NCBI RefSeq assembly: GCF_000410515.1
Contig: NC_021500.1
Location: 992,001 to 1,056,000 of the forward strand
Length of the DNA stretch: 64,000 nt
Direction of reading: 5' to 3'
Source of the DNA: Enterobacter sp. R4-368
GTDB lineage: Bacteria > Pseudomonadota > Gammaproteobacteria > Enterobacterales > Enterobacteriaceae
The position numbers and the translations under genes are program-made. This document shows positions 1 through 64,000 of the stretch, piece by piece. Below the pieces are notes generated by a model. That model saw nothing but the letters and a program-made list of their open reading frames with translations. It had not been told where the DNA came from and made no database searches. Each line of letters begins with the position of its first letter. The first letter of the stretch is position 1.

Positions 1-987
1 GGTAAAATGGGTATCGACATCGCTGGAAATAGTGTGCCGCGCTATAGCGCGAAGATGCGCAGGTCGCCGCGCTGAAAACGCCGTGGCGTGCTGGCAACCC
101 AGGAACGGGGCAACAAACTCGCTGGAGTAATCAACACCGGTTGAAAGCTCAATCAAACGGGAATAGAGATCGCCCGGGCAGCGCCGGGTAAGTTCGATAA
201 GCCAGAAATCATCGTCATTGGCTATAAACTGGGTGTGCAGCAAACCGTCGACCAGTTGAAGCTGGCGCACCAGGGTTTGCATACATTCGCTAACGCGATC
301 TCGCATGCTTTCCGTCAGGGAAAGACTCAAGCTGCTACTGTTGACCTGCCAGGGGTAGACGGTGCAGAACTCATCGACGAAAAATTCGCAGACAATCTCC
401 CCGCCACGGATAAACGCAGAGTGGCTGTACAGCGCGCCCTGGCAAAAGGTTTCAATCACGCACTCGCCGTTTTGCGAAGCGCTACGGGCTTTTGCCACCG
501 CATCGTCAAGTTCTGCGGCCTGCTGCACCAGCGTAATCCCGATGCCGCTATAAGCATCAATCGGTTTTACCAGCAACGGAAACGGGAGATGGCGCGCATC
601 TTCAGCACGTCTTACCGCACGCGGTATTGGATAGCCCTGTTGCTCTGCCCAGGCGCGGAAGCGATCTTTAAGAAAAAGCGTGTCGCTGACATCCGGCGAG
701 TCAAAGCCAGGCAAGCCCAGTTCGGCGGCAACGCGGCTCCCCGTCAGGTACGAGACATCGGTCACGCCAGGCGTAATGGCCGCAATATTGTGTTCGCGGG
801 CAATCGCTAACACCGCATCGCGGTCGGCATAATTCTGGGCTTTGGCAATATCCGCCGATTTCATTCCCGCATCGTGCGGCTTACCGCTACACACCAGCGT
901 GGTAAAGCCCGCCGTTTTGATCGCCCGTTGTAAAGGCAACGAGGCAAATCCCGCATCGAGGATCATCGCAGTGCGCATAGCCGTCAT
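1..987 (-). CDS. ATP-grasp domain protein (partial, C-terminus cut by window edge)
   Basis: An open minus-strand frame runs 329 codons from the ATG at 987 to the window edge without a stop. The N-terminal third looks like a pre-ATP-grasp nucleotide-fold region. ATP-grasp features follow: a lysine in LVKP (K141) with a small-residue loop (YSGIG, 146-150), an ATP-binding VIE (E179) and a late metal-binding ELTRRCPGD segment (from E265). The family joins a carboxylate to an amine or similar nucleophile using ATP. The start overlaps the stop of the upstream aminotransferase as ATGA, implying translational coupling. Inference: it may form an amide on the amino sugar made by that enzyme; carbamoyl-phosphate-synthase-like or other ligases remain possible. 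The substrate cannot be told from sequence. Confidence 0.8.
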   Translation of the reverse strand, partial: MTAMRTAMILDAGFASLPLQRAIKTAGFTTLVCSGKPHDAGMKSADIAKAQNYADRDAVLAIAREHNIAAITPGVTDVSYLTGSRVAAELGLPGFDSPDVSDTLFLKDRFRAWAEQQGYPIPRAVRRAEDARHLPFPLLVKPIDAYSGIGITLVQQAAELDDAVAKARSASQNGECVIETFCQGALYSHSAFIRGGEIVCEFFVDEFCTVYPWQVNSSSLSLSLTESMRDRVSECMQTLVRQLQLVDGLLHTQFIANDDDFWLIELTRRCPGDLYSRLIELSTGVDYSSEFVAPFLGCQHATAFSARRPAHLRAIARHTISSDVDTHFT

Positions 988-2138
988 GCACCCTCCAGCG
1001 AAATCACCGCCGCACCGGGTGTCACGGTTGCGGCGACACCGCGAATGATGTCAGTGATACGCTGTTGATCTTCGCGCGCCAGCCCCGGATAAATCGGTAA
1101 GCACAGCACTTTGTCAGCGATAGCATTTGCGCACGGCAAATTCTCTTTCTGCGAGGAAGCAAACCCGCGATACATACTGAAAGAGCTAATCAGCGGGTAG
1201 AAATAGCGACGCGTTAAAATGCCGGCATTTTTCAGCACGTCATAAAGCGAATCGCGATCGATGCCGAACTCCGGTTCAATCAAAACCGGGAAGTAAGCAT
1301 GGTTCCAGGTCACATCAGCAGGCACATCCAGCAGACGAACGCCGTCGATCCCCTGCAATAATTCCACATAATGCTGGTAAAGCGCCTGGCGATCGGCCAG
1401 TGCCTGATCGATATGTTTAAGCTGTAGCAAGCCAAATGCCGCTTCAACTTCGTTCATTTTGGCATTGATACCAGGCGCAACAACGCGCGTTTCCCCGGCA
1501 AAACCGAAGTTTTTCAAATAATCGATACGCTGCTTGGTCCGCGCATCGTGGCAAATAATCGCGCCGCCTTCGAAGGTGTTAAACACTTTCGTTGCGTGGA
1601 AACTCAGCACCGACAAATCCCCGTGATTCAAAATACTGACGCCATTTTTCTTCACGCCAAACGCGTGCGCCGCGTCATAAATCACTTTCAGGCCGTAGAT
1701 ATCCGCGACCTGCTGGATTTTGTCCACATCGCAGGGAATGCCGTAGCAGTGAACCGGCATAATCGCCGTGGTCTGCGGGGTGATCAGCTCTTCGACACGC
1801 TCAGGATTGATATTGTAAGTTTGCGGATCGATGTCGGCGAAAACCGGCGTCAGGCCATTCCATAACAGGGTATGGGAGGTGGCAACAAAGGAGTACGGCG
1901 TGGTAATGACCTCGCCGGTAACGCGGAGCGCCTGCAGTGCGGTGAGCAGCGCCAGCGTGCCGTTTGCGAACAGGCAGACATGTTTCACGCCAAGGTAACT
2001 TGCCAGCGCCTCTTCAAGTTCCTGATGAAAAACACCGCCATTAGTAAGGATCCGGTTGTTCCAGATCTTCTCAAGGTAAGGAATAAACTCTTCCAGCGGT
2101 GGCAAAAGAGGGCTGGTAACAAAGATATTATTGTCCAT
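984..2138 (-). CDS. DegT/DnrJ/EryC1-family PLP-dependent sugar aminotransferase
   Basis: 384 residues. The family converts keto groups of nucleotide-linked 4- or 3-keto-6-deoxyhexoses to amines with PLP. Visible marks are the cofactor-binding NGTLAL (59-64), the Asp of DAAHA (D155) that contacts the pyridine nitrogen, and SFHATKVF with the Schiff-base lysine K184. The frame is open for 26 codons further upstream, but ATG 2138 begins the family-like sequence and has an AGG about 8 nt upstream. The stop overlaps the ATP-grasp start by 4 bp. Position in a glycosyltransferase island next to flagellin suggests it makes the amino sugar for flagellin decoration. The exact nucleotide sugar (viosamine, Fuc4N or Qui3N type) is not resolvable here. 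Confidence 0.88.
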   Translation of the reverse strand: MDNNIFVTSPLLPPLEEFIPYLEKIWNNRILTNGGVFHQELEEALASYLGVKHVCLFANGTLALLTALQALRVTGEVITTPYSFVATSHTLLWNGLTPVFADIDPQTYNINPERVEELITPQTTAIMPVHCYGIPCDVDKIQQVADIYGLKVIYDAAHAFGVKKNGVSILNHGDLSVLSFHATKVFNTFEGGAIICHDARTKQRIDYLKNFGFAGETRVVAPGINAKMNEVEAAFGLLQLKHIDQALADRQALYQHYVELLQGIDGVRLLDVPADVTWNHAYFPVLIEPEFGIDRDSLYDVLKNAGILTRRYFYPLISSFSMYRGFASSQKENLPCANAIADKVLCLPIYPGLAREDQQRITDIIRGVAATVTPGAAVISLEGA

Positions 2139-2310
2139 AGACAAACCTGCGCGCGTAGGAATTATCTGTTCATCATAACGACGCGCCTGGCGAGCTATCG
2201 GTGAAACAGGGGGCATTTTGTTATGCTTTTCCCCCCGGTGCTAAAGGTAAACTGGCCGGGTCTGCGCAGGCGGCGGAAAAATGGCAGGGCTTACGTAATC
2301 CCCTGTCAGC

Positions 2311-2342
2311 AAAAAACCCGGTAATGCCGCACTACCGGGTTT
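2311..2342 (-). terminator. Intrinsic terminator after the glycosyltransferase genes
   Basis: Ten-base-pair stem (AAACCCGGTA with TACCGGGTTT) around a 9-nt loop, followed in minus orientation by a T-run (AAAAAA on the plus strand at 2311-2316). It lies just past the stop of the 1147-residue glycosyltransferase and separates that operon from the aminotransferase/ATP-grasp pair. Confidence 0.85.
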
Positions 2343-2359
2343 CATTGCCGCAAAATGAC

Positions 2360-5300
2360 CTATTGTTTCAGCATGGCGAGCAGCGCTTGTTGGCGCGGTT
2401 CATCAAAGAGATAGCGATCTGTTAGCAAGTTGTTGATTTGCTCTTGATTCTCGCAGAGCGGATTGCCTTTGGTGGCGAAATCGTCGATGGCCTGCGTCCA
2501 CAGCGCCATTTTAGGTTTCAGTTTCGTCGCGAAGTCATACTCGCTGAAACAAGGGAAATCACTGCAAATAACGGTGATATTTCGTGCGGCGTACTGCAAC
2601 ACGGCATAACTATCCGCAAACCGATGCTCATGGTTATTATCGCGGAACAAAATCACCGCATCCGGGCTCAGCGCATCCAGCGTCTCCACCGAGACAGGAT
2701 TAGCATGGTATCTGAAGGTGCCCTTCACCAGCGGGTACCAGCTGGCTGGACACTCGCCAAAAATATACCAGTCAACAATGTGATGCGTTTTTTCTATCAG
2801 CTGAAAGATAAAGTCCCGCTCTTTCCCGGTGAGAGAAAAAACAGGGCATAACACGCGCCGCGGAGCATTCACCGCAACGGCTTTACCCTGTGAAAACCAT
2901 TCCTCCGGGAGGTAATCAGGGATTCGCAAAACGTCCAGCCCTTTGCCGCGCCCCCATTTTTCCAGCGCGGGATTTAATACCAGCCAGCGATCAAACGGCA
3001 GAGATTGGCTATTCTGGCGTGCAATCAGCGGCTCGGCATTTTCATCGAAAAGACAATGCACAACCTGCCCCGTCATCGCGCGAAACTGCGTAACGGTGCT
3101 GATATCACGTTCACTAAACTGAGCATCCAAAATGGTGATGGCGGGACGCGTTCTGAGTAACGCGGGTAGCGCAGGCAACGCATCGTTGATAACAAGCGCG
3201 ATCTCGCCGGCTTCTTCCATCATGCGGAAATAATGCGTTAAGCGTTTTGTATAAATGGTCTGCGAACGCAAAACCAGCAATACCACCGGCGTGTGCGCCG
3301 GGCTTGCACAACAGCGGTTTTGTATAACGCTGGCGTCCAGCGTAAAGAGTGGCGAACTCAGCGACAAAAAGTTGCTATACGCGGGATCGCCTGCAAATAC
3401 CTCGCTGAAGTCTTCCATCAGCGCGGTCATTTGCGGTAGCAGTGATTGTCGGTACTCACTCTGCATAAAGTGATAATTGTCCGAGGCAATGATGCTGTAC
3501 GGCGTCCAGACAGAGACGTAACCCATTTTTTGCACAGCCAGACAAAACGCCGCCGAACTCACTTCAAGCGACGTGTATTTTTCATCCAGCCCGCCTGCCT
3601 GCGTGAAACACTCTTTTTTGACAAGCAAACACAGGCTATTGAGCACGGAGTAATTTTGTTCACACTGATAGCGAGCCTGATAACCGAAAGATTGCCAGTC
3701 TTCTCCAGCGCCGACATTCGCGATGCCATTATCCGCGCCAACAATCATCCCTGCGCTGATGAGCTTTTTATCAAAGCTAATGATTTTCGGCCCGCTACAC
3801 GCCACTTCCGGGCGCACCATCGGATTGAGTAAGGTGTTTAACCAGCTTTTTAAGACGAAAACCGATCTTACGTCTAATAACAATAAAGACGCGCCCGCCG
3901 CGTGTGACGCAGCAATATTTACCGCCTGCACCTCACTGCAGTTATTCAGCTCAAGCACCTGAACCTTGCCGGGTAATAGTTTTTCAACTTCCCGCGCGGT
4001 CTGCAAAACAATCGGGTCGGTGGTGTTTATCACGGGGATAATAATGTCGTAATCATGCCAGTCGGTGTTATCCACCAGCGACGCGATACAGCGCGTCATT
4101 AAATTAGCATCATGATTATGGGTTAAGACAACACTCACCCGCCCCGTATTATTCAGTGGATAATGGATCCGCCACGCGACACCGTCGCAATACTCCACAT
4201 GATCTACCGGCAAATTACGCTGCGCGGCGAAAGTCCCGACAATGCCGCCCTCAGTCTCAATGCTTGCCGGAGTGAGCATTTTCTCGTCAACAATATTGAC
4301 GATATCCGCATAATGACCAATGGCGGCGGTATCATAACGGGCAATCAATTTTGTGATGAGATCGAATTCAAAAGCCAGCCCGGCGTGAGGGTCCCAGCCA
4401 CCGCATTCCAGCCATGCCGATGCGCGAAAGAAAACCCGTTGCAAATAACGGGATGGCGCACTGACAAAGAGATCAAGATTAAATTCTGGCTTGAAAAAAT
4501 GCGTCACCGAATTCGCATGCTTCACGGCTTCATCAGCATAAATAGCCTGGGCAGCGGAGCGCTCTTGCAGTGTTCGGGCTAAACGATACACGCTGTCATG
4601 CCTGTAGGTCACACCGGCAGGAACCACCTGTAACCAGTCGACAGAAGTGGTCTGAACCAGGCTGGCAAAATTGTGCTGGTAATGCTGAAAATCGACAACC
4701 GAGAGGGTGTTATCCGTTGCGTCGTGATGCGCGCCATCCTGCACGAGAAGAATGCGGGCATTCGGCAAATTGCCTAATTGTCCACGTAAAGAATCCACGG
4801 TGATATTAACAGCGGCGCTGTCGCCGTGCGGATTGAGAATAACGAACAGCAACGCCAGTGAAGAGCGCGTATCACTGCGTTTTTCCGCCACGCTATTTTC
4901 AAGCCAACCCTGAAACGTATTGCGGTAATGTTGTTGTGCTTTTTCTTGCGCTTTACGTTGTGTTTTTTCTATGAAGTCCCTGAATTGCACCAGCGATCGT
5001 TCGCGTCTCAGTAATAATTGCTCGCGCGACTTATACAGGTTTTCGCGTGCGTGTTCGATAGCTTCCGGGGTATTCATCAGCGTATAACCTGCATTACCGT
5101 TTTCGCGTATCGTTTTTTCACTTAATGCATAGCTTTCGTAACCTGGCGCGATTAACCCAACAACCGGACAACCACACAAATTCGCCAGCAGACAGGTCCC
5201 GGAAGATTCATAGGTATATAACACGCGCCCGCGCTTGAGAACTTTTGCCAGTTCTTCGAGCGGCAGCGGGTTTTGCATACTCAGTACCGTCAGATTTTTC

Positions 5301-5803
5301 GGCAGTTTGTCATATTCAATAACGCTGGCGGGTAAGCGGTTAATATAGAGTAAGTCCAGATCCTTATGAGGATAATCATCCTGGAACAGCTCGAGGTCGT
5401 AATTCTCAATATTTAACAGCGCCGGTTGAAACTCTTTTTCGGCGAATTCGTCGCGATACCAGAAAAACAGATCGTCAGGCGAAAAATCGAGGCGATTGCC
5501 ATTCATCACCCCTTCTCTGTTGAGCATATAGCGCATTACCACCGGCGCGCGCAGCGGGTTGCCGCTCGTCACTTCCGGGTAAACCGCAATCCACGGCTCA
5601 CCTGAGTTCTGTAATTGCGTATAATCGTCTTCCGTAAGACGCGGTGTATTCCATTTTGGGTTAACCGTCCCGCCCACAATCCACGCTTTTCCGCCTGAAT
5701 TATTGATTGTCTGGCAAAAATAGTGCAGCACTTGTATCCCGGCCGACGCCTCCGAGTAATCGGGTGCCACAATCAGATAGGGGTACTGAGCGAGGTTATT
5801 CAT
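2360..5803 (-). CDS. Giant multi-domain glycosyltransferase-like protein with a degenerate GT2 domain
   Basis: 1147 residues. The N-terminal ~260 residues resemble a GT-B/GT4-type module (start LIVAPDYSEASAGIQ). A charged, probably helical linker lies near 265-300, then a GT2-like region (~320-540), a second GT2-like domain (~555-800) and a C-terminal GT-B-like module (~830-1147). The second GT2 domain aligns without gaps to that of the next gene (RPEV; GY..VWTPY), but NNDCE there is DVRSV here and the acceptor-base DVDLGLR is replaced by VSSAAFCLAV, so catalysis by that domain is doubtful. ATG 5803 has AAGGA 8 nt upstream. Inference: partner, scaffold or diverged enzyme in flagellin glycosylation. 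O-antigen or capsule transfer is less likely from context. Confidence 0.8.
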   Translation of the reverse strand: MNNLAQYPYLIVAPDYSEASAGIQVLHYFCQTINNSGGKAWIVGGTVNPKWNTPRLTEDDYTQLQNSGEPWIAVYPEVTSGNPLRAPVVMRYMLNREGVMNGNRLDFSPDDLFFWYRDEFAEKEFQPALLNIENYDLELFQDDYPHKDLDLLYINRLPASVIEYDKLPKNLTVLSMQNPLPLEELAKVLKRGRVLYTYESSGTCLLANLCGCPVVGLIAPGYESYALSEKTIRENGNAGYTLMNTPEAIEHARENLYKSREQLLLRRERSLVQFRDFIEKTQRKAQEKAQQHYRNTFQGWLENSVAEKRSDTRSSLALLFVILNPHGDSAAVNITVDSLRGQLGNLPNARILLVQDGAHHDATDNTLSVVDFQHYQHNFASLVQTTSVDWLQVVPAGVTYRHDSVYRLARTLQERSAAQAIYADEAVKHANSVTHFFKPEFNLDLFVSAPSRYLQRVFFRASAWLECGGWDPHAGLAFEFDLITKLIARYDTAAIGHYADIVNIVDEKMLTPASIETEGGIVGTFAAQRNLPVDHVEYCDGVAWRIHYPLNNTGRVSVVLTHNHDANLMTRCIASLVDNTDWHDYDIIIPVINTTDPIVLQTAREVEKLLPGKVQVLELNNCSEVQAVNIAASHAAGASLLLLDVRSVFVLKSWLNTLLNPMVRPEVACSGPKIISFDKKLISAGMIVGADNGIANVGAGEDWQSFGYQARYQCEQNYSVLNSLCLLVKKECFTQAGGLDEKYTSLEVSSAAFCLAVQKMGYVSVWTPYSIIASDNYHFMQSEYRQSLLPQMTALMEDFSEVFAGDPAYSNFLSLSSPLFTLDASVIQNRCCASPAHTPVVLLVLRSQTIYTKRLTHYFRMMEEAGEIALVINDALPALPALLRTRPAITILDAQFSERDISTVTQFRAMTGQVVHCLFDENAEPLIARQNSQSLPFDRWLVLNPALEKWGRGKGLDVLRIPDYLPEEWFSQGKAVAVNAPRRVLCPVFSLTGKERDFIFQLIEKTHHIVDWYIFGECPASWYPLVKGTFRYHANPVSVETLDALSPDAVILFRDNNHEHRFADSYAVLQYAARNITVICSDFPCFSEYDFATKLKPKMALWTQAIDDFATKGNPLCENQEQINNLLTDRYLFDEPRQQALLAMLKQ

Positions 5804-5821
5804 CGATATTCCTTGAACGTT

Positions 5822-5843
5822 TGCCAGGCCCGCCGGCCTGGCA
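5822..5843. other. Intergenic hairpin between the two giant glycosyltransferase genes
   Basis: Perfect 9-bp stem (TGCCAGGCC with GGCCTGGCA) and a 4-nt loop in the 47-bp gap, just upstream of the ribosome-binding site of the 1147-residue gene. There is no T-run in either direction, so it is not a standard terminator. It may tune mRNA stability or translation of the downstream cistron (inference). Confidence 0.55.
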
Positions 5844-5850
5844 GAGAAAA

Positions 5851-8800
5851 TTATGCTTTTGGTAACCAGCCCTGCTGCCAGTCATCCAGGCCTGCGCCGC
5901 GCAAATACCAGTTATTCAGCACCGCTTCACGCAGCGCATCGCCCTGCCGGTGACGTAAATCGGCATCGTTGATATAGGCCTGAACCGCGTTCATCCAGTC
6001 TTTGAAGCGGTTTTCCACCAGCGTCACCGGCAGATCGCAACGGTAAGGCACGATGTCGGTGGCAATGATCGGTACACCGCAGGTGCCGATCTCCAGCAGA
6101 CGCAGGTTGCTCTTACATTCGTTGAACTGATTAATTTCCAGCGGCACTAATGCCAGGTCGAGATTGAGGCTGGCCAGTTTTTCCGGGTACATTTCAAACG
6201 GCACACCAGGGTGGAATTCACAGCGGACATTGCGTGGTTTCATGCCCATAAAGACCCATTCCACCTTCCCTTCCAGCGCTTTAATCAGCGGCAATAAGAT
6301 CTCCAGATCACCGGTATGAGAACTGCCGCCAGCCCAGCCAACGCGCACTTTTTTGCCCGTGCCACGCTCGCTCAACAGATGTTTCCACTGGTTCGGCGCA
6401 AGACGGTTTTGCGCGATGCGGATGTCGCTATGGAAACGGCTGTAGGCGTCCGCCAGCGGCGCGGTGGAAACCACCAGCCAGTCGGCGCTGTCGACGACTT
6501 TGCGAAAATTCTTCACCATTTGCTGTGGGAAGTGCTGACGAGAACCATTTTTAATCGGCACATTAAGCAGGTAGTCATCATACTCCAGCACGATTTTGGC
6601 ATTACTGGTGCTGCGTAACTGCTGAATAATCTGCGGAAAACGGCTGCCGGTAATCAGCTCCAGCAAAATCACATCCGGCTGCTGCGCGGCAGCTTCCATC
6701 ACACCTGGAATGGTGTTGGTCAGGCCGCCTTCAATCATTAAATGACGTTCCAGCGCTTTGAAGGGTTGCATCACCCGGTGGTGTCCACCGCCGACCCAGT
6801 TAACATGGTGCGCCAGCACCACCGGCAGCGGCCGACCCGGCAACGGCTGATGCAGGCGCGCCAGGCTCGCGCTGAGCGTAAACACCTGCCCTGCTTTTTG
6901 CATTAACGGATGGTATGACGGTTCTGCCAGCAGCCCTTGCCGCCATTCATTACGCAGCGTGGCAAAATCCGTCAGTAACGGGCGCTCCTGCACATGGAAC
7001 TTATCGCCCAGTAAGCGGGTGGCACCGCCCATATGTTTCACGCGGGCGTACGGTGTCCAGACATTGAGATAACCTTGCTGCTGCGCGCGTAACCCAAGAT
7101 CGACATCGGCAAAATAGAGCGGATAGGTTTCCTGGTTAAAACCGTTGAGGGCGAAAAAGACCTCTTTGCGCACCATCATGCAGGAAGCGCTTACCGCCGC
7201 CAGATTGCGCGGCGTTTTCAGATAGTGCTGGAAACCGTTGCTTTCGCCGTCGGCACCGTCGAACGCCACCTCAACACCATGCTGCACGCCGAGCAAAAAG
7301 CCGCCGTGCTGAATACGACCATCCTGATACTCCAGACGCGCGCCAACCAGCCCCACTTCCGGGCGTAGCGTCTGCTCCAGCAAGGCATCAAGCCAGCCGC
7401 CATCAATAATTTCACAATCATTATTGAGAAAAACCAGCACCTCACCGCGCGCCTGTTGCGCCGCAGCGTTGTTGATTTCAGCAAAATTAAACGGCGCGTC
7501 GTAGCGCAAAATACGTACCTGATCGATACCCAGCGCCGCCAGATCATTGAGAAAACGGCAGGCATCCTCTTCCACCGACTGGTTATCAACAATTAACAGC
7601 TCATAGTGCTGATAACGCGTTTTCTCCATCAAACTTTCAATACAGCGTTTGAGCAGGGCAACGCGATCGCGGGTTGGAATAATGATCGACACCAGCGGCT
7701 TTGCGTCCCAGTGGTAGCGCAGGCGTTTGATGTTCGCCGCTAACCCCTCTTCCAGCGAGGCCTGAATGCCAAGCCGTTGCAGGTGCGCCAGTAAAATCTG
7801 TTCGCATTCGGCCACCACCGCCGGATTTTCGCTCCAGCACGACGCCGCTTCCGGGCTCTCTACCAGCACTTCGGCAACGCGGCCCAGCGCCGGTGTTCCC
7901 TGCCCTTCAACAAAGCGCCACAGCAAGTCGATCATTGCCGCCTGCGGATAGTGGCTGTTCAGGCCACCGAGCTGGCGGGCAATATCACGCGAAAAAAGCA
8001 GAACGCGCCCGACATACGGCACGCCGCGCAGCAGGTCAATATTGACATCAGGACGCAGCGTCAGGAGTGGTTCGCCGTTTTCCGCGCGCGTCATTTCATC
8101 GCAATAAAACAGCCATGCATTTTGCTGCTGCATCCGTTGTTCGGCAAAGCGCAACAACGCATCATCCCGCAGTGTAAAACCGGCGGGGATCAGTAACAGC
8201 GCATCGGCATCTCGCGTGCTCAGCAGCGCATTTACTGCCGCAGGCCAGGCGTTATCGTCGGCAATGACATCAATGCTGGCGGCAGCCAGCGACTGGCTTT
8301 CTACAGAACTTCTGGTCTGCGCGCTGCGGTCGTTATCGCCAAGGATAACCACGCCGATACTGGCTTTGTCAGGGTTTGCGCCAGCGAAAGAGAGCAGCGC
8401 TTCGCGTCGCGCATCGCTAATCTGGCGATCTTCGAGCCAGCGGCTGAAGGAGTACTCGCTGGTCTGCTGCTGCGCCAGCACCGCTTTACTGTGGAAGTCC
8501 AGCGTATAGCGTGCTTTGTTATCCAGCTGGCGGGATTTTTCCACCAACGGCAGCGAAAAAATTGCCTCCAGCGCGGTATCCAGCGTCCATTTACTGACAA
8601 AAGTCGCACGCTGCGCCAGCGCCCACTCGCGTGCACTGGCATAACCGCTTTGCAGCAGTTCCACCCATTCATTGGCGTCCGGGCAGTTGTGCAGCGTCAC
8701 CGCGCAGAAATGATCGGCTTCATGACGCGCCAGGTTATCGGCATTCAGATAACCTTCAACGTAACCTTCGTTAACCAGGAACAGCGGGATCCCAAGCGTC

Positions 8801-9498
8801 AGCGCCTTCGCCACGCTTTCGTCATTACCGATGATCACGTCATACTGTTCCAGCCAGGCCGGTTCGAGGCGTTGTACCTGCTGGCTAAGATCGAACCACT
8901 CGATCTGGATCCCTGCCTCCCTCGCCTGCTGCTGAACTTCATACATTTCCGCCGACATTTTGCCCGCCATATAAAGTACGCGGGACAAGGTTTGCGCGTC
9001 GCGCGTGCGGGTAAATGCGCCAAAGCTGGCCGGTACTGACCACGGCAGATGTTTGAGCTGCGCGCTCTCCACACCAGTTTGTAGCAAGATGGCCGAAGTG
9101 CGGGCGGAGAGATCCAGCGTCAGTGCGGCAAACTGGTTTTCCAGCGCTACGCCCCACGGCAAGTAGAGATCGTTGTAATCGCTGAAATGGCGGAAAATCA
9201 TCGCGCCGTCGAGTTTCCCGGCTTCGATGGCATCAAGTAACTTTTCGCTAAAGAAGCCGCGATAGATCCAGATGGCGTTGTAATAGGTTTCCAGCGCCCC
9301 CTGCTTTTCGGTGATGACAGTAAAACGCCCTGTCGCGCTCAGGCGTGCGATTTCACTCGCTAACTTCTGCCCGGCGGTTGAGCTAATGACATCCACACGC
9401 CAGCCTTTGGCCAGCAAGGCGTCCGCAATATCGATAAGTTCAGAGGTATGGGGGGTAAACGCGTCAAATTGATCAACGCTGATTAGTATGCTTTGCAT
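5851..9498 (-). CDS. Giant glycosyltransferase: GT-B-like N-terminus, intact GT2 domain, GT4-like C-terminus
   Basis: 1215 residues. The N-terminal ~340 residues form a GT-B-like module, followed by a degenerate GT2-like stretch (~380-560). The complete GT2 domain (~600-860) starts PLVSIIIPTRDR, carries FLNND with the metal-binding Asp at D694, and has the acceptor-base motif YFADVDLGLR. A C-terminal GT1/GT4-type module (~930-1215) includes RVGWAGGSSH and the donor-binding segment SNLRLLEIGTCGVP. The family transfers sugars from nucleotide donors in the cytoplasm. ATG 9498 is preceded by AGGA at good spacing. It lies directly downstream of three flagellin genes, a position like that of fgt genes near fliC in pseudomonads, so flagellin is the most likely acceptor (inference). 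No signal peptide or membrane segment is seen. Confidence 0.87.
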   Translation of the reverse strand: MQSILISVDQFDAFTPHTSELIDIADALLAKGWRVDVISSTAGQKLASEIARLSATGRFTVITEKQGALETYYNAIWIYRGFFSEKLLDAIEAGKLDGAMIFRHFSDYNDLYLPWGVALENQFAALTLDLSARTSAILLQTGVESAQLKHLPWSVPASFGAFTRTRDAQTLSRVLYMAGKMSAEMYEVQQQAREAGIQIEWFDLSQQVQRLEPAWLEQYDVIIGNDESVAKALTLGIPLFLVNEGYVEGYLNADNLARHEADHFCAVTLHNCPDANEWVELLQSGYASAREWALAQRATFVSKWTLDTALEAIFSLPLVEKSRQLDNKARYTLDFHSKAVLAQQQTSEYSFSRWLEDRQISDARREALLSFAGANPDKASIGVVILGDNDRSAQTRSSVESQSLAAASIDVIADDNAWPAAVNALLSTRDADALLLIPAGFTLRDDALLRFAEQRMQQQNAWLFYCDEMTRAENGEPLLTLRPDVNIDLLRGVPYVGRVLLFSRDIARQLGGLNSHYPQAAMIDLLWRFVEGQGTPALGRVAEVLVESPEAASCWSENPAVVAECEQILLAHLQRLGIQASLEEGLAANIKRLRYHWDAKPLVSIIIPTRDRVALLKRCIESLMEKTRYQHYELLIVDNQSVEEDACRFLNDLAALGIDQVRILRYDAPFNFAEINNAAAQQARGEVLVFLNNDCEIIDGGWLDALLEQTLRPEVGLVGARLEYQDGRIQHGGFLLGVQHGVEVAFDGADGESNGFQHYLKTPRNLAAVSASCMMVRKEVFFALNGFNQETYPLYFADVDLGLRAQQQGYLNVWTPYARVKHMGGATRLLGDKFHVQERPLLTDFATLRNEWRQGLLAEPSYHPLMQKAGQVFTLSASLARLHQPLPGRPLPVVLAHHVNWVGGGHHRVMQPFKALERHLMIEGGLTNTIPGVMEAAAQQPDVILLELITGSRFPQIIQQLRSTSNAKIVLEYDDYLLNVPIKNGSRQHFPQQMVKNFRKVVDSADWLVVSTAPLADAYSRFHSDIRIAQNRLAPNQWKHLLSERGTGKKVRVGWAGGSSHTGDLEILLPLIKALEGKVEWVFMGMKPRNVRCEFHPGVPFEMYPEKLASLNLDLALVPLEINQFNECKSNLRLLEIGTCGVPIIATDIVPYRCDLPVTLVENRFKDWMNAVQAYINDADLRHRQGDALREAVLNNWYLRGAGLDDWQQGWLPKA

Positions 9499-9640
9499 CT
9501 GTCATCCTCATATCACCGCGCAAACCACCGGGGTGATAGCAAAAGGCGTTCCTGTCGTTATGCAATATTCTGGAGGACGAAAGAAAGATCGAGAGGCAAA
9601 ACAGCTAACAGAAAAGGCGTTATATCTGGCGATTGCAGAT

Positions 9641-9669
9641 AAAAAAAGGCATCCGAAGATGCCTTTTTT
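9641..9669 (-). terminator. Terminator of the first (fliD-distal) flagellin gene
   Basis: GGCATC-CGAA-GATGCC stem with a run of seven T in minus orientation (plus-strand A-run 9641-9647). It differs from the terminators of the other two flagellin copies, which are identical to each other. Plus-strand T-run present too, so possibly bidirectional. Confidence 0.85.
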
Positions 9670-9682
9670 AAGCGGTTGCGAA

Positions 9683-10588
9683 TTAACGCAGCAGGGACAG
9701 CATGGTCTGCGGAACCTGGTTGGCCTGGGCCAGCACGGAAGAACCAGCCTGCTGCAGGATCTGCGCGCGGGACATGTTCGACACTTCAGTCGCGTAGTCA
9801 GAATCCTGAATACGGCTGCGTGCGGAAGACAGGTTGTTCACGGTGTTGTTCAGGTTAGTGATGGTGGATTCGAAACGGTTCTGGGACGCACCCAGCAGGC
9901 TGCGCTGAGAGTCAACCGCTTTGATTGCCGCATCGATATCTGCCAGCGGGTTACCATCGGTGGTGCCGCCGCTGTTCACTGTACCGCTCAGAACGTCAAA
10001 GCCTTCAGCAGCGGTAGAACGTGCAGTACCGTTGATGGTCTGGCCGGTGGTCTGGGACGTTGCGCCAGAAGCGTTGAACAGGTTGTAAGAATCAGAAGAA
10101 GTCAGGCTGATGGAGATCTGCTCACCGTCTTTCGCGCCAACCTGGAAGTTGTAGCTGCTGGTGCCGGAACCGGTGTTCAGCACTTTGATGCCGTTGAAGT
10201 CGGTCTGGGTGGTAACACGGTTCACTTCTTCCATACGCTGGTTAACTTCAGCCTGGATGGAGTCGATGTCAGAGGCAGAGTTAGAGCTGTTCTGCGCCTG
10301 AACGGTCAGGTCACGGATGCGCTGCAGGTTGTTGTTGATTTCGCCCAGCGCGCCTTCAGCGGTCTGTGCCAGAGAGATACCGTCGTTCGCGTTACGTGCA
10401 GCAACGGTCAGACCGTTGATGTTGGAAGTAAAACGGTTAGCAATTGCCTGGCCAGCCGCATCATCTTTTGCACTGTTGATACGCAGACCGGAAGAGAGAC
10501 GCTCGATCGAGGTGCCCAGAGAAGACTGAGATTTAGTCAGGTTGTTCTGGGTCATCAGCGACAGGGTGTTAGTATTAATAACAGCCAT
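9683..10588 (-). CDS. fliC: Flagellin, copy 1
   Basis: 301 residues. Filament subunit exported through the flagellar type III apparatus. The sequence is essentially the conserved D0/D1 helices: the N-terminus begins [16 protein letters not shown] and the C-terminus ends [11 protein letters not shown]. Only a short central region (~140-215) replaces the D2/D3 domains of the ~495-residue Salmonella protein. That region is rich in Ser, Thr, Asn and Gly, as expected for an O-glycosylation acceptor (inference). Relative to copy 2 it differs at nine positions, all within 143-209. The gene has its own sigma-28 promoter and terminator. Of the three copies it lies nearest the glycosyltransferase genes. 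Confidence 0.97.
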
Positions 10589-10656
10589 GATAATTATCCT
10601 TCAGTGAGAAATTTATATTCCGGTATGGGCCAGCGGCTTCATCACCGTCATAATTG

Positions 10657-10683
10657 TTATCGACGACCTTGTAGAACTCTTTA
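10657..10683 (-). promoter_or_regulatory. Sigma-28 promoter of flagellin copy 1
   Basis: Minus strand reads TAAA-N15-GTCGATAA, one base from the FliA consensus TAAA-N15-GCCGATAA, about 70 nt upstream of the start codon. Confidence 0.9.
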
Positions 10684-10737
10684 GTAATTTTTCTATTTTT
10701 TGAGCAATTTTCGTCGAAAATATGCGCAAATCACAAA

Positions 10738-10765
10738 ATAAAAAAGCGCCGACAAGCGGCGCTTT
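10738..10765 (-). terminator. Terminator of flagellin copy 2
   Basis: Stem AAAGCGCCG with CGGCGCTTT, loop ACAAG, A-rich on the plus-strand left side (T-run in minus orientation). The hairpin is identical to that of copy 3, so the duplicated unit included the terminator. Confidence 0.87.
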
Positions 10766-10786
10766 CTGATACTGCATAATTTGCGA

Positions 10787-11692
10787 TTAACGCAGCAGGG
10801 ACAGCATGGTCTGCGGAACCTGGTTGGCCTGGGCCAGCACGGAAGAACCAGCCTGCTGCAGGATCTGCGCGCGGGACATGTTCGACACTTCAGTTGCGTA
10901 GTCAGAATCCTGAATACGGCTGCGTGCGGAAGACAGGTTGTTCACGGTGTTGTTCAGGTTAGTGATGGTGGATTCGAAACGGTTCTGGGACGCACCCAGC
11001 AGGCTGCGCTGAGAGTCAACCGCTTTGATTGCCGCATCGATATCCGCCAGCGGGTTACCATCGGTGGCGCCGCCGCTGCTTACCGTACCGCTCAGAACGT
11101 CGAAGCCTTCAGCAGCAGTAGAACGCGCAGTACCGTTGATGGTCTGGCCGGAAGTCTGGGACGTTGCACCGGTAGCGTTGTACAGGTTGTAAGAGTTGGA
11201 AGAGCTCAGGCTGATGGAGATAGTTTCGCCGTCTTTCGCGCCAACCTGGAAGTTGTAGCTGCTGGAGCCAGAACCGGTGTTCAGCACTTTGATGCCGTTG
11301 AAGTCGGTCTGGGTGGTAACACGGTTCACTTCTTCCATACGCTGGTTAACTTCAGCCTGGATGGAGTCGATGTCAGAGGCAGAGTTGGAGCTGTTCTGCG
11401 CCTGAACGGTCAGGTCACGGATACGCTGCAGGTTGTTGTTGATTTCGCCCAGCGCGCCTTCAGCGGTCTGTGCCAGAGAGATACCGTCGTTCGCGTTACG
11501 TGCAGCAACGGTCAGACCGTTGATGTTAGAAGTAAAACGGTTAGCAATTGCCTGGCCTGCAGCGTCGTCTTTAGCGCTGTTGATACGCAGACCGGAAGAG
11601 AGGCGCTCGATCGAGGTGCCCAGAGAAGACTGAGATTTAGTCAGGTTATTCTGGGTCATCAGCGACAGGGTGTTAGTATTAATAACAGCCAT
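10787..11692 (-). CDS. fliC: Flagellin, copy 2
   Basis: 301 residues, identical to copy 1 over residues 1-142 and 210-301. The nine differences from copy 1 are T143S, Q157T, T163S, D166N, F171Y, S174T, T181S, N205S and T209A. Most exchange Ser for Thr or change charge in the surface-exposed central segment, while the polymerising D0/D1 helices stay fixed. It has its own sigma-28 promoter, with a 5' leader nearly identical to that of copy 1. A second or third complete flagellin at the fliC locus is unusual; E. coli has one. Confidence 0.97.
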
Positions 11693-11760
11693 GATTATTA
11701 TCCTTCATTGAGTAATTTATATTCCGGTATGCGCCAGCGGCTTCATCACCGTCATAATTG

Positions 11761-11787
11761 TTATCGACGGGGTTAACGAACTCTTTA
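11761..11787 (-). promoter_or_regulatory. Sigma-28 promoter of flagellin copy 2
   Basis: TAAA-N15-GTCGATAA on the minus strand, same spacing and -10 variant as the promoter of copy 1. The downstream leader of about 80 nt matches copy 1 with only a few changes. Confidence 0.9.
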
Positions 11788-11826
11788 GGGATTTTTTTAT
11801 TTTTATTCGGCTTATTTTTCAAAGAA

Positions 11827-11854
11827 ATAAAAAAGCGCCGACAAGCGGCGCTTT
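11827..11854 (-). terminator. Terminator of flagellin copy 3
   Basis: Same stem and loop as the terminator of copy 2 (AAAGCGCCG, ACAAG, CGGCGCTTT), with an A-rich plus-strand flank giving the T-run in minus orientation. Confidence 0.87.
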
Positions 11855-11875
11855 CTGATACGACGTAATTTGCGA

Positions 11876-12781
11876 TTAACGCAGCAGGGACAGCATGGTC
11901 TGCGGAACCTGGTTGGCCTGGGCCAGTACGGAAGAACCAGCCTGCTGCAGGATCTGCGCGCGGGACATGTTCGACACTTCAGTCGCGTAGTCAGAATCCT
12001 GAATACGGCTGCGTGCGGACGACAGGTTGTTCACGGTGTTGTTCAGGTTAGTGATGGTGGATTCGAAACGGTTCTGGGACGCACCCAGCAGGCTGCGCTG
12101 AGTGTCAACCGCTTTGATTGCCGCATCGATATCTGCCAGCGGGTTACCGTTGGTGGTACCGCCGCTGTTCACTGTACCGCTCAGAACGTCGAAGCCTTCA
12201 GCAGCGGTAGAACGTGCAGTACCGTTGATGGTCTGGCCGGAAGTCTGGGACGTTGCACCGGTAGCGTTGTACAGGTTGTAAGAATCAGAAGAGGTCAGGC
12301 TGATGGAGATCTGCTCGCCATCTTTCGCGCCAACCTGGAAGTTGTAGCTGCTGGTGCCGGAACCGGTGTTCAGCACTTTGATGCCGTTGAAGTCGGTCTG
12401 GGTGGTAACACGGTTCACTTCTTCCATACGCTGGTTAACTTCAGCCTGGATGGAGTCGATGTCAGAGGCAGAGTTGGAGCTGTTCTGTGCCTGAACGGTG
12501 AGGTCACGGATACGCTGCAGGTTGTTGTTGATTTCGCTCAGCGCGCCTTCAGCGGTCTGCGCCAGAGAGATACCGTCGTTCGCGTTACGTGCAGCAACGG
12601 TCAGGCCGTTGATGTTGGAAGTAAAGCGGTTAGCAATTGCCTGGCCAGCAGCGTCATCTTTAGCGCTGTTGATACGCAGACCAGAAGACAGGCGCTCAAT
12701 AGACGTACCCAGAGAAGACTGAGATTTAGTCAGGTTGTTCTGAGTCATCAGAGACAGGGTGTTAGTATTAATAACAGCCAT
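11876..12781 (-). CDS. fliC: Flagellin, copy 3 (fliD-proximal)
   Basis: 301 residues. It differs from copy 1 at G82S, F171Y, S174T, T181S, D211N and S227T. It stands next to divergent fliD, the normal fliC position, and has a 5' leader unlike that of copies 1 and 2, so its upstream region is probably the ancestral one (inference). Conserved flagellin D0/D1 regions are complete and the central variable domain is as short as in the other copies. Confidence 0.97.
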   Translation of the reverse strand: MAVINTNTLSLMTQNNLTKSQSSLGTSIERLSSGLRINSAKDDAAGQAIANRFTSNINGLTVAARNANDGISLAQTAEGALSEINNNLQRIRDLTVQAQNSSNSASDIDSIQAEVNQRMEEVNRVTTQTDFNGIKVLNTGSGTSSYNFQVGAKDGEQISISLTSSDSYNLYNATGATSQTSGQTINGTARSTAAEGFDVLSGTVNSGGTTNGNPLADIDAAIKAVDTQRSLLGASQNRFESTITNLNNTVNNLSSARSRIQDSDYATEVSNMSRAQILQQAGSSVLAQANQVPQTMLSLLR

Positions 12782-12849
12782 GATGTAATTCCTTAAAAAA
12801 AGTTATCAGATTCAGGCATCTGCCTACGGTTTTCTCACCGTCCCCCTGA

Positions 12850-12876
12850 TTATCGACCGCCTCTTAGCAACCTTTA
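12850..12876 (-). promoter_or_regulatory. Sigma-28 promoter of flagellin copy 3
   Basis: TAAA-N15-GTCGATAA on the minus strand, the same class III element as the other two copies, but in a different sequence context. Confidence 0.9.
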
Positions 12877-12958
12877 GAAAAAAAGATCATTTTTTTAAAG
12901 CCGCAAACTGCCCGCTATTCTTTATCTTTATTCCGCCATTGTTTTAAAAAAAACCCTC

Positions 12959-12985
12959 TAATCTTTTCGCAGTCGCTGCCGATAA
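12959..12985 (+). promoter_or_regulatory. Sigma-28 promoter of fliDST
   Basis: TAAT-N15-GCCGATAA: perfect -10 and three of four -35 bases of the FliA consensus, 37 nt upstream of the fliD start codon, divergent from the flagellin promoters. Confidence 0.88.
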
Positions 12986-13022
12986 TCCCCACAGTGATTG
13001 TCTAAAACTGAAGGATAAAGAA

Positions 13023-14441
13023 ATGGCAACTATTAGTTCTATCGGAGCAGGCACCAGCTTAAGTTCGTCGCTCAGTACGCTGTATAGCCAGCTGCAGACG
13101 GCCGAAGAGACCAGGCTGACGCCAATTACCACTCAGCAGACATCGTATAAAGCAAAACTCACTGCCTGGGGCATCGTTCAGACGTCGCTGACCAAGCTGC
13201 AAACAGCGGCCAATGCGCTGAAAGATACTTCCAAAATTGCATCGGCCAAAGTTTCCAGCACTAACACGGCGTTTACCGCCTCCCTGGCGACCAGTGCAAC
13301 GGCGGGATCATATTCTATTGAAGTGACGTCGCTGGCAGCAGCGCAGTCGCTGCTCAGCCCGAAAGCGGCAAGTAAAGATACGGATTTAGGTGATAGCAGC
13401 CTGAGCTCGCGTACCATTACGATCACCCAACCGGGTCAAAAAGATCCGCTGACCGTTACGCTGGCAAGCGATAAGACCAGCCTGGCGGATATCCGTGATG
13501 CGATCAACGCGAAAGCAGGAAGTGTGACCGCAAGTATCATTAAAGCCGATGACAGCAGCTACTATCTGGCGCTGACCTCGCGCGATAGCGGTACCACCAA
13601 CCAGATGACGATCACCACTAATGATACCGAGTTAGCCAAGTACGTTAGTTATGATTCAAGCAATGCCGGCAGCGCCAGCAATACCATGACGCAGCAGGTT
13701 GCCGCTGCTGACGCCAACCTGAAGATCAACGGCGTGGCGATCACGCGTAGCAGTAACACCATCACCGATGCGCCGGAAGGCGTAACGCTGACGCTGAACA
13801 AGACCAATATCGGCAGCCCGGAAACGCTGGCGGTAACCAAAGATAATGCGCCAATGACTGCGGCGGTGCAGGCGTTTGTTGATGCTTATAACTCCCTGCA
13901 AACCACCATTGCCAACCAGACAAAATACACGAAAGTGGATCAGGGCAGTACGTCTCAGGACAACTCTAACGGCGATCTGCTGGGTGACGGTACGCTGCGT
14001 AACATTCAGACGCGTCTGCGCTCGCTGCTCTCCTCTTCTCAGAGCAATACCGGCAGCTACAATATCCTGTCGCAGCTGGGTATTACCCAGGATGTCTCCG
14101 GCAAATTGACCGTTGACAGCACCAAGCTCGACAAAGCGCTGACGGAAAAATCAACTGACGTGATCTCTTTCCTGACCGGTGATGGCAAAACCACAGGTTT
14201 TGCGACGCAGGCCAGCAATCTGCTGGACGATTTCCTCGGTACTGACGGCACCGTGCAGAATGCAACCGATGGGATTAACAAGACGCTGAAAAAGCTGTCT
14301 GAGCAGTATGACCGGGTTAACGACCAGATCACCGCAACCATGGCTCGTTATAAAGCGCAATTTACAAGTTTAAGTACGCTGGTATCGTCACTGGAATCAA
14401 CCGGTAACTATTTGACCCAGCAATTTAACAAGACCAATTAA
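13023..14441 (+). CDS. fliD: Flagellar filament cap protein FliD (hook-associated protein 2)
   Basis: 472 residues, close to the E. coli length (468). FliD forms the cap at the filament tip that folds and inserts exported flagellin. The N-terminal ISSIGAGTSL and the C-terminal coiled-coil region ending in LESTGNYLTQQF are typical of FliD_N and FliD_C; the middle is the variable outer part. AAGGA lies upstream of ATG 13023. First gene of fliDST, divergent from flagellin copy 3, and driven by the sigma-28 promoter at 12959. Confidence 0.97.
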   Translation: MATISSIGAGTSLSSSLSTLYSQLQTAEETRLTPITTQQTSYKAKLTAWGIVQTSLTKLQTAANALKDTSKIASAKVSSTNTAFTASLATSATAGSYSIEVTSLAAAQSLLSPKAASKDTDLGDSSLSSRTITITQPGQKDPLTVTLASDKTSLADIRDAINAKAGSVTASIIKADDSSYYLALTSRDSGTTNQMTITTNDTELAKYVSYDSSNAGSASNTMTQQVAAADANLKINGVAITRSSNTITDAPEGVTLTLNKTNIGSPETLAVTKDNAPMTAAVQAFVDAYNSLQTTIANQTKYTKVDQGSTSQDNSNGDLLGDGTLRNIQTRLRSLLSSSQSNTGSYNILSQLGITQDVSGKLTVDSTKLDKALTEKSTDVISFLTGDGKTTGFATQASNLLDDFLGTDGTVQNATDGINKTLKKLSEQYDRVNDQITATMARYKAQFTSLSTLVSSLESTGNYLTQQFNKTN

Positions 14442-14464
14442 TAAAGTATTCGTTGAGGTTTGAA

Positions 14465-14875
14465 ATGTATACGAAATCGGGAACTCAGGCTTATGCTCAG
14501 GTCGGCGTGGAAAGCGCCGTCCTGAGCGCCAGCCCGCATCAACTTGTGGTACTGCTTTTTGATGGCGCGTTAAGCGCCATGAAAAGGGCTGCGATCCTGA
14601 TTGAGCAGGGAGATATTCCCGGTAAAGGACAGGCGCTTTCAAAGGCTATTAATATCATTACCAACGGTTTGCGTGCCGGTCTCGACCACGAAGTCGGTGG
14701 CGAGATCGCCGCAAACCTGGACAGTCTTTATGACTATATGACACGACGTCTTTTACAGGCTAATCTCCACAATGACCTCTCCGCCATTGATGAAGTTTCA
14801 ACGTTGCTCAACAACATTGCTGATGCCTGGAAAGAGATTGGCCCCAATAATCAAAACGCGCGGGACACTTACTAA
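14465..14875 (+). CDS. fliS: Flagellin export chaperone FliS
   Basis: 136 residues from ATG 14465, exactly the E. coli length. An in-frame TTG at 14453 is ignored because the protein should begin MYTKSGTQAY and GAGG precedes ATG 14465. FliS binds the C-terminal disordered part of flagellin in the cytoplasm, prevents premature polymerisation and delivers it for export. Signature: SPHQLVVLLFDGAL near residue 30. Here it would have to serve three flagellins with identical C-termini. Its stop overlaps fliT as TAATG. Confidence 0.96.
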   Translation: MYTKSGTQAYAQVGVESAVLSASPHQLVVLLFDGALSAMKRAAILIEQGDIPGKGQALSKAINIITNGLRAGLDHEVGGEIAANLDSLYDYMTRRLLQANLHNDLSAIDEVSTLLNNIADAWKEIGPNNQNARDTY

Positions 14876-15234
14876 TGGAAGCAAATTTCGGGTTGCTCCA
14901 CCACTATCAGCAGCTGTTGGTCACCAGCCGCACCATGCTTAACCTCGCGAAGGAAGGGCGTTGGGACGAACTCATTGAGCACGAGTTGAAATACATTACC
15001 GCTGTGGAGAAACTGACACAGTTCCAGGATATGAGTGAAGTCGCGCCTCAAATGCAGGCGCAAATTCGCCCGTTGCTACAGCAAATTCTGGAAAATGAAG
15101 TTTCACTCAAAGAACTGTTAAGCCAGCGAATGGACGAGCTGCGGACATTGGTTGGACAGACATCCCGACAACATAACCTACATTCGACATATGGACGTCT
15201 CTCTGGAAACATTTTATTCCCCAACGAGATCTAA
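14875..15234 (+). CDS. fliT: Flagellar export chaperone and FlhDC antagonist FliT
   Basis: 119 residues (E. coli 121), all-helical. In enteric bacteria FliT binds FliD before export and, when free, inhibits FlhDC. The start at 14875 overlaps the fliS stop by one base, so translation is coupled. Recognised by N-terminal residues (LLHHYQQLL) and its position at the end of fliDST. Confidence 0.94.
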   Translation: MEANFGLLHHYQQLLVTSRTMLNLAKEGRWDELIEHELKYITAVEKLTQFQDMSEVAPQMQAQIRPLLQQILENEVSLKELLSQRMDELRTLVGQTSRQHNLHSTYGRLSGNILFPNEI

Positions 15235-15245
15235 TCTCATGCCCG

Positions 15246-15276
15246 GCGGGTGATACAGGAACAGTCCATCACCCGC
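15246..15276 (+). terminator. Probable terminator after fliDST
   Basis: Stem GCGGGTGAT with ATCACCCGC (9 bp, 13-nt loop) shortly after the fliT stop; only a short T-rich tail follows (CGGTTTTC), so efficiency is uncertain. Confidence 0.55.
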
Positions 15277-15408
15277 TACGGTTTTCGCCTTCCCCCCTCT
15301 TCCCGTTCTTATCTCGCAATACAAATTCCCACGCCACTATGTGCGTAGCGGTTCGTCGTTTCTGAAATCTCAGCCATACTTCCAGCGTCTCATTCTGGAG
15401 CATGGAAG

Positions 15409-16896
15409 ATGAAAAACCCCACCCTGTTGCAAACGTTTCACTGGTACTCCCCTGATGGCGGCGCACTCTGGCCGGAACTTCGCGCGCGCGCAGGTGCGCT
15501 GAGCGACATGGGGATCAATATGGTCTGGCTTCCACCGGCGTACAAAGGTGCCGCAGGCGACCAGTCGGTGGGTTATGACAGCTACGATTTATTCGATCTC
15601 GGTGAGTTTGATCAGAAAGGTAACGTCGCCACCAAATACGGGGATAAAGCGCAACTGCTCGCCGCCATTGACGCGCTGCAGGCGAACGGTATCGCCGTGC
15701 TGCTGGATGTGGTGGTCAATCACAAAATGGGCGCCGATGAAAAAGAAGCGGTACGCGTGAACCGGGTCAATCAACAGGATCGCACGCAAATTGACGACGA
15801 GGTTGTTGCATGTGAAGCCTGGACGCGCTTCACCTTCCCTGCCCGAGCCGGGAAATATTCGCGATTTATCTGGGATTACAAATGCTTTAGCGGCGTCGAT
15901 CATATTGAAAATCCGGACGAATACGGCGTATTTAAAATCGTTAACGACTATACCGGCGACGGCTGGAACGACCAGGTCGACGACGAGCTGGGCAACTTCG
16001 ACTACCTGATGGGCGCCAATATCGATTTTCGTAACCATGCGGTGACGGAAGAGATCAAATACTGGGCGCGTTGGGTAATGGAACAGACTCACTGCGACGG
16101 TTTTCGTCTGGACGCGGTGAAACACATTCCGGCCTGGTTCTATAAAGAGTGGATCGAGCATGTGCAGGAAGTCGCGCCCGGGCCGCTGTTTATCGTCGCG
16201 GAATACTGGTCCCATGAAGTGGAAAAGCTGCAGCAGTATATCGGCCAGGTTGAGGGCAAAACGATGCTCTTTGACGCGCCGCTGCATATGAAATTTCACG
16301 AAGCCTCGCAACAGGGGCGCAATTACGATATGCGCCAGATCTTCGACGGAACCCTGGTGGAAGCCGATCCGTTTCACGCCGTAACGCTGGTTGCCAACCA
16401 CGACACGCAACCCCTGCAAGCCCTGGAAGCGCCGGTCGAAGCCTGGTTTAAACCGCTGGCCTATGCGCTGATCCTGCTGCGTGAAAATGGCGTGCCGTCA
16501 GTCTTTTACCCGGATCTGTTTGGCGCAAGCTACGACGATACCGGCGGCGATGGCGAAACCTACCACGTCGATATGCCAGTCATTGAAAATCTCGAACGGT
16601 TAATTCTCGCCCGCCAGCGTTTCGCCCACGGCGTGCAAACCCTGTGGTTTGATCATCCTAACTGCATCGCCTTTAGCCGCAGCGGCACCGAATGTGAGCC
16701 GGGTTGCGTGGTGGTGATGTCCAATGGCGACGAGGGAGAAAAGCAGCTGATGCTGGGGGAGAACTACGCCAGTAAAGTGTGGCGGGATTTTCTTGGTAAC
16801 CGCGAGGAGACGATCACCACCGATGAACATGGTGAAGGAACATTCACCTGCCATGGGGGTAGCGTCAGCGTGTGGGTCATTGAGGATGCGCTATAA
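15409..16896 (+). CDS. amyA: Cytoplasmic alpha-amylase AmyA
   Basis: 495 residues, the E. coli length. GH13 enzyme that hydrolyses internal alpha-1,4 bonds of maltodextrins and starch in the cytoplasm; there is no signal peptide. Catalytic residues are visible: nucleophile D235 in GFRLDAVKH, acid/base E265 in FIVAEYW, and D332 in ANHDTQ. GGAAG precedes ATG 15409. amyA next to fliT is the conserved enteric order. Confidence 0.96.
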
Positions 16897-16927
16897 AAAT
16901 GCGCCGGGCAATATGCAGGCCCGGCGT
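16895..16927 (-). terminator. Hairpin between convergent amyA and yedD
   Basis: GC-rich stem (GCGCCGGGC with GCCCGGCGT, 9-nt loop). The A-run before it gives a T-run in minus orientation, so it should mainly end yedD transcripts and may also serve amyA. Confidence 0.6.
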
Positions 16928-16932
16928 GCCAT

Positions 16933-17343
16933 TTAGTGCGTAATGTTCAGCCCGGATTTTGTTAAAGCGTCCTGGCATTCAACCGTGGGTTTATCGACGC
17001 GTTGCAATGTCAGACCATCAAACTCCAGCGTATTACCTTCGCGCTCAAGGCGGTAAATGTCGCGTTTTTGCGTCACGTTATACAGCTTGTCGCCATGACG
17101 CATCAGCTTGCCCGGAACGGCAATCACGCGCTGCCACTGGCGGCAATCGAGTGTATCACCCTCTTTTGTCACGATAAGGCTGGCGATGGCTTCCGGGCTC
17201 ACCAGGCTGCTTTGCGGCCCGGAAGATTGCCAGTAACCCGCCAGCCCTGCCGGTGCGGGCTGTTTCACCACCGCATCGTAATTATCCACCTGAACGCAGC
17301 CGCTCAGCAGCATCGCCGCGCCAATAATCACTCGCTTTTTCAT
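16933..17343 (-). CDS. yedD: YedD lipoprotein
   Basis: 136 residues. The signal peptide ends in the lipobox LLSGC with the lipidated Cys at 16, so it should be membrane-anchored in the envelope; the residue after Cys is Val, favouring outer-membrane sorting. Function is unknown. The match to E. coli YedD rests on length, position between amyA and yedE, and sequence. Confidence 0.9.
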   Translation of the reverse strand: MKKRVIIGAAMLLSGCVQVDNYDAVVKQPAPAGLAGYWQSSGPQSSLVSPEAIASLIVTKEGDTLDCRQWQRVIAVPGKLMRHGDKLYNVTQKRDIYRLEREGNTLEFDGLTLQRVDKPTVECQDALTKSGLNITH

Positions 17344-17536
17344 TATTTATCCTGCTCGCGAAGAAAAAAATATTGTGGCATTAAAGCATTATCATCGCCA
17401 CCCTTTCCCCCACCGCCTGCAAGTTTGATCTGTACCAGGTTTTTCGCCTTTTTTACGTTAGCTTGTCATCCCGCCCGTGTATTATCCGGGGTTCTTTTGC
17501 ATTACCCGTTCCTTCTGAGTTCAGAGGCTCATTTCT

Positions 17537-18745
17537 ATGTCATGGCAACAGTTCAAAGACCGCTTTCTGATTAAGTTCTGGTCTCCCGTCCCGGCAGTTA
17601 TCGCTGCGGGCATCCTCTCCACTTACTATTTTGGTATCACCGGCACGTTCTGGGCGGTTACCGGCGAGTTTACCCGCTGGGGCGGTCAGTTATTGCAACT
17701 GGCAGGTGTACATACCGAAGAGTGGGGCTACTTCAAATTGATCCACCTTGACGGCACGCCGCTCACCCGTATTGATGGCATGATGATCATCGGCATGTTC
17801 GGCGGCTGTTTCGCCGCCGCGCTGTGGGCGAACAACGTCAAGCTGCGTTTGCCGCACAGCCGTATCCGCATCATGCAGGCCATTATCGGCGGGATGATTG
17901 CCGGTTTCGGCGCACGTCTGGCGATGGGCTGTAACCTCGCCGCCTTCTTTACCGGTATTCCGCAGTTCTCGTTACACGCGTGGTTTTTTGCCGTCGCCAC
18001 CGCCATTGGCTCATGGTTTGGCGCACGCTTCACGTTGCTGCCGCTGTTTCGCATCCCGGTTAAAATGCAAAAAGTCTCAGCCGCCTCACCGCTGACGCAA
18101 AAACCCGCTCAGGCAAAACGTCGTTTTCGTATCGGCATGCTGGTGTTCGCCGGCATGGTGGGTTGGGCGCTGCTGACGGCAATGAACCAGCCCAAATTAG
18201 GCCTGGCAATGCTGTTTGGTGTGGGTTTTGGTCTGCTTATCGAACGTGCGCAAATCTGTTTTACCTCAGCCTTCCGCGATATGTGGATCACCGGGCGCAC
18301 GATGATGGCGAAAGCGATTATTTTCGGGATGGCGGCCAGCGCTATCGGCATCTTTAGCTATGTCCAGCTGGGCATGGAAGCCAAAATTATGTGGGCGGGT
18401 CCGAATGCGGTGATCGGCGGCTTGCTGTTCGGCTTTGGTATTGTACTGGCAGGCGGCTGTGAAACCGGCTGGATGTACCGCGCGGTGGAAGGCCAGGTAC
18501 ACTACTGGTGGGTTGGGCTGGGTAACGTGCTTGGCTCAACGATCCTCGCCTATTACTGGGATGATTTATCCCCTGCGCTGGCCACCAGCTGGGACAAAAT
18601 CAACCTGTTGAAAACCTTCGGTCCGCTGGGTGGCCTGCTGGTCACTTATCTTTTGTTGCTCGCCGCCTTCTTGTTTGTCGTCGGCTGGGAAAAACGCTTC
18701 TTCCGCCGCGCTAACACGGTGGCTACCGTTAAGGAGACTGCATGA
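17537..18745 (+). CDS. yedE: YedE, YeeE/YedE-family selenium metabolism membrane protein
   Basis: 402 residues with about ten hydrophobic segments. The family carries sulfur or selenium compounds across the inner membrane; YedE is linked to selenium use because it co-occurs with yedF. Conserved Cys motifs typical of YeeE-type channels are present (MGCNLAAFF and GGCETGW). AGAGG lies upstream of ATG 17537. The stop overlaps the yedF start as ATGA. Confidence 0.94.
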   Translation: MSWQQFKDRFLIKFWSPVPAVIAAGILSTYYFGITGTFWAVTGEFTRWGGQLLQLAGVHTEEWGYFKLIHLDGTPLTRIDGMMIIGMFGGCFAAALWANNVKLRLPHSRIRIMQAIIGGMIAGFGARLAMGCNLAAFFTGIPQFSLHAWFFAVATAIGSWFGARFTLLPLFRIPVKMQKVSAASPLTQKPAQAKRRFRIGMLVFAGMVGWALLTAMNQPKLGLAMLFGVGFGLLIERAQICFTSAFRDMWITGRTMMAKAIIFGMAASAIGIFSYVQLGMEAKIMWAGPNAVIGGLLFGFGIVLAGGCETGWMYRAVEGQVHYWWVGLGNVLGSTILAYYWDDLSPALATSWDKINLLKTFGPLGGLLVTYLLLLAAFLFVVGWEKRFFRRANTVATVKETA

Positions 18746-18972
18746 ACATCGTGCCCGATTACCGTCTTGATATGAGCGGCGAGCCCTGCCCTTACCCGGC
18801 TGTTGCGACGCTTGAAGCGATGCCGCAGTTAAAAAAAGGCGAGATCCTAGAAGTGATAAGCGACTGCCCGCAATCCATTAATAATATTCCGCTTGATGCG
18901 CGTAATCATGGCTATACCGTGCTGGATATTCAGCAAGATGGGCCGACGATCCGGTATTTGATACAAAAATAA
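18742..18972 (+). CDS. yedF: YedF, TusA/SirA-like sulfurtransferase-family protein
   Basis: 76 residues (E. coli 77). TusA-fold protein with the CPYP active-site motif (C16). TusA relatives pass persulfide sulfur; YedF is thought to act in selenium metabolism with YedE. Four-base overlap with yedE shows a two-gene operon. Confidence 0.95.
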   Translation: MNIVPDYRLDMSGEPCPYPAVATLEAMPQLKKGEILEVISDCPQSINNIPLDARNHGYTVLDIQQDGPTIRYLIQK

Positions 18973-18988
18973 GGTTTTACCTGTACTC

Positions 18989-19052
18989 CGCCCCCAGGCT
19001 AACGATAAAATTAGCCGCTGTAATTACAACGGAATGCATTAGCCTGGGGGCG
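18989..19052. repeat. Nested inverted repeats upstream of the WcbI-like gene
   Basis: A perfect 14-bp inverted repeat (CGCCCCCAGGCTAA at 18989-19002, its complement at 19039-19052) with 36 nt between the arms. The spacer holds a second, imperfect 18-bp palindrome at 19015-19032. The right arm ends 8 nt before the start codon of the next gene, and its G-run is the only Shine-Dalgarno-like purine stretch, so folding could hide the ribosome-binding site. An operator or a yedF terminator are alternatives; no T-run follows. Confidence 0.75.
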
Positions 19053-19060
19053 TTTATAAA

Positions 19061-19903
19061 ATGAAATTAGCATTAATTGGTAATTGCCAACTTGAAGTTC
19101 TGGGAAATTTGATAATGAACGTCAGCGGGCTGCATGAAGGGAAGTTTGACGGCATTTTCAATATGCCTATTTATAAACTTAACGAAAATAATGACTTCAT
19201 TAACTTCTATCACGAATTAGAACAGTGTGATTTCATTTTTATGCAGCATCATGCAGAAAAATGGGGACCGTTTTCAACAGCAGCCTTAAGCCAATTCTTC
19301 GATATCACCATGCTACCGACCATGGAATCCCGCGTTTCAACGCCGCAGCTCGGGTACTATACAGATAAAATCCCTGATTTTATGGTCTACGTCGATTACC
19401 GCATGCTGCATCTTTATCTCACCAATGTGAGTATTCAAAACGTGGTGGAAGCGTACCATTCCGTGAGTTTTTCCAGTGAAAAACAAACCAATATGCTTAA
19501 AGAAGATGCGTTGAAATACCGCACACTATTTCAACAAGGCAAGCTTTATTTCGATTATTCAGAAGAGTATTTCCGCACCCTTTCCGCTAATCCGGATTGC
19601 TACTCAACGGTAAGCCACCCGGATAACTATAATCTGAGTTTGTTATTACAAGTGATTTATCATAAATCACTTGGCATTAACGAGAGTTTCGATCTGCAGG
19701 GCAATGATCTGCTTAAAAATTATGTTGCGCCAAAAATTGGCTCAGGTGATAACACGTATCATATGATGCGCCCGACGGGTCTGGCGCTGGCCGGTAAAAT
19801 TAATTATGCCTTTTTTGACAGCCAGAATCGGCGTGCGCTTAAACAAGCGCTGGTTAACTCCTCTTACTATACCGGTCTGGAAGACTGCTACCAGAACCTG
19901 TAA
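19061..19903 (+). CDS. WcbI-like polysaccharide biosynthesis / putative acyltransferase protein
   Basis: 280 residues. The N-terminal LALIGNCQLEVL carries the GNCQ motif of the WcbI family (Burkholderia capsule protein, putative acetyltransferase or CoA-binding fold). The rest is weakly conserved and mixed alpha/beta, without signal peptide or membrane segments. The gene is visibly more AT-rich than its neighbours and sits where E. coli has yedK and other genes, suggesting transfer. A good terminator follows. Role unknown; modification of surface glycans, perhaps the flagellin glycan, is a guess from family and region only. Confidence 0.65.
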   Translation: MKLALIGNCQLEVLGNLIMNVSGLHEGKFDGIFNMPIYKLNENNDFINFYHELEQCDFIFMQHHAEKWGPFSTAALSQFFDITMLPTMESRVSTPQLGYYTDKIPDFMVYVDYRMLHLYLTNVSIQNVVEAYHSVSFSSEKQTNMLKEDALKYRTLFQQGKLYFDYSEEYFRTLSANPDCYSTVSHPDNYNLSLLLQVIYHKSLGINESFDLQGNDLLKNYVAPKIGSGDNTYHMMRPTGLALAGKINYAFFDSQNRRALKQALVNSSYYTGLEDCYQNL

Positions 19904-19927
19904 TTCGCCGGGTGTTTTCCTGCTCCC

Positions 19928-19953
19928 AAAAAAGCCCTTTGCAGGGCTTTTTT
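19928..19953 (+). terminator. Terminator after the WcbI-like gene
   Basis: AAAAAAGCCCT, loop TTGC, AGGGCTTTTTT: strong stem with T-run; symmetric, so also usable by the convergent dgcZ gene. Confidence 0.88.
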
Positions 19954-20052
19954 AGTATGGTTGAAAATAGAGTCAACCGCCGTTAATAACAGCCCCCTTG
20001 CTGATAGTATTGAACACGATATAAAACAAATCGCACCAGGGATAATGGAATA

Positions 20053-20949
20053 TTAATGGGTAATAAGGTGAATCTCACCGCCTTCATCCATAAACATACA
20101 GCGATTGCGCCCGGTCTGTTTTCCCCGATACATCGCCGCATCGGCTCTTTTCACGACGATGCCAATAGACTCTCCATCCCATGCCTGAGTCACACCGATG
20201 GTCACCGTAATGTTAAGCGCTTTATCGTCGTAGTGAATGGCTGACGCTGCAACCGACTCACGCAGGCGCATCGCGGCCATACACGCCTCTCTGTCCGAAG
20301 GCGCATACAGAATAATAATGAACTCCTCACCGCCGTAGCGGTAGGCAGTGTCGCCCCCACGGATCCGATCGCGCAGTTGCTGCGCCAGTTCGCGTAAAAC
20401 GCCATCACCGACCAGATGCCCGTAGGTGTCATTCACATCTTTAAAACGATCGATATCAAGCAGCAACATATACATCTTCCGGTCTGATACTTCTTTCAGT
20501 TGCTGTTCAAACCTTTCATCCAGCATCCTGCGACCTGGCAGCCCGGTTAATATATCAACGCCACCGCGCAGCTTTAATAAATACGTTTTATAGGCGGTCA
20601 CCGCTGCGGAAAATAACGCAAGACGATGCTTAAACTCTGAAAATTTATCAGTATTTGTTTTTTTATCCCTAATCACACACATCAATTCACGGCCGCAGTT
20701 ATGCATTTTAGTGTGTGTCGCATCAATTGCCTGCAGGCAGCTGGATTCCTCCTGATTCGTGGGTTGGTGTCCATCCAGCCAGCGACCGAAATGGCACAGG
20801 TGGTGCGAGTGTGCGTTAATGCTTTCCGACTGATCAATATTATTATTGACCACGCAGGCGAACATATTGATTAACCAATCATAATGCGCATCAACTGCTT
20901 TATTAAGATCAATAAGGATATTATCAATCTGTTGCGTATTCCTGTACAT
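20053..20949 (-). CDS. dgcZ: Zinc-sensing diguanylate cyclase DgcZ (YdeH-type)
   Basis: 298 residues from ATG 20949. A GTG at 20961 and an ATG at 20952 are also open, but starting at 20949 places H22, C52, H79 and H83 exactly where E. coli DgcZ has its zinc ligands, and GAGGG lies 6 nt upstream. N-terminal CZB zinc sensor (1-~125), C-terminal GGDEF domain with GGEEF at 206-210. It makes c-di-GMP from two GTP; in E. coli zinc inhibits it and it promotes poly-GlcNAc biofilm. An RxxD inhibition site (RGGD, 197-200) lies at the proper distance. In E. coli this gene is elsewhere on the chromosome. Confidence 0.92.
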   Translation of the reverse strand: MYRNTQQIDNILIDLNKAVDAHYDWLINMFACVVNNNIDQSESINAHSHHLCHFGRWLDGHQPTNQEESSCLQAIDATHTKMHNCGRELMCVIRDKKTNTDKFSEFKHRLALFSAAVTAYKTYLLKLRGGVDILTGLPGRRMLDERFEQQLKEVSDRKMYMLLLDIDRFKDVNDTYGHLVGDGVLRELAQQLRDRIRGGDTAYRYGGEEFIIILYAPSDREACMAAMRLRESVAASAIHYDDKALNITVTIGVTQAWDGESIGIVVKRADAAMYRGKQTGRNRCMFMDEGGEIHLITH

Positions 20950-21130
20950 CATATCCCTCACCGCGGTGTAATAAGCACTACAGTGTAAAAAAACAAAAGG
21001 TATTTTTATGTAAATATAATAAAATCAGCTAAAGAATCAGATATTTCAGCGCAAGAAATATTTGCAAAAAAGGAAATAAAACCCATTAATTCATGGTAAT
21101 GGCAAAGCACCTGCGTGGAACCAGCGTAAC

Positions 21131-21523
21131 TCAGACAGATACCCACGCCCTGTTTTGCAACACCACGCGGTAGCCGTCATGGTCCTGCCAGCTCTTGCCT
21201 GAAATATCCCAGTAAGGGTTAAACGAAACGACCTCTGTAAACCCGGCTTTGCGCATGGCTTCACAGCGCGCAGCCCATTCATCAGCGTCCGGGTAATAAA
21301 GCACCAGTAAATCCTCTGCCGTCGCAGCAGGTTTAACCGGATGGTGATGACAACGTGTGAATTCGATGTGCCAGGGCGCAGAGCGGTGCCCTACCATCAC
21401 GCCACTGAAGCCCTCATGATCGGTGAAATCCGCAATTTTGCGCAGTTCCAGCGCCTCGCAATACATGCGGCAGCTCAGTTCAAGGTCGGTTACGGGCCGG
21501 GCGATTCTCATATGAGCAAACAT
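21131..21523 (-). CDS. VOC (glyoxalase/bleomycin-resistance) family protein
   Basis: 130 residues, one vicinal-oxygen-chelate unit: RIARPVTDLELSCRMYCEALEL at the start and HDGYRVVLQNR at the end. The family includes metal-dependent dioxygenases, isomerases and antibiotic-binding proteins; the substrate is not clear here. AAGGAGAG precedes ATG 21523. An internal ATG four codons later is a possible alternative. No operon partner is seen. Confidence 0.8.
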   Translation of the reverse strand: MFAHMRIARPVTDLELSCRMYCEALELRKIADFTDHEGFSGVMVGHRSAPWHIEFTRCHHHPVKPAATAEDLLVLYYPDADEWAARCEAMRKAGFTEVVSFNPYWDISGKSWQDHDGYRVVLQNRAWVSV

Positions 21524-21675
21524 TCGTCATCTCTCCTTCGGGCATCGTCAGTGGAAAACGGTAAGCATGACTGTACCCGCAACGGCTATGGTCGATGTGA
21601 TCGTCTGTGCCCACGTAAAGTGGCAGGGAGGGTGCAAAAAGGATTAGGAGGGAAAGCGCGCGAAACACAAAACAA

Positions 21676-21710
21676 GGGAAGATAACCGCCAGCGAGGTGG
21701 TTATCTTCCC
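21676..21710 (-). terminator. Terminator of fliE
   Basis: Fifteen-base-pair stem (GGGAAGATAACCGCC with GGTGGTTATCTTCCC, one G-U) and 5-nt loop AGCGA. In minus orientation a T-rich stretch follows (plus 21663-21675). Confidence 0.85.
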
Positions 21711-21741
21711 ATTATTCGTGGTTATGCGTGAGTCAGAATCA

Positions 21742-22053
21742 CTACACCTGCATGTTCATGATGTCCTGATATGCAGAAACCAGTTTGTTACGTACCTGAA
21801 TGCCCATCTGCAACGAAATCGATGATTTCTGCAAATCGGTCATCACGTCGTTCAGCGCTACGCCCGGCTCACCGAGTGTAAATTTTTCCGCCTGGGTACG
21901 CGCTGCGTTTTGCGTGTCGCTAATGCGATCCAGCGCAGCATGCAGTTGCCCGGCGAAGCTGATAGACGGTTCACTTTCCACGCTCTGATTACGCGCAATC
22001 CCGGCAGTTGCCTGCAGCTGACTGACGACGCTTTCAATGCCCTGTATAGCCAT
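21742..22053 (-). CDS. fliE: Flagellar hook-basal body complex protein FliE
   Basis: 103 residues (E. coli 104). FliE links the MS-ring to the proximal rod and is needed for export gate function. The N-terminal [17 protein letters not shown] and the C-terminal [18 protein letters not shown] are characteristic. Transcribed alone, divergently from fliF, with an FlhDC-type operator in the shared upstream region. Confidence 0.97.
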
Positions 22054-22108
22054 GGTAAATCCCCGGATGGTTTGATACCTGACAAGGTTAACAGCTTGTC
22101 AATGGGAT

Positions 22109-22152
22109 AATGGCGGTAAATAGCGATAAAAAACCAGGTTATTTGAGGCATA
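22109..22152. promoter_or_regulatory. FlhDC operator in the fliE/fliF divergent promoter region
   Basis: A half-site AATGGCGGTAAATAGCG (22109-22125) fits the FlhDC consensus AAYGS-N-AAATARCG; an inverted, weaker half-site GGTTATTTGAGGCATA (22137-22152) follows after 11 nt, the usual 10-12 nt gap. FlhDC activates class II flagellar operons, so fliE and fliF are probably both controlled here. Confidence 0.82.
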
Positions 22153-22278
22153 GAAAATTCGGATTCATCAAATAATGACACTGCCAGTTAATGGACATTT
22201 GTCGAGTTTGCCGACCCGGGAGTCTGTTTTGTTTCTCAACTCAAATAACAACATCCACCCAGAGTTACGAGGTGCGCA

Positions 22279-23979
22279 ATGAGTGCGACTGCAACAACTG
22301 CACCGCAGAATAAATCTCTTGAGTGGCTTAACCGCTTACGCGCGAACCCCAAAATTCCTCTTATGGTGGCCGCTGCAGCAGCGGTTGCCATTGTTGTTGC
22401 TATGGTACTGTGGGCGAAAAGCCCGGACTACCGCACGCTTTATAGCAACCTGTCCGATCAGGACGGCGGCGCTATCGTCACCCAATTGACGCAGATGAAC
22501 GTCCCCTACCGCTTTGCTGACGGTAGCGGTGCTATTGAAGTTCCCGCCGATAAAGTCCAGGAGCTGCGCCTGAAACTGGCTCAACAGGGTCTGCCGAAAG
22601 GCGGCGCTGTCGGTTTTGAACTGTTGGATCAGGAAAAATTTGGTATCAGCCAGTTCAGCGAACAAGTGAACTACCAGCGTGCTCTGGAAGGCGAACTGGC
22701 ACGCACCATCGAAGCACTCGGTCCGGTAAAAGGCGCCCGCGTTCACCTCGCGATGCCAAAACCGTCGCTGTTCGTGCGCGAGCAGAAAGCCCCTTCCGCA
22801 TCCGTGACGGTGAACTTGCAACCGGGACGCGCGCTGGATGATGGCCAGATCAGCGCCGTCGTACACCTCGTTTCCAGCGCGGTGGCAGGTTTACCGCCGG
22901 GCAACGTGACCGTTGTCGATCAGGGCGGTCGTCTGCTGACCCAATCCGGCGTTGCCGGTCGTGACCTGAATGATGCACAACTGAAATACACCGCCGACGT
23001 TGAAGGCCGTATCCAGCGCCGTATCGAAGCGATCCTTGGCCCTATCGTGGGTAACGGCAACGTTCACGCGCAGGTAACGGCGAAACTCGATTTTGCGAAT
23101 AAAGAGCAGACGGAAGAGCAATACACGCCAAACGGCGGCGATCCGTCACAGGCTGTGCTGCGTTCACGTCAGGTAAATAGCAGCGAGCAGATTGGCGGCC
23201 AGTATCCTGGCGGCGTTCCGGGTGCGCTGTCGAACCAGCCTGCTCCGGCGAATACCGCGCCGATTACCACACCGGCTAACCAGCAGAACGGTCAGCAGAA
23301 TCAAAATGCGCAGGGCCAGCAAGGCACGAGCACGGCTAACACCACCACTACCGGGCCGCGTAACACCACGCATAACGAAACCAATAACTACGAAGTCGAC
23401 CGTACGATCCGCCACACCAAAATGAATGTCGGCGATATCGAGCGCCTCTCTGTTGCGGTGGTGGTCAACTATCGTTCACTGCCGGGTGGCAAAACCGCCG
23501 CGCTGACAGCCGACCAGATTAAACAGATTGAAGATTTGACTCGCGAAGCGATGGGTTACACCGAGAAACGCGGTGACACCCTGAACGTCGTCAACTCGCC
23601 GTTCAACGCAACGGATGATGTTGGTGGTCAGCTCCCGTTCTGGCAACAGCAGTCGTTTATCGATCAGCTGATGTCCGCAGGTCGCTGGTTGCTGGTGCTC
23701 ATCGTGGCGTGGCTGCTGTGGCGTAAAGCCGTACGTCCGCAGCTGGTACGCCGCCAGGAAGAGGCGAAAGCCTTGCAGGAAGCGCAACAAGCCAAAGCGG
23801 AAATCGAAGAATCGGTGGAAGTTCGCCTCAGCAAAGACGAACAGAACCAGCAGCGTCGCTCTAACCAGCGCCTGAGCGCCGAGGTGATGAGCCAGCGTAT
23901 TCGCGAAATGTCAGATAACGATCCGCGCGTCGTGGCGCTGGTCATTCGCCAGTGGATGAGTAACGAACATGAGCAATAA
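22279..23979 (+). CDS. fliF: Flagellar MS-ring protein FliF
   Basis: 566 residues (E. coli 552). Inner-membrane ring that anchors the rod and the C-ring. First membrane segment near residues 28-50, YscJ-like periplasmic domains, a low-complexity Gln/Asn/Thr-rich stretch around 330-370, second membrane segment near 465-485, and the cytoplasmic FliG-binding tail ending [16 protein letters not shown] precedes ATG 22279. fliG starts 11 nt before its stop, so the two are coupled. Confidence 0.97.
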
Positions 23980-24967
23980 TCTTTCCGGAACGGACAAAAG
24001 CGTCATCCTGCTGATGACCATTGGCGAAGATCGCGCGGCTGAGGTGTTCAAACACCTCTCCGCCCGCGAAGTCCAGCACTTGAGTACCGCGATGGCCAGC
24101 GTACGTCAGATCTCCAACAAACAGCTGATGGACGTATTGCAGGAGTTCGAGAACGAAGCGGAACAATTCGCGGCGCTGAACATCAACGCCAACGATTACC
24201 TGCGTTCGGTGCTGGTCAAAGCCCTCGGCGAAGAGCGTGCCTCCAGCCTGCTGGAAGATATCCTCGAAACGCGCGATACCACCAGCGGCATCGAAACGCT
24301 CAACTTTATGGAGCCGCAGAGCGCCGCCGACCTTATCCGCGACGAACACCCGCAGATCATCGCCACTATCCTTGTGCACCTCAAACGTTCTCAGGCGGCG
24401 GATATCCTTGCGCTGTTTGATGAGCGTATGCGCCACGATGTGATGCTGCGTATCGCCACCTTCGGCGGCGTACAGCCTGCCGCACTGGCGGAACTGACCG
24501 AAGTGCTGAACAACCTGCTCGACGGCCAGAACCTCAAGCGCAGCAAAATGGGCGGCGTGAGAACCGCGGCGGAAATCATCAACCTGATGAAAACGCAGCA
24601 GGAAGAAGCCGTTATTACCGCCGTTCGCGAGTTCGACGGCGAGCTGGCGCAGAAAATTATCGACGAGATGTTCCTGTTCGAAAACCTGGTGGATGTGGAC
24701 GACCGCAGCATCCAGCGCCTGCTGCAGGAAGTGGATTCCGAATCCCTGCTGGTTGCCCTCAAAGGTGCCGAGCAACCGCTGCGCGAGAAGTTCCTGCGCA
24801 ACATGTCGCAACGTGCGGCAGATATTCTGCGCGACGACTTGGCCAACCGTGGGCCGGTGCGTCTGTCTCAGGTGGAAAACGAACAGAAAGCCATCCTGCT
24901 CATCGTTCGCCGTCTGGCGGAGACCGGCGAGATGGTAATTGGCAGCGGCGAGGATACCTATGTCTAA
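23969..24967 (+). CDS. fliG: Flagellar motor switch protein FliG
   Basis: 332 residues (E. coli 331). C-ring rotor protein that receives torque from MotA. The middle domain carries the EHPQ motif ([14 protein letters not shown]) and the C-terminal domain the charged torque helix ([23 protein letters not shown] is the region, residues ~247-270). Overlaps fliF by 11 nt and fliH by 8 nt. Confidence 0.97.
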
Positions 24968-25676
24968 TGAATTGCCGTGGAAAGTCTGGAAGCCGGACGA
25001 TCTGGCCCTCCCGCTGGCCGCCGAGTTCGCTCCCCTGCTGACGAAAGAGTCGTCGTCAGCCGCTGAAGCGGACGGCGAAGAAGATGAGATATCAGAAGAG
25101 CAAAAGCTGCAGCAGCAGTTAGCGCAGATCCAGATGCAGGCGCACGACGCCGGGTATAACGCCGGTCTGGCGGAAGGCCGCAAAGCGGGTCACGACGTCG
25201 GCTACCAGGAAGGTCTGGCGCAGGGGCGCGAAGATGGTCTCAACCAGGCGCGCCAGCAACAGGCGCCAATCCATGCGCGTATGCAGCAGCTGGTCAGCGA
25301 ATTCCAGTACACGCTGGATGCGCTGGACAGCGTTATCGCCTCGCGTCTGATGCAGATGGCGCTGGAAGCCGCGCGCCAGGTGTTAGGCCAGGTGCCGGTT
25401 GTTGATAACAGCGCGCTGATCAAGCAGATCCAGCATTTAATCCAGCAGGAGCCGCTTTTCAGCGGGAAACCGCAATTGCGCGTGCATCCGGACGATTTGC
25501 AGCGCGTGGAAGAGATGCTTGGCGCAACCCTCAGCCTGCACGGCTGGCGTTTGCGTGGCGACCCGACCCTGCATCCGGGCGGGTGCAAAGTGTCCGCCGA
25601 TGAAGGCGATCTCGACGCCAGCGTAGCAACACGCTGGCAGGAACTGTGCCGTCTGGCGGCGCCGGGAGTAGTTTAA
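24960..25676 (+). CDS. fliH: Flagellar export ATPase regulator FliH
   Basis: 238 residues from ATG 24960, inside the end of fliG; the [15 protein letters not shown] start is the family N-terminus, so earlier in-frame ATG codons are rejected. FliH forms a stator-like dimer that binds FliI and anchors it to the C-ring. A glycine repeat helix ([25 protein letters not shown] region, 70-95, GxxxG pattern) is visible. Its stop overlaps fliI as TAATG. Confidence 0.95.
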
Positions 25677-27046
25677 TGACCGCACGTTTGACCCGCTGGC
25701 TAACGACGCTGGATAACTTTGAAGTCAAAATGGCGCAGCTGCCCGCTGTGCGCCGTTATGGTCGGCTGACCCGCGCGACCGGGCTGGTGCTGGAAGCCAC
25801 CGGCCTGCAGCTGCCGCTGGGCGCGACCTGCATTATTGAGCGTCAGGACGGTGTCGAAACGCGCGAAGTCGAATGCGAAGTGGTTGGCTTCAACGGCCAG
25901 CGCCTGTTTTTAATGCCGCTGGAAGAAGTTGAAGGTATTTTGCCTGGCGCGCGCGTTTATGCCCGCAGCGTGTTAGGTGATGGTTTGCAAAGCGGTAAAC
26001 AGCTGCCGCTCGGCCCTGCCCTGCTTGGCCGCGTGCTGGATGGCGGCGGCAAGCCGCTCGACGGTCTGCCTGCACCGGAAACCGGTGAGACCGGCGCACT
26101 GGTCACGCAGCCGTTTAACCCCTTACAACGTACGCCGATTGAGCATGTGCTGGATACCGGCGTACGCGCCATTAACGCCCTGCTGACCGTCGGTCGTGGT
26201 CAGCGTATGGGTCTGTTCGCCGGTTCCGGCGTCGGTAAAAGCGTGCTGTTAGGCATGATGGCCCGTTATACCCAGGCCGACGTTATTGTCGTCGGGCTGA
26301 TTGGTGAACGTGGCCGCGAAGTAAAAGATTTTATCGAGAACATCCTTGGCGCAGAAGGCCGCGCACGTTCGGTGGTGATTGCCGCCCCGGCAGACGTTTC
26401 TCCTTTATTGCGTATGCAGGGCGCTGCGTACGCGACGCGCATTGCTGAAGATTTCCGCGACCGCGGTCAGCATGTGCTTCTGATCATGGACTCCCTGACG
26501 CGTTATGCCATGGCGCAGCGTGAAATCGCGCTGGCAATTGGCGAACCGCCAGCGACGAAAGGTTATCCCCCTTCTGTCTTCGCCAAATTACCGGCGCTGG
26601 TGGAACGCGCGGGGAACGGTATTCACGGCGGCGGTTCGATCACCGCGTTTTATACCGTTCTGACCGAAGGGGATGACCAGCAGGATCCGATCGCTGACTC
26701 CGCACGAGCCATTCTTGATGGGCACATTGTCTTGTCCCGCCGCCTGGCGGAAGCCGGTCACTACCCGGCCATTGACATTGAAGCCTCTATCAGCCGTGCG
26801 ATGACAGCGTTAATTACGGAACAACATTACGCCAGAGTCCGGAACTTTAAGCAGTTGCTGTCGAGCTTCCAGCGTAACCGCGATCTGGTTAGCGTTGGCG
26901 CATATGCGCGCGGTAGCGACCCAATGCTGGATAAAGCCATCGCATTGTGGCCACACCTGGAAGCCTTCCTGCAGCAGGGCATTTTTGAACGTGCCGGGTG
27001 GGAAGATTCAATGCAGGCATTAGAGCTGATCTTCCCGACAGTCTAA
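25676..27046 (+). CDS. fliI: Flagellum-specific ATPase FliI
   Basis: 456 residues from ATG 25676 (E. coli 457). Hexameric ATPase of the type III export apparatus, related to F1-beta. Walker A is [11 protein letters not shown] and Walker B region is [12 protein letters not shown]. The start overlaps the fliH stop by one base; an upstream in-frame start inside fliH is rejected because MTARLTRWL is the family N-terminus. Confidence 0.97.
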
Positions 27047-27065
27047 GGTAGTGGAGAGCTGACTT

Positions 27066-27509
27066 ATGACGCAAAACAGCGCATTAACGACGCTAAAGGA
27101 TTTGGCAGAGAAAGAAGTTGACGACGCCGCACTGAAACTGGGTGAGATGCGTCGCGGCTGCCAGCAAGCGGAAGAGCAATTAAAAATGCTGATTGAATAT
27201 CAGCATGAGTATCGCAGCAGTCTGAATAACAACATGAGCCAGGGGATTGATAACCAACGCTGGCAGAATTATCAGCAATTTATTCAGACGCTGGAAAAAG
27301 CGATTGAGCAGCACCGTCAGCAGTTAGCGCAGTGGAATGAAAAAGTCGATAGTGCCCTGGGTAGCTGGCGTGAAAAGAAACAACGTTTACAAGCCTGGCA
27401 AACCTTGCAGGACCGACAAAGCGCCGCGGCGTTACTGGCGGAAAACCGTCTCGATCAGAAAAAAATGGATGAATTTGCACAGCGCGCGTCCCTGAGGAAA
27501 ATAGAATGA
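27066..27509 (+). CDS. fliJ: Flagellar export chaperone/stalk protein FliJ
   Basis: 147 residues, the E. coli length. A coiled-coil protein that sits in the FliI hexamer pore and couples it to FlhA; long helices with many Gln, Glu and Lys are evident. GGAGAG precedes ATG 27066; it overlaps fliK by 4 nt (ATGA). Confidence 0.95.
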
Positions 27510-28780
27510 TCAACTTGTCAAAACTGTTAATGACAGAATCCGATGCCACCACCGGTGTACAAGCCGGCAAAAGCGGCGGCGATTCTGCACAAGATTTCCT
27601 CGCTCTGCTGACGGGTGCAATGACCGGCGGCCAGGGACAGGAGAGCGATGCGCCGATTACGCTTGCCGATCTGCAGGCAGCCGCCCTGAGCGGCAAGCTG
27701 GCGAAAGGCAACCTGGCGGCAACCGCAGCTACCGGCGAAGAGACGCAGGCACAAACACCGGCGCAAAAACTGGCGGAACTGCTGGCGCGCCAGAGCGCGA
27801 AAAGCGATGTGATTGCCTCAGCGGCAAGCGACGCTGACGTGCAAAAACTGTTTTCTGGCCTCACACCTGCGGCGAAAACCGATGTGCTGGCCGCGTTAAG
27901 CAAAACGGCTAAAGCCACTGACAGCGAAAACAAAACCGATTTAAATGATGAAGAGCTGGCAGGTTTAAGCGCGCTGATGGCGATGCTGCCGCATCAACAA
28001 GCTGCGCAGTTAAACAACGCCAGCGCCCAACCGGCTACCGCGACAAGCGGTATTGATGTGGCCAAAGCAGCAAACCGCGCACTGAATACCAGTTCACTGA
28101 CGACAGATACTGATTTACCGCGCGGCAGCGCGAAAAATGACAGCCCTGCCAGCACCGCGCCGTTCCATGTAGCGGATGATGCCCAGCAGACGGCGGTGCT
28201 CGCCTCTTCTTCTGCGGCGGTGAAGAAAGATAATGACAACGCGCTACAAACCACCAATACCACGGCCAGCATCGCACCGGTGACGACTACCGCCAGTGCC
28301 GCCCAGGCCAGCACGCCTGTCGCCGCACCGGTGATCAGCGCACCGCTGGGCAGCCATGAGTGGCAGCAGAATATCAGCCAGCATGTCACGCTCTTTACCC
28401 GCCAGGGCCAGCAGAGCGCGGAGCTGCGTCTGCACCCGGAAGATCTGGGTCAGGTTCAGATTTCTATTAAGCTTGAAGATAACCAGGCGCAGTTGCAGAT
28501 GGTTTCAGCGCACAGTCATGTTCGCCAGGCACTGGAAGCGGCGCTGCCGATGTTGCGTACCTCGCTTGCAGAAAACGGCATTCAGCTGGGTCAGAGCAAT
28601 ATCAGCAGCGAGTCTTTTGCCGGTCAGCAGCAGCAACAGCAGGCCTCTCAACAGCAGCAACAGGCTTCACGTTCGGGCGCAGGCGATCTGTTTGGCGCGG
28701 ATGATGGCGACGCGTTAGTCACCCCGGCAAGCCTGCAATCTGCGGCTCGCGGTAACGGCGCAGTCGACATCTTTGCCTAA
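27506..28780 (+). CDS. fliK: Flagellar hook-length control protein FliK
   Basis: 424 residues (E. coli 375, Salmonella 405), a secreted molecular ruler that switches export from rod/hook to filament substrates. The N-terminal two thirds are Ala/Thr/Ser-rich and low in complexity, as usual. The conserved C-terminal switch domain includes [13 protein letters not shown] and [14 protein letters not shown]. Gln-rich tracts (QQQQQQ at ~373 and ~381) near the end lengthen the tail and may be slippage-prone. Confidence 0.94.
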
Positions 28781-28795
28781 ACGCCAGAGGTAGCA

Positions 28796-28848
28796 TGATT
28801 ATCCCCGTCTTTTCCGCGCTTTGACGGGAGCAGGACACGGGATAATCA
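28796..28848. repeat. Inverted repeat between fliK and fliL
   Basis: Perfect 10-bp arms TGATTATCCC (28796-28805) and GGGATAATCA (28839-28848). A competing inner hairpin, CCCGTC with GACGGG (28804-28809/28823-28828), shares part of the left arm. No T-run follows, so it is not a plain terminator. It may protect or partly separate fliFGHIJK and fliLMNOPQR transcripts (inference). Confidence 0.65.
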
Positions 28849-28883
28849 GCTCATAAGCAGTACTAACAGGAAGCCCGTAACAG

Positions 28884-29351
28884 ATGACTGACTCCGCTAT
28901 TAACAAAAAACGTAAGCGCTCTATCTGGATCCCGCTGCTGGTGTTAATCACACTCGCAGCTTGCGCCACCGCTGGCTATAGTTACTGGCGTATGCAACAG
29001 AAACCTGCGGCTAGCGCAAAAGTGGAAGCGCCTCCTCCGCCAGCGCCGGTTTTCTTCGCTCTCGACACTTTTACAGTGAATCTGGGCGATGCTGACCGTG
29101 TGTTGTATGTCGGTATCACACTGCGTCTGAAAGATGACGCTACGCGCGCCAGACTTAGCGAATATCTGCCGGAAGTACGCAGCCGCTTGTTGATGTTGTT
29201 CTCACGTCAGGACGCAGCACAGCTTGCAACCAACGAAGGCAAGCAGAACCTTGCTACCGCGATTAAAGAGACGATCGCAACGCCGTTAGTGCCAGGACAG
29301 CCGAAGCAGGAAGTCACTGACGTTCTTTATACAGCTTTCATTTTGCGGTAA
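28884..29351 (+). CDS. fliL: Flagellar basal body-associated protein FliL
   Basis: 155 residues (E. coli 154). Single-pass inner-membrane protein around the stator units. Positive N-terminus (NKKRKRS), membrane helix ~13-35, periplasmic domain with [19 protein letters not shown]. First gene of the fliLMNOPQR block; AGGA lies upstream of ATG 28884. Confidence 0.96.
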
Positions 29352-29355
29352 AGAC

Positions 29356-30360
29356 ATGGGCGATAGCATTCTTTCTCAGGCCGAAATCGATGCGCTGCTC
29401 AACGGAGACAGCGATAAGAGCGATGATCCGCAACCGGGTATGGGTGGCGATAGCGATATTCGCCCCTATGACCCCAATACCCAGCGCCGCGTGGTGCGTG
29501 AGCGTCTGCAAGCGCTGGAGATCATCAACGAGCGTTTTGCGCGTCAGTTCCGTATGGGGTTGTTTAACTTGCTGCGTCGTAGCCCGGATATCACCGTTGG
29601 CGCGATCCGCATTCAGCCCTATCACGAGTTTGCGCGTAACTTACCCGTTCCGACCAACCTTAACTTGATCCACCTGAAACCCCTGCGCGGCACCGGCCTG
29701 TTTGTTTTCTCGCCAAGCCTGGTGTTTATCGCCGTGGATAACTTGTTCGGTGGTGACGGGCGTTTTCCAACGAAAGTGGAAGGCCGTGAATTTACGCACA
29801 CTGAACAGCGCGTCATTAACCGCATGCTGAAGCTGGCGCTCGAAGCCTATAGCGATGCGTGGAAGGCGATTAACCCGCTGGACGTGGAGTATGTGCGTTC
29901 GGAAATGCAGGTCAAATTTACCAATATTACGACATCGCCGAACGATATCGTCGTCAATACGCCGTTCCATGTTGAGATCGGCAACCTGACGGGTGAGTTC
30001 AATATCTGTCTGCCTTTCAGCATGATAGAACCGCTGCGCGAAATGCTGGTCAACCCGCCGCTGGAAAACTCACGCAGTGAAGACCAGAACTGGCGTGACA
30101 ACCTGGTGCGTCAGGTTCAGCACTCTGAACTGAATTTGATTGCCAATTTCGCGGATATTCCCCTGCGCCTGTCGCAGATACTTAAGCTCCAACCCGGCGA
30201 TGTGCTGCCGATTGATAAACCCGATCGCATTATCGCTCATGTGGACGGCGTACCGGTGCTAACGAGCCAGTATGGTACGGTCAACGGACAATATGCGTTA
30301 CGTGTAGAGCACTTGATAAACCCGATTTTGAATTCGCTGAATGAGGAACAGCCCAAATGA
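29356..30360 (+). CDS. fliM: Flagellar motor switch protein FliM
   Basis: 334 residues, the E. coli length. C-ring protein that binds phosphorylated CheY through the N-terminal peptide; DSILSQAEIDALLNGDS is present intact. Middle CheC-like domain and C-terminal SpoA domain complete. Overlaps fliN by 4 nt. Confidence 0.97.
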   Translation: MGDSILSQAEIDALLNGDSDKSDDPQPGMGGDSDIRPYDPNTQRRVVRERLQALEIINERFARQFRMGLFNLLRRSPDITVGAIRIQPYHEFARNLPVPTNLNLIHLKPLRGTGLFVFSPSLVFIAVDNLFGGDGRFPTKVEGREFTHTEQRVINRMLKLALEAYSDAWKAINPLDVEYVRSEMQVKFTNITTSPNDIVVNTPFHVEIGNLTGEFNICLPFSMIEPLREMLVNPPLENSRSEDQNWRDNLVRQVQHSELNLIANFADIPLRLSQILKLQPGDVLPIDKPDRIIAHVDGVPVLTSQYGTVNGQYALRVEHLINPILNSLNEEQPK

Positions 30361-30773
30361 GTGATATGAACAATCCGTCCGATGAGAACAGCGGAGCACT
30401 GGACGATCTGTGGGCTGACGCGTTGAACGAACAAAAAACCACTCCCGCGACGAAAAGCGCGGCCGATGCCGTGTTTCAGCAGCTCGGCGGTGGTGATGTT
30501 GGCGGCACTCTCCAGGATATCGACCTGATTATGGATATCCCGGTCAAACTGACCGTGGAACTGGGTCGTACGCGTATGACAATTAAAGAGCTGCTGCGTT
30601 TGACGCAGGGTTCCGTGGTGGCACTTGACGGGCTGGCGGGCGAACCGCTGGATATCCTGATCAACGGTTATCTGATTGCTCAGGGTGAAGTGGTGGTCGT
30701 TGCGGATAAATACGGCGTACGTATCACCGATATCATCACCCCTTCCGAGCGTATGCGTCGTTTGAGCCGCTGA
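30357..30773 (+). CDS. fliN: Flagellar motor switch protein FliN
   Basis: 138 residues (E. coli 137). SpoA-domain protein that forms the lower C-ring with FliM and binds FliH. The C-terminal core IPVKLTVELGRTRMTIKELL and GEVVVVADKYGVRITDI is conserved. Translationally coupled to fliM by ATGA. Confidence 0.97.
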   Translation: MSDMNNPSDENSGALDDLWADALNEQKTTPATKSAADAVFQQLGGGDVGGTLQDIDLIMDIPVKLTVELGRTRMTIKELLRLTQGSVVALDGLAGEPLDILINGYLIAQGEVVVVADKYGVRITDIITPSERMRRLSR

Positions 30774-30780
30774 GTCGAGC

Positions 30781-31155
30781 ATGAAAACACAGGCCACGGT
30801 TTCCCAACCGTCTGCCCTTTCCGGTTCGCCACTGTTGCAGGTCAGTGGCGCGCTGTTTGGCATGATCGCGTTAATTCTGATTATCGCGTGGCTCGCCAAA
30901 CGCCTTGGCCTCGGCGGCAAAACCGCCAGCGGCCGGGGTTTAAAAGTGACCGCCAGCACCACGGTTGGCCCGCGTGAACGCGTGGTGATCGTGGATGTTG
31001 AGGATGCACGCCTGGTGCTGGGCGTTACGCCCACCAACATCAATCTGTTGCACAAACTTCCTCCCGCACCCGCAGAAAGTGAAGACGTGAACGTGAAAAA
31101 TGTGGATTTCCAGACCGTGATGAAGAATTTGCTTAAGCGTTCCGGGAGATCCTGA
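30781..31155 (+). CDS. fliO: Flagellar export protein FliO
   Basis: 124 residues (E. coli 121). Single-pass membrane protein (helix ~22-44) that helps assemble the FliP ring. Its stop overlaps the fliP start by one base (TGATG). Confidence 0.93.
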
Positions 31156-31892
31156 TGCGCCGTTTGTTCTCTTTTGCGCTGGCCGGATTATGGCTGGTTG
31201 CCCCTGCGGCATTTGCACAACTTCCGGGTTTGATTAGCCAGCCGATAGCCGGTGGCGGCCAGAGCTGGTCGCTGCCTGTGCAGACGCTGGTATTTATTAC
31301 CTCGCTCACCTTCCTGCCCGCCATTTTGCTGATGATGACCAGCTTTACACGCATCATCATTGTGTTCGGCCTGCTGCGAAACGCGCTGGGAACACCCTCT
31401 GCGCCGCCGAACCAGGTGCTGCTTGGGCTGGCGCTGTTTTTAACCTTTTTTATTATGTCGCCGGTGATCGACAAGATTTATACCGACGCCTATCAGCCGT
31501 TTAGCGAGAATAAAATCTCTGTCGATGTGGCGCTGGAACGCGGCGCACAACCGCTGCGTGAATTTATGCTGCGCCAGACGCGCGAAGCCGATTTGGCGCT
31601 GTTTGCCCGTCTCTCTAATAGCCCGCCGATTCAGGGGCCGGAAGCCGTATCGATGCGCATTTTGTTGCCCGCTTATGTCACCAGCGAGCTGAAAACCGCA
31701 TTCCAGATTGGTTTTACAATCTTTATTCCGTTCCTGATTATCGATCTGGTGATCGCCAGCGTTCTGATGGCGCTCGGGATGATGATGGTACCGCCCGCAA
31801 CCATTGCCCTGCCGTTCAAACTGATGTTGTTTGTGCTGGTGGATGGCTGGCAGTTACTGGTCAGCTCGCTCGCCCAGAGCTTTTACAGTTAG
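31155..31892 (+). CDS. fliP: Flagellar export gate protein FliP
   Basis: 245 residues, the E. coli length. Core pore-forming subunit of the FliPQR export gate. It has a cleavable signal peptide ending AAFA, as usual for FliP, and several membrane segments; [20 protein letters not shown] is the conserved family stretch. Confidence 0.97.
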
Positions 31893-31901
31893 GAGTAAGC
31901 C

Positions 31902-32171
31902 ATGACACCAGAATCGGTCATGATGATGGGCACCGAGGCGATGAAAGTCGCACTCGCGCTCGCTGCCCCACTGCTGCTGGTTGCGCTGGTCACGGGCCTG
32001 GTTATCAGTATTTTGCAGGCGGCGACACAGATCAACGAAATGACGCTCTCCTTTATCCCGAAAATCATCGCCGTGTTTGTCACGATTGTGGTTGCCGGGC
32101 CGTGGATGCTGAATTTACTGCTTGATTACATGCGCACCCTGTTCAACAACATTCCCTATATCATCGGGTAA
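31902..32171 (+). CDS. fliQ: Flagellar export gate protein FliQ
   Basis: 89 residues, the E. coli length. Two membrane helices; contains the conserved [16 protein letters not shown] loop. Sits 9 nt after fliP and 8 nt before fliR. Confidence 0.97.
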
Positions 32172-32179
32172 GCCGACTT

Positions 32180-32977
32180 ATGTTGAACGTCACCAGCGAT
32201 CAGTGGCTGCATTGGATCAGTATGTATTTCTGGCCACTGCTGCGCGTGATGGCGTTAATTATGACCGCGCCGATCCTCAGTGAATCGCGTATTCCGCGCC
32301 GGATAAAAGTGGGGCTGGGGATGGTGATTACCATCGTTATCGCCCCCACCTTGCCGCCAACGCCGGATGTACCGGTATTCGCCCCGGCGGCGCTTTGGCT
32401 GGCGCTACAGCAGATCCTGATTGGCGTCGCGCTCGGTTTTACGATGCAGTTCGCCTTTGCGACCATTCGTACCGCCGGTGAGCTGATTGGCCTGCAAATG
32501 GGCCTCTCTTTCGCCACCTTTGTCGACCCCACCAGCCACTTAAACATGCCGGTGCTGGCGCGCATCCTCGATATGCTGGCGCTGCTGCTGTTCCTCACGT
32601 TTAACGGGCATTTGTGGTTAATCTCGATGCTGGTTGATACCTTCCACACCCTGCCGATTGGCGGTAACCCGGTAAACAGCAATGCGTATCTGGCGCTGAC
32701 GCGTGCGGCAGGCATGATCTTCCTCAATGGGTTGATGCTGGCGTTACCGGTTATCACATTGCTGCTGACCATTAACCTTTCCCTTGGTTTACTGAACCGC
32801 ATGGCACCGCAATTGTCGGTGTTCGTGATTGGTTTTCCCGTTACGTTAAGCGTTGGGATTTTACTGATGGCGGCAATGATGCCGTTAATCGCCCCTTATT
32901 GTGAGCGATTATTCAGTGAGATTTTCAATCTGTTAGCTGATATTGTTAGCGAACTTCCACAGAATAGTAATCCCTGA
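32180..32977 (+). CDS. fliR: Flagellar export gate protein FliR
   Basis: 265 residues (E. coli 261). Multi-pass membrane subunit completing the FliPQR gate. Family sequence [12 protein letters not shown] and the membrane-helix pattern are clear. Last gene of the flagellar block; no strong terminator hairpin was seen after it. Confidence 0.96.
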
Positions 32978-32994
32978 CTTTAGTAATGCCTTTC

Positions 32995-33008
32995 TGAGGA
33001 TATTCCTA
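32995..33008 (+). promoter_or_regulatory. RcsAB box upstream of rcsA
   Basis: TGAGGATATTCCTA matches the 14-bp RcsAB consensus TaAGaatatTCctA at nearly all conserved positions. It lies about 245 nt upstream of the rcsA start, consistent with the known positive autoregulation of rcsA in enteric bacteria. Confidence 0.8.
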
Positions 33009-33253
33009 AAGTTAAATTTGAAAAACATCCCCCACCATATATCTGGCGCGGCTTATTTGTTTTTAGCCTTCTCACATAACGCAACATTTACTTTACTTTA
33101 AGATGATTCCTGGCAAATTATACCTAACTTTACGGGATAGTGGGTTCGCCTGAAGTTTCGCGTCGTACTTCAGTAATATAAGTTTTTCCTGTATGGCTTC
33201 TGAAGCTTCTGGCGGGTGGTGAATTATCGTTACGCATTGAGTGAGGGTATGCC

Positions 33254-33877
33254 ATGTCAACGATTATTATGGATTTATGCAGTTATACCCGGTTGGGATT
33301 AACAGGGTATCTGACAAGCCGGGGGGTTAAAAAGCGAGATATCAACGACATCCAGACTGTTGATGAACTCGAATCAGCTTGCGCCACACTCCAGCCAACC
33401 GTGGTGTTTATTAATGAGGACTGCTTTATTCATGACCCAAGCAGCAGTCAACACATTAAGCAAGTCATTAATCAGCATCCCCGTACACTTTTTATTGTGT
33501 TTATGGCTATCGCCAATATCCACTTTGATGAATATCTTTTGGTTCGCAAAAACTTATTGATTAGTTCTAAATCAATCAAGCCTGAGTCGCTGGATAATAT
33601 TCTGGGAGATTGTCTCAACAAAGAGAAAAAAAGCGTTGGGACCATTAACTTACCAACACTTTCACTAAGTCGTACCGAGTCAAGCATGTTGAGAATGTGG
33701 ATGTCCGGGCAGGATACGATTCAAATCTCCGATCAGATGAATATTAAAGCGAAAACGGTATCATCACATAAGGGTAATATTAAAAGAAAAATTAAAACGC
33801 ATAATAAGCAGGTTATATATCATGTAGTGCGGCTAACAGATAATGTTACCACCGGTATATTTGTTAATATGCGTTGA
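33254..33877 (+). CDS. rcsA: Colanic acid capsule activator RcsA
   Basis: 207 residues, the E. coli length. LuxR-type regulator that forms heterodimers with RcsB to switch on capsule genes and repress flhDC. The C-terminal helix-turn-helix is at ~135-195 ([30 protein letters not shown]). The N-terminal half lacks a phosphoacceptor receiver motif, as known for RcsA. The gene is AT-rich, typical for this H-NS-silenced, Lon-degraded regulator. Confidence 0.96.
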
Positions 33878-33897
33878 GGATATTTTTTATTTATTCA

Positions 33898-33913
33898 CCC
33901 TCCAGGCGGAGGG
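33898..33913. terminator. Hairpin between convergent rcsA and dsrB
   Basis: CCCTCC-AGGC-GGAGGG, a 6-bp GC stem without a convincing T-run on either side; a weak, perhaps bidirectional terminator. Confidence 0.4.
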
Positions 33914-33920
33914 CGAAATA

Positions 33921-34109
33921 TTAATCTGCACGTTCTACAAATACGCCGTCCGGGTGGTCTTTTTCATTAAAGAACCAAATCCCGAGCGGGTAATCTTCCA
34001 ATGAGACCAGGTACATCGTACCTTCATTAAACGCTTCGACAGCCAATACCACCCCCGGACGGCGTGGACCCCCGTCCGTTTTGACCGTAACCCGATCGTT
34101 AACTTTCAT
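33921..34109 (-). CDS. dsrB: DsrB small protein
   Basis: 62 residues, the E. coli length, beginning [15 protein letters not shown] small beta-rich protein of unknown function, sigma-S dependent in E. coli. AGGAGGG lies upstream of ATG 34109. Conserved position between rcsA and dsrA. Confidence 0.93.
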
Positions 34110-34236
34110 AAGTACCCTCCTCTCGCATTTACGCCAGTGTAGAACAAAACCGCAGCCCTGACAGCGTGCCTGCGTTTAGCTGGCGATTTTTTCTACCGAC
34201 TATACTTAACACTGCATTTATGAAGGAGGTGACGGC

Positions 34237-34467
34237 GTGAAAACAGTCAAAGAGTACAGCGAGACCGCAAAGCGGGACGTGCATATCGATGTTGATGCCC
34301 TGCTGGCTGCGATTAACGAAATCAGCGAAAGCGAAGTGCATCGTGTCGACGACGAAGATGGCCAGCGCGTGAGCGTGGATGGTCGGGAATATCATACCTG
34401 GCGGGAACTGGCGGAAGCATTTGAACTGGACGTGCATGACTTCAGTATTACGGAGGCGAATCGCTGA
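34237..34467 (+). CDS. yodD: YodD family stress-related small protein
   Basis: 76 residues (E. coli 75), acidic; MKTVKEYSETAKRDV at the start. In E. coli linked to peroxide/acid stress and of unknown mechanism. GGAGG precedes ATG 34237. It ends a few bases before the 3' end of the convergent dsrA gene. Confidence 0.9.
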   Translation: MKTVKEYSETAKRDVHIDVDALLAAINEISESEVHRVDDEDGQRVSVDGREYHTWRELAEAFELDVHDFSITEANR

Positions 34468-34469
34468 AG

Positions 34470-34555
34470 AAAACATCCCGGCCGCCGAAACGGCCGGGAC
34501 AAACTTGCTCTCGCAAGAAGCACTTAAAATTCGTACACCAGGGAATCTGATGTGG
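34470..34555 (-). ncRNA. dsrA: DsrA small regulatory RNA
   Basis: About 86 nt. The minus strand carries the DsrA core ACATCAGAT..CCTGGTGT, then ACGAATTTTAAGTG (rpoS-pairing region), CTTCTTGC..GCAAG (second stem) and a GC-rich terminator stem (TCCCGGCCG with CGGCCGGGA) with T-tail. With Hfq, DsrA activates rpoS and represses hns translation. The oligo-T tract in the pairing region is shorter than in E. coli and the terminator stem sequence differs. A possible promoter is TTGTCA/TATAAA (minus strand, 34584-34589 and 34563-34568), with a short 15-nt spacer. Exact ends are inferred. Confidence 0.92.
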
Positions 34556-34689
34556 GGACAACTTTATAGATAAAACGTCCACATGACAAGAAATAACTAT
34601 AAATCAATGAATTAGCAGATACATCTGTATTCTACTGCATACAATGCGCGACAAAAGTCTCCCGACTCATACTGCCAAAGGAGCTCACT

Positions 34690-35520
34690 ATGCCGAGCCT
34701 GGACGACCCGTTACTGATCTTTTCTGACATAGAAGGAACGCTGCTGGATAGCCACACCGGTGAATGGCAACCCGCTGCCGGGTGGCTTGCGCGCCTGCGC
34801 CAGCGCCAGATACCAGTGATCCTCTGTAGCAGCAAAACCGCGGCAGAAATGATCGCTGTGCAAAACATGCTGCAACTGCAAGGTCTGCCTTTTATTGCCG
34901 AAAACGGCGCGGTGATTCAGTTAGATGAACACTGGCAAGATCATGACGACTACCCAAGGATTATTACGGGTTCCCCCCATGCGGAAATCGCCCGTGTGCT
35001 GACTCAATTACGCCTGAGCAATGGCTGGAAATTCACAACCTTTACAGAGCTGGATGAACATGTGCTGGCAGAGTTAACAGGCCTTACGCCTGCGCAGGCT
35101 ACTCTCGCTAAGTTGCAGGAAGCCTCTGAAACCCTGATCTGGCGCGACAGCGATGAACACATGGCCGCCTTTGATGATGCGCTGGCGCAACTGGGCTTAC
35201 GTGTTGTTCAGGGAGCCCGTTTCTGGCATGTGCTGGATGAGCGCGGCGGAAAAGATCAGGCCGTAAACTGGCTGACCCGGCAATATCGCCATTACCGGGG
35301 TAAACGCGCTGTCACGGTCGGGCTGGGTGACGGGCCAAACGATGCGCCGCTACTTGATAACGTTGACTACGCCGTGGTGGTAAAAGGCCTTAATCGTCAG
35401 GGAGTAACGCTGCGTCAGGATAGCCCGCCACGGGTTTATCACACGCAACAAGAGGGAGCTGCGGGCTGGCGTGAAGGTCTGGATCACCTCTTTGGCATCA
35501 CATCCACTGAACAGACCTGA
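34690..35520 (+). CDS. yedP: YedP, mannosyl-3-phosphoglycerate phosphatase-like HAD protein with altered motif I
   Basis: 276 residues (E. coli 271). HAD superfamily, Cof/MPGP type. Motif II is LCSSKT and motif IV is [12 protein letters not shown]. Motif I reads FSDIEGT: the nucleophile D13 is kept, but the second Asp, the general acid/base in HAD phosphatases (DLDGT in E. coli), is Glu at 15. Activity may be reduced or changed. Its 3' end overlaps convergent dgcQ by 37 bp. The physiological substrate is unknown. Confidence 0.92.
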
Positions 35521-37181
35521 TTGCGACCACTGTTTTTCGCCCGGTATAAGCGGCTATCGGCGACGGATTGCAGATATTCAAAATCGTAATTGCCGTTTTC
35601 CTGCGCATCGCAGACGCCGAGGGAAACCGTGATGCGCAATGTCGTACGCTTGTGGATCAGGATCTCTTTACTTTCAATGCGCGAACGGATGTGCTCGGCA
35701 ACCTGTACCGCCTGCTCAAGTGTGCTGTCCGGTAATAAAATACAGAACTCCTCGCCGCCGACGCGCCCGGCAACATCCTGCTCTCTGAGGGAACTGCTGA
35801 TAAGCCCGGCGGCGTGGGATAGTACCAAATCACCAGCCTGATGGCCGAACTGGTCATTGACGCCCTTAAAATGGTCAATATCAAGCTGAATGATTGAGAA
35901 AGGCCGTCGCTGAACCCGCGCTTCTTCAGATAACACTTTCGCCTGCTCAAAAAACGAGCCCCGATTATAAAGGCGCGTCAGCGGGTCGAACCACGCCTGC
36001 CATTGCAGCGTGTGTTGCATGCTATACAAGTTGGTCACCATTCTGCGGATGACCACCCAGGAAAAAAGCAACATGCCGGTAAACAACACCCACAACAGCG
36101 AGAGCGCAATGCTGATACGCCCGAAATCCCCGGAGAGGCCTTCCTGCAAAGAGTGAATGCGCACCAGCACGCCGCCAAAATGTTTAAGTTTTTGCCAGCT
36201 CACATAACGGGTGCCCAGATGCAGGCCACCGACGGTATCGCGTGTCATGTCTGCTTGTAGCTTAGCGATCTCATCCTGATTAAACTCACCGCTGGCATTC
36301 TGTTGCGGTTGCGTACTGGTCAGCAGCCGGAAATGGTTATCGTAAAGCTGATACTCCCCGCCATCCTGCTGGAGTTGTACGCCAACCAGTAACGGCTTAA
36401 TCGCACTCAACGGGAAACTCATGACCAGTACACCGTACCAATAGTATTCATAATCAAGCGGCACACTGGCGGCAACAAAGCTGTTGCTTTCTGAGTTGGT
36501 AAAAAACGTGAACCAGCGAACCCCACGCGCGCGGTTTTTCTGCAGCTGTTGGCTGCTAAACCAGGGGCGCGTTAATAAGCGGTAATAGGTAGAAATAATG
36601 TCCTGCTCATGCTCAACCGCGCGCGTAGAGAGGAAAAAGCCCGCACGTGAGAAATAATAAGCCTGACGCGGCAACATAGAGGCCTCAGAGGAGAGGCGAA
36701 ACAGGTAGCCAAGTTCCATTGCCGCCGTGAGTTCGTTGTGCAACAGCTCCTCGTCGCGACGCAGCAGCTCGCTCTGTTCAACCAAAGCATCGGAAACGCC
36801 GTAAATGGGCAGCGTCCGGCTGTTATCCAGCCCAATCTGCCAGTACGGTAAGGCACGTTTACGATCAAACTCGCCCTGCACGGAATTTAACGCTTCAAAT
36901 CCCAACGGCGTTTGCAGGGCGGCCTGCATCCCATTTCGGAAAAAGAGCAACCGGTCCACACCGACCTGAAACTGCATATCCAGCGCATTACTGACGTTTT
37001 CCAGCGCGCTACGCTGGCTGGCGACATAAGCCCCCTGCAGCACAATGACTTCACGCCACGTCAGGATCGTCGAGCACACCATCACGATCACAAAGCAAAG
37101 GTTGACCACCTGAGCCGGAACAAAATAGCGCTGCAGTTGTTTAAACGACCTGGGCTGTTTTACGACACGGTTCTGCCGCAC
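35484..37181 (-). CDS. dgcQ: Diguanylate cyclase DgcQ (YedQ), cellulose-linked
   Basis: 565 residues (E. coli 564). Inner-membrane enzyme making c-di-GMP; helices near 20-42 and 360-385 bracket a CHASE7-type periplasmic sensor. The GGDEF domain has GGEEF at 475-479 and an inhibition site REQD (466-469) at the right distance. In E. coli it can promote cellulose production and lower motility. Convergent overlap with yedP by 37 bp. Confidence 0.95.
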
Positions 37182-37241
37182 ACGGGCTCCCTGAAATCTC
37201 TGTGAGTGCTCTTTCGCCCCGCTCGTATTTTATCCGGCAAT

Positions 37242-37269
37242 AAAAACGCCCAGCAATGCCGGGCGTTTT
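37242..37269 (-). terminator. Terminator of yodC
   Basis: AAAACGCCC, 9-nt loop, GGGCGTTTT, with A-run on the plus-strand left side giving a T-run for minus transcripts, 6 nt past the yodC stop. Confidence 0.85.
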
Positions 37270-37274
37270 AGTGG

Positions 37275-37457
37275 TTATGCTTCTTCGTGGATCCGCCGCC
37301 TGTCGCCAGGCATCAGCTCATCTTCACGAAAGGCTTCCCGTTTGACGCCGTAGCCGTCATACCAGCGGCACTCAACCATACCGCTGGCATAACCGGTAAC
37401 AATCATGAGCGGACCACCCTTTTTACTCTGCACTTCATCGCTGACCAAAAAGACCAT
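37275..37457 (-). CDS. yodC: YodC family small protein
   Basis: 60 residues (E. coli 60), starting MVFLVSDEVQSKKGGP. DUF2158-type; a small, probably SH3-like beta protein of unknown function. Conserved order dgcQ-yodC-yedI. Confidence 0.9.
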   Translation of the reverse strand: MVFLVSDEVQSKKGGPLMIVTGYASGMVECRWYDGYGVKREAFREDELMPGDRRRIHEEA

Positions 37458-37536
37458 TCTTGCCTCCGGTATCAGGGCGAAACTTTTTCACCTTAGACGA
37501 AGTTACTTAAATTTGCATAATCCCTGCCGCGAGATT

Positions 37537-38448
37537 TTATTTTTCACCGCCACGTAAACGTTCCACACCTTTCAAAACCGCGACCACCACGGCACCAATC
37601 ACAAAGCCCAGCACCAGGTTGGCCGCCATCGGTGTCAGCGCCTGTAGCAGTGCGGGCTGGCTCGCGGCAAAATGTTCGATAGCGTGATGTAACGGCGCAA
37701 TACCATGTACCACAATCCCGCCACCGACCAGGAACATTGCCAGCGTACCAACGACAGACAGGATCTTCATAAGCCAGGGCGCGGTGAATAACAACCCTTT
37801 CCCCAGCCCTTGCGTCAGAACGCCCGGTTTCTCTACCAGCCAGTAGCCCATATCATCGAGCTTCACGATGATACCCACCAGCCCGTAAACACCAATGGTA
37901 ACCAGCACCGCGATACCCGACAGGATCAGCACCTGATTCAGCAAAGGCGCGTCGGCAACGATGCCAAGCGTGATGGCAACAATCTCGGCAGAGAGAATAA
38001 AATCGGTGCGCACCGCGCCTTTGATTTTATCTTTCTCGAACTGCTGCGGATCCTGCGCTGCCAGCGCCTCCAGACGCTGCTGGCGCGCCTCCGGGCTCTC
38101 TTTATGTTTACGCGCCTCAAACGTGTGCAGCACTTTTTCCACACCTTCAAAGCATAAAAATGCGCCGCCAAGCATCAACAAAGGTGTAATGGCCCAGGGG
38201 ATGAAGGCGCTAATCAGTAACGCCAGCGGGACGAGAATCACCTTATTCAGCAATGACCCACGCGCGACGCTCCACACCACCGGCAATTCACGATTGGCGC
38301 GCACGCCGGTGACTTGCTGCGCGTTAAGCGAAAGATCGTCGCCCAGCACACCGGCGGTCTTTTTCGCCGCCAGTTTGCCCATCACTGAAATATCATCCAG
38401 CAACGTCGCAATATCATCGAGTAATGTTAATAAACTACTTCCTGCCAA
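37537..38448 (-). CDS. yedI: YedI inner-membrane protein (DUF808)
   Basis: 303 residues (E. coli 305). Several hydrophobic segments and the DUF808 start [20 protein letters not shown]. Function unknown. Position between yodC and divergent yedA is conserved. Confidence 0.93.
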
Positions 38449-38624
38449 AATGTCTTCCTTTTGAATTTATGATGTCACGCTTCTCAGTATGATGGAAAAA
38501 GTCCGGGACGAAAATCACCACCTTGAGTCAACAAAAATTTAACACTTCTTTCGCAATTAACCACTCGCCAGGCCGATAGTTTTAACGTTTACTATAAGCC
38601 TCTTATCTTTTGCCGTGGTGGGTT

Positions 38625-39536
38625 ATGCGTTTCAGGCAGGTTTTACCGCTTATTGGCGCGCTTTTCGCGCTCTATATTATTTGGGGTTCCACGTACTTTG
38701 TTATTCGCATTGGTGTTGAAAGCTGGCCGCCGTTTATGCTGGCCGGTACACGCTTTTTATCTGCGGGCGTCATTCTGACCAGCGTCTTATTACTGACCGG
38801 CCATAAATTGCCGCCGCTGCGCCCGATGCTTAATGCCGCACTGATTGGCGTGCTGCTGCTGGCGGTGGGCAACGGGTTTGTGACCGTCGCCGAACACCAA
38901 AATGTGCCATCGGGAATTGCCGCTGTTGTTGTGGCGACCGTTCCGTTATTTACCTTGTGTTTCAGTCACTTTTTCGGCATTAAGACGCGAAAACTTGAAT
39001 GGTTTGGCATAGCCATTGGTCTGGCAGGCATTGTTTTACTTAATAGCGGCGGGAATTTAAGCGGTAATCCGTGGGGGGCCGTGTTGATTCTGGTCGGTTC
39101 GCTAAGCTGGGCATTTGGCTCGGTATACGGTTCGCGCATTGAACTGCCGGGCGGCATGATGGCGGGCGCAATCGAAATGCTGGCCGCAGGCATTGTGTTG
39201 TTAGCGGCTTCGGCATTGAGTGGCGAGCGCCTTAGCGCAGTACCGCCACTTTCCGGTTTCTTTGCCGTCGGTTATCTGGCGCTCTTTGGCTCCATTATCG
39301 CCATCAACGCCTATATGTATCTGATCCGCAACGTCTCGCCTGCCGTTGCCACCAGCTATGCGTATGTCAATCCGGTTGTCGCCGTGCTGCTCGGCACAAG
39401 TTTTGGCGGGGAACATCTCTCATCCGTGGAATGGCTGGCGTTGGGCATTATTATTATGGCGGTGGTACTGGTGACGCTGGGTAAATATCTCATTCCGGCG
39501 CGCCCGATCGTTACGCCTTGCGAGGCAGAGAAGTAA
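38625..39536 (+). CDS. yedA: YedA, EamA-family transporter
   Basis: 303 residues from ATG 38625; an upstream in-frame TTG is rejected because MRFRQVLPLIGALFALY is the family start. Ten membrane helices in two EamA repeats; drug/metabolite transporter superfamily, substrate unknown. The 3' end overlaps the convergent vsr gene by 26 bp. Confidence 0.93.
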   Translation: MRFRQVLPLIGALFALYIIWGSTYFVIRIGVESWPPFMLAGTRFLSAGVILTSVLLLTGHKLPPLRPMLNAALIGVLLLAVGNGFVTVAEHQNVPSGIAAVVVATVPLFTLCFSHFFGIKTRKLEWFGIAIGLAGIVLLNSGGNLSGNPWGAVLILVGSLSWAFGSVYGSRIELPGGMMAGAIEMLAAGIVLLAASALSGERLSAVPPLSGFFAVGYLALFGSIIAINAYMYLIRNVSPAVATSYAYVNPVVAVLLGTSFGGEHLSSVEWLALGIIIMAVVLVTLGKYLIPARPIVTPCEAEK

Positions 39537-40005
39537 CCGTCGTCGCATGGATCCCCTGAGTGTCGATCTGCGCGGTCTGTTGACCTTCGCAGATCCACTC
39601 CTCCAGCCGTTCACTTAGCGCCTCGTCGCTAAGTTTTAGCCGCCCCCGCAGCGCACACTCCCAGACCACCAGCACTCGCCAGCCCTGCTCCAGCAATAAC
39701 GCCGTGTCGCGTGCATCGCGTTCAACGTTTTTACCAATCTTTTCCAGCCAGAAATCCGTGCGCGTGGCAGGCACTTTGAACAGATAACAGGTGTGGTGAT
39801 GCCAGAAGCAACCGTGGGTAAAGATAACGCAGCGATAATCGTCGAGCACAAAATCAGGCCGCCCCGGCAAGGCGGCGTCCTGGACACGAAAATCGAGTTC
39901 CAGTGAAGCAAGACACGCGGCAAGCCGCTTTTCAATCGCCGTATCCTTTGTGCCGATGGCGCGCATATTTTTACTGCGCGTCGCTTTATCATGCACATCC
40001 GCCAT
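39511..40005 (-). CDS. vsr: Very-short-patch mismatch repair endonuclease Vsr
   Basis: 164 residues (E. coli 156). Nicks 5' of the T in T:G mismatches formed when Dcm-made 5-methylcytosine deaminates. Active-site region is intact: metal-binding Asp in LPGRPDFV and the HGCFWHHHTC zinc/catalytic segment. ATG 40005 (MADVHDKATRSKNM) is chosen over the GTG one codon earlier. Normally vsr overlaps dcm; here only 12 bp separate it from yedJ, so dcm is absent from this locus. The C-terminal ~8 residues are read from sequence antisense to yedA. Confidence 0.95.
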   Translation of the reverse strand: MADVHDKATRSKNMRAIGTKDTAIEKRLAACLASLELDFRVQDAALPGRPDFVLDDYRCVIFTHGCFWHHHTCYLFKVPATRTDFWLEKIGKNVERDARDTALLLEQGWRVLVVWECALRGRLKLSDEALSERLEEWICEGQQTAQIDTQGIHATTVTSLPRKA

Positions 40006-40017
40006 CACGCGTCTCCG

Positions 40018-40716
40018 TCAGGCCAGATGAAAACCAAAGCGGCGCAGCACCTCTTCATCAACGCGCTGGTGATCGCCTTGCAGTTCGGCGCTGAGTTTCG
40101 CCATAAAGTGCACTAAAAAATCCGCGTTGTGTTCGGCAAGTTTACGCCCTTGTTCAGTCTGCATGGTGGCGGGTAATTTCAGCAGCTTGCAACGAAAATG
40201 ATCGAGAGCGAAGGCTTTATCATCCAGTTCACGTTCGGCGGCAAACGGATCTTCGCCATCAAATAAGGCCGCTCCCATTGAGCCGGAAACGGCAAAAACG
40301 CGTGCCAGGCCAATCGCCCCCAGCGATTCCAGCCGATCGGCATCCTGAACAATTTTCGCTTCCAGCGTTTGCGGGGCAATGCCGGCGCTGAAGCTGTGCG
40401 CTTCAATGGCATGGCGCACGCCAGCCACGACGTGTTGCGGGAAATCAGGAAACTCGCTTGCAAGAATAGCCGCCGTTTTTTCTGCGGCCATCACTGAGGA
40501 CTGATGACGCTGGGGGTGATTTTTGGCAAAGCTCACAATGTCATGAAAATAACAGGCGGTCAGCACCACCAGCGCATCGACCTGCTGGCCCTGCATGAGC
40601 GTTTGTGCTGTTTTCCAGACCCGACGAAAGTGTGAGACATCATGCGCGGCGTCGCCGTGGTTGAAATGCTGAGAAATCCATTGGTCAAAACGGTACTGCC
40701 AGTCGATTACATTCAT
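40018..40716 (-). CDS. yedJ: YedJ, HD-domain phosphohydrolase
   Basis: 232 residues from ATG 40716 (E. coli 231). HD superfamily metal-dependent phosphohydrolase: metal residues in [20 protein letters not shown] and [12 protein letters not shown]. The substrate is not established. The E. coli order is yedJ-dcm-vsr; dcm is missing here. Confidence 0.92.
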
Positions 40717-40752
40717 GCTTGTTCCCGTCAATGAAAGCCCTTACCTGCTGTT

Positions 40753-41073
40753 TCAGCCATCCGGATCCTGCGGACGTGTGTACCAGGCAATAGCGCCAAG
40801 TATCGCACCCACGACGGCTAACACCAGCACGCCAAAAAACGAATTCAGCCAGCTCCCGGTCGCGGTACCCACAGTGCCAGTATTAAACCCGGCCGGCAAA
40901 TTTGTCTGGCTGACTGGCCAGATATCATTAAGCACCGACCAGACAAAATAGACGCAGAAAATCCAGAACACCCAGAGTGCCAGTTTGCCACCAAGGCTGC
41001 GCACCGCTTTATCGTCCATAATGGTTTTTTCCGCATGGGTTAAGGGATGAAAGGAAGGAAATGGTTCCGACAT
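40753..41073 (-). CDS. Small inner-membrane protein (YedR-like)
   Basis: 106 residues from ATG 41073 (MSEPFPSFHPL); the open frame extends 42 codons further without a better start. Two hydrophobic segments (~32-50 and ~78-96) around a Gly/Thr-rich loop, ending YTRPQDPDG. Similar in position and topology to E. coli YedR, whose function is unknown; sequence recognition is weak and the start uncertain. Confidence 0.65.
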   Translation of the reverse strand: MSEPFPSFHPLTHAEKTIMDDKAVRSLGGKLALWVFWIFCVYFVWSVLNDIWPVSQTNLPAGFNTGTVGTATGSWLNSFFGVLVLAVVGAILGAIAWYTRPQDPDG

Positions 41074-41418
41074 AAATGTGACAACTCTCTCATCATATCG
41101 CCAGTTGATGAATTTTAAAGATATATCAGCGAGACTGATGAATCCCCTCACCTGCAACGGCCGCAGACCGCCAAAGAGTGTGCAACACGTAAATGACAAA
41201 CAGACGTAACGGGATAAAAACTAATAAGAAAAAGTGTAATTAACGCGCGTGCAGTGATATTTCCAGACCGCGGGAAAACGCTACAAAAATTAATGGTAAA
41301 AGCGGCAATCATTTCTATCGATTATGTTAAGAAAAGGTTATAAAATGTGCAAATGCAAGAGTGGAAAAGCAACTGTGACGGGAGTCGTTGAAAGCGAAGC
41401 GCGTAACTGTTTGAATAA
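41074..41418. other. Gene-free AT-rich interval
   Basis: About 345 bp between the YedR-like gene and tRNA-Ser. No ORF with a ribosome-binding site, no strong hairpin and no recognised promoter was found. Confidence 0.5.
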
Positions 41419-41508
41419 TGGCGGAGAGAGGGGGATTTGAACCCCCGGTTGAGTTGCCCCAACTACGGTTTTCGAGACCGTCCCGTTCAGCCGCTCCGGC
41501 ATCTCTCC
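41419..41508 (-). tRNA. serU: tRNA-Ser (anticodon CGA)
   Basis: 90 nt, reading GGAGAGATGCCGGAGCGG at the 5' end on the minus strand, anticodon loop TCTCGAA, long class II variable arm, T-loop GTTCAAATC, encoded CCA. Reads UCG codons. Nearly identical to E. coli serU and in the same neighbourhood. Confidence 0.97.
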
Positions 41509-41601
41509 GTTCAGATGGTTGCCATGATGCCAGGTAATTTGGCATTTTAACAGACCCTGTCCCGTTAATTTGGTTCAAGTGGCGAGTTTGCGAGCAAAAC
41601 G

Positions 41602-42399
41602 ATGATTAAGTGGCCCTGGAAGACAAGGGAATCTGCCGAAGGTGCAGAATACCCCTGGGAAGAAGCGTTAAATGCCCCTGTGTTAGCAAATTTGTCGCCG
41701 GAGGAACAGGAGAAACTTGTTCATCTGGCTGACCGCTTTTTGCAGCAAAAACGCCTGGTTCCGTTGCAAGGATTCGATCTGGATGCGCTGAAAAGCGCGC
41801 GCATCGGCTTACTATTTTGCCTGCCGGTGCTGGAGCTTGGCCTTGAATGGCTCGATGGCTTCCACGAAGTGCTGATCTACCCGGCGCCGTTTGTTGTTGA
41901 TGACGAGTGGGAAGACGACATTGGCCTGGTGCACAATCAGCGCGTGGTTCAGTCCGGGCAGAGCTGGCAACAAGGCCCTATCATCCTTAACTGGCTGGAT
42001 ATTCAGGACTCGTTCGACGCTTCCGGCTTCAATCTCATTATTCATGAAGTGGCGCATAAACTGGATACGCGCAACGGCGATCGCGCCAGCGGCATTCCGC
42101 TGATTCCGCTGCGCGAAGTGGCCGGCTGGGAACACGATCTGCGCGCCGCGATGGACAATATTCAGGATGAGATTGACCTGGTTGGCGAAAGCGCGGCCAG
42201 CATCGACGCCTACGCGGCAACCGATCCGGCAGAATGTTTTGCCGTGCTTTCCGAGTATTTCTTTAGCGCGCCAGAGCTGTTTGCTCCCCGCTTCCCGGCG
42301 CTGTGGCAGCGCTTCTGCCATTTTTATGGCCAGGATCCGCTAAGCCGTCTGCGCGGGCAGGCGGGCTGCGATAACGAAAGCGCAAGGCAGGTACATTAA
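41602..42399 (+). CDS. mtfA: MtfA, DgsA (Mlc) anti-repressor peptidase
   Basis: 265 residues, the E. coli length. Binds and inactivates the glucose repressor Mlc, raising ptsG expression, and is itself a zinc metallopeptidase related to anthrax lethal factor. HEVAHKLD supplies zinc ligands H148 and H152 with catalytic E149; the third ligand Glu lies in [13 protein letters not shown]. Located between tRNA-Ser and tRNA-Asn, as in E. coli. Confidence 0.96.
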
Positions 42400-42451
42400 A
42401 ACGCCGCCTGTGTTTTAATTCGCCAATTGAATCAGTGTGTTAAATTTAGTG

Positions 42452-42480
42452 TTGACACTCAAGTACTGGGCCAGTAGTAT
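42452..42480 (+). promoter_or_regulatory. Promoter of tRNA-Asn copy 1
   Basis: TTGACA, 17-bp spacer, TAGTAT, followed by a GC-rich discriminator (GCGCCCC), typical of stringently controlled stable RNA promoters. Confidence 0.85.
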
Positions 42481-42498
42481 GCGCCCCGTTCACACGAT

Positions 42499-42574
42499 TC
42501 CTCTGTAGTTCAGTCGGTAGAACGGCGGACTGTTAATCCGTATGTCACTGGTTCGAGTCCAGTCAGAGGAGCCA
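42499..42574 (+). tRNA. asnT: tRNA-Asn (GTT), copy 1
   Basis: 76 nt, TCCTCTGTAGTTCAGTCGG at the 5' end, anticodon loop CTGTTAA, T-arm GGTTCGAGTCC, encoded CCA. The same sequence occurs four times in this window. The symbol follows E. coli position next to mtfA. Confidence 0.97.
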
Positions 42575-42579
42575 GATTC

Positions 42580-42608
42580 AAAAAAGCCTGCTTTTAAGCA
42601 GGCTTTTT
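42580..42608 (+). terminator. Terminator of tRNA-Asn copy 1
   Basis: AAAAAGCCTGCTT with AAGCAGGCTTTTT: 13-bp stem, tiny loop, T-run. Found after all four tRNA-Asn genes. Confidence 0.92.
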
Positions 42609-42761
42609 GCTTTTCAGGCCTGGCAACGTGTTGCCCCCTTCCCTTCAGCCGTTACTTCTCTTTTTCCGTACAGCGAGCGGCCTGATTTACACACATTCCA
42701 GCTCGCGCGAGAGAATAAACAGCCACCGGCACACGGAGGTCACGCGCAATCATCGTCGCGA

Positions 42762-43541
42762 TTACGCGGTGGGTACTGTGCCGCCATCGATAACGTACTC
42801 CGTACCCGTGATTGCCGCCGCGCAGGATGAAGCGAGGAACACAATGAGATTCGCGACTTCCACCGGTTTTGATGGACGCCCCAGCGGAATGCCACCGAGC
42901 GAATCCATGATGATTTTCTTGCCGCCTTCGTAATCCGTTCCTGCCTGATGCGCGAGCCGTTCAGCCAGCGCGACAGAGGCTTCCGTTTCAATCCAGCCGG
43001 GTGCGACACGCAGCACGCGGATCCCTTTTGGTGAGACCTCTTTCGACAGGCTTTTACTGTAGGTCGAGAGTGCAGCCTTTGCCGCGGCATACGCTGTTGT
43101 CGATTCCGGCAACGGCAGTTCGCGCTGGATGGAGGTGACATGAATAATAACCCCCGCTCCCTGCGCGAGCATGCCGGGTAAAAGTGCTCTGTCGAGGCGG
43201 ACCGCAGGCAGCAGATTGAGATTCAGTTCCTGCTGCCATTCCTCTTCGCCTAACGCCGCAAAACCACCCGCGGGCGCTGTCGAGCCGCCAACCACATGAA
43301 CAATAATATCAACACCGCCAAAGCGGCTCTGCACCGCCTGCGCGACGCGCTGACAACCTTCAACCGTTGTCAGATCGGCCGCCACAAAGTGATCCGCTAA
43401 CGATTCATCAGGCTGGATCCGCGCGGTGGTTAACACTTTCGCCCCCTGTTCATGAAACAGGCCAACAACCGCCTTTCCGACACCTTTAGTGCCCGCCGTG
43501 ACCAGAACGCGTTTTCCTTGTAAGTTCAGATTTATGCTCAT
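42762..43541 (-). CDS. SDR-family oxidoreductase
   Basis: 259 residues, classical short-chain dehydrogenase. Cofactor glycine motif TAGTKGVG (15-22), catalytic S137, Y151 and K155 (YAAAK). The NAD(P)H-dependent substrate is unknown. The start overlaps the stop of the SnoaL-like gene (TGATG), forming a two-gene operon divergent from the HxlR regulator that likely controls it. Confidence 0.9.
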
Positions 43542-43867
43542 CAGACGATCTCCAGTGCGGCAATCTTCCCGTCCAGCAAAGTGAACGCATGGCTAAGTTG
43601 CACCGGGCTGCCGGGAAAATTGCCCGCCACATGCGAGGTCACCGTTAACCGTGTTCCCTCATCAGCAACCCGGATCGGTTCAACGGTGTACTCAAACGCA
43701 CTCTGCACGTCGCGTTGCCAGGCCTGGATAGCGTCAAGGCCACGATGGGTCTTATGTTCATCGATAACCACGGCATCAGGCGTAAAACAGAGGTTAACGT
43801 TGGCGATATCTGCGCCATTGCTGATGGCGAAGTAGGTAGCAACAGCGTCGGGTAGTGACAAAGACAT
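43541..43867 (-). CDS. SnoaL-like / NTF2-fold protein
   Basis: 108 residues, single NTF2-like domain ([25 protein letters not shown] at the start, [14 protein letters not shown] at the end). Members are small isomerases or hydrolases or have no known activity; the function here is not known. Overlaps the SDR gene by one base. Confidence 0.82.
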
Positions 43868-43901
43868 GATGAGAGGCTCCTGTGGTTTGCGGTGCTCTCA
43901 T

Positions 43902-43921
43902 TTTCACCATATAGTGTCAAA
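43902..43921. promoter_or_regulatory. Candidate operator between HxlR gene and SDR operon
   Basis: A 20-bp imperfect dyad of the form TTT-n-AC-nn-TATA-nn-GT-n-AAA lies in the 90-bp divergent gap. HxlR-type regulators commonly bind such dyads next to divergent target genes; binding here is inferred. Confidence 0.4.
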
Positions 43922-43957
43922 TCATCAAGAACGCACAAAAAAGTTAGTAACAGGCTT

Positions 43958-44302
43958 ATGAGTAAGATTTATACCCCCGATACCGCCGCACTTGGCGTCG
44001 AACAGGTGCTGCGATTACTGGAAGGCCGCTGGAAGCTGGTCATCCTGTTTCATTTATTTGATGGAAAAGTGCAGCGCTACTCCGATTTCAGCAGGCTTAT
44101 TCCGGGCATTTCGCAAAAGATGTTAAGCCAGCAACTAAGGCAGCTTGAAGCGGATGGCATCGTGTCGCGCAAGGTCTATCCGCAGATCCCGCCGAAGGTG
44201 GAATACCGGCTGACGGAGTGGGGCCAGGCCCTGTGCCCGGCGCTGGATGCCATGCTGAAATGGGCAGAAAAACGCGACACCTTCCCACCGAATGAGCCTT
44301 AA
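43958..44302 (+). CDS. HxlR/MarR-like winged-helix regulator
   Basis: 114 residues from ATG 43958 (MSKIYTPDTAALG). HxlR family: LLEGRWKLVILFHLF and ISQKMLSQQLRQLEADGIVSRKVY form the winged helix. Family members sense electrophiles or redox state in some bacteria. Divergent from the SDR/SnoaL operon, its probable target. No Cys is present near the N-terminus, where redox-sensing members carry one. Confidence 0.9.
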   Translation: MSKIYTPDTAALGVEQVLRLLEGRWKLVILFHLFDGKVQRYSDFSRLIPGISQKMLSQQLRQLEADGIVSRKVYPQIPPKVEYRLTEWGQALCPALDAMLKWAEKRDTFPPNEP

Positions 44303-44527
44303 ATCCGGCATTCACCTTTTCCTTCGTTCTGCCCCAGCCTGCTGCGCGCTGAACCGTTCTGTCGCGCAGCGGACAATTCTTCTTTTATTGGCTGCACTCT
44401 CCAGCACATACCGCGGCCTTCATGTGCCATGCTAAAGAGGTTATTACTCAAATAATGGCGCGCAAAAAAGCGGCCATTCGCTGCAAAACCCTTTAGCACT
44501 GACGTATCCGCAACAAAGAGGAAAATA

Positions 44528-45319
44528 ATGATCACCTTATGCAACGCGTGCGGCACATCGTATGAAATAACTGACACGCCCCCACACCGGTGCACTATCT
44601 GCGAAGATGAGCGCCAGTTCGTGCCGGTAACCGGGCAGAAGTGGGTTGATTTCTCCACCCTTCTGGCCTCGCATGTCAATAAATGGCAACAACACGAAAG
44701 CGATCTCTTCAGCATTAAAACCGTGCCTGATTTCGCGATTGCGCAGCGCGCTTTTCTGCTGCGAACAGCGCAGGGCAATATCCTGTGGGACTGCATTTCC
44801 ACCCTCGACGACGCCACAAAAACGCTGATCGCCTCTCTGGGCGGGCTCAGGGCTATTGCTATTTCGCATCCTCATTTCTATACCACCATGCAAGACTGGG
44901 CTGACGTATTTGACGCCCCGATTTATCTGCATGAACGCGATCGCGAATGGATCATGCGCGACAGCCCGCACATTACCCTCTGGGATGGCGACACCCTGCA
45001 ACTGACCTCAGACGTAAGTATCATGCGCCTTGGCGGTCATTTTGCCGGCGGCTGCGTCCTTCACTGGGCGCGGGATGATGGTGTGCTGCTATCCGGCGAT
45101 ATCGTTCAGGTCACGCCAGGCGCTAATGCCGTCTCCTTTATGTGGAGCTATCCGAATATGCTGCCGCTGCCGGCAGAGACGGTTCGTGAAATAACGCGCC
45201 GGCTGGATGCGGTGAAATTCGCGAAACTCTACGGCGCGTTTGAAGGGCGGGAGATCGCGCACGATGCTGCGGAAATGGTGCGCCGTTCAGGTGAGAAATA
45301 TATCGCTTGCCTGCGCTAA
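44528..45319 (+). CDS. MBL-fold metallo-hydrolase with N-terminal zinc ribbon
   Basis: 263 residues. The N-terminus has two Cys pairs (C5/C8 and C22/C25) of a small zinc ribbon. The metallo-beta-lactamase-like domain has H114 and H116 in SHPHFYT, H171 in RLGGHFAGG and D191 in LLSGDIV. The usual HxHxDH is not complete: the DH half is missing, so at most one metal may be bound. Substrate unknown. Stands alone, downstream of the HxlR gene by 225 bp. Confidence 0.82.
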   Translation: MITLCNACGTSYEITDTPPHRCTICEDERQFVPVTGQKWVDFSTLLASHVNKWQQHESDLFSIKTVPDFAIAQRAFLLRTAQGNILWDCISTLDDATKTLIASLGGLRAIAISHPHFYTTMQDWADVFDAPIYLHERDREWIMRDSPHITLWDGDTLQLTSDVSIMRLGGHFAGGCVLHWARDDGVLLSGDIVQVTPGANAVSFMWSYPNMLPLPAETVREITRRLDAVKFAKLYGAFEGREIAHDAAEMVRRSGEKYIACLR

Positions 45320-45378
45320 GCGATTGTTTATCTATCCGTCCGTGCTCGCTTGCACATAACGCACTGCGACCCTTGATT

Positions 45379-45891
45379 TCAATACACTAATTGCATGGCA
45401 ACCCGGCGTTTCGGATCCAGCCCGGCGAGGATTTCCTCTGTTAGCACCGCTTTCAGCCGGGGTGAAATGGCGTTGCCTTCAACGATGTCAAAACCCAGCG
45501 AAGCGTAAAAAGGTGCGTTGAAGGGCGCATCACGATCGGTCGTCAACGAGGCACCGTTTAAACCGCGCGCTTTGCCTTCCGACAAAAGCGCGTGCATCAG
45601 GCACCGGCCAATGCCCTGCCGCTGCCAGTCCGGGTGAACATCCGCTTCGGCAATGTGCAACCAGTCTTCCCTAATCACGGCACCGGCAAACCCGACGGGA
45701 ATATCGTCCGGTGCAAACGCGACGAGCAATACCCCTTCCCTGCACAGCTGGTGCAACGCTTCCAGGCTGTTAGCGACAGGCGTTCCGCTCACTGCACCCG
45801 CCTCGCGCAGGGTTTCAAACGATGCAAGTTCGATGGCTCTTAACGCCGCAAAATGCTCGCTTCGCGCTGGTCTGATTGTGATATCTGTCAT
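45379..45891 (-). CDS. GNAT-family N-acetyltransferase
   Basis: 170 residues from ATG 45891 (MTDITIRPARSEHF); longer in-frame extension has no good start. Acetyl-CoA-binding motif A is EADVHPDWQRQGIGRCLM and the C-terminal part FYASLGFDIV is typical. Transfers an acetyl group to an amine; the substrate is not identifiable. Confidence 0.85.
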   Translation of the reverse strand: MTDITIRPARSEHFAALRAIELASFETLREAGAVSGTPVANSLEALHQLCREGVLLVAFAPDDIPVGFAGAVIREDWLHIAEADVHPDWQRQGIGRCLMHALLSEGKARGLNGASLTTDRDAPFNAPFYASLGFDIVEGNAISPRLKAVLTEEILAGLDPKRRVAMQLVY

Positions 45892-46141
45892 CTGAATGTT
45901 CCCAAAGGTAACAAGCGTTAAGCCTGAGCGACACGAGAGCGTCAGGCGTTCCCGCGCCGTCTCGCGCCCGGTATTGTACATCCCGCATGCGCCAGCACAA
46001 TTTTCACGCTGCGCCCTCACTCTTTGTCGCTTATTTACATCGTTTCATTTACTTACATAAAACGCTCACCAGGAAATAATCCATTCACGTAACTAATAGA
46101 ATATGAATCGTGTTAGTGATTTTAGCCGTGATGGTCGATTC

Positions 46142-46171
46142 GCCGTTCTTCCCCGAGAACGGCTTTTTTTT
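46142..46171 (+). terminator. Attenuator-like terminator in the chorismate mutase leader
   Basis: GCCGTTCT, 6-nt loop, AGAACGGC, then eight T: a textbook intrinsic terminator ending 24 bp before the chorismate mutase start codon. No plus-strand gene lies upstream, so it acts on the leader of the mutase gene itself. Confidence 0.75.
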
Positions 46172-46195
46172 GGGTTTTGACAGGAGGGTAAGTTG

Positions 46196-46741
46196 ATGTT
46201 CCAGTCTGCGGTTGTTTTCCTTTCGTCACTGTTCATGTGCGGCAATGTGTTTGCAGGCTCCGTCGCCTCGGTGTCGCTCAGCACACTTTCATCAGCACTC
46301 AATGAACGCATGCTGATCATGAAAGACGTCGCCAGTTACAAGGCACAGCACCACTCCCCCGTGGAAGATGTCGGGCGGGAACAAAAAGTACTGGCAGAAG
46401 CAGTGAAAAATGCCCAGGACGCGGGTCTGGATCCCGGTTCCGTGGAGCCTTTTTTCCGCGCATTAATGAACGCCAGCAAGGCCGTTCAGTATCGCTATCT
46501 GGCCGACTGGTTAGCCACACCGGATACCAGCCACTCGGCCAGAAGCCTGGACGCGACCCGGCAACAGATAAATCAACTCGATAGCCAGTTGCTCACTGCC
46601 ATCAGCCAGCGACTGCTCACCGGCCCTTTCACTGAAGCCGACACCGCATGGCTGTCGGCACAAATTATGGCGCCCAATCTCAGCGAGGCGGATAAAAACA
46701 ACCTGCTTGCCGCTTTACGCCGTATTCATCGCGTACGTTAG
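46196..46741 (+). CDS. aroQ: Secreted chorismate mutase (AroQ-gamma type)
   Basis: 181 residues from ATG 46196 (GGAGG 8 nt upstream; the TTG just before is less well placed). Signal peptide with hydrophobic core and VFAG-S cleavage, then an all-helical AroQ-gamma domain: LMKDVASYKA region, VGREQKVL, and QYRYLADW. Converts chorismate to prephenate in the periplasm; periplasmic forms are known from several enterics and plant-associated bacteria. Attenuator-like hairpin upstream; shiA (shikimate uptake) lies downstream after 349 bp. Confidence 0.9.
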   Translation: MFQSAVVFLSSLFMCGNVFAGSVASVSLSTLSSALNERMLIMKDVASYKAQHHSPVEDVGREQKVLAEAVKNAQDAGLDPGSVEPFFRALMNASKAVQYRYLADWLATPDTSHSARSLDATRQQINQLDSQLLTAISQRLLTGPFTEADTAWLSAQIMAPNLSEADKNNLLAALRRIHRVR

Positions 46742-46770
46742 TCATCAATGCCGTAGGCAATGAATAACAC

Positions 46771-46810
46771 GGATACCTGGCCTGCCAGGCGCATGACAGG
46801 CCGGGCATCC
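46771..46810. repeat. REP-like inverted repeat after the chorismate mutase gene
   Basis: CCTGGCCTG (46776-46784) pairs with CAGGCCGGG (46797-46805) with one G-T, extended by GGAT/ATCC at the ends. It may end transcription or be a degenerate REP unit; no T-run follows. Confidence 0.45.
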
Positions 46811-47090
46811 GATAAGAAGATTAACGGCTTATGGCCGGCGCCTGCGGTGTAACATCGACCGACCGAATACCACACATGCAAATCATTCAACAACCGAATA
46901 ATCTTCTGCGCATTAACGCCCCCTGAGTTAAATTCCCCCTTTCATGCCGCCCGCTCTGCAAAAGAGTTTTCACCTGTCCACTGTCGCTGTAGTCTCAATA
47001 GCGACTTTTTTAGCTGCGTACGATGTGAGTAACCTTTTCTCCTATTAAAACTAGAAAATTTTGCAATTTTGAGGAACGGACAGAACAACT
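46811..47090. other. Gene-free interval upstream of shiA
   Basis: Together with the preceding repeat this gives about 350 bp without a gene. No convincing operator, riboswitch or ORF was recognised; it presumably holds the shiA promoter. Confidence 0.5.
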
Positions 47091-48416
47091 ATGGACTCCA
47101 CGCTCATCACAACCCGCCCCGATGAAGAGGTACCGCCACTAAATCGCGCCCGCCGTGCAGCCTGGGGCAGCTTCGCTGGCGCAGTGGTCGACTGGTTCGA
47201 TTTTTTACTGTATGGCATCACCGCCGCGCTGGTGTTTAACAGCGAATTTTTCCCGCAGATAGATCCGGCGATGGGCACGCTTGCTGCTTTCGCCACGTTT
47301 GGCGTCGGATTTTTATTCCGCCCGCTCGGTGGAATTGTCTTTGGTCATTTCGGCGATCGTCTCGGTCGCAAGCGAATGCTGATGATGACGGTCTGGATGA
47401 TGGGGATCGCCACCGCCTGTATTGGTATTCTGCCCTCTTTTGCCACCATCGGCTGGTGGGCACCGGCGTTATTGGTCATCCTGCGCGCCATTCAGGGTTT
47501 CGCCGTTGGTGGCGAATGGGGCGGCGCGGCGCTGCTGGCGGTCGAAAGTGCGCCCTCCGGCAAAAAAGCCTTCTATAGCAGCGGCGTTCAGGTCGGATAT
47601 GGCGTCGGGTTATTGCTCTCCACGGGGCTTGTGTCGCTCATCAGCAGCCTGACCACCAACGAACAGTTTCTGAGCTGGGGCTGGCGTCTGCCATTCTTGT
47701 TCAGCATTGTACTGGTGCTCGGTGCGCTGTGGGTGCGTAACGGCATGGCGGAATCGGCCGAGTTTGAACGAGCGCAGACGCAACAACCGACGCAAATAAA
47801 AAAACGCCCGCCCGTATTTGAAGCGCTGTTTCGCCATCCAGGGGCGTTTTTGAAAATTATCGCCCTGCGCCTGTGCGAACTGCTGACCATGTATATCGTC
47901 ACTGCTTTTGCGCTGAACTACTCGACGCAAAATCTGGGTTTACCGCGTGAGCTGTTCCTTAATATCGGCTTGCTGGTCGGCGGGATAAGTTGCCTGACCA
48001 TTCCGTTATTCGCCTGGCTGGCGGATCGTTTTGGACGGCGGCGCATCTATATCACCGGCGCATTGATCGGCGCGCTGAGCGCCTTCCCGTTTTTTATGGC
48101 GCTGGAAATGCGCTCCATTTTCGGCGTGGTGATCTTCTCGTTACTGCTGGCCAATATCGCTCACGATATGGTGGTTTGCGTACAGCAGCCGATGTTCACC
48201 GAAATGTTCGGCGCGGGTTATCGCTACAGCGGCGCGGGTGTTGGTTACCAGGTCGCCAGCGTGGTTGGCGGCGGGTTTACGCCCTTTATTGCTGCCGCGC
48301 TGCTGAACTTTTCCGGCGGTGAGTGGCATTCCGTCGCCATTTATCTGCTGGCAGGCTGTCTGCTCTCCGCTCTGACAGCGATGCTGATGAAAACACCGCC
48401 GCACGCGCATCAATAA
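47091..48416 (+). CDS. shiA: Shikimate transporter ShiA
   Basis: 441 residues (E. coli 438). MFS proton symporter for shikimate with twelve membrane helices. MFS signature GHFGDRLGRKRML lies after helix 2 and its repeat ADRFGRRRIYI in the second half. The N-terminus MDSTLITTRPDE matches the family. Nearby secreted chorismate mutase suggests aromatic-pathway interest, though a joint role is only inferred. Confidence 0.96.
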   Translation: MDSTLITTRPDEEVPPLNRARRAAWGSFAGAVVDWFDFLLYGITAALVFNSEFFPQIDPAMGTLAAFATFGVGFLFRPLGGIVFGHFGDRLGRKRMLMMTVWMMGIATACIGILPSFATIGWWAPALLVILRAIQGFAVGGEWGGAALLAVESAPSGKKAFYSSGVQVGYGVGLLLSTGLVSLISSLTTNEQFLSWGWRLPFLFSIVLVLGALWVRNGMAESAEFERAQTQQPTQIKKRPPVFEALFRHPGAFLKIIALRLCELLTMYIVTAFALNYSTQNLGLPRELFLNIGLLVGGISCLTIPLFAWLADRFGRRRIYITGALIGALSAFPFFMALEMRSIFGVVIFSLLLANIAHDMVVCVQQPMFTEMFGAGYRYSGAGVGYQVASVVGGGFTPFIAAALLNFSGGEWHSVAIYLLAGCLLSALTAMLMKTPPHAHQ

Positions 48417-48440
48417 AAAAAGCCTCCGCATGCGGAGGCT
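48415..48440. terminator. Bidirectional terminator between shiA and cbl
   Basis: Perfect 20-bp palindrome AGCCTCCGCATGCGGAGGCT with an A-run on its left (T-run for minus transcripts of cbl) and a weak T-rich right flank for shiA. Confidence 0.82.
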
Positions 48441-48459
48441 CTGTTTCTTGTGACCCTTG

Positions 48460-49410
48460 TTAAATCTGGTAATCGATCGCCGCTTCGTCCGGCTCCATCA
48501 CCTGGCGTTTGATATCGTCTACCGACAGCCCGGCGTTACACAGTTCAATAAAGCGCCAGACATAATTTCGTTGTAACTGGCCGCGTTTTAACCCTAACCA
48601 GACAGTATTGGCATCAAACAGGTGTTGCGTATCCAGCCGCACCAGTTTGCCCTCTTCGTTTTCGCCGCTCGATTGCTCCGCCACCAGCCCGACGCCCAGC
48701 CCCAGCTCAACATAGGTTTTGATAACATCGGAATCCTGCGCGCTCAGCACCACATCCGGGATTAACCCCTTGCGACCAAACGCTTCATCAATACGCGAAC
48801 GTCCGGTTATCCCCTGGCGATAAGTGATAAGCGGCCAGCGGCTGATATCTTCGAGCGTTAACGGTGAGGATTGCGCCAGCGGGTGATCCGCCGGTACCAG
48901 CAAACTGTGGTGCCAGCGAAACCAGGGGAACGCCACGAGTGAGCTGTCATTGCTTAAGCGTTCGCTGGCAATGCCAATGTCTGCGCCACCGTTATGCAGC
49001 AGAGATTCAATCTCCTGCGGGGTGCCCTGAATCAACTCCAGCCGCACTTCCGGGAACAGCGCGCGAAAAGCTTTAATCACCGAGGGCAAGCTGTAACGCG
49101 CCTGGGTATGCGTCGTCGCAATAGTCAGCACGCCAGAGGTGTCATTGGTAAAGAGATCGGCGAGCCTGCGCACATTGCTCGCTTCGTTAAGAATGCGCTC
49201 GGCAATCACCAGCAGCGCTTTACCGGGTTCCGTCATGCCCAACAAACGTTTGCCGCGACGGATAAAAATCTCAATCCCCAGCTCTTCTTCAAGCTCACGA
49301 ATATGGCGGCTCACGCCGGATTGTGATGTGTAAAGCATGTTGGCGACTTCGGTCAGGTTGTAATCCCGCCGCGCCGCCTCGCGGATAATTTTGAGTTGCT
49401 GGAAATTCAC
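48460..49410 (-). CDS. cbl: LysR-type regulator Cbl
   Basis: 316 residues from GTG 49410, exactly the E. coli length; the upstream in-frame extension is rejected because NFQQLKIIREAARR is the family start and AAGG precedes the GTG. Controls sulfur-starvation genes (sulfonate uptake ssu, taurine tau) with adenosine phosphosulfate as anti-inducer in E. coli. N-terminal HTH (1-60: LYTSQSGVSRHIRELE), C-terminal co-inducer domain. Lies after nac, as in E. coli, and may be co-transcribed with it. Confidence 0.95.
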   Translation of the reverse strand: MNFQQLKIIREAARRDYNLTEVANMLYTSQSGVSRHIRELEEELGIEIFIRRGKRLLGMTEPGKALLVIAERILNEASNVRRLADLFTNDTSGVLTIATTHTQARYSLPSVIKAFRALFPEVRLELIQGTPQEIESLLHNGGADIGIASERLSNDSSLVAFPWFRWHHSLLVPADHPLAQSSPLTLEDISRWPLITYRQGITGRSRIDEAFGRKGLIPDVVLSAQDSDVIKTYVELGLGVGLVAEQSSGENEEGKLVRLDTQHLFDANTVWLGLKRGQLQRNYVWRFIELCNAGLSVDDIKRQVMEPDEAAIDYQI

Positions 49411-49514
49411 CCTTCGCTGCTCCTGGCCTGTCAGACATGACGATATTGTTAAAGTCTGCGGCCAGGCAGAACAAATAATAAAAACCAGCATCTTATTCCA
49501 TTAAGGAATAATGC

Positions 49515-50432
49515 TTAGCTCACCAGCTGCAACTCGTGGCTTTCCATTGCCGGGCGGCTAACTAATGACATTAAAATATCTTTCACCGCTTGCGCCTGCG
49601 GCGAGAGCGTGCCGCGCGCGGAAACGTTTAACGACAACGGCAGGTTCATCGACGGCGTGGTGATACGCGCCATCCAGCCGTTGGTCGCGGCGCACAGCGA
49701 ACGCGCGGCAGACTCCGGCAGTACCGTCACGCCCATTCCGCTGGCAATCGCCGCCGTCAGCGTGGCGATCGACTCAATTTCGCCAATGATCTTCGCGGTC
49801 AGTCGACGCAGCGAAAAGGCTTCATCAACACGCAAACGGACAGCGCTGTAATCGCGCGGCAGGAAAAGATTCATATCGGCAACCGCCGTCAGATCGACGC
49901 TCTGGCCTGGGCAGTCACGCGTGCCCACCAGATACAGATCTTCTTTCAGCAGCGGCAGGCTGCTGATCCCCGCGCCAGGCGCGCGTTCATACAGCACCGC
50001 CATATCCAGTTGCCCGCTGAGCAATTTATCGTTCAGCGTTGAGCCGCTATTTTCATGCAGATAAACCATAACTTCCGGCAACTCGGTCCGCACCGCCTGC
50101 AACAACGGCATGGTGACGGAAGACGCAGCAGTGCCCGGTGCCAGGCCGATGGAGACTTGTCCCCGCAGGCACTGACCGACATTGTTTACCGCCAGTTGCG
50201 CCTGTTCGCATTGGCGCAAAATCGTCCGTGCATGGGTGTAGAGGATTTTGCCCGCTTCGGTCGGCGTCACACCGCGTTTGGTGCGAATAAGCAATTGCTG
50301 ATCCAGCTCGCCTTCCAGAGTGGCAACCTGCTGGCTCAGCGCGGGCTGCGCAATGTGTAATACTTCGGCTGCCTGAGTCAGGCTTCCAATATCGACGATT
50401 TTTACGAAGTATTTCAGTCGTCTTAAGTTCAT
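49515..50432 (-). CDS. nac: Nitrogen assimilation control protein Nac
   Basis: 305 residues, the family length. LysR regulator made under nitrogen limitation that couples the NtrC/sigma-54 system to sigma-70 genes (hut, put, ure) and represses gdhA. HTH in AEVLHIAQPALSQQVATLE. The upstream region carries a sigma-54 promoter and an NtrC site. Confidence 0.95.
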   Translation of the reverse strand: MNLRRLKYFVKIVDIGSLTQAAEVLHIAQPALSQQVATLEGELDQQLLIRTKRGVTPTEAGKILYTHARTILRQCEQAQLAVNNVGQCLRGQVSIGLAPGTAASSVTMPLLQAVRTELPEVMVYLHENSGSTLNDKLLSGQLDMAVLYERAPGAGISSLPLLKEDLYLVGTRDCPGQSVDLTAVADMNLFLPRDYSAVRLRVDEAFSLRRLTAKIIGEIESIATLTAAIASGMGVTVLPESAARSLCAATNGWMARITTPSMNLPLSLNVSARGTLSPQAQAVKDILMSLVSRPAMESHELQLVS

Positions 50433-50488
50433 TTTGCCTCCTGTACGGGTACCAGTGCCAACGCCGGATGTGATGTAGCCAGAGGAGT

Positions 50489-50504
50489 TGCAATATGCTT
50501 GCCA
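50489..50504 (-). promoter_or_regulatory. Sigma-54 promoter of nac
   Basis: Minus strand TGGCAAGCATATTGCA fits the -24/-12 consensus TGGCAC-N5-TTGCA, with GG and GC dinucleotides at the right distance, about 57 nt before the nac start codon. Confidence 0.85.
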
Positions 50505-50620
50505 GTTTTAGTTAGGCAAAATGAAAGGCGCTAACAGGCTGGATAATAAGAGATTCTAATTACGAGCGGGGGAATTATTACTGAAACAGTGGTTTGTATG
50601 ATGCCCCATGGAAGATGCAT

Positions 50621-50637
50621 TGCACAATTTTGGTGCA
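50621..50637. promoter_or_regulatory. NtrC (NRI) binding site upstream of nac
   Basis: TGCACAATTTTGGTGCA matches the NtrC dyad TGCACC-N5-GGTGCA with one change. It lies about 150 bp upstream of the expected nac transcription start, a normal enhancer distance. Confidence 0.85.
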
Positions 50638-50715
50638 AATGCGCGCTTAAGTGCTTATCCCGGCAGCAGATTGCTGAAATAGTCAGCAAACGATCGCGAC
50701 GGCACGATCCATCCT

Positions 50716-50744
50716 TTGACAAGGCTCTGGGGCATCGCTAATAT
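50716..50744 (+). promoter_or_regulatory. Promoter of tRNA-Asn copy 2
   Basis: TTGACA, 17-bp spacer, TAATAT, then GC-rich discriminator TCGCCCC; almost the same sequence occurs before copy 3. Confidence 0.88.
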
Positions 50745-50762
50745 TCGCCCCGTTCACACGAT

Positions 50763-50838
50763 TCCTCTGTAGTTCAGTCGGTAGAACGGCGGACTGTTAA
50801 TCCGTATGTCACTGGTTCGAGTCCAGTCAGAGGAGCCA
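50763..50838 (+). tRNA. tRNA-Asn (GTT), copy 2
   Basis: 76 nt, sequence identical to copy 1, including CCA. Adjacent to nac, like E. coli asnV or asnU. Confidence 0.97.
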
Positions 50839-50844
50839 GATTTA

Positions 50845-50872
50845 AAAAAGCCTGCTTTTAAGCAGGCTTTTT
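50845..50872 (+). terminator. Terminator of tRNA-Asn copy 2
   Basis: Same GCCTGCTT/AAGCAGGC stem with T-run as for copy 1. Confidence 0.92.
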
Positions 50873-51184
50873 GCTTTTCTGCCAACCGCATGCGATAAAC
50901 CACTCACCTTTCATCCAGGCAAAACGTTGCTTTGCGAGCCGAGCGCGTGCGCCCCTTGCACCAGTCGCGGTTTTCAACCTCGCTTTTTTTCAGGTATTCC
51001 TGACCAGCAGCATTGTTGCGCTCAGGGCTTACGCTTGCCGATTGAGCAATAAAGGCAGTCCACCGTAAAAGTGAAGATGAACTCCCGTTGTTGCGATTTC
51101 TGGTTTGCCTGTAATGACGAGGCTGGCAGGGATAAGGCTTAACGGGCCTGCCTTCGCAGGCCCAGGAACGTGATGTCGCGGTGA
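50873..51184. other. Gene-free interval between tRNA-Asn copy 2 and the chemoreceptor
   Basis: About 310 bp. Only short frames without ribosome-binding sites; no integrase, attachment duplication or strong hairpin was seen. Confidence 0.5.
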
Positions 51185-52729
51185 TTATCTGCCAGTATTA
51201 AAAAAGGCCACCGTCTGTGTCAGTCGACGGGTCTGCTCTTCCAGCGCACTGGCCGCCGATACCGCATGCTGAACCAGAGCGGTGTTCTGCTGCGTGACCG
51301 CATCAATTTGCACAATCGCTTCGTTAACATGGCTGATGCCTTTACTCTGCTCCTCGGTCGCGACGGAGATTTCCGACATGATGTCCGAGACGCGCCGCAC
51401 CGCCACAATCATGTCGTCGATACTGCTGCCGGCAATTTTAATTTGTGACGAGCCGTTATTGACGCGAGTGACAGACTCTTCCACCAGCCCTTTAATTTCC
51501 TGCGCCGCCTGCGAACTGCGCAATGACAAACTGCGCACTTCACCGGCGACCACCGCGAAGCCTCTGCCCTGCTCACCCGCTCTGGCTGCTTCAACCGCCG
51601 CGTTCAGCGCCAGAATATTGGTCTGAAACGCGATGCCGTTGACCACCTCGATAATGCTCGCTATTTTCCCGGCGCTCTCGGAGATACCGTTCATGGTTTC
51701 ATTCATGCTCTGCATTACCACACCGCCGCGCGAAGCAATATCCACAGCTTCACTCGCCAGATGACGCGCCTGCCCGGCATTCTCCGCGTTTTGTTTCACG
51801 GCAGCGGTGATCTCTTCCATGCTGGACGAGGTGCGCTCCAGCGACATCGCCTGCTGCTCGGAATGTGAGGCAATTTGTTGATTTCCGGCAACAATATCAT
51901 GGGTGCTGGTGTTAATGATCTCCGCCCCTTCACGGATATCATTGATCACGGCGGTCAGTTGCTCACGCATCACGCCCATTTCGTGGATCAGGCTTGAGTT
52001 ATCCCCGGATTTTTTATCCACCGCCTGCGAAAGATCCCCGGCGGCAATCCGCGCGGCGACATCAACGGCATAACGAGGTTCGCCCCCAAGTGCCAGCAAC
52101 GTTCCCCGGTTGATGAGATAGACGATCACCGACAGCAAAATACTGATAGCCACAAATTCAATCAGGTTCTGATACAGCGAAACCCGAAACGCCGCGTCGA
52201 TATCATCCACATACAAACCGGTGGTGATGATCCAGCCCCAGGGCGTCCACGGAATGCTGTAAGCGATTTTCGGCTGAGCTTCCGTCTCGCCGGGGCGCGG
52301 AAAAACATAAGCGGTAAACCCGGCCTGATTATCACGGGTAACCGCAACCATATCTCTGAAGATATAGGCACCATTGGCATCCGCAACCTGTGGCCCCTGA
52401 CCAATCAGCTTGGCGTTGATCGGATGCATAATCACTTCAGCCTGGGTATTGAGAATCGTGAAGTATCCCGTTTCCCCATAGCGTAAATCCTTAATTAACT
52501 GGGTTGCACGCTGCTGCGCTTCCTGTTGCGTGATCGCCCCTTTATCAACCAGCGCGGCCTGTGTTTTGACGATACTCAGCGCCAGTTGCGAAACATGCTG
52601 CAACTCGTTTTTGCGCAGTGACAGTTGGTCTTCTTTGACCGTAAAAGAGCTGTAGAGCAGTGTCCCGGCAAGGCACACCAGCGCCACGATGAGAGGGAGC
52701 CAAAGTTTTTGCGCGAGGGATAGTTTCAT
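51185..52729 (-). CDS. Methyl-accepting chemotaxis protein with Cache sensor
   Basis: 514 residues from ATG 52729 ([13 protein letters not shown]). Membrane helix ~8-28, periplasmic single-Cache-type domain ([31 protein letters not shown]), second helix ~185-208, HAMP, then the cytoplasmic signalling hairpin with the conserved tip [26 protein letters not shown]. No C-terminal CheR-binding pentapeptide (NWETF type) is seen, so methylation may depend on other receptors. Ligand unknown, plausibly a small organic acid. A weak sigma-28-like element lies upstream at 52804. Confidence 0.94.
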
Positions 52730-53077
52730 GGCATGAGTACCTATTGTTGTTTTATATGGCGGGTACAGCATCGGCTTCGGGCATTCGAACCGCGCCTTAT
52801 CTCTATATCGGAAATAAAAAAAACGAGTTAATCGATAGAAGTTGTATATCTTTCACAACTTAACCGTTTTGAGGTTATAAAAAAGTAACCAATTAATAAA
52901 TAGAGTGTTATTTTTGGTGGGTTAATGCAGCCAGCGAAAGTCTTATTAATAAATAAGAACGCCGTCACATTCATGCGCGAAGGCATCACCGGGAAATAAC
53001 AGCAATCCCGCCGCATTCGCTAACGAGTCATCGCCGTTTTTGTGCACTGCGCAACGTCTGGCCTACGGACAGGCTGT
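52730..53077. other. Gene-free interval holding the chemoreceptor promoter region
   Basis: About 350 bp, AT-rich in the middle. Minus strand at 52804-52830 reads TTAA-N15-TCCGATAT, a partial FliA match (3/4 and 6/8). No credible ORF. Confidence 0.45.
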
Positions 53078-54010
53078 TTACATGTTGCGCGTAGTTTGCG
53101 GGTGCGACAGTTCTTTCAACATTTTCTGCAACCACTGCGCCGCCCCGCGCTTGCCGCTGCGTTTATGGGAATAAATCTTCACCTCGAACGGCGGAACCGC
53201 AAAAGGCAGCGCAAAAATGGTAATCCTTGCCGCCTGTTTTAACTTTTCCGCTGCCGAACGCGGAAGCGCCATCAGCAGATCGCTGTCGGCGATAATAAAA
53301 GGCGCGCTGAGCATCGAGGGCGTTTTTATCGCCACCTGTCGCGTATAACCCAGACGTTCGAGTTCACAATCCAGCACGCCTTTGCTTTCATTCCACGGCG
53401 TTACCACCAGGTGGCGCGCGGCAAGGTAATCGTCCAGCGTTAACTGTTGCCTGTGTTGATTGCTGATAACGACATATTCATCTGCAAACAAGCCGATCTC
53501 ATCCAGCTCTGCGTAATGAATATCCTGCGGCGCGCTAAACCCCAGCGCGAAATCCACTTCTCCTGCCAACAGCTCATTAAGCGCCGGGCTATGAGGCAAA
53601 TAGCGAAACTCAAAACGCAGTCCGGGCGCCGTATGCTGCAATGCGGACATCAGCGCGGGGAAAATGCTAAACACGGTGAAATCGGTGATCGCGACCTGCA
53701 AACAGTCTGTGGTCGTCGCGGGATCAAACTCCGCTTGCGGGGTGAGTTCATGGTTGAGATGCGCTAATGCCGACGCAATGGCGGGCGCAAGCTGGCTGGC
53801 ATAAACGCTTGGGCACATTACGTGCCCTTCCCGGTAAAATAACGGGTCGTTGAGCGTCACACGTAGTCTTGAGAGCGCGTGGCTGAGCGCCGATGTGCTC
53901 ATCGCCAGTTCTTCTGCCGCCTGGCGCACAGAACGGTGGCGGTAGACCGCGTCGAAAACGGGTAACAGGTTGAGATCAAGACGCCGTAACGTGGGATGCA
54001 TAATATTCAT
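53078..54010 (-). CDS. LysR-family transcriptional regulator
   Basis: 310 residues. HTH at ~20-70 (VRQAAEELAMSTSALSHALSRLR) and a periplasmic-binding-like effector domain. Target not known; divergent from the GNAT gene starting at 54107, which is the most likely partner. Confidence 0.9.
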   Translation of the reverse strand: MNIMHPTLRRLDLNLLPVFDAVYRHRSVRQAAEELAMSTSALSHALSRLRVTLNDPLFYREGHVMCPSVYASQLAPAIASALAHLNHELTPQAEFDPATTTDCLQVAITDFTVFSIFPALMSALQHTAPGLRFEFRYLPHSPALNELLAGEVDFALGFSAPQDIHYAELDEIGLFADEYVVISNQHRQQLTLDDYLAARHLVVTPWNESKGVLDCELERLGYTRQVAIKTPSMLSAPFIIADSDLLMALPRSAAEKLKQAARITIFALPFAVPPFEVKIYSHKRSGKRGAAQWLQKMLKELSHPQTTRNM

Positions 54011-54106
54011 CGAGTAGTGATTTCATTGCACTTAATTCTTTGCACAATACCGCTTATGCTGGCGGCCATCAATTTTGAACTCCCGGTAACAACAACAGGA
54101 AACGCA

Positions 54107-54595
54107 ATGAGCATTACCATCCGCCCCGCCCGCCCGACTGACGCAAGCGCTATTTTTGCGATGATTTATGAACTGGCGGTGTATGAAAAAGCGCCTGAAG
54201 AAGTGATCACCACAGCAGATGAGATCCGCGAAACCCTGTTTGGCACGGAGAGCAAAACGGAAGCCTTGATCTGTGAAATCGAAGGCAAAGCCGTGGGTTA
54301 TGCGGTTTTCTTCACCAGTTATTCGACCTGGCTTGGCCGCAACGGCATTTACATGGAAGATCTCTACGTTTCGCCCGATTTTCGCGGTAACGGTGCCGGA
54401 AAAGCGATGCTACAAAAGATTGCGCAGTATGCCGTTGAGCGCCGCTGCGGTCGTCTGGAGTGGAGCGTGCTCGACTGGAACCAGCCAGCCATTGATTTTT
54501 ACCAGAGCATTGGCGCGCGGGCGCAAAGTGAATGGGTGCGTTACCGGCTGGATGGCGATGCCCTGCTGAAATTCGCCGAAAGCCCCGACGCTTAA
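54107..54595 (+). CDS. GNAT-family acetyltransferase (SSAT/thialysine type)
   Basis: 162 residues from ATG 54107 (MSITIRPARPTDA). Acetyl-CoA motif YVSPDFRGNGAGKAML and the LEWSVLDWNQPAIDFYQSIGA segment resemble diamine or thialysine N-acetyltransferases. Divergent from the LysR gene with a ~100-bp gap. The substrate is inferred. Confidence 0.85.
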   Translation: MSITIRPARPTDASAIFAMIYELAVYEKAPEEVITTADEIRETLFGTESKTEALICEIEGKAVGYAVFFTSYSTWLGRNGIYMEDLYVSPDFRGNGAGKAMLQKIAQYAVERRCGRLEWSVLDWNQPAIDFYQSIGARAQSEWVRYRLDGDALLKFAESPDA

Positions 54596-54606
54596 TCTTT
54601 CTCCAT

Positions 54607-54627
54607 TAACCCGCCACGGCGGGTTTT
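54607..54627 (+). terminator. Terminator after the GNAT gene
   Basis: AACCCGCC-ACG-GCGGGTT followed by TTCG: compact stem, short T-run. Confidence 0.75.
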
Positions 54628-54663
54628 CGCTTATTCATCATCGGGTTCGTCTCACGCCTCGCT

Positions 54664-54690
54664 TAAAGATCCCGCGCTTACTGCCGATAA
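54664..54690 (+). promoter_or_regulatory. Sigma-28 promoter of the YjfB-type gene
   Basis: TAAA-N15-GCCGATAA, a perfect match to the FliA consensus, 65 nt upstream of the small gene at 54755. Confidence 0.9.
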
Positions 54691-54754
54691 AAATTGTGCA
54701 GCTATACTCATAGCTGTTCTCTGGTTGTTTTTTCTACAATAAAGGATTTACAGC

Positions 54755-54943
54755 ATGGATCCGATACAAATTGCATCATTAGCCAGCAGCCTTGACTCTT
54801 ATCAGCTTGATAACCAAGTCAACACGCTGGTGCTGAAAAAAGCGCTCGATACCCAGAAAACGATCGCCAGCGACTTGATTCAGCAGATCCCGCAGTTACC
54901 TTCCAACCCGGCAATCGGTCGTAATATTAATACCACCGCCTAA
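54755..54943 (+). CDS. YjfB-family putative motility protein
   Basis: 62 residues beginning MDPIQIASLASSLDSYQLDNQVN. Family of small helical proteins annotated as putative motility proteins, function unknown. AAAGGA lies upstream of ATG 54755. The perfect sigma-28 promoter places it in the class III (late) flagellar regulon although it is 20 kb from the flagellar cluster. A strong terminator follows, so it is monocistronic. Confidence 0.85.
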   Translation: MDPIQIASLASSLDSYQLDNQVNTLVLKKALDTQKTIASDLIQQIPQLPSNPAIGRNINTTA

Positions 54944-54996
54944 CCCGGTTTGCCCGCTGGCGTTTGCGGTAACAGCGTCAACCGGCAAGTTTGCAA

Positions 54997-55020
54997 GCCC
55001 GCCTCGTGCGGGCTTTTTTG
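54997..55020 (+). terminator. Terminator of the YjfB-type gene
   Basis: GCCCGC-CTCGT-GCGGGC followed by six T. Confidence 0.9.
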
Positions 55021-55071
55021 TTTCTTCGCTTGCCTGGAATGGTAAATCGGCGTAGCCTCTGCCGAATTAAA

Positions 55072-55081
55072 ACCGATCGGT
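55072..55081. promoter_or_regulatory. Candidate AcuR operator
   Basis: Perfect palindrome ACCGATCGGT within AAACCGATCGGTCTAAAT, just 8 nt before the start codon of the TetR-type gene; the location suggests autoregulation together with acuI. Confidence 0.6.
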
Positions 55082-55088
55082 CTAAATT

Positions 55089-55742
55089 ATGAATGGCGAA
55101 ACAGCAGCACGGCAAAAACCCCGCCGCGGACGGCCGCCAAAAGTCGAGCGCGACTTTACCGATACCCGCCAGGAGCTGATTCGCTCCGGCCTGGAAGTGC
55201 TAACCGAAACCGGCTATCTGTCGGCGGGCATTGATGCGGTGATCAAAAATATCGCGGTTCCTAAAGGCTCGTTTTATCACTGCTTTAAAAGCAAACAGGA
55301 ATTTGGCATGGCAGTGCTGGCCGCTTACGGCGACTTTTTCGCGCATAAACTGGATAAATTTTTAACCGATACCCAGCGCTCCCCGCTGCAACGAATGGCC
55401 GCCTTTGTGCACCACGCAGGCCAGGGAATGGCGAAATACGATTTCCGCCGTGGTTGCCTGGTGGGCAACCTGTTGCAGGAAACGCCACTGTTACCGGAAG
55501 CCTTCCCGGCGCGTCTGAAAGCCATCCTCGCCGACTGGGAAACGCGCGTCGCAACGTGTCTCGATGAAGCAAAAGTCTGCGGCGAACTGCCGCCAGATGC
55601 CGCGAGCCGCGAACTGGCCAGGGTGTTCTGGTCCGGCTGGGAAGGCGCAGTAATGCGCGCCAAACTGTTCCGCTCCGTCGAGCCGCTGGATCAGTACTGG
55701 GAATTTTTCCACCACAGCATAACAACCGCCCCTGCTGCGTGA
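55089..55742 (+). CDS. acuR: TetR/AcrR-family regulator (AcuR-like)
   Basis: 217 residues. Basic RGRPPK tail, then a TetR HTH with GSFYHCFKSKQEFG. AcuR in Rhodobacter represses acuI and is relieved by acryloyl-CoA-related ligands; here the next gene is acuI, which supports the name. A palindromic operator overlaps its start region. The symbol is by synteny and family. Confidence 0.82.
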   Translation: MNGETAARQKPRRGRPPKVERDFTDTRQELIRSGLEVLTETGYLSAGIDAVIKNIAVPKGSFYHCFKSKQEFGMAVLAAYGDFFAHKLDKFLTDTQRSPLQRMAAFVHHAGQGMAKYDFRRGCLVGNLLQETPLLPEAFPARLKAILADWETRVATCLDEAKVCGELPPDAASRELARVFWSGWEGAVMRAKLFRSVEPLDQYWEFFHHSITTAPAA

Positions 55743-55823
55743 AGCATGACGGGGGATGGAGCATCTGCACAGGACGGCGAAAACGCCGAAAAATACACCT
55801 CATCCGACGAGGAAAACGCAGTC

Positions 55824-56801
55824 ATGAAAGCATTAGTTCTGGAACAGAATGAGAATAAAACCCTGGCGGAAGTGAAAGAGGTCGACCTGCCCGCATTGGG
55901 TGAAGGCGACGTTCGGGTCGATATTGACTGGTCCAGCCTTAACTACAAAGACGCGCTGGCTATCACCGGTAAAGGCAAAATCATTCGCCAGTTCCCGATG
56001 GTGCCAGGCATTGATTTTTGCGGTCGCGTGAGCGAAAGCCGCGATGCGCGCTTTACTCCCGGCCAGGCCGTGATCCTCACCGGCTGGGGTGTGGGCGAAA
56101 ACCACTGGGGTGGACTTGCCGAGCAGGCCTGCGTAAAAGGGGACTGGCTGGTGGCGCTGCCGGAAAGTTTACGTGCGCGCAATGCGATGATCATTGGCAC
56201 CGCTGGTTTTACCGCCATGCTGTGCGTCATGGCGCTGCAGGATGCCGGGATTAAACCGCAGGATGGTACCGTGCTGGTGACCGGTGCCAGTGGCGGCGTT
56301 GGCAGCACCGCTGTCGTGCTGCTGAAAGCGCTGGGCTACACCGTTGCCGCCGTAACCGGTCGCGAATCTACCCATGATTTTCTGCGTAAGCTGGGTGCCG
56401 ATGAGATCCTGCCGCGCAGCGATTTTGAACAGACCCGTCCGCTGGAAAAACAGCTGTGGGCCGGTGCGATTGATACGGTTGGCAACCATGTGTTAGCAAA
56501 AGTGCTGGCGCAGACGAACTACGGCGGATGCGTTGCCGCATGCGGTCTGGCAGGCGGTTTCGAACTGCCGACCACCGTGATGCCGTTTATTCTGCGAAAC
56601 GTGCGTTTGCAGGGCGTGGATTCCGTGATGGTGCCAACCGCACAGCGCGGCGCCGTGTGGGAAAATCTCGCACGTACGTTGCCAGAAAGTTACTACCAGC
56701 AGGCCGCAACCGAAATTACGCTGGAACAGGCTCCGGCAACCGCTGCCGATTTCCTCAATAATAAAATCCAGGGCCGTACACTGGTGAAAATCAGCGGCTA
56801 A
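55824..56801 (+). CDS. acuI: Acrylyl-CoA reductase AcuI (YhdH-type quinone oxidoreductase family)
   Basis: 325 residues from ATG 55824; the earlier in-frame start at 55746 gives an unusual tail and is rejected. MDR superfamily: NADPH fold with VLVTGASGGVGSTAV and family sequence VPGIDFCGRV. Reduces toxic acryloyl-CoA to propionyl-CoA. GAGG precedes the start; 81 bp separate it from acuR, and both are probably in one operon. Confidence 0.92.
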   Translation: MKALVLEQNENKTLAEVKEVDLPALGEGDVRVDIDWSSLNYKDALAITGKGKIIRQFPMVPGIDFCGRVSESRDARFTPGQAVILTGWGVGENHWGGLAEQACVKGDWLVALPESLRARNAMIIGTAGFTAMLCVMALQDAGIKPQDGTVLVTGASGGVGSTAVVLLKALGYTVAAVTGRESTHDFLRKLGADEILPRSDFEQTRPLEKQLWAGAIDTVGNHVLAKVLAQTNYGGCVAACGLAGGFELPTTVMPFILRNVRLQGVDSVMVPTAQRGAVWENLARTLPESYYQQAATEITLEQAPATAADFLNNKIQGRTLVKISG

Positions 56802-56937
56802 TCCGCCTTCCGGCGCGCGCTGTCGCGCCGGATTGTTCCCTCATCCGTTTCCTCTGAATCCCGTTGCGCGCTGCTTTCGTTTCACATTCCTGTGACATAC
56901 TATCGGCTACAGCCGTAGAGCAGATAAGGAGATAAAG

Positions 56938-58392
56938 ATGAATAATAAGGGTGCAACTCTGACCCCGGAACAAGCGCTGGATCAACTTGAAGCGCTGTAT
57001 GACCGTTCCGTCGAGGCCCTTCGTCAGGCGATCGCTCGCTATATTGACGACGGTCAGCTTCCCGATACCGAAGCCCGCGCACAAGGGTTATTCGTCTATC
57101 CGCAGTTATCCGTAAGCTGGAATGGCAGCGCGACGAACCCACCGAAAACCCGCGCCTACGCCCGCTTCACCCATTCGGGCTGTTACACCACCACCATCAC
57201 CCGCCCTTCGCTGTTTCGTCCCTATTTACTCGAACAATTAACCCTGCTGTGTCAGGACTATGGCGCACACATCGAGGTGGGGTTATCCGCGCATGAAATC
57301 CCGTACCCTTACGTGATTGACGGCTCGGAGCTGACGCTGGATAGGTCAATGAGCGCGGGCTTAACGCGCCATTTTCCCACCACCGAACTGGCGCAGATTG
57401 GTGATGAGACCGCCGATGGACTATTCCACCCGACCGAGCTTTACCCGCTTTCCCATTTTGATGCGCGCCGTGTCGATTTCTCGCTGGCGCGACTGCGCCA
57501 CTACACCGGCACGCCGGTTGAACATTTCCAGCCGTTTGTGTTGTTTACTAACTACACGCGTTATGTCGATGAGTTCGTGCGCTGGGGCTGTAACGAGATC
57601 CTCAATCCCGATAGCCCTTACGTCGCGCTCTCCTGCGCGGGCGGCAACTGGATCACTGCCGATACGGAAGCGCCGGAGCAGGCCATTTCTGATCTGGCGT
57701 GGAAAAAACACCAGATGCCGGCCTGGCACCTCGTCACCGCTGACGGTCAGGGCATTACGCTGATAAATATTGGCGTTGGCCCGTCGAACGCGAAAACCAT
57801 TTGCGATCATCTGGCCGTGCTGCGCCCGGATGTCTGGCTGATGATTGGCCACTGCGGCGGGCTGCGTGAAAGCCAGTCGATTGGCGATTACGTACTGGCG
57901 CATGCCTACCTGCGCGATGACCACGTGCTGGATGCCGTGCTGCCGCCGGATATTCCGATCCCGAGCATCGCTGAAGTGCAACGTGCACTATACGACGCGA
58001 CCAAAGAGGTCAGCGACATGCCGGGTGAGGAGGTTAAACAGCGGCTGCGTACCGGCACGGTGGTCACCACCGACGATCGCAACTGGGAGCTGCGTTATTC
58101 CGCTTCCTCCCTACGCTTTAACCTGAGCCGCGCGGTGGCGATAGATATGGAAAGTGCCACCATTGCCGCGCAGGGTTATCGCTTCCGCGTGCCGTATGGC
58201 ACCCTGCTCTGCGTTTCTGACAAACCGCTGCACGGCGAGATCAAACTTCCCGGCCAGGCCAACCGTTTTTACGAAGGGGCGATTTCCGAGCATTTGCAAA
58301 TTGGCATCCGCGCCATCGACCTGCTCCGCGCAGAGGGCGATCGCCTGCACTCGCGTAAATTGCGCACCTTTAACGAACCGCCATTCCGATAA
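56938..58392 (+). CDS. amn: AMP nucleosidase Amn
   Basis: 484 residues, the E. coli length. Hydrolyses AMP to adenine and ribose 5-phosphate in the cytoplasm. N-terminal Amn-specific domain (~1-175) and C-terminal phosphorylase-like fold with INIGVGPSNAKT and AIDMESATIAAQGYR. AAGGAG precedes ATG 56938. In E. coli amn belongs to the Pho regulon; the TTTCACATTCCTGTGACAT sequence upstream (56879-56898) only loosely resembles a PhoB box. Confidence 0.96.
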   Translation: MNNKGATLTPEQALDQLEALYDRSVEALRQAIARYIDDGQLPDTEARAQGLFVYPQLSVSWNGSATNPPKTRAYARFTHSGCYTTTITRPSLFRPYLLEQLTLLCQDYGAHIEVGLSAHEIPYPYVIDGSELTLDRSMSAGLTRHFPTTELAQIGDETADGLFHPTELYPLSHFDARRVDFSLARLRHYTGTPVEHFQPFVLFTNYTRYVDEFVRWGCNEILNPDSPYVALSCAGGNWITADTEAPEQAISDLAWKKHQMPAWHLVTADGQGITLINIGVGPSNAKTICDHLAVLRPDVWLMIGHCGGLRESQSIGDYVLAHAYLRDDHVLDAVLPPDIPIPSIAEVQRALYDATKEVSDMPGEEVKQRLRTGTVVTTDDRNWELRYSASSLRFNLSRAVAIDMESATIAAQGYRFRVPYGTLLCVSDKPLHGEIKLPGQANRFYEGAISEHLQIGIRAIDLLRAEGDRLHSRKLRTFNEPPFR

Positions 58393-58411
58393 CAATTAAA
58401 AAGGATTAACC

Positions 58412-60190
58412 ATGCAAACCCCGACACCGTTACAAGCGTTACGCGATCGGCTGGTCGCCCTGGAGCTTGACGGCATGATTGTTCCGCGTGCCGATGCGCA
58501 CCAGAGCGAAGACTGCGCGCCACATGACAATAAACTCCAGTGGCTCACCGGCTTTACCGGTTCTGCCGGGCTGGCGCTGGTGCTGCGCGACAAAGCGCTG
58601 CTGTTTGTGGATGGTCGCTACCAGGTACAGGTGCGTAGCGAAGTCGATCTCCATGATTTTGCGATCCACCATTTGCACAACGAGCCGCTGGATCAGTGGT
58701 TAAACGCTTCATTGCCTGCGGGCAGTCGCATCGGCTTTGAGCCGCTGCTGATGGTCAACAGCCAGTTCCAGGCGCTGAACGCCACGCACTGTGAACTGGT
58801 GGCACTGGACAGCGATCCGTTCGATGTCATCTGGACCGATCGCCCGGCGGCACCGTGCGGCGCGATCCGTGAAATGCCGCTGGCGATAAGCGGTGAAAGC
58901 AGTGCCGATAAACGCGCGCGCATCGCGCGGGTGCTGGCGGAAAAAGGGGCGGATTACCTGGCGATTACGCTGCCGGATAATATCGCCTGGCTGCTGAATA
59001 TTCGCGGTTCGGACATTGCGATGAACCCGGTGGCGCACTCCTTTGCCCTGCTCAGCCGCGAAGGTGCCGTCGAATGGTTTGTCAATCCACAGAAAACTGC
59101 CGGTTTATCTGCGCAGCTCACCTCCACGCTGAAGCTGCATGATGTCGGGGATTTTCTGCCGCGTTGCCAGCAGATCGCTGCCGGAAAACGCATCCTGCTC
59201 GACGGTGATTTCGCGCCGGTGGCGCTGCGTTTCGCTATTGAACAGCAGGGGGGCGAAGTGCTGTGGAGCGCCGATCCTATTACCTTTATCAAAGCGCATA
59301 AAAACGCGACCGAACTGGCAGGCTACCGCGAAAGCCACCAGCAGGATGGCGCGGCGTGGGTCAATTTCCTCGCCTGGCTGGCGCGCGAAGTGCCCGCCCG
59401 GGAAGCGGCGGGTAACCCGGTAACCGAACTGGAAGCGCAGCAAAAACAGCTGGCATTCCGCCAGCGGCAACCCGGCTTTATTGAACAGAGTTTCAGCACC
59501 ATTTCAGCCTCTGCCAGCAATGCGGCGATGTGCCATTACCACAGCAGCGAAAAAACAAATAAAGCCATCACCAGCGCCAATTTCTATTTGAATGATTCCG
59601 GCGGCCAGTACCAAAACGGCACCACTGACGCGACGCGTACCCTGTCGTTTGGGGCACTCAATGCTCAGCAACGGCTGCACTACACCGCCGTGCTGAAAGG
59701 CTTTTTATCGATGTTCACCCTGCAATTTCCTGCAGGTACGCACGGCCACCAACTGGATGCGTTTGCCCGCCGCGCGCTGTGGGATTTAGGGCTGGATTTC
59801 GATCACGGCACCGGTCATGGCGTTGGTCATCAGTTGCTGATCCATGAGCAGCCGCAACGCATTGCGAAAAAGGTCAACCCCTGGCCGCTGTCGGCGGGCA
59901 ACATCATGACTATTGAGCCGGGTTACTATTTAGCGGACAACTACGGCATTCGTATCGAAAACCAGGTGGAAGTGGTGGAAAGCCAGCCGGGATTCTGCCG
60001 CTTTGCTTCGCTGACGCTTATTCCCATCGATTTAAGCCAGGTGGAATGGAGCCTGTTGAGTGAACAGGAGCAGCAGTGGCTGGATGATTATCACCAGCAG
60101 GTGCGCGACACCCTGTCGCCACTGGTTGATGACGGCGCCCGCGCGTGGCTTGATGCAGCCACTGCACCACTGCGCGTGCAGGCAAGCTAA
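58412..60190 (+). CDS. Aminopeptidase P family protein (M24B, three-domain type)
   Basis: 592 residues, the length of eukaryote-like aminopeptidase P rather than the 441 residues of E. coli PepP. Two creatinase-like N-terminal domains, then a pita-bread catalytic domain with metal ligands D395, D406, H469, E502 and E516, and H465/H473 in HGTGHGVGH. Cleaves N-terminal Xaa-Pro peptide bonds. Starts 19 nt after amn with AAGGA, so co-transcribed. Terminator follows. Confidence 0.92.
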   Translation: MQTPTPLQALRDRLVALELDGMIVPRADAHQSEDCAPHDNKLQWLTGFTGSAGLALVLRDKALLFVDGRYQVQVRSEVDLHDFAIHHLHNEPLDQWLNASLPAGSRIGFEPLLMVNSQFQALNATHCELVALDSDPFDVIWTDRPAAPCGAIREMPLAISGESSADKRARIARVLAEKGADYLAITLPDNIAWLLNIRGSDIAMNPVAHSFALLSREGAVEWFVNPQKTAGLSAQLTSTLKLHDVGDFLPRCQQIAAGKRILLDGDFAPVALRFAIEQQGGEVLWSADPITFIKAHKNATELAGYRESHQQDGAAWVNFLAWLAREVPAREAAGNPVTELEAQQKQLAFRQRQPGFIEQSFSTISASASNAAMCHYHSSEKTNKAITSANFYLNDSGGQYQNGTTDATRTLSFGALNAQQRLHYTAVLKGFLSMFTLQFPAGTHGHQLDAFARRALWDLGLDFDHGTGHGVGHQLLIHEQPQRIAKKVNPWPLSAGNIMTIEPGYYLADNYGIRIENQVEVVESQPGFCRFASLTLIPIDLSQVEWSLLSEQEQQWLDDYHQQVRDTLSPLVDDGARAWLDAATAPLRVQAS

Positions 60191-60207
60191 GCGTTCGTAT
60201 CATTCAC

Positions 60208-60230
60208 AAACCCGCTGCGGCGGGTTTTAT
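60208..60230 (+). terminator. Terminator after the aminopeptidase P gene
   Basis: AAACCCGC-TGCG-GCGGGTTT followed by TATTTTA. Confidence 0.8.
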
Positions 60231-60395
60231 TTTACTCCGTGCAGGCATAATGGCTTTTCAGCGCTTCTTTACCAGCGTATCGCCGCCCGAACTGACCATG
60301 TCGATAGCCTTTGTCATCGCGATGCATTGCTGCTTCAACGAGAAATTCCCGCAGGGAAAAATACTAAGTTGCGGGATGTGAGAACGCAGAAAAGC

Positions 60396-60424
60396 AAAAA
60401 GCCTGCTTAAAAGCAGGCTTTTTT
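60396..60424 (-). terminator. Terminator of tRNA-Asn copy 3
   Basis: AAAAAGCCTGCTT-AA-AAGCAGGCTTTTTT, in inverse orientation relative to copies 1, 2 and 4, just past the tRNA 3' end. Confidence 0.92.
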
Positions 60425-60429
60425 AAATC

Positions 60430-60505
60430 TGGCTCCTCTGACTGGACTCGAACCAGTGACATACGGATTAACAGTCCGCCGTTCTACCGACTGAACTACA
60501 GAGGA
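60430..60505 (-). tRNA. tRNA-Asn (GTT), copy 3
   Basis: 76 nt on the minus strand, identical to the other copies. Its promoter-to-terminator sequence nearly repeats that of copy 2, so the two form a long inverted repeat 9.7 kb apart. Confidence 0.97.
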
Positions 60506-60523
60506 ATCGTGTGAACGGGGCGA

Positions 60524-60552
60524 ATATTAGCGATGCCCCAGGCCCTTGTCAA
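60524..60552 (-). promoter_or_regulatory. Promoter of tRNA-Asn copy 3
   Basis: Minus strand TTGACA, 17-bp spacer, TAATAT and discriminator TCGCCCC. Confidence 0.88.
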
Positions 60553-60586
60553 AGCCTGATTTTCACATTTTGGCGCGTTTGCCGAA

Positions 60587-62053
60587 TTATTCTCCATTCT
60601 GTGCAGAAATGGCGCTTTTTTGCGGCTTCGGGTACTTCCACAGCCAGCGTCCGCTAACCATACGCCAGTAAAAGAGCGCGCCGCGCACCGCCCAGTCAAG
60701 GAACATCCCGAGCCAGACCCCAACCACGCCCATACCGAGCATAATCCCGAGGGTATAACCGGCGACGACGCGACAACCCCACATTCCAAGCATGGACACC
60801 CACATGGCGAAACGGGCGTCGCGCGCGCCTTTCAGCCCGGCGGGTAGCACCCAGGATGCCGCCCAGATGGGCATAAACGCCGCGTTAAGCCAGAGAAGCA
60901 CTTTAACCACCTCTTTTACATCCTCTTCCTGGGTGTAAAACGAGGCGAAAAGCCCGGCAAACGGCGCGGTTCCCCAGGCAAGCACCGTCAGTAACAGCGT
61001 CGAGAGCCAGAATACATGCCGCAACTGGCGCTCAGCCTGGCTTATCTGTCCTTTGCCCAGTCGTTTACCGGTAATAATTGTGGAGGCGGAACCCAGCGCG
61101 TTGCCCGGCAGGTTAATTAGCGCGGCGACGGAGAAAGCAATAAAGTTACCGGCGATAACGTTGGTGCCCATACCGGCAACGAACATTTGCGTTAGCAGCT
61201 TGCCGCCGTTAAACAGCACCGATTCGATACTGGCGGGGATGCCGATACCCATCACTTCCCAGATAATGCTGAAGTTGAGCTTTTCGAAGTAACTTTTTAG
61301 CGGAATACGCAGCGCCGGGTTAAAGCCAATCATCAGTACCCAGATAATCGCCACCGCGCCAATATAGCGGGAAATGGTCAGCCCCAGCCCTGCCCCGGCG
61401 AAGCCCATCCCTTTCCAGCCGAAGAGACCATAGATCAGCACGCTGCTGATAAGAATATTGAGGATATTCATGCCGCCGTTAATCAGCAGCGGGATTTTGG
61501 TATTGCCCGCGCCGCGCAGCGCACCGCTGCCAATCAGCGCAATGGCCGCAGCAGGGTAGCTGAGAACCGTCAGTTCAAGATAGGTCAATGCCAGCGCCTT
61601 GACCTCCGCCGTTGCCGCCCCGGCGATAAAATCGATAATTTCCGTACCGTAGTAGTGGATCACCGCCGCCAGCACAATCGAAAACAGCGTCATGATCACC
61701 AGCGACTGGCGCGTCGCCGCCCTCGCCCGCTCGCCATCCAGCTTACCGAGGCTGAAGGCCACCACCACCGTGGTTCCCAGGTCGATTGCCGCGAAAAATG
61801 ACATCACCACCATGTTAAAACTATCGGCAAGACCTACCCCCGCCATCGCCTCTTTGCCCAGCCAGCTTACGAGGAAGGTGCTGAGCACGCCCATCATCAG
61901 GACGCAGGTGTTTTCGAGGAAGATAGGTACGGCAAGGGGGGTGATTTCTCGCCAGAATAAAACACGGTAGCTTTTACGCTTTCTGTACCACGGCGTGCGC
62001 ATGACAGCCTGGCGAAGAGGAGTAACGACGTTCAAATTGGTCCTTAGCCGCAA
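60587..62053 (-). CDS. yeeO: MATE-family exporter YeeO
   Basis: 488 residues from a TTG at 62053; ATG 62002 would give 471. The extra N-terminus (NVVTPLRQAV) resembles E. coli YeeO, so the longer form is preferred, but the start is uncertain. Twelve membrane helices of the MATE fold; E. coli YeeO exports dipeptides and flavins (FMN, FAD). Located beside tRNA-Asn genes, as in E. coli. E. coli YeeO has an even longer N-terminus (547 residues). Confidence 0.92.
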   Translation of the reverse strand: MRLRTNLNVVTPLRQAVMRTPWYRKRKSYRVLFWREITPLAVPIFLENTCVLMMGVLSTFLVSWLGKEAMAGVGLADSFNMVVMSFFAAIDLGTTVVVAFSLGKLDGERARAATRQSLVIMTLFSIVLAAVIHYYGTEIIDFIAGAATAEVKALALTYLELTVLSYPAAAIALIGSGALRGAGNTKIPLLINGGMNILNILISSVLIYGLFGWKGMGFAGAGLGLTISRYIGAVAIIWVLMIGFNPALRIPLKSYFEKLNFSIIWEVMGIGIPASIESVLFNGGKLLTQMFVAGMGTNVIAGNFIAFSVAALINLPGNALGSASTIITGKRLGKGQISQAERQLRHVFWLSTLLLTVLAWGTAPFAGLFASFYTQEEDVKEVVKVLLWLNAAFMPIWAASWVLPAGLKGARDARFAMWVSMLGMWGCRVVAGYTLGIMLGMGVVGVWLGMFLDWAVRGALFYWRMVSGRWLWKYPKPQKSAISAQNGE

Positions 62054-62183
62054 AAGGTGAAATCACATTTCAAATGATGGGGGAGAAACCGTGATCCTGC
62101 AAAGCATTTCCACAGAAAACGATGATAATGAACTCAAATTGTCGATGGATTCGGCAGTCAGCACACCCTGCGAGAAATGAGGT

Positions 62184-62211
62184 TTGACAAAAGATTTTTC
62201 GCCGCTAAGAT
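62184..62211 (+). promoter_or_regulatory. Promoter of tRNA-Asn copy 4
   Basis: TTGACA, 16-bp spacer, TAAGAT; the flanks differ from those of copies 1-3 and the shared GTTCACACGATTC leader is missing. Confidence 0.8.
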
Positions 62212-62227
62212 AAGCCTCCACAACGAT

Positions 62228-62303
62228 TCCTCTGTAGTTCAGTCGGTAGAACGGCGGACTGTTAATCCGTATGTCACTGGTTCGAGTCCAGTCAGAGGAG
62301 CCA
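62228..62303 (+). tRNA. tRNA-Asn (GTT), copy 4
   Basis: 76 nt, identical to the other three copies, with CCA. Confidence 0.97.
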
Positions 62304-62308
62304 GATTC

Positions 62309-62338
62309 AAAAAAAGCCTGCTTTTAAGCAGGCTTTTT
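62309..62338 (+). terminator. Terminator of tRNA-Asn copy 4
   Basis: Same GCCTGCTT/AAGCAGGC stem with T-run as the other copies. Confidence 0.92.
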
Positions 62339-62593
62339 GCTTTTTATCGCTCCGCTAAACATAGCGATAAGTTTTTCCTCTCCAGAAACCGCCCCTTTCC
62401 GCTTCTTGAGCATCAAGCTGAACCTGTAACGTAATCCATTGAAAATGTTTGCTTACCTTAATGCTATGCTCACGGCTTGCAGAAAGTACCGACATGCGTG
62501 ATCAATACCGCGCGACAGGAAATAGAAAAACAAGTGACCAGCTCTCCAGTCACGCCGCGCCTTTTAAGGCCAAACATTTCAGGGTTAACCACC

Positions 62594-63772
62594 ATGCGCA
62601 ACCGTTTTACGACTCGTCCGGCAAAACGCCTTTTCACCACCGCCCTCCTTCTTTTTACTGTTGCAGGCCATGCAGATGTTGTAGAGCAAACCCCGGAATA
62701 TCAACAGATTAACGGGTTGATAAGAGAGCCGCTTTTGCTGGCGGTTACCTTAGATAATGGTCAGCCGGCCGTGCTGGATGCCTTTGTGACACGCATGGAC
62801 AGCCAAACGCCTTTACCCGTGGTGTTAATCACTAATGGAACCGTTGGCACTGCTGAATTTGATCGCTGGATAATCAACCCGAACCGTTATGCCTCAGCGG
62901 CTATCGCTTTTGCGCGCCACGGTTATGCGGCGGTGGTGGTCCTGCGCCAGGGTTACGGGCAATCAAGCGGTGCGGCGGAGTATGCCGATGGCTCCTGCGC
63001 GCAACCTTTACATCTGTGGGCCGGGGAGCAGGATACCCGTAACCTGCTCGCGGCTCTCGATGCCGTGCGCCACCAGCCGTGGGCCGCAGCCGATAACGCG
63101 ATCCTTGCCGGAATGTCCGCAGGCGGTTTTGCGGCGCTTGCTACTGGCGCGGCTAATCCACCAGGCGTTAAGGCGGTAATCAATTTCGACGGCGGAAGGG
63201 GCGCGATTGACGGGAAATCACTCTGCGATAAAGCCGGTCTGCTGCAAGCCTACGCACGTTACGGGAAGACAGCGCAAATCCCGTCCCTGTGGCTGTATGC
63301 GAAAAATGATAAATCCTTCCCGCCGTCGATGGGTAAAGAGATGTTCGATGCCTATCAGCAGGGAAGCCACACTGCGCAATTCATCACGATGCCTGCCTTC
63401 GGTAATAACGGCCATGTCTTTATGGATTCAGCGCCGGAAAGTTTCTGGTGGCAGACGGTGGCCGCATTTCTAAAACAGCAGCATTTACCGACCAGCGAAG
63501 CTGTGCCTCTGCCCGAAACGCACCTGCCTGCACCGCCCGCGCTCAATGCCGCCGGGAAAAAGGCGTTCTCAGAATATGCAGCAACACAACGCTATGAAAA
63601 AGCCTTTGCCACGGACGAGGACGGCGACTGGGGCGCGGCGTACTGGGGCAGAAACAGCCATGAAGCCGCAGAAACGGCGCTAAGCATCTGTCAACAGGAG
63701 CAGCGTCCGGGCGCGGGCAACTGTACGGTGTACGCCATTAATAACCATCTCGTAACCGCAAACACGCCTTAG
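62594..63772 (+). CDS. Secreted alpha/beta hydrolase (dienelactone-hydrolase-like)
   Basis: 392 residues from ATG 62594 (AGGG upstream); longer in-frame starts would bury the signal peptide. Signal peptide ~1-26 ends VAGHA-D. Nucleophile elbow GMSAGG (S175) with D239 in AKNDKSF and H274 in NNGHVF form the triad. A C-terminal extension of ~90 residues, with DEDGDWGAAYWG and two Cys that may form a disulfide, is of unknown role. Probably periplasmic; substrate unknown. It directly follows a tRNA-Asn gene, a typical entry point for accessory DNA. Confidence 0.85.
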   Translation: MRNRFTTRPAKRLFTTALLLFTVAGHADVVEQTPEYQQINGLIREPLLLAVTLDNGQPAVLDAFVTRMDSQTPLPVVLITNGTVGTAEFDRWIINPNRYASAAIAFARHGYAAVVVLRQGYGQSSGAAEYADGSCAQPLHLWAGEQDTRNLLAALDAVRHQPWAAADNAILAGMSAGGFAALATGAANPPGVKAVINFDGGRGAIDGKSLCDKAGLLQAYARYGKTAQIPSLWLYAKNDKSFPPSMGKEMFDAYQQGSHTAQFITMPAFGNNGHVFMDSAPESFWWQTVAAFLKQQHLPTSEAVPLPETHLPAPPALNAAGKKAFSEYAATQRYEKAFATDEDGDWGAAYWGRNSHEAAETALSICQQEQRPGAGNCTVYAINNHLVTANTP

Positions 63773-63803
63773 CCCCCACACAAACCAGTCACAGAGAAAA
63801 CAC

Positions 63804-63842
63804 ACTTTGCATGGGTTGCCAGAATGGCATCCCATGCAAAGT
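63804..63842. repeat. Long perfect hairpin after the alpha/beta hydrolase gene
   Basis: ACTTTGCATGGG and CCCATGCAAAGT form a 12-bp stem that continues, after one T-T mismatch, as TGCC/GGCA around loop AGAAT. No T-run follows. Transcription end, RNA stability element or operator are possible. Confidence 0.7.
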
Positions 63843-63879
63843 CTGGTCATAACGTCAAAGCACTTCTGTTAAATACCTT

Positions 63880-64000
63880 TTATGCGTCCTGTTTTTGCTG
63901 CCCGCGTTTATAAAATGCATCCGGGTAGGTTTTTTCGTAATACCCTTTCATTTCAACTTCATCAAGTGAAAGTGCCCGACGCAAATGAAACGAACATAAA
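63880..64000 (-). CDS. Unidentified protein, C-terminal end (partial)
   Basis: 39 codons and a TAA stop (63880-63882) on the minus strand, open to the window edge. The tail is charged and ends YKRGQQKQDA. The two other minus-strand frames are closed here. The protein is not recognised. Confidence 0.6.
   Translation of the reverse strand, partial: LCSFHLRRALSLDEVEMKGYYEKTYPDAFYKRGQQKQDA

Follow-up and report, generated by a model that had tools for sequence, protein, structure and literature searches.

A probable flagellin glycosylation island between fliC and fliA of a Kosakonia strain

The source organism of the investigated DNA is Kosakonia, a plant-associated enteric bacterium, and the window, the whole stretch of 64 kb that was analysed, opens with a group of genes that are all encoded on the minus strand and follow each other head to tail in the order three flagellins, the two giant proteins GTA and GTB, a DegT aminotransferase and an ATP-grasp ligase (Table 1). 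Open reading frames and Pfam matches thus confirm a preliminary description of three tandem flagellins followed on one strand by two giants, an aminotransferase and an ATP-grasp enzyme. The edge of the window cuts the island and two further genes lie outside, where the map of locus L002 continues past the ATP-grasp gene with a Gfo/Idh oxidoreductase, an FkbM methyltransferase, fliA and fliZ. The far end of the island is therefore fliA and the whole insert is bounded by fliC and fliA. In Salmonella, the flagellin methylase fliB is located between the same two genes. A Pfam scan of the island proteins gave no match to the flagellin lysine methylase (fliB) family, the sole methylase being of the FkbM type, and, as initially proposed, none to a maf family. 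The Pfam scores of the island proteins are far beyond chance, the weakest being that of GTB against GT2.

Table 1. Features of the island and of its surroundings. Positions refer to the window unless the L002 map is named.
Feature	Length	Position	Strand or location	Basis
Sigma-28-like site, fliC copy 1		12850-12876	upstream of gene	pattern scan
fliC copy 1	301 aa	11876..12781	-	Pfam Flagellin_N and Flagellin_C
Terminator-like hairpin after fliC copy 1		11856-11830		hairpin scan
Sigma-28-like site, fliC copy 2		11761-11787	upstream of gene	pattern scan
fliC copy 2	301 aa	10787..11692	-	Pfam Flagellin_N and Flagellin_C
Terminator-like hairpin after fliC copy 2		10767-10741		hairpin scan
Sigma-28-like site, fliC copy 3		10657-10683	upstream of gene	pattern scan
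fliC copy 3	301 aa	9683..10588	-	Pfam Flagellin_N and Flagellin_C
GTA, giant glycosyltransferase	1215 aa	5851..9498	-	Pfam GT2, E 3.6e-17
GTB, giant protein	1147 aa	2360..5803	-	Pfam GT2, E 8.4e-06 only
GTB N-terminal head	residues ~1-310	5803-4874	-	distinct from GTA head
DegT/DnrJ/EryC1/StrS sugar aminotransferase, VioA/DesI-like	ORF 410 aa	984..2216	-	Pfam, E 2.3e-101
ATP-grasp ligase	390 aa, residues 1-329 in window	1..987; continues outside window, L002 17815-18987	-	Pfam ATP-grasp_4, E 2.8e-08
Gfo/Idh protein	369 aa	L002 17804-16695	outside window	Pfam + gene map
FkbM methyltransferase	374 aa	L002 16654-15530	outside window	Pfam + gene map
fliA		L002 15430-14711	outside window	gene map

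The three flagellins match both Pfam families with E≤6e-31 and are closely similar, copy 2 differing from copy 1 at 43 nucleotides and 9 amino acids and copy 3 at 37 nucleotides and 6 amino acids. Their residues 140-215 contain 31.6% Ser and Thr compared to 20.9% on either side, which makes this region a candidate glycan target. Each gene is preceded by a sigma-28-like site, with a spacing that we take to be that of the sigma-28 consensus. In a search with a pattern derived from these three sites, whose zero mismatches are thus given by construction, a 14-base spacer and up to two mismatches yielded 10 sites in the window versus 2.0 expected, a number that was reached in none of 100 shuffles, and a 15-base spacer gave no matches. 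Terminator-like hairpins follow copies 1 and 2 in a scan that returned 20 such sites in the region versus 16.0 in shuffles and is by itself weak evidence; past the stop codon of copy 3, a hairpin with a T run, missing from the scan list, was recognized by eye. The initial view of the flagellin triplet as basis of the island did not hold, and we rejected it as a defining feature, since Kosakonia genomes with other modification genes adjoin two, three or four flagellins.

The giant protein GTA contains a GT2 domain (residues ~600-880) and a C-terminal domain (~900-1215), with intact NND and DVD motifs in the former and an intact glutamate in the CKSNLRLLE stretch of the latter. We take NND/DXD to be the metal-binding motif of GT2 enzymes and similarly presume the role of the catalytic aspartate. 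As detected with hhalign, GTA and GTB have this core of GT2 and C-terminal domain in common and differ in their N-terminal heads. In the GTB proteins of three genomes (G000, G012 and G007), the NND and DVD motifs read DVR and SAA and the glutamate of the C-terminal domain is replaced by glutamine, and a transferase activity of GTB is doubtful. The earlier assignment of two glycosyltransferase-like giants stands, but GTB is no plain GT2 enzyme.

The GTB head may either be a new glycosyltransferase domain or belong to a non-catalytic partner. It matches no Pfam family, and its comparison with other domains by hhalign gave no confident match, the best probability being 16.8%, to the C domain of GTB itself, so that a GT-B-like character of the head is no more than an impression. 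That GTB has ceased to be a glycosyltransferase and acts as structural or targeting partner, leaving sugar transfer to GTA alone, is a reading to which the lost residues lend support, as do dN/dS values of 0.12-0.19 in the GT2-like and C domains of GTB versus 0.02-0.08 in the same domains of GTA and the presence of a single giant in three Kosakonia genomes (G002, G013 and G014). We nevertheless regard it as doubtful, because GTB is an intact open reading frame in all three genomes carrying it, its head is the most constrained part of the protein (dN/dS 0.06-0.10), the glutamate of a YE motif in the head is retained in 54 of 55 relatives, P0191 and P0187 have the head but not the core, and GTB occupies the position held in other Kosakonia by the VioT-like protein GTC. 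Two further candidates for a free-standing head were not retained: a 468-residue protein of an Enterobacter-type island was rejected as it bears no similarity, and a split GTB in G204 (open reading frames of 478 and 699 residues with a 34-base overlap) was set aside as possible frameshift. GTB itself does not qualify as a VioT-type protein, being only 24% identical to a VioT-like protein over 863 residues, compared to 43% for GTC of other Kosakonia. As a tentative proposal, we consider it possible that giant transferases acting on flagellin exchange their N-terminal heads on a common GT2 and C core, that the core sites were lost stepwise in the GTB lineage, and that its Pfam-less head now works as a new flagellin-acting glycosyltransferase domain, which would replace the VioT-type transferase in this Kosakonia clade. 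Such proteins might thus contain an unrecognised glycosyltransferase domain next to two older active sites that were lost.

The open reading frame of DegT overlaps with that of the ATP-grasp protein by 4 bases, and its true start is probably at residue 27 (about position 2138), giving 384 residues, because relatives align from there. Of the NCBIfam models, DesI scores best (323.7 bits versus 233.8 bits for the next) but falls short of its cut-off of 650, and a DesI-type chain reaches 244.1 bits versus 167.6 bits for the next. DegT also matches the PseC and WecE models and the structure of QdtB (3frk), with no model cut-off reached. QdtB makes a 3-amino sugar. These multiple matches would be compatible with a flagellin that is glycosylated with a sugar other than N-acylated viosamine, where DegT makes another amino sugar, such as a 3-amino sugar in a QdtB-like reaction, and the ATP-grasp and Gfo proteins serve a different step, for example the synthesis of a free precursor; the substrates of ATP-grasp proteins are unreadable from sequence and the role of Gfo is ambiguous. 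We consider this unlikely in view of the clear lead of DesI in both comparisons and of the nearest clustered relative of DegT, the aminotransferase of the Pseudomonas locus L086 (66.6% identity over 359 residues), which is part of a vioA/M/B/T-like set and was called VioA-like from cluster content and sizes. It is also opposed by the genes found beside related DegT genes, which encode N-formyltransferases, a hexapeptide transferase with a LuxE-type module, or WbqC with another ATP-grasp protein, since this exchange of neighbours fits N-acylation. The profile of the ATP-grasp protein matches an L-amino acid ligase but ranks this enzyme below its best PDB match, 4dim, which bears the name phosphoribosylglycinamide synthetase and counts against the proposed pathway. 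RmlB is encoded in the genome with a score over its cut-off. Taken together, DegT resembles viosamine (Qui4N) aminotransferases, and the chemistry likely proceeds via dTDP-Qui4N, which would be amide-linked by the ATP-grasp enzyme, O-methylated and then transferred onto Ser or Thr of flagellin. The position next to one aminotransferase, which recurs and is filled by exchangeable genes, would in this way tie the ATP-grasp ligase to flagellin glycan chemistry.

Flagellin glycosylation islands between fliC and fliA were described in 307 of 2,000 Enterobacteriaceae, comprising 42 types overall, and in all 11 sampled Kosakonia, where they belong to five types (De Maayer and Cowan, 2016; PMC4875605). 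These islands likewise contain glycosyltransferases, a DegT aminotransferase and an FkbM methyltransferase, whereas the main text names no ATP-grasp or Gfo/Idh gene, both of which are present here (PMC4875605). Our locus has the insert between fliC and fliA, GTA and DegT, with GTB counting by its shared core only. The published islands are on average 5.2% lower in G+C than their genomes (PMC4875605), unlike most of the island described here, with values of 0.562 for GTA, 0.504 for GTB, 0.525 for DegT, 0.560 for ATP-grasp, 0.547 for Gfo and 0.440 for FkbM relative to 0.538 in the window taken as reference, which may count against a glycosylation island. A close described counterpart is found in Dickeya dadantii 3937, whose fliA-fliC cluster contains a nucleotide sugar transaminase, an ATP-grasp protein listed as 'carbamoyl phosphate synthase', an oxidoreductase and a methyltransferase in the same order ahead of fliA. 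For sugar transfer, that cluster encodes one protein of the GT41 type and one of a different kind (PMC6637903), in contrast to the two giants with GT2 core described here, which show no GT41 Pfam match. An ATP-grasp protein of D. dadantii shares 96% identity with its counterpart in locus L168, whose gene order equals the published list and whose DegT is 71% identical to that of the Kosakonia island. The initial statement that no enteric system with this exact set was known therefore has to be revised as regards the kind of island. Apart from two papers that give counts for the genus (PMC4875605 and PMC7526173), open-licence PMC yielded none on Kosakonia flagellin glycosylation, and a search by megablast retrieved no near-identical DNA in E. 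coli genomes.

Further parallels are found in Pseudomonas and Shewanella. The flagellin of Pseudomonas syringae carries methylated, N-acylated Qui4N, and its viosamine island and fgt1/fgt2 likewise encode a VioA-like aminotransferase and giant transferases; there, the acyl group originates from vioS, vioR, acp and vioB, and the island is located apart from the flagellar cluster (PMC3927599). The Kosakonia island has ATP-grasp, Gfo and FkbM genes in place of these four, with ATP-grasp and Gfo taking the role of the acyl module. In Shewanella oneidensis, sfmABCDE similarly includes a methyltransferase and, with SfmE, an ATP-grasp_4 protein; deletion of SfmE changes the flagellin mass. As judged by description, SfmA resembles PseI and the sugar is of another type (PMC3765264).

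Relatives of the ATP-grasp protein and of GTB were sought in 392 genomes. Synteny with fliC in other genomes, which had been suggested as a check for the two giants, was seen for GTB and likewise for the ATP-grasp protein: the latter was found in 10 genomes of the family, in nine of them beside fliC and/or fliA, and GTB relatives adjoin one or both genes in all 16 genomes having one. Given this linkage and the altered flagellin mass of D. dadantii strains mutated in the island's transferases (PMC6637903), it is highly improbable that the Kosakonia island acts on LPS, capsule or some other surface glycan at a mere insertion hot-spot. That reading would be favoured by the unrelated inserts that the fliC-fliA site also takes (PMC4875605), by a set of DegT, ATP-grasp, Gfo and FkbM in G206 that is located away from fliC and fliA, with neither gene within the 20 kb read, and by DegT relatives in loci without flagellin match (L084, L085, L087 and L088). 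Linkage and published relatives together give good support to the early suggestion of an amino-sugar glycosylation pathway in the fliB slot, and we are fairly confident that the locus is an enterobacterial flagellin glycosylation island acting as follows. The three flagellins would be made from the predicted sigma-28-like promoters, and DegT, as judged from its similarity and the presence of RmlB, would aminate dTDP-4-keto-6-deoxyglucose to dTDP-viosamine (Qui4N). The 4-amino group would then be linked by the ATP-grasp ligase to a carboxylic acid, which may be an amino or hydroxy acid. The acyl or sugar part may be made or adjusted by the Gfo/Idh enzyme, and the FkbM protein would O-methylate it. 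In the cytoplasm, GTA would use its GT2 and C-terminal domains, both intact, to attach or extend the glycan on Ser or Thr of the flagellin centre. GTB might contribute one more sugar by means of its N-terminal head, or else assist GTA.

Flagellin glycans of plant-associated bacteria may be of importance to the host. For D. dadantii, flagellin masses of 32,170, 31,034 and 28,890 Da were published and the mass falls in transferase mutants (PMC6637903), and glycosylation mutants of both D. dadantii (PMC6637903) and P. syringae (PMC3927599) perform more poorly on plants.

The locus is of an ordinary kind for the family, in an unusual version. Its role in flagellin glycosylation is well supported, and what sets it apart is a putative N-acylation module that differs from that of the Pseudomonas viosamine system and a second giant protein whose core active sites are gone. 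In line with the preliminary description, a single (minus) strand of the window encodes a flagellin triplet (301 aa each), two giants of 1215 (GTA) and 1147 residues (GTB), an aminotransferase of the DegT family and the larger part of an ATP-grasp protein. The island is interrupted by the window edge; since the adjoining stretch of the same genome (L002) completes the ATP-grasp protein (390 aa) and continues with a Gfo/Idh oxidoreductase (Gfo, 369 aa), an FkbM methyltransferase (374 aa), fliA and fliZ, and since fliD, fliS and fliT flank it on the right in opposite direction, it is a complete fliC-to-fliA insert. A sigma-28-like promoter sequence precedes every one of the three flagellin genes in a search whose pattern was composed after inspecting these same sites. 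Terminator-like hairpins lie 3' of copies 1 and 2, in a scan returning 20 such sites versus 16.0 in shuffles and hence no enrichment, and a hairpin is also visible downstream of copy 3. FkbM has the lowest G+C content of the island genes (0.440).

Coordinates of further features in the window and in other loci read
Feature	Sequence	Position	Strand	Remark
Fourth flagellin gene, 87% identical	G000:C2 (L173), genome of the window	4662956-4663858 (L173 about 7953-8858)	-	solitary, distant from flagellar genes; upstream sigma-28-like site with 2 mismatches; present in relatives as well
More distant flagellin, 417 aa	L174, same genome	12404-13657		adjoins FliD-like gene
More distant flagellin, 484 aa	L175, same genome	7934-9388		
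WcbI polysaccharide-biosynthesis family gene	window	19061-19903	+	flagellar region right of fliDST; low G+C, about 0.42 in the surroundings
Sigma-28-like site, zero mismatches	window	54664-54690	+	outside flagellar genes
Four tRNA-Asn (gtt) and one tRNA-Ser genes	window	41419-62303		within 21 kb
GT41-like and GT2-type giants	L227	1332-4754 and 9274-12534		together in one fliC-fliA island
Giant in two overlapping ORFs	L226	9485-12987		frameshift or gene fission, another genome
Giant in two overlapping ORFs	L171	12953-16734		frameshift or gene fission, another genome

The preliminary view knew of no described enteric system with this exact gene set, but glycosylation islands at the same site are published: De Maayer & Cowan (PMC4875605) report them in 307 of 2,000 Enterobacteriaceae and 11 of 11 Kosakonia, and D. 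dadantii 3937 has a kindred cluster (PMC6637903). PMC4875605 describes GT41-like and GT2-type giant families as mutually exclusive, whereas the fliC-fliA island of L227 combines the two. In D. dadantii, the interval from fliA to fliC is listed with six genes, namely those for an O-GlcNAc transferase, a nucleotide sugar transaminase, a carbamoyl phosphate synthase, an oxidoreductase, a methyltransferase and a sugar transferase. Wild-type flagellin has a mass of 32,170 Da, and that of mutants in the one or the other transferase 31,034 and 28,890 Da, the lightest belonging to A4277, disrupted in the first-listed transferase (PMC6637903). These masses differ by steps of 1,136 and 2,144 Da, which would amount to 162 and 306 Da per site for a hypothetical number of seven sites and serve only as a lead. 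Locus L168, with the order fliC, GT41-like giant, DegT, ATP-grasp, Gfo, methyltransferase, 477-aa protein and fliA, is regarded as a cluster of this kind; its ATP-grasp protein is 96% identical to one of D. dadantii. Its DegT shares 71% identity with that of the window, and Dickeya-type ATP-grasp proteins share about 52% with the window protein.

Linkage to flagellin genes extends beyond the genus. The ATP-grasp protein is encoded in 10 of 392 family genomes (E<=1e-20), adjoining fliC and/or fliA in nine; in the tenth (G206) neither gene was found within the 20 kb read. GTB matches (E<=1e-60) occur in 16/392 genomes and all 16 adjoin fliC and/or fliA, counting two with fliA alone (G006, G204) and one with a fliC fragment alone (G266), and seven of them start only near residue 300 and are closer to GTC, a different giant of other Kosakonia. 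Class-wide, GTA matches 43 of 369 genomes (E<=1e-60), almost all aligned from about residue 400, that is, over the core without the head; flagellin matches were present in two of three such loci read (L233, L235) and absent from L234. Records of Enterobacter cloacae, Leclercia and Huaxiibacter share a series of fliC, a 464-468-aa protein, a 1116-1149-aa giant (assigned to GT41 by Pfam for E. cloacae alone), DegT, ATP-grasp, Gfo, FkbM and fliA.

Within Kosakonia, the region was mapped in 15 genomes including that of the window, and DegT, ATP-grasp and Gfo occur together in eight. From the variant tally, DegT is thus present in 11/15 genomes, each time accompanied by an adjoining module. The named relatives of the window's organism are all Kosakonia, with DegT identities of 97% for K. 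quasisacchari and 87-88% for K. arachidis, K. oryziphila and K. sacchari. Of the five GTC-type Kosakonia, G006 has an intact FkbM; in the other four (L036, L037, L038, L040) it is reduced to fragments between Gfo and fliA.

Island variants and island-side flagellin genes in 15 Kosakonia genomes (G000, genome of the window)
Feature	Genomes	Remark
GTA + GTB with DegT, ATP-grasp, Gfo	G000, G012, G007	
GTA + reverse-strand GTC with DegT, ATP-grasp, Gfo	G003, G004, G006, G008, G009	G009 over two contigs
GTA + GTC with DegT and reverse-strand run in place of ATP-grasp/Gfo	G005, G011	G005 run: LuxC, LuxE, AMP-binding, two transketolase parts, two SDRs (Pfam); G011 run assigned from gene size and order only
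Single GTC-like giant with DegT and reverse-strand run in place of ATP-grasp/Gfo	G001	run assigned from gene size and order only
Single giant without DegT	G002, G013, G014	
GT41-like giant	G010	
Three flagellin genes	G000, G012, G003, G004, G001	
Four flagellin genes	G011	
Two flagellin genes	G010	
One intact flagellin gene + fragment	G008	
No flagellin gene in stretch read	G002	
Flagellin array interrupted by contig ends	remaining 6/15	

The island sugar is probably of the viosamine type. The best NCBIfam model of DegT is DesI, a dTDP-4-dehydro-6-deoxyglucose aminotransferase, at 323.7 bits, below the cut-off of 650 (runner-up 233.8), and its best PDB chain is 2po3, which we take to be DesI (244.1 bits; next chain 167.6). 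RmlB and RmlD, both above their own cut-offs, are encoded at about 1.118 Mb of the genome. DegT shares 66.6% identity with the aminotransferase of Pseudomonas locus L086, whose next genes encode a methyltransferase (240 aa), a hexapeptide transferase (211 aa) and a giant (1179 aa); these sizes agree with the P. syringae viosamine island as given in PMC3927599 (vioA 372, vioM 241, vioB 213, vioT 1,173 aa), but the order is not the same. GTC and the VioT-like giant of L086 share 43% identity over 1198 aligned positions. A profile search with the ATP-grasp protein ranked 4dim (phosphoribosylglycinamide synthetase by name; E 7.1e-26) ahead of 3vot, an L-amino acid ligase (E 4.7e-15). At other flagellin loci, related DegT genes have N-formyltransferases as neighbours in L223 and L226, a hexapeptide transferase together with a LuxE-type module in L222, and WbqC plus another kind of ATP-grasp protein in L228. 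Mainly because these exchangeable neighbours could all modify a 4-amino group, we propose that the window ATP-grasp protein would modify that group of the sugar.

GTA, GTB and GTC share a GT2 and a C-terminal domain (100% probability for every pair in profile comparison) and carry dissimilar heads. That of GTC is a further GT2 domain, which matches the middle domain of the protein with 96.3% probability; those of GTA and GTB found no confident match among the domains of the giants (best 30.4% and 16.8%), and the GTB head had no Pfam match at E<=1. Among aligned rows, D occupies the third position of the NND motif in 12/12 GTA-type, 9/12 GTC-type and 8/63 GTB-type sequences. GTA and GTC rows retain the final D of DVD in 24/24 cases and GTB rows in 33/63; for a C-domain E the figures are 24/24 and 17/63 (34 Q, 5 A, 7 gaps), the 63 GTB-type rows including near-duplicates. 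We presume these residues to be catalytic. The window GTB lacks all three, so that of the two glycosyltransferase-like giants in the initial description it is not a plain GT2 enzyme. In the GTB head, the E of a YE motif is present in 54 of 55 phmmer matches. Two proteins carry this head but lack the core: one of 466 aa from Zoogloeaceae, with TPR repeats, and one of 395 aa encoded on a 2-kb contig, whose TPR matches stay below cut-off. In Pseudomonas, the GTB relative P0053 has matches in 28/79 genomes (E<=1e-100); among five such loci read, fliC matches are found in L262 and L264, none in L263 and L265, and a weak flagellin-like match in L261 falls in a probable flgL, judged from its size. 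Between three Kosakonia, dN/dS of GTA is 0.04-0.06 in the head, 0.03-0.08 in the GT2 and 0.02-0.04 in the C part; the GTB values of 0.06-0.10 in the head, 0.12-0.14 in the GT2-like part and 0.16-0.19 in the C part therefore show that selection acts on the whole of GTB, and most on its head.
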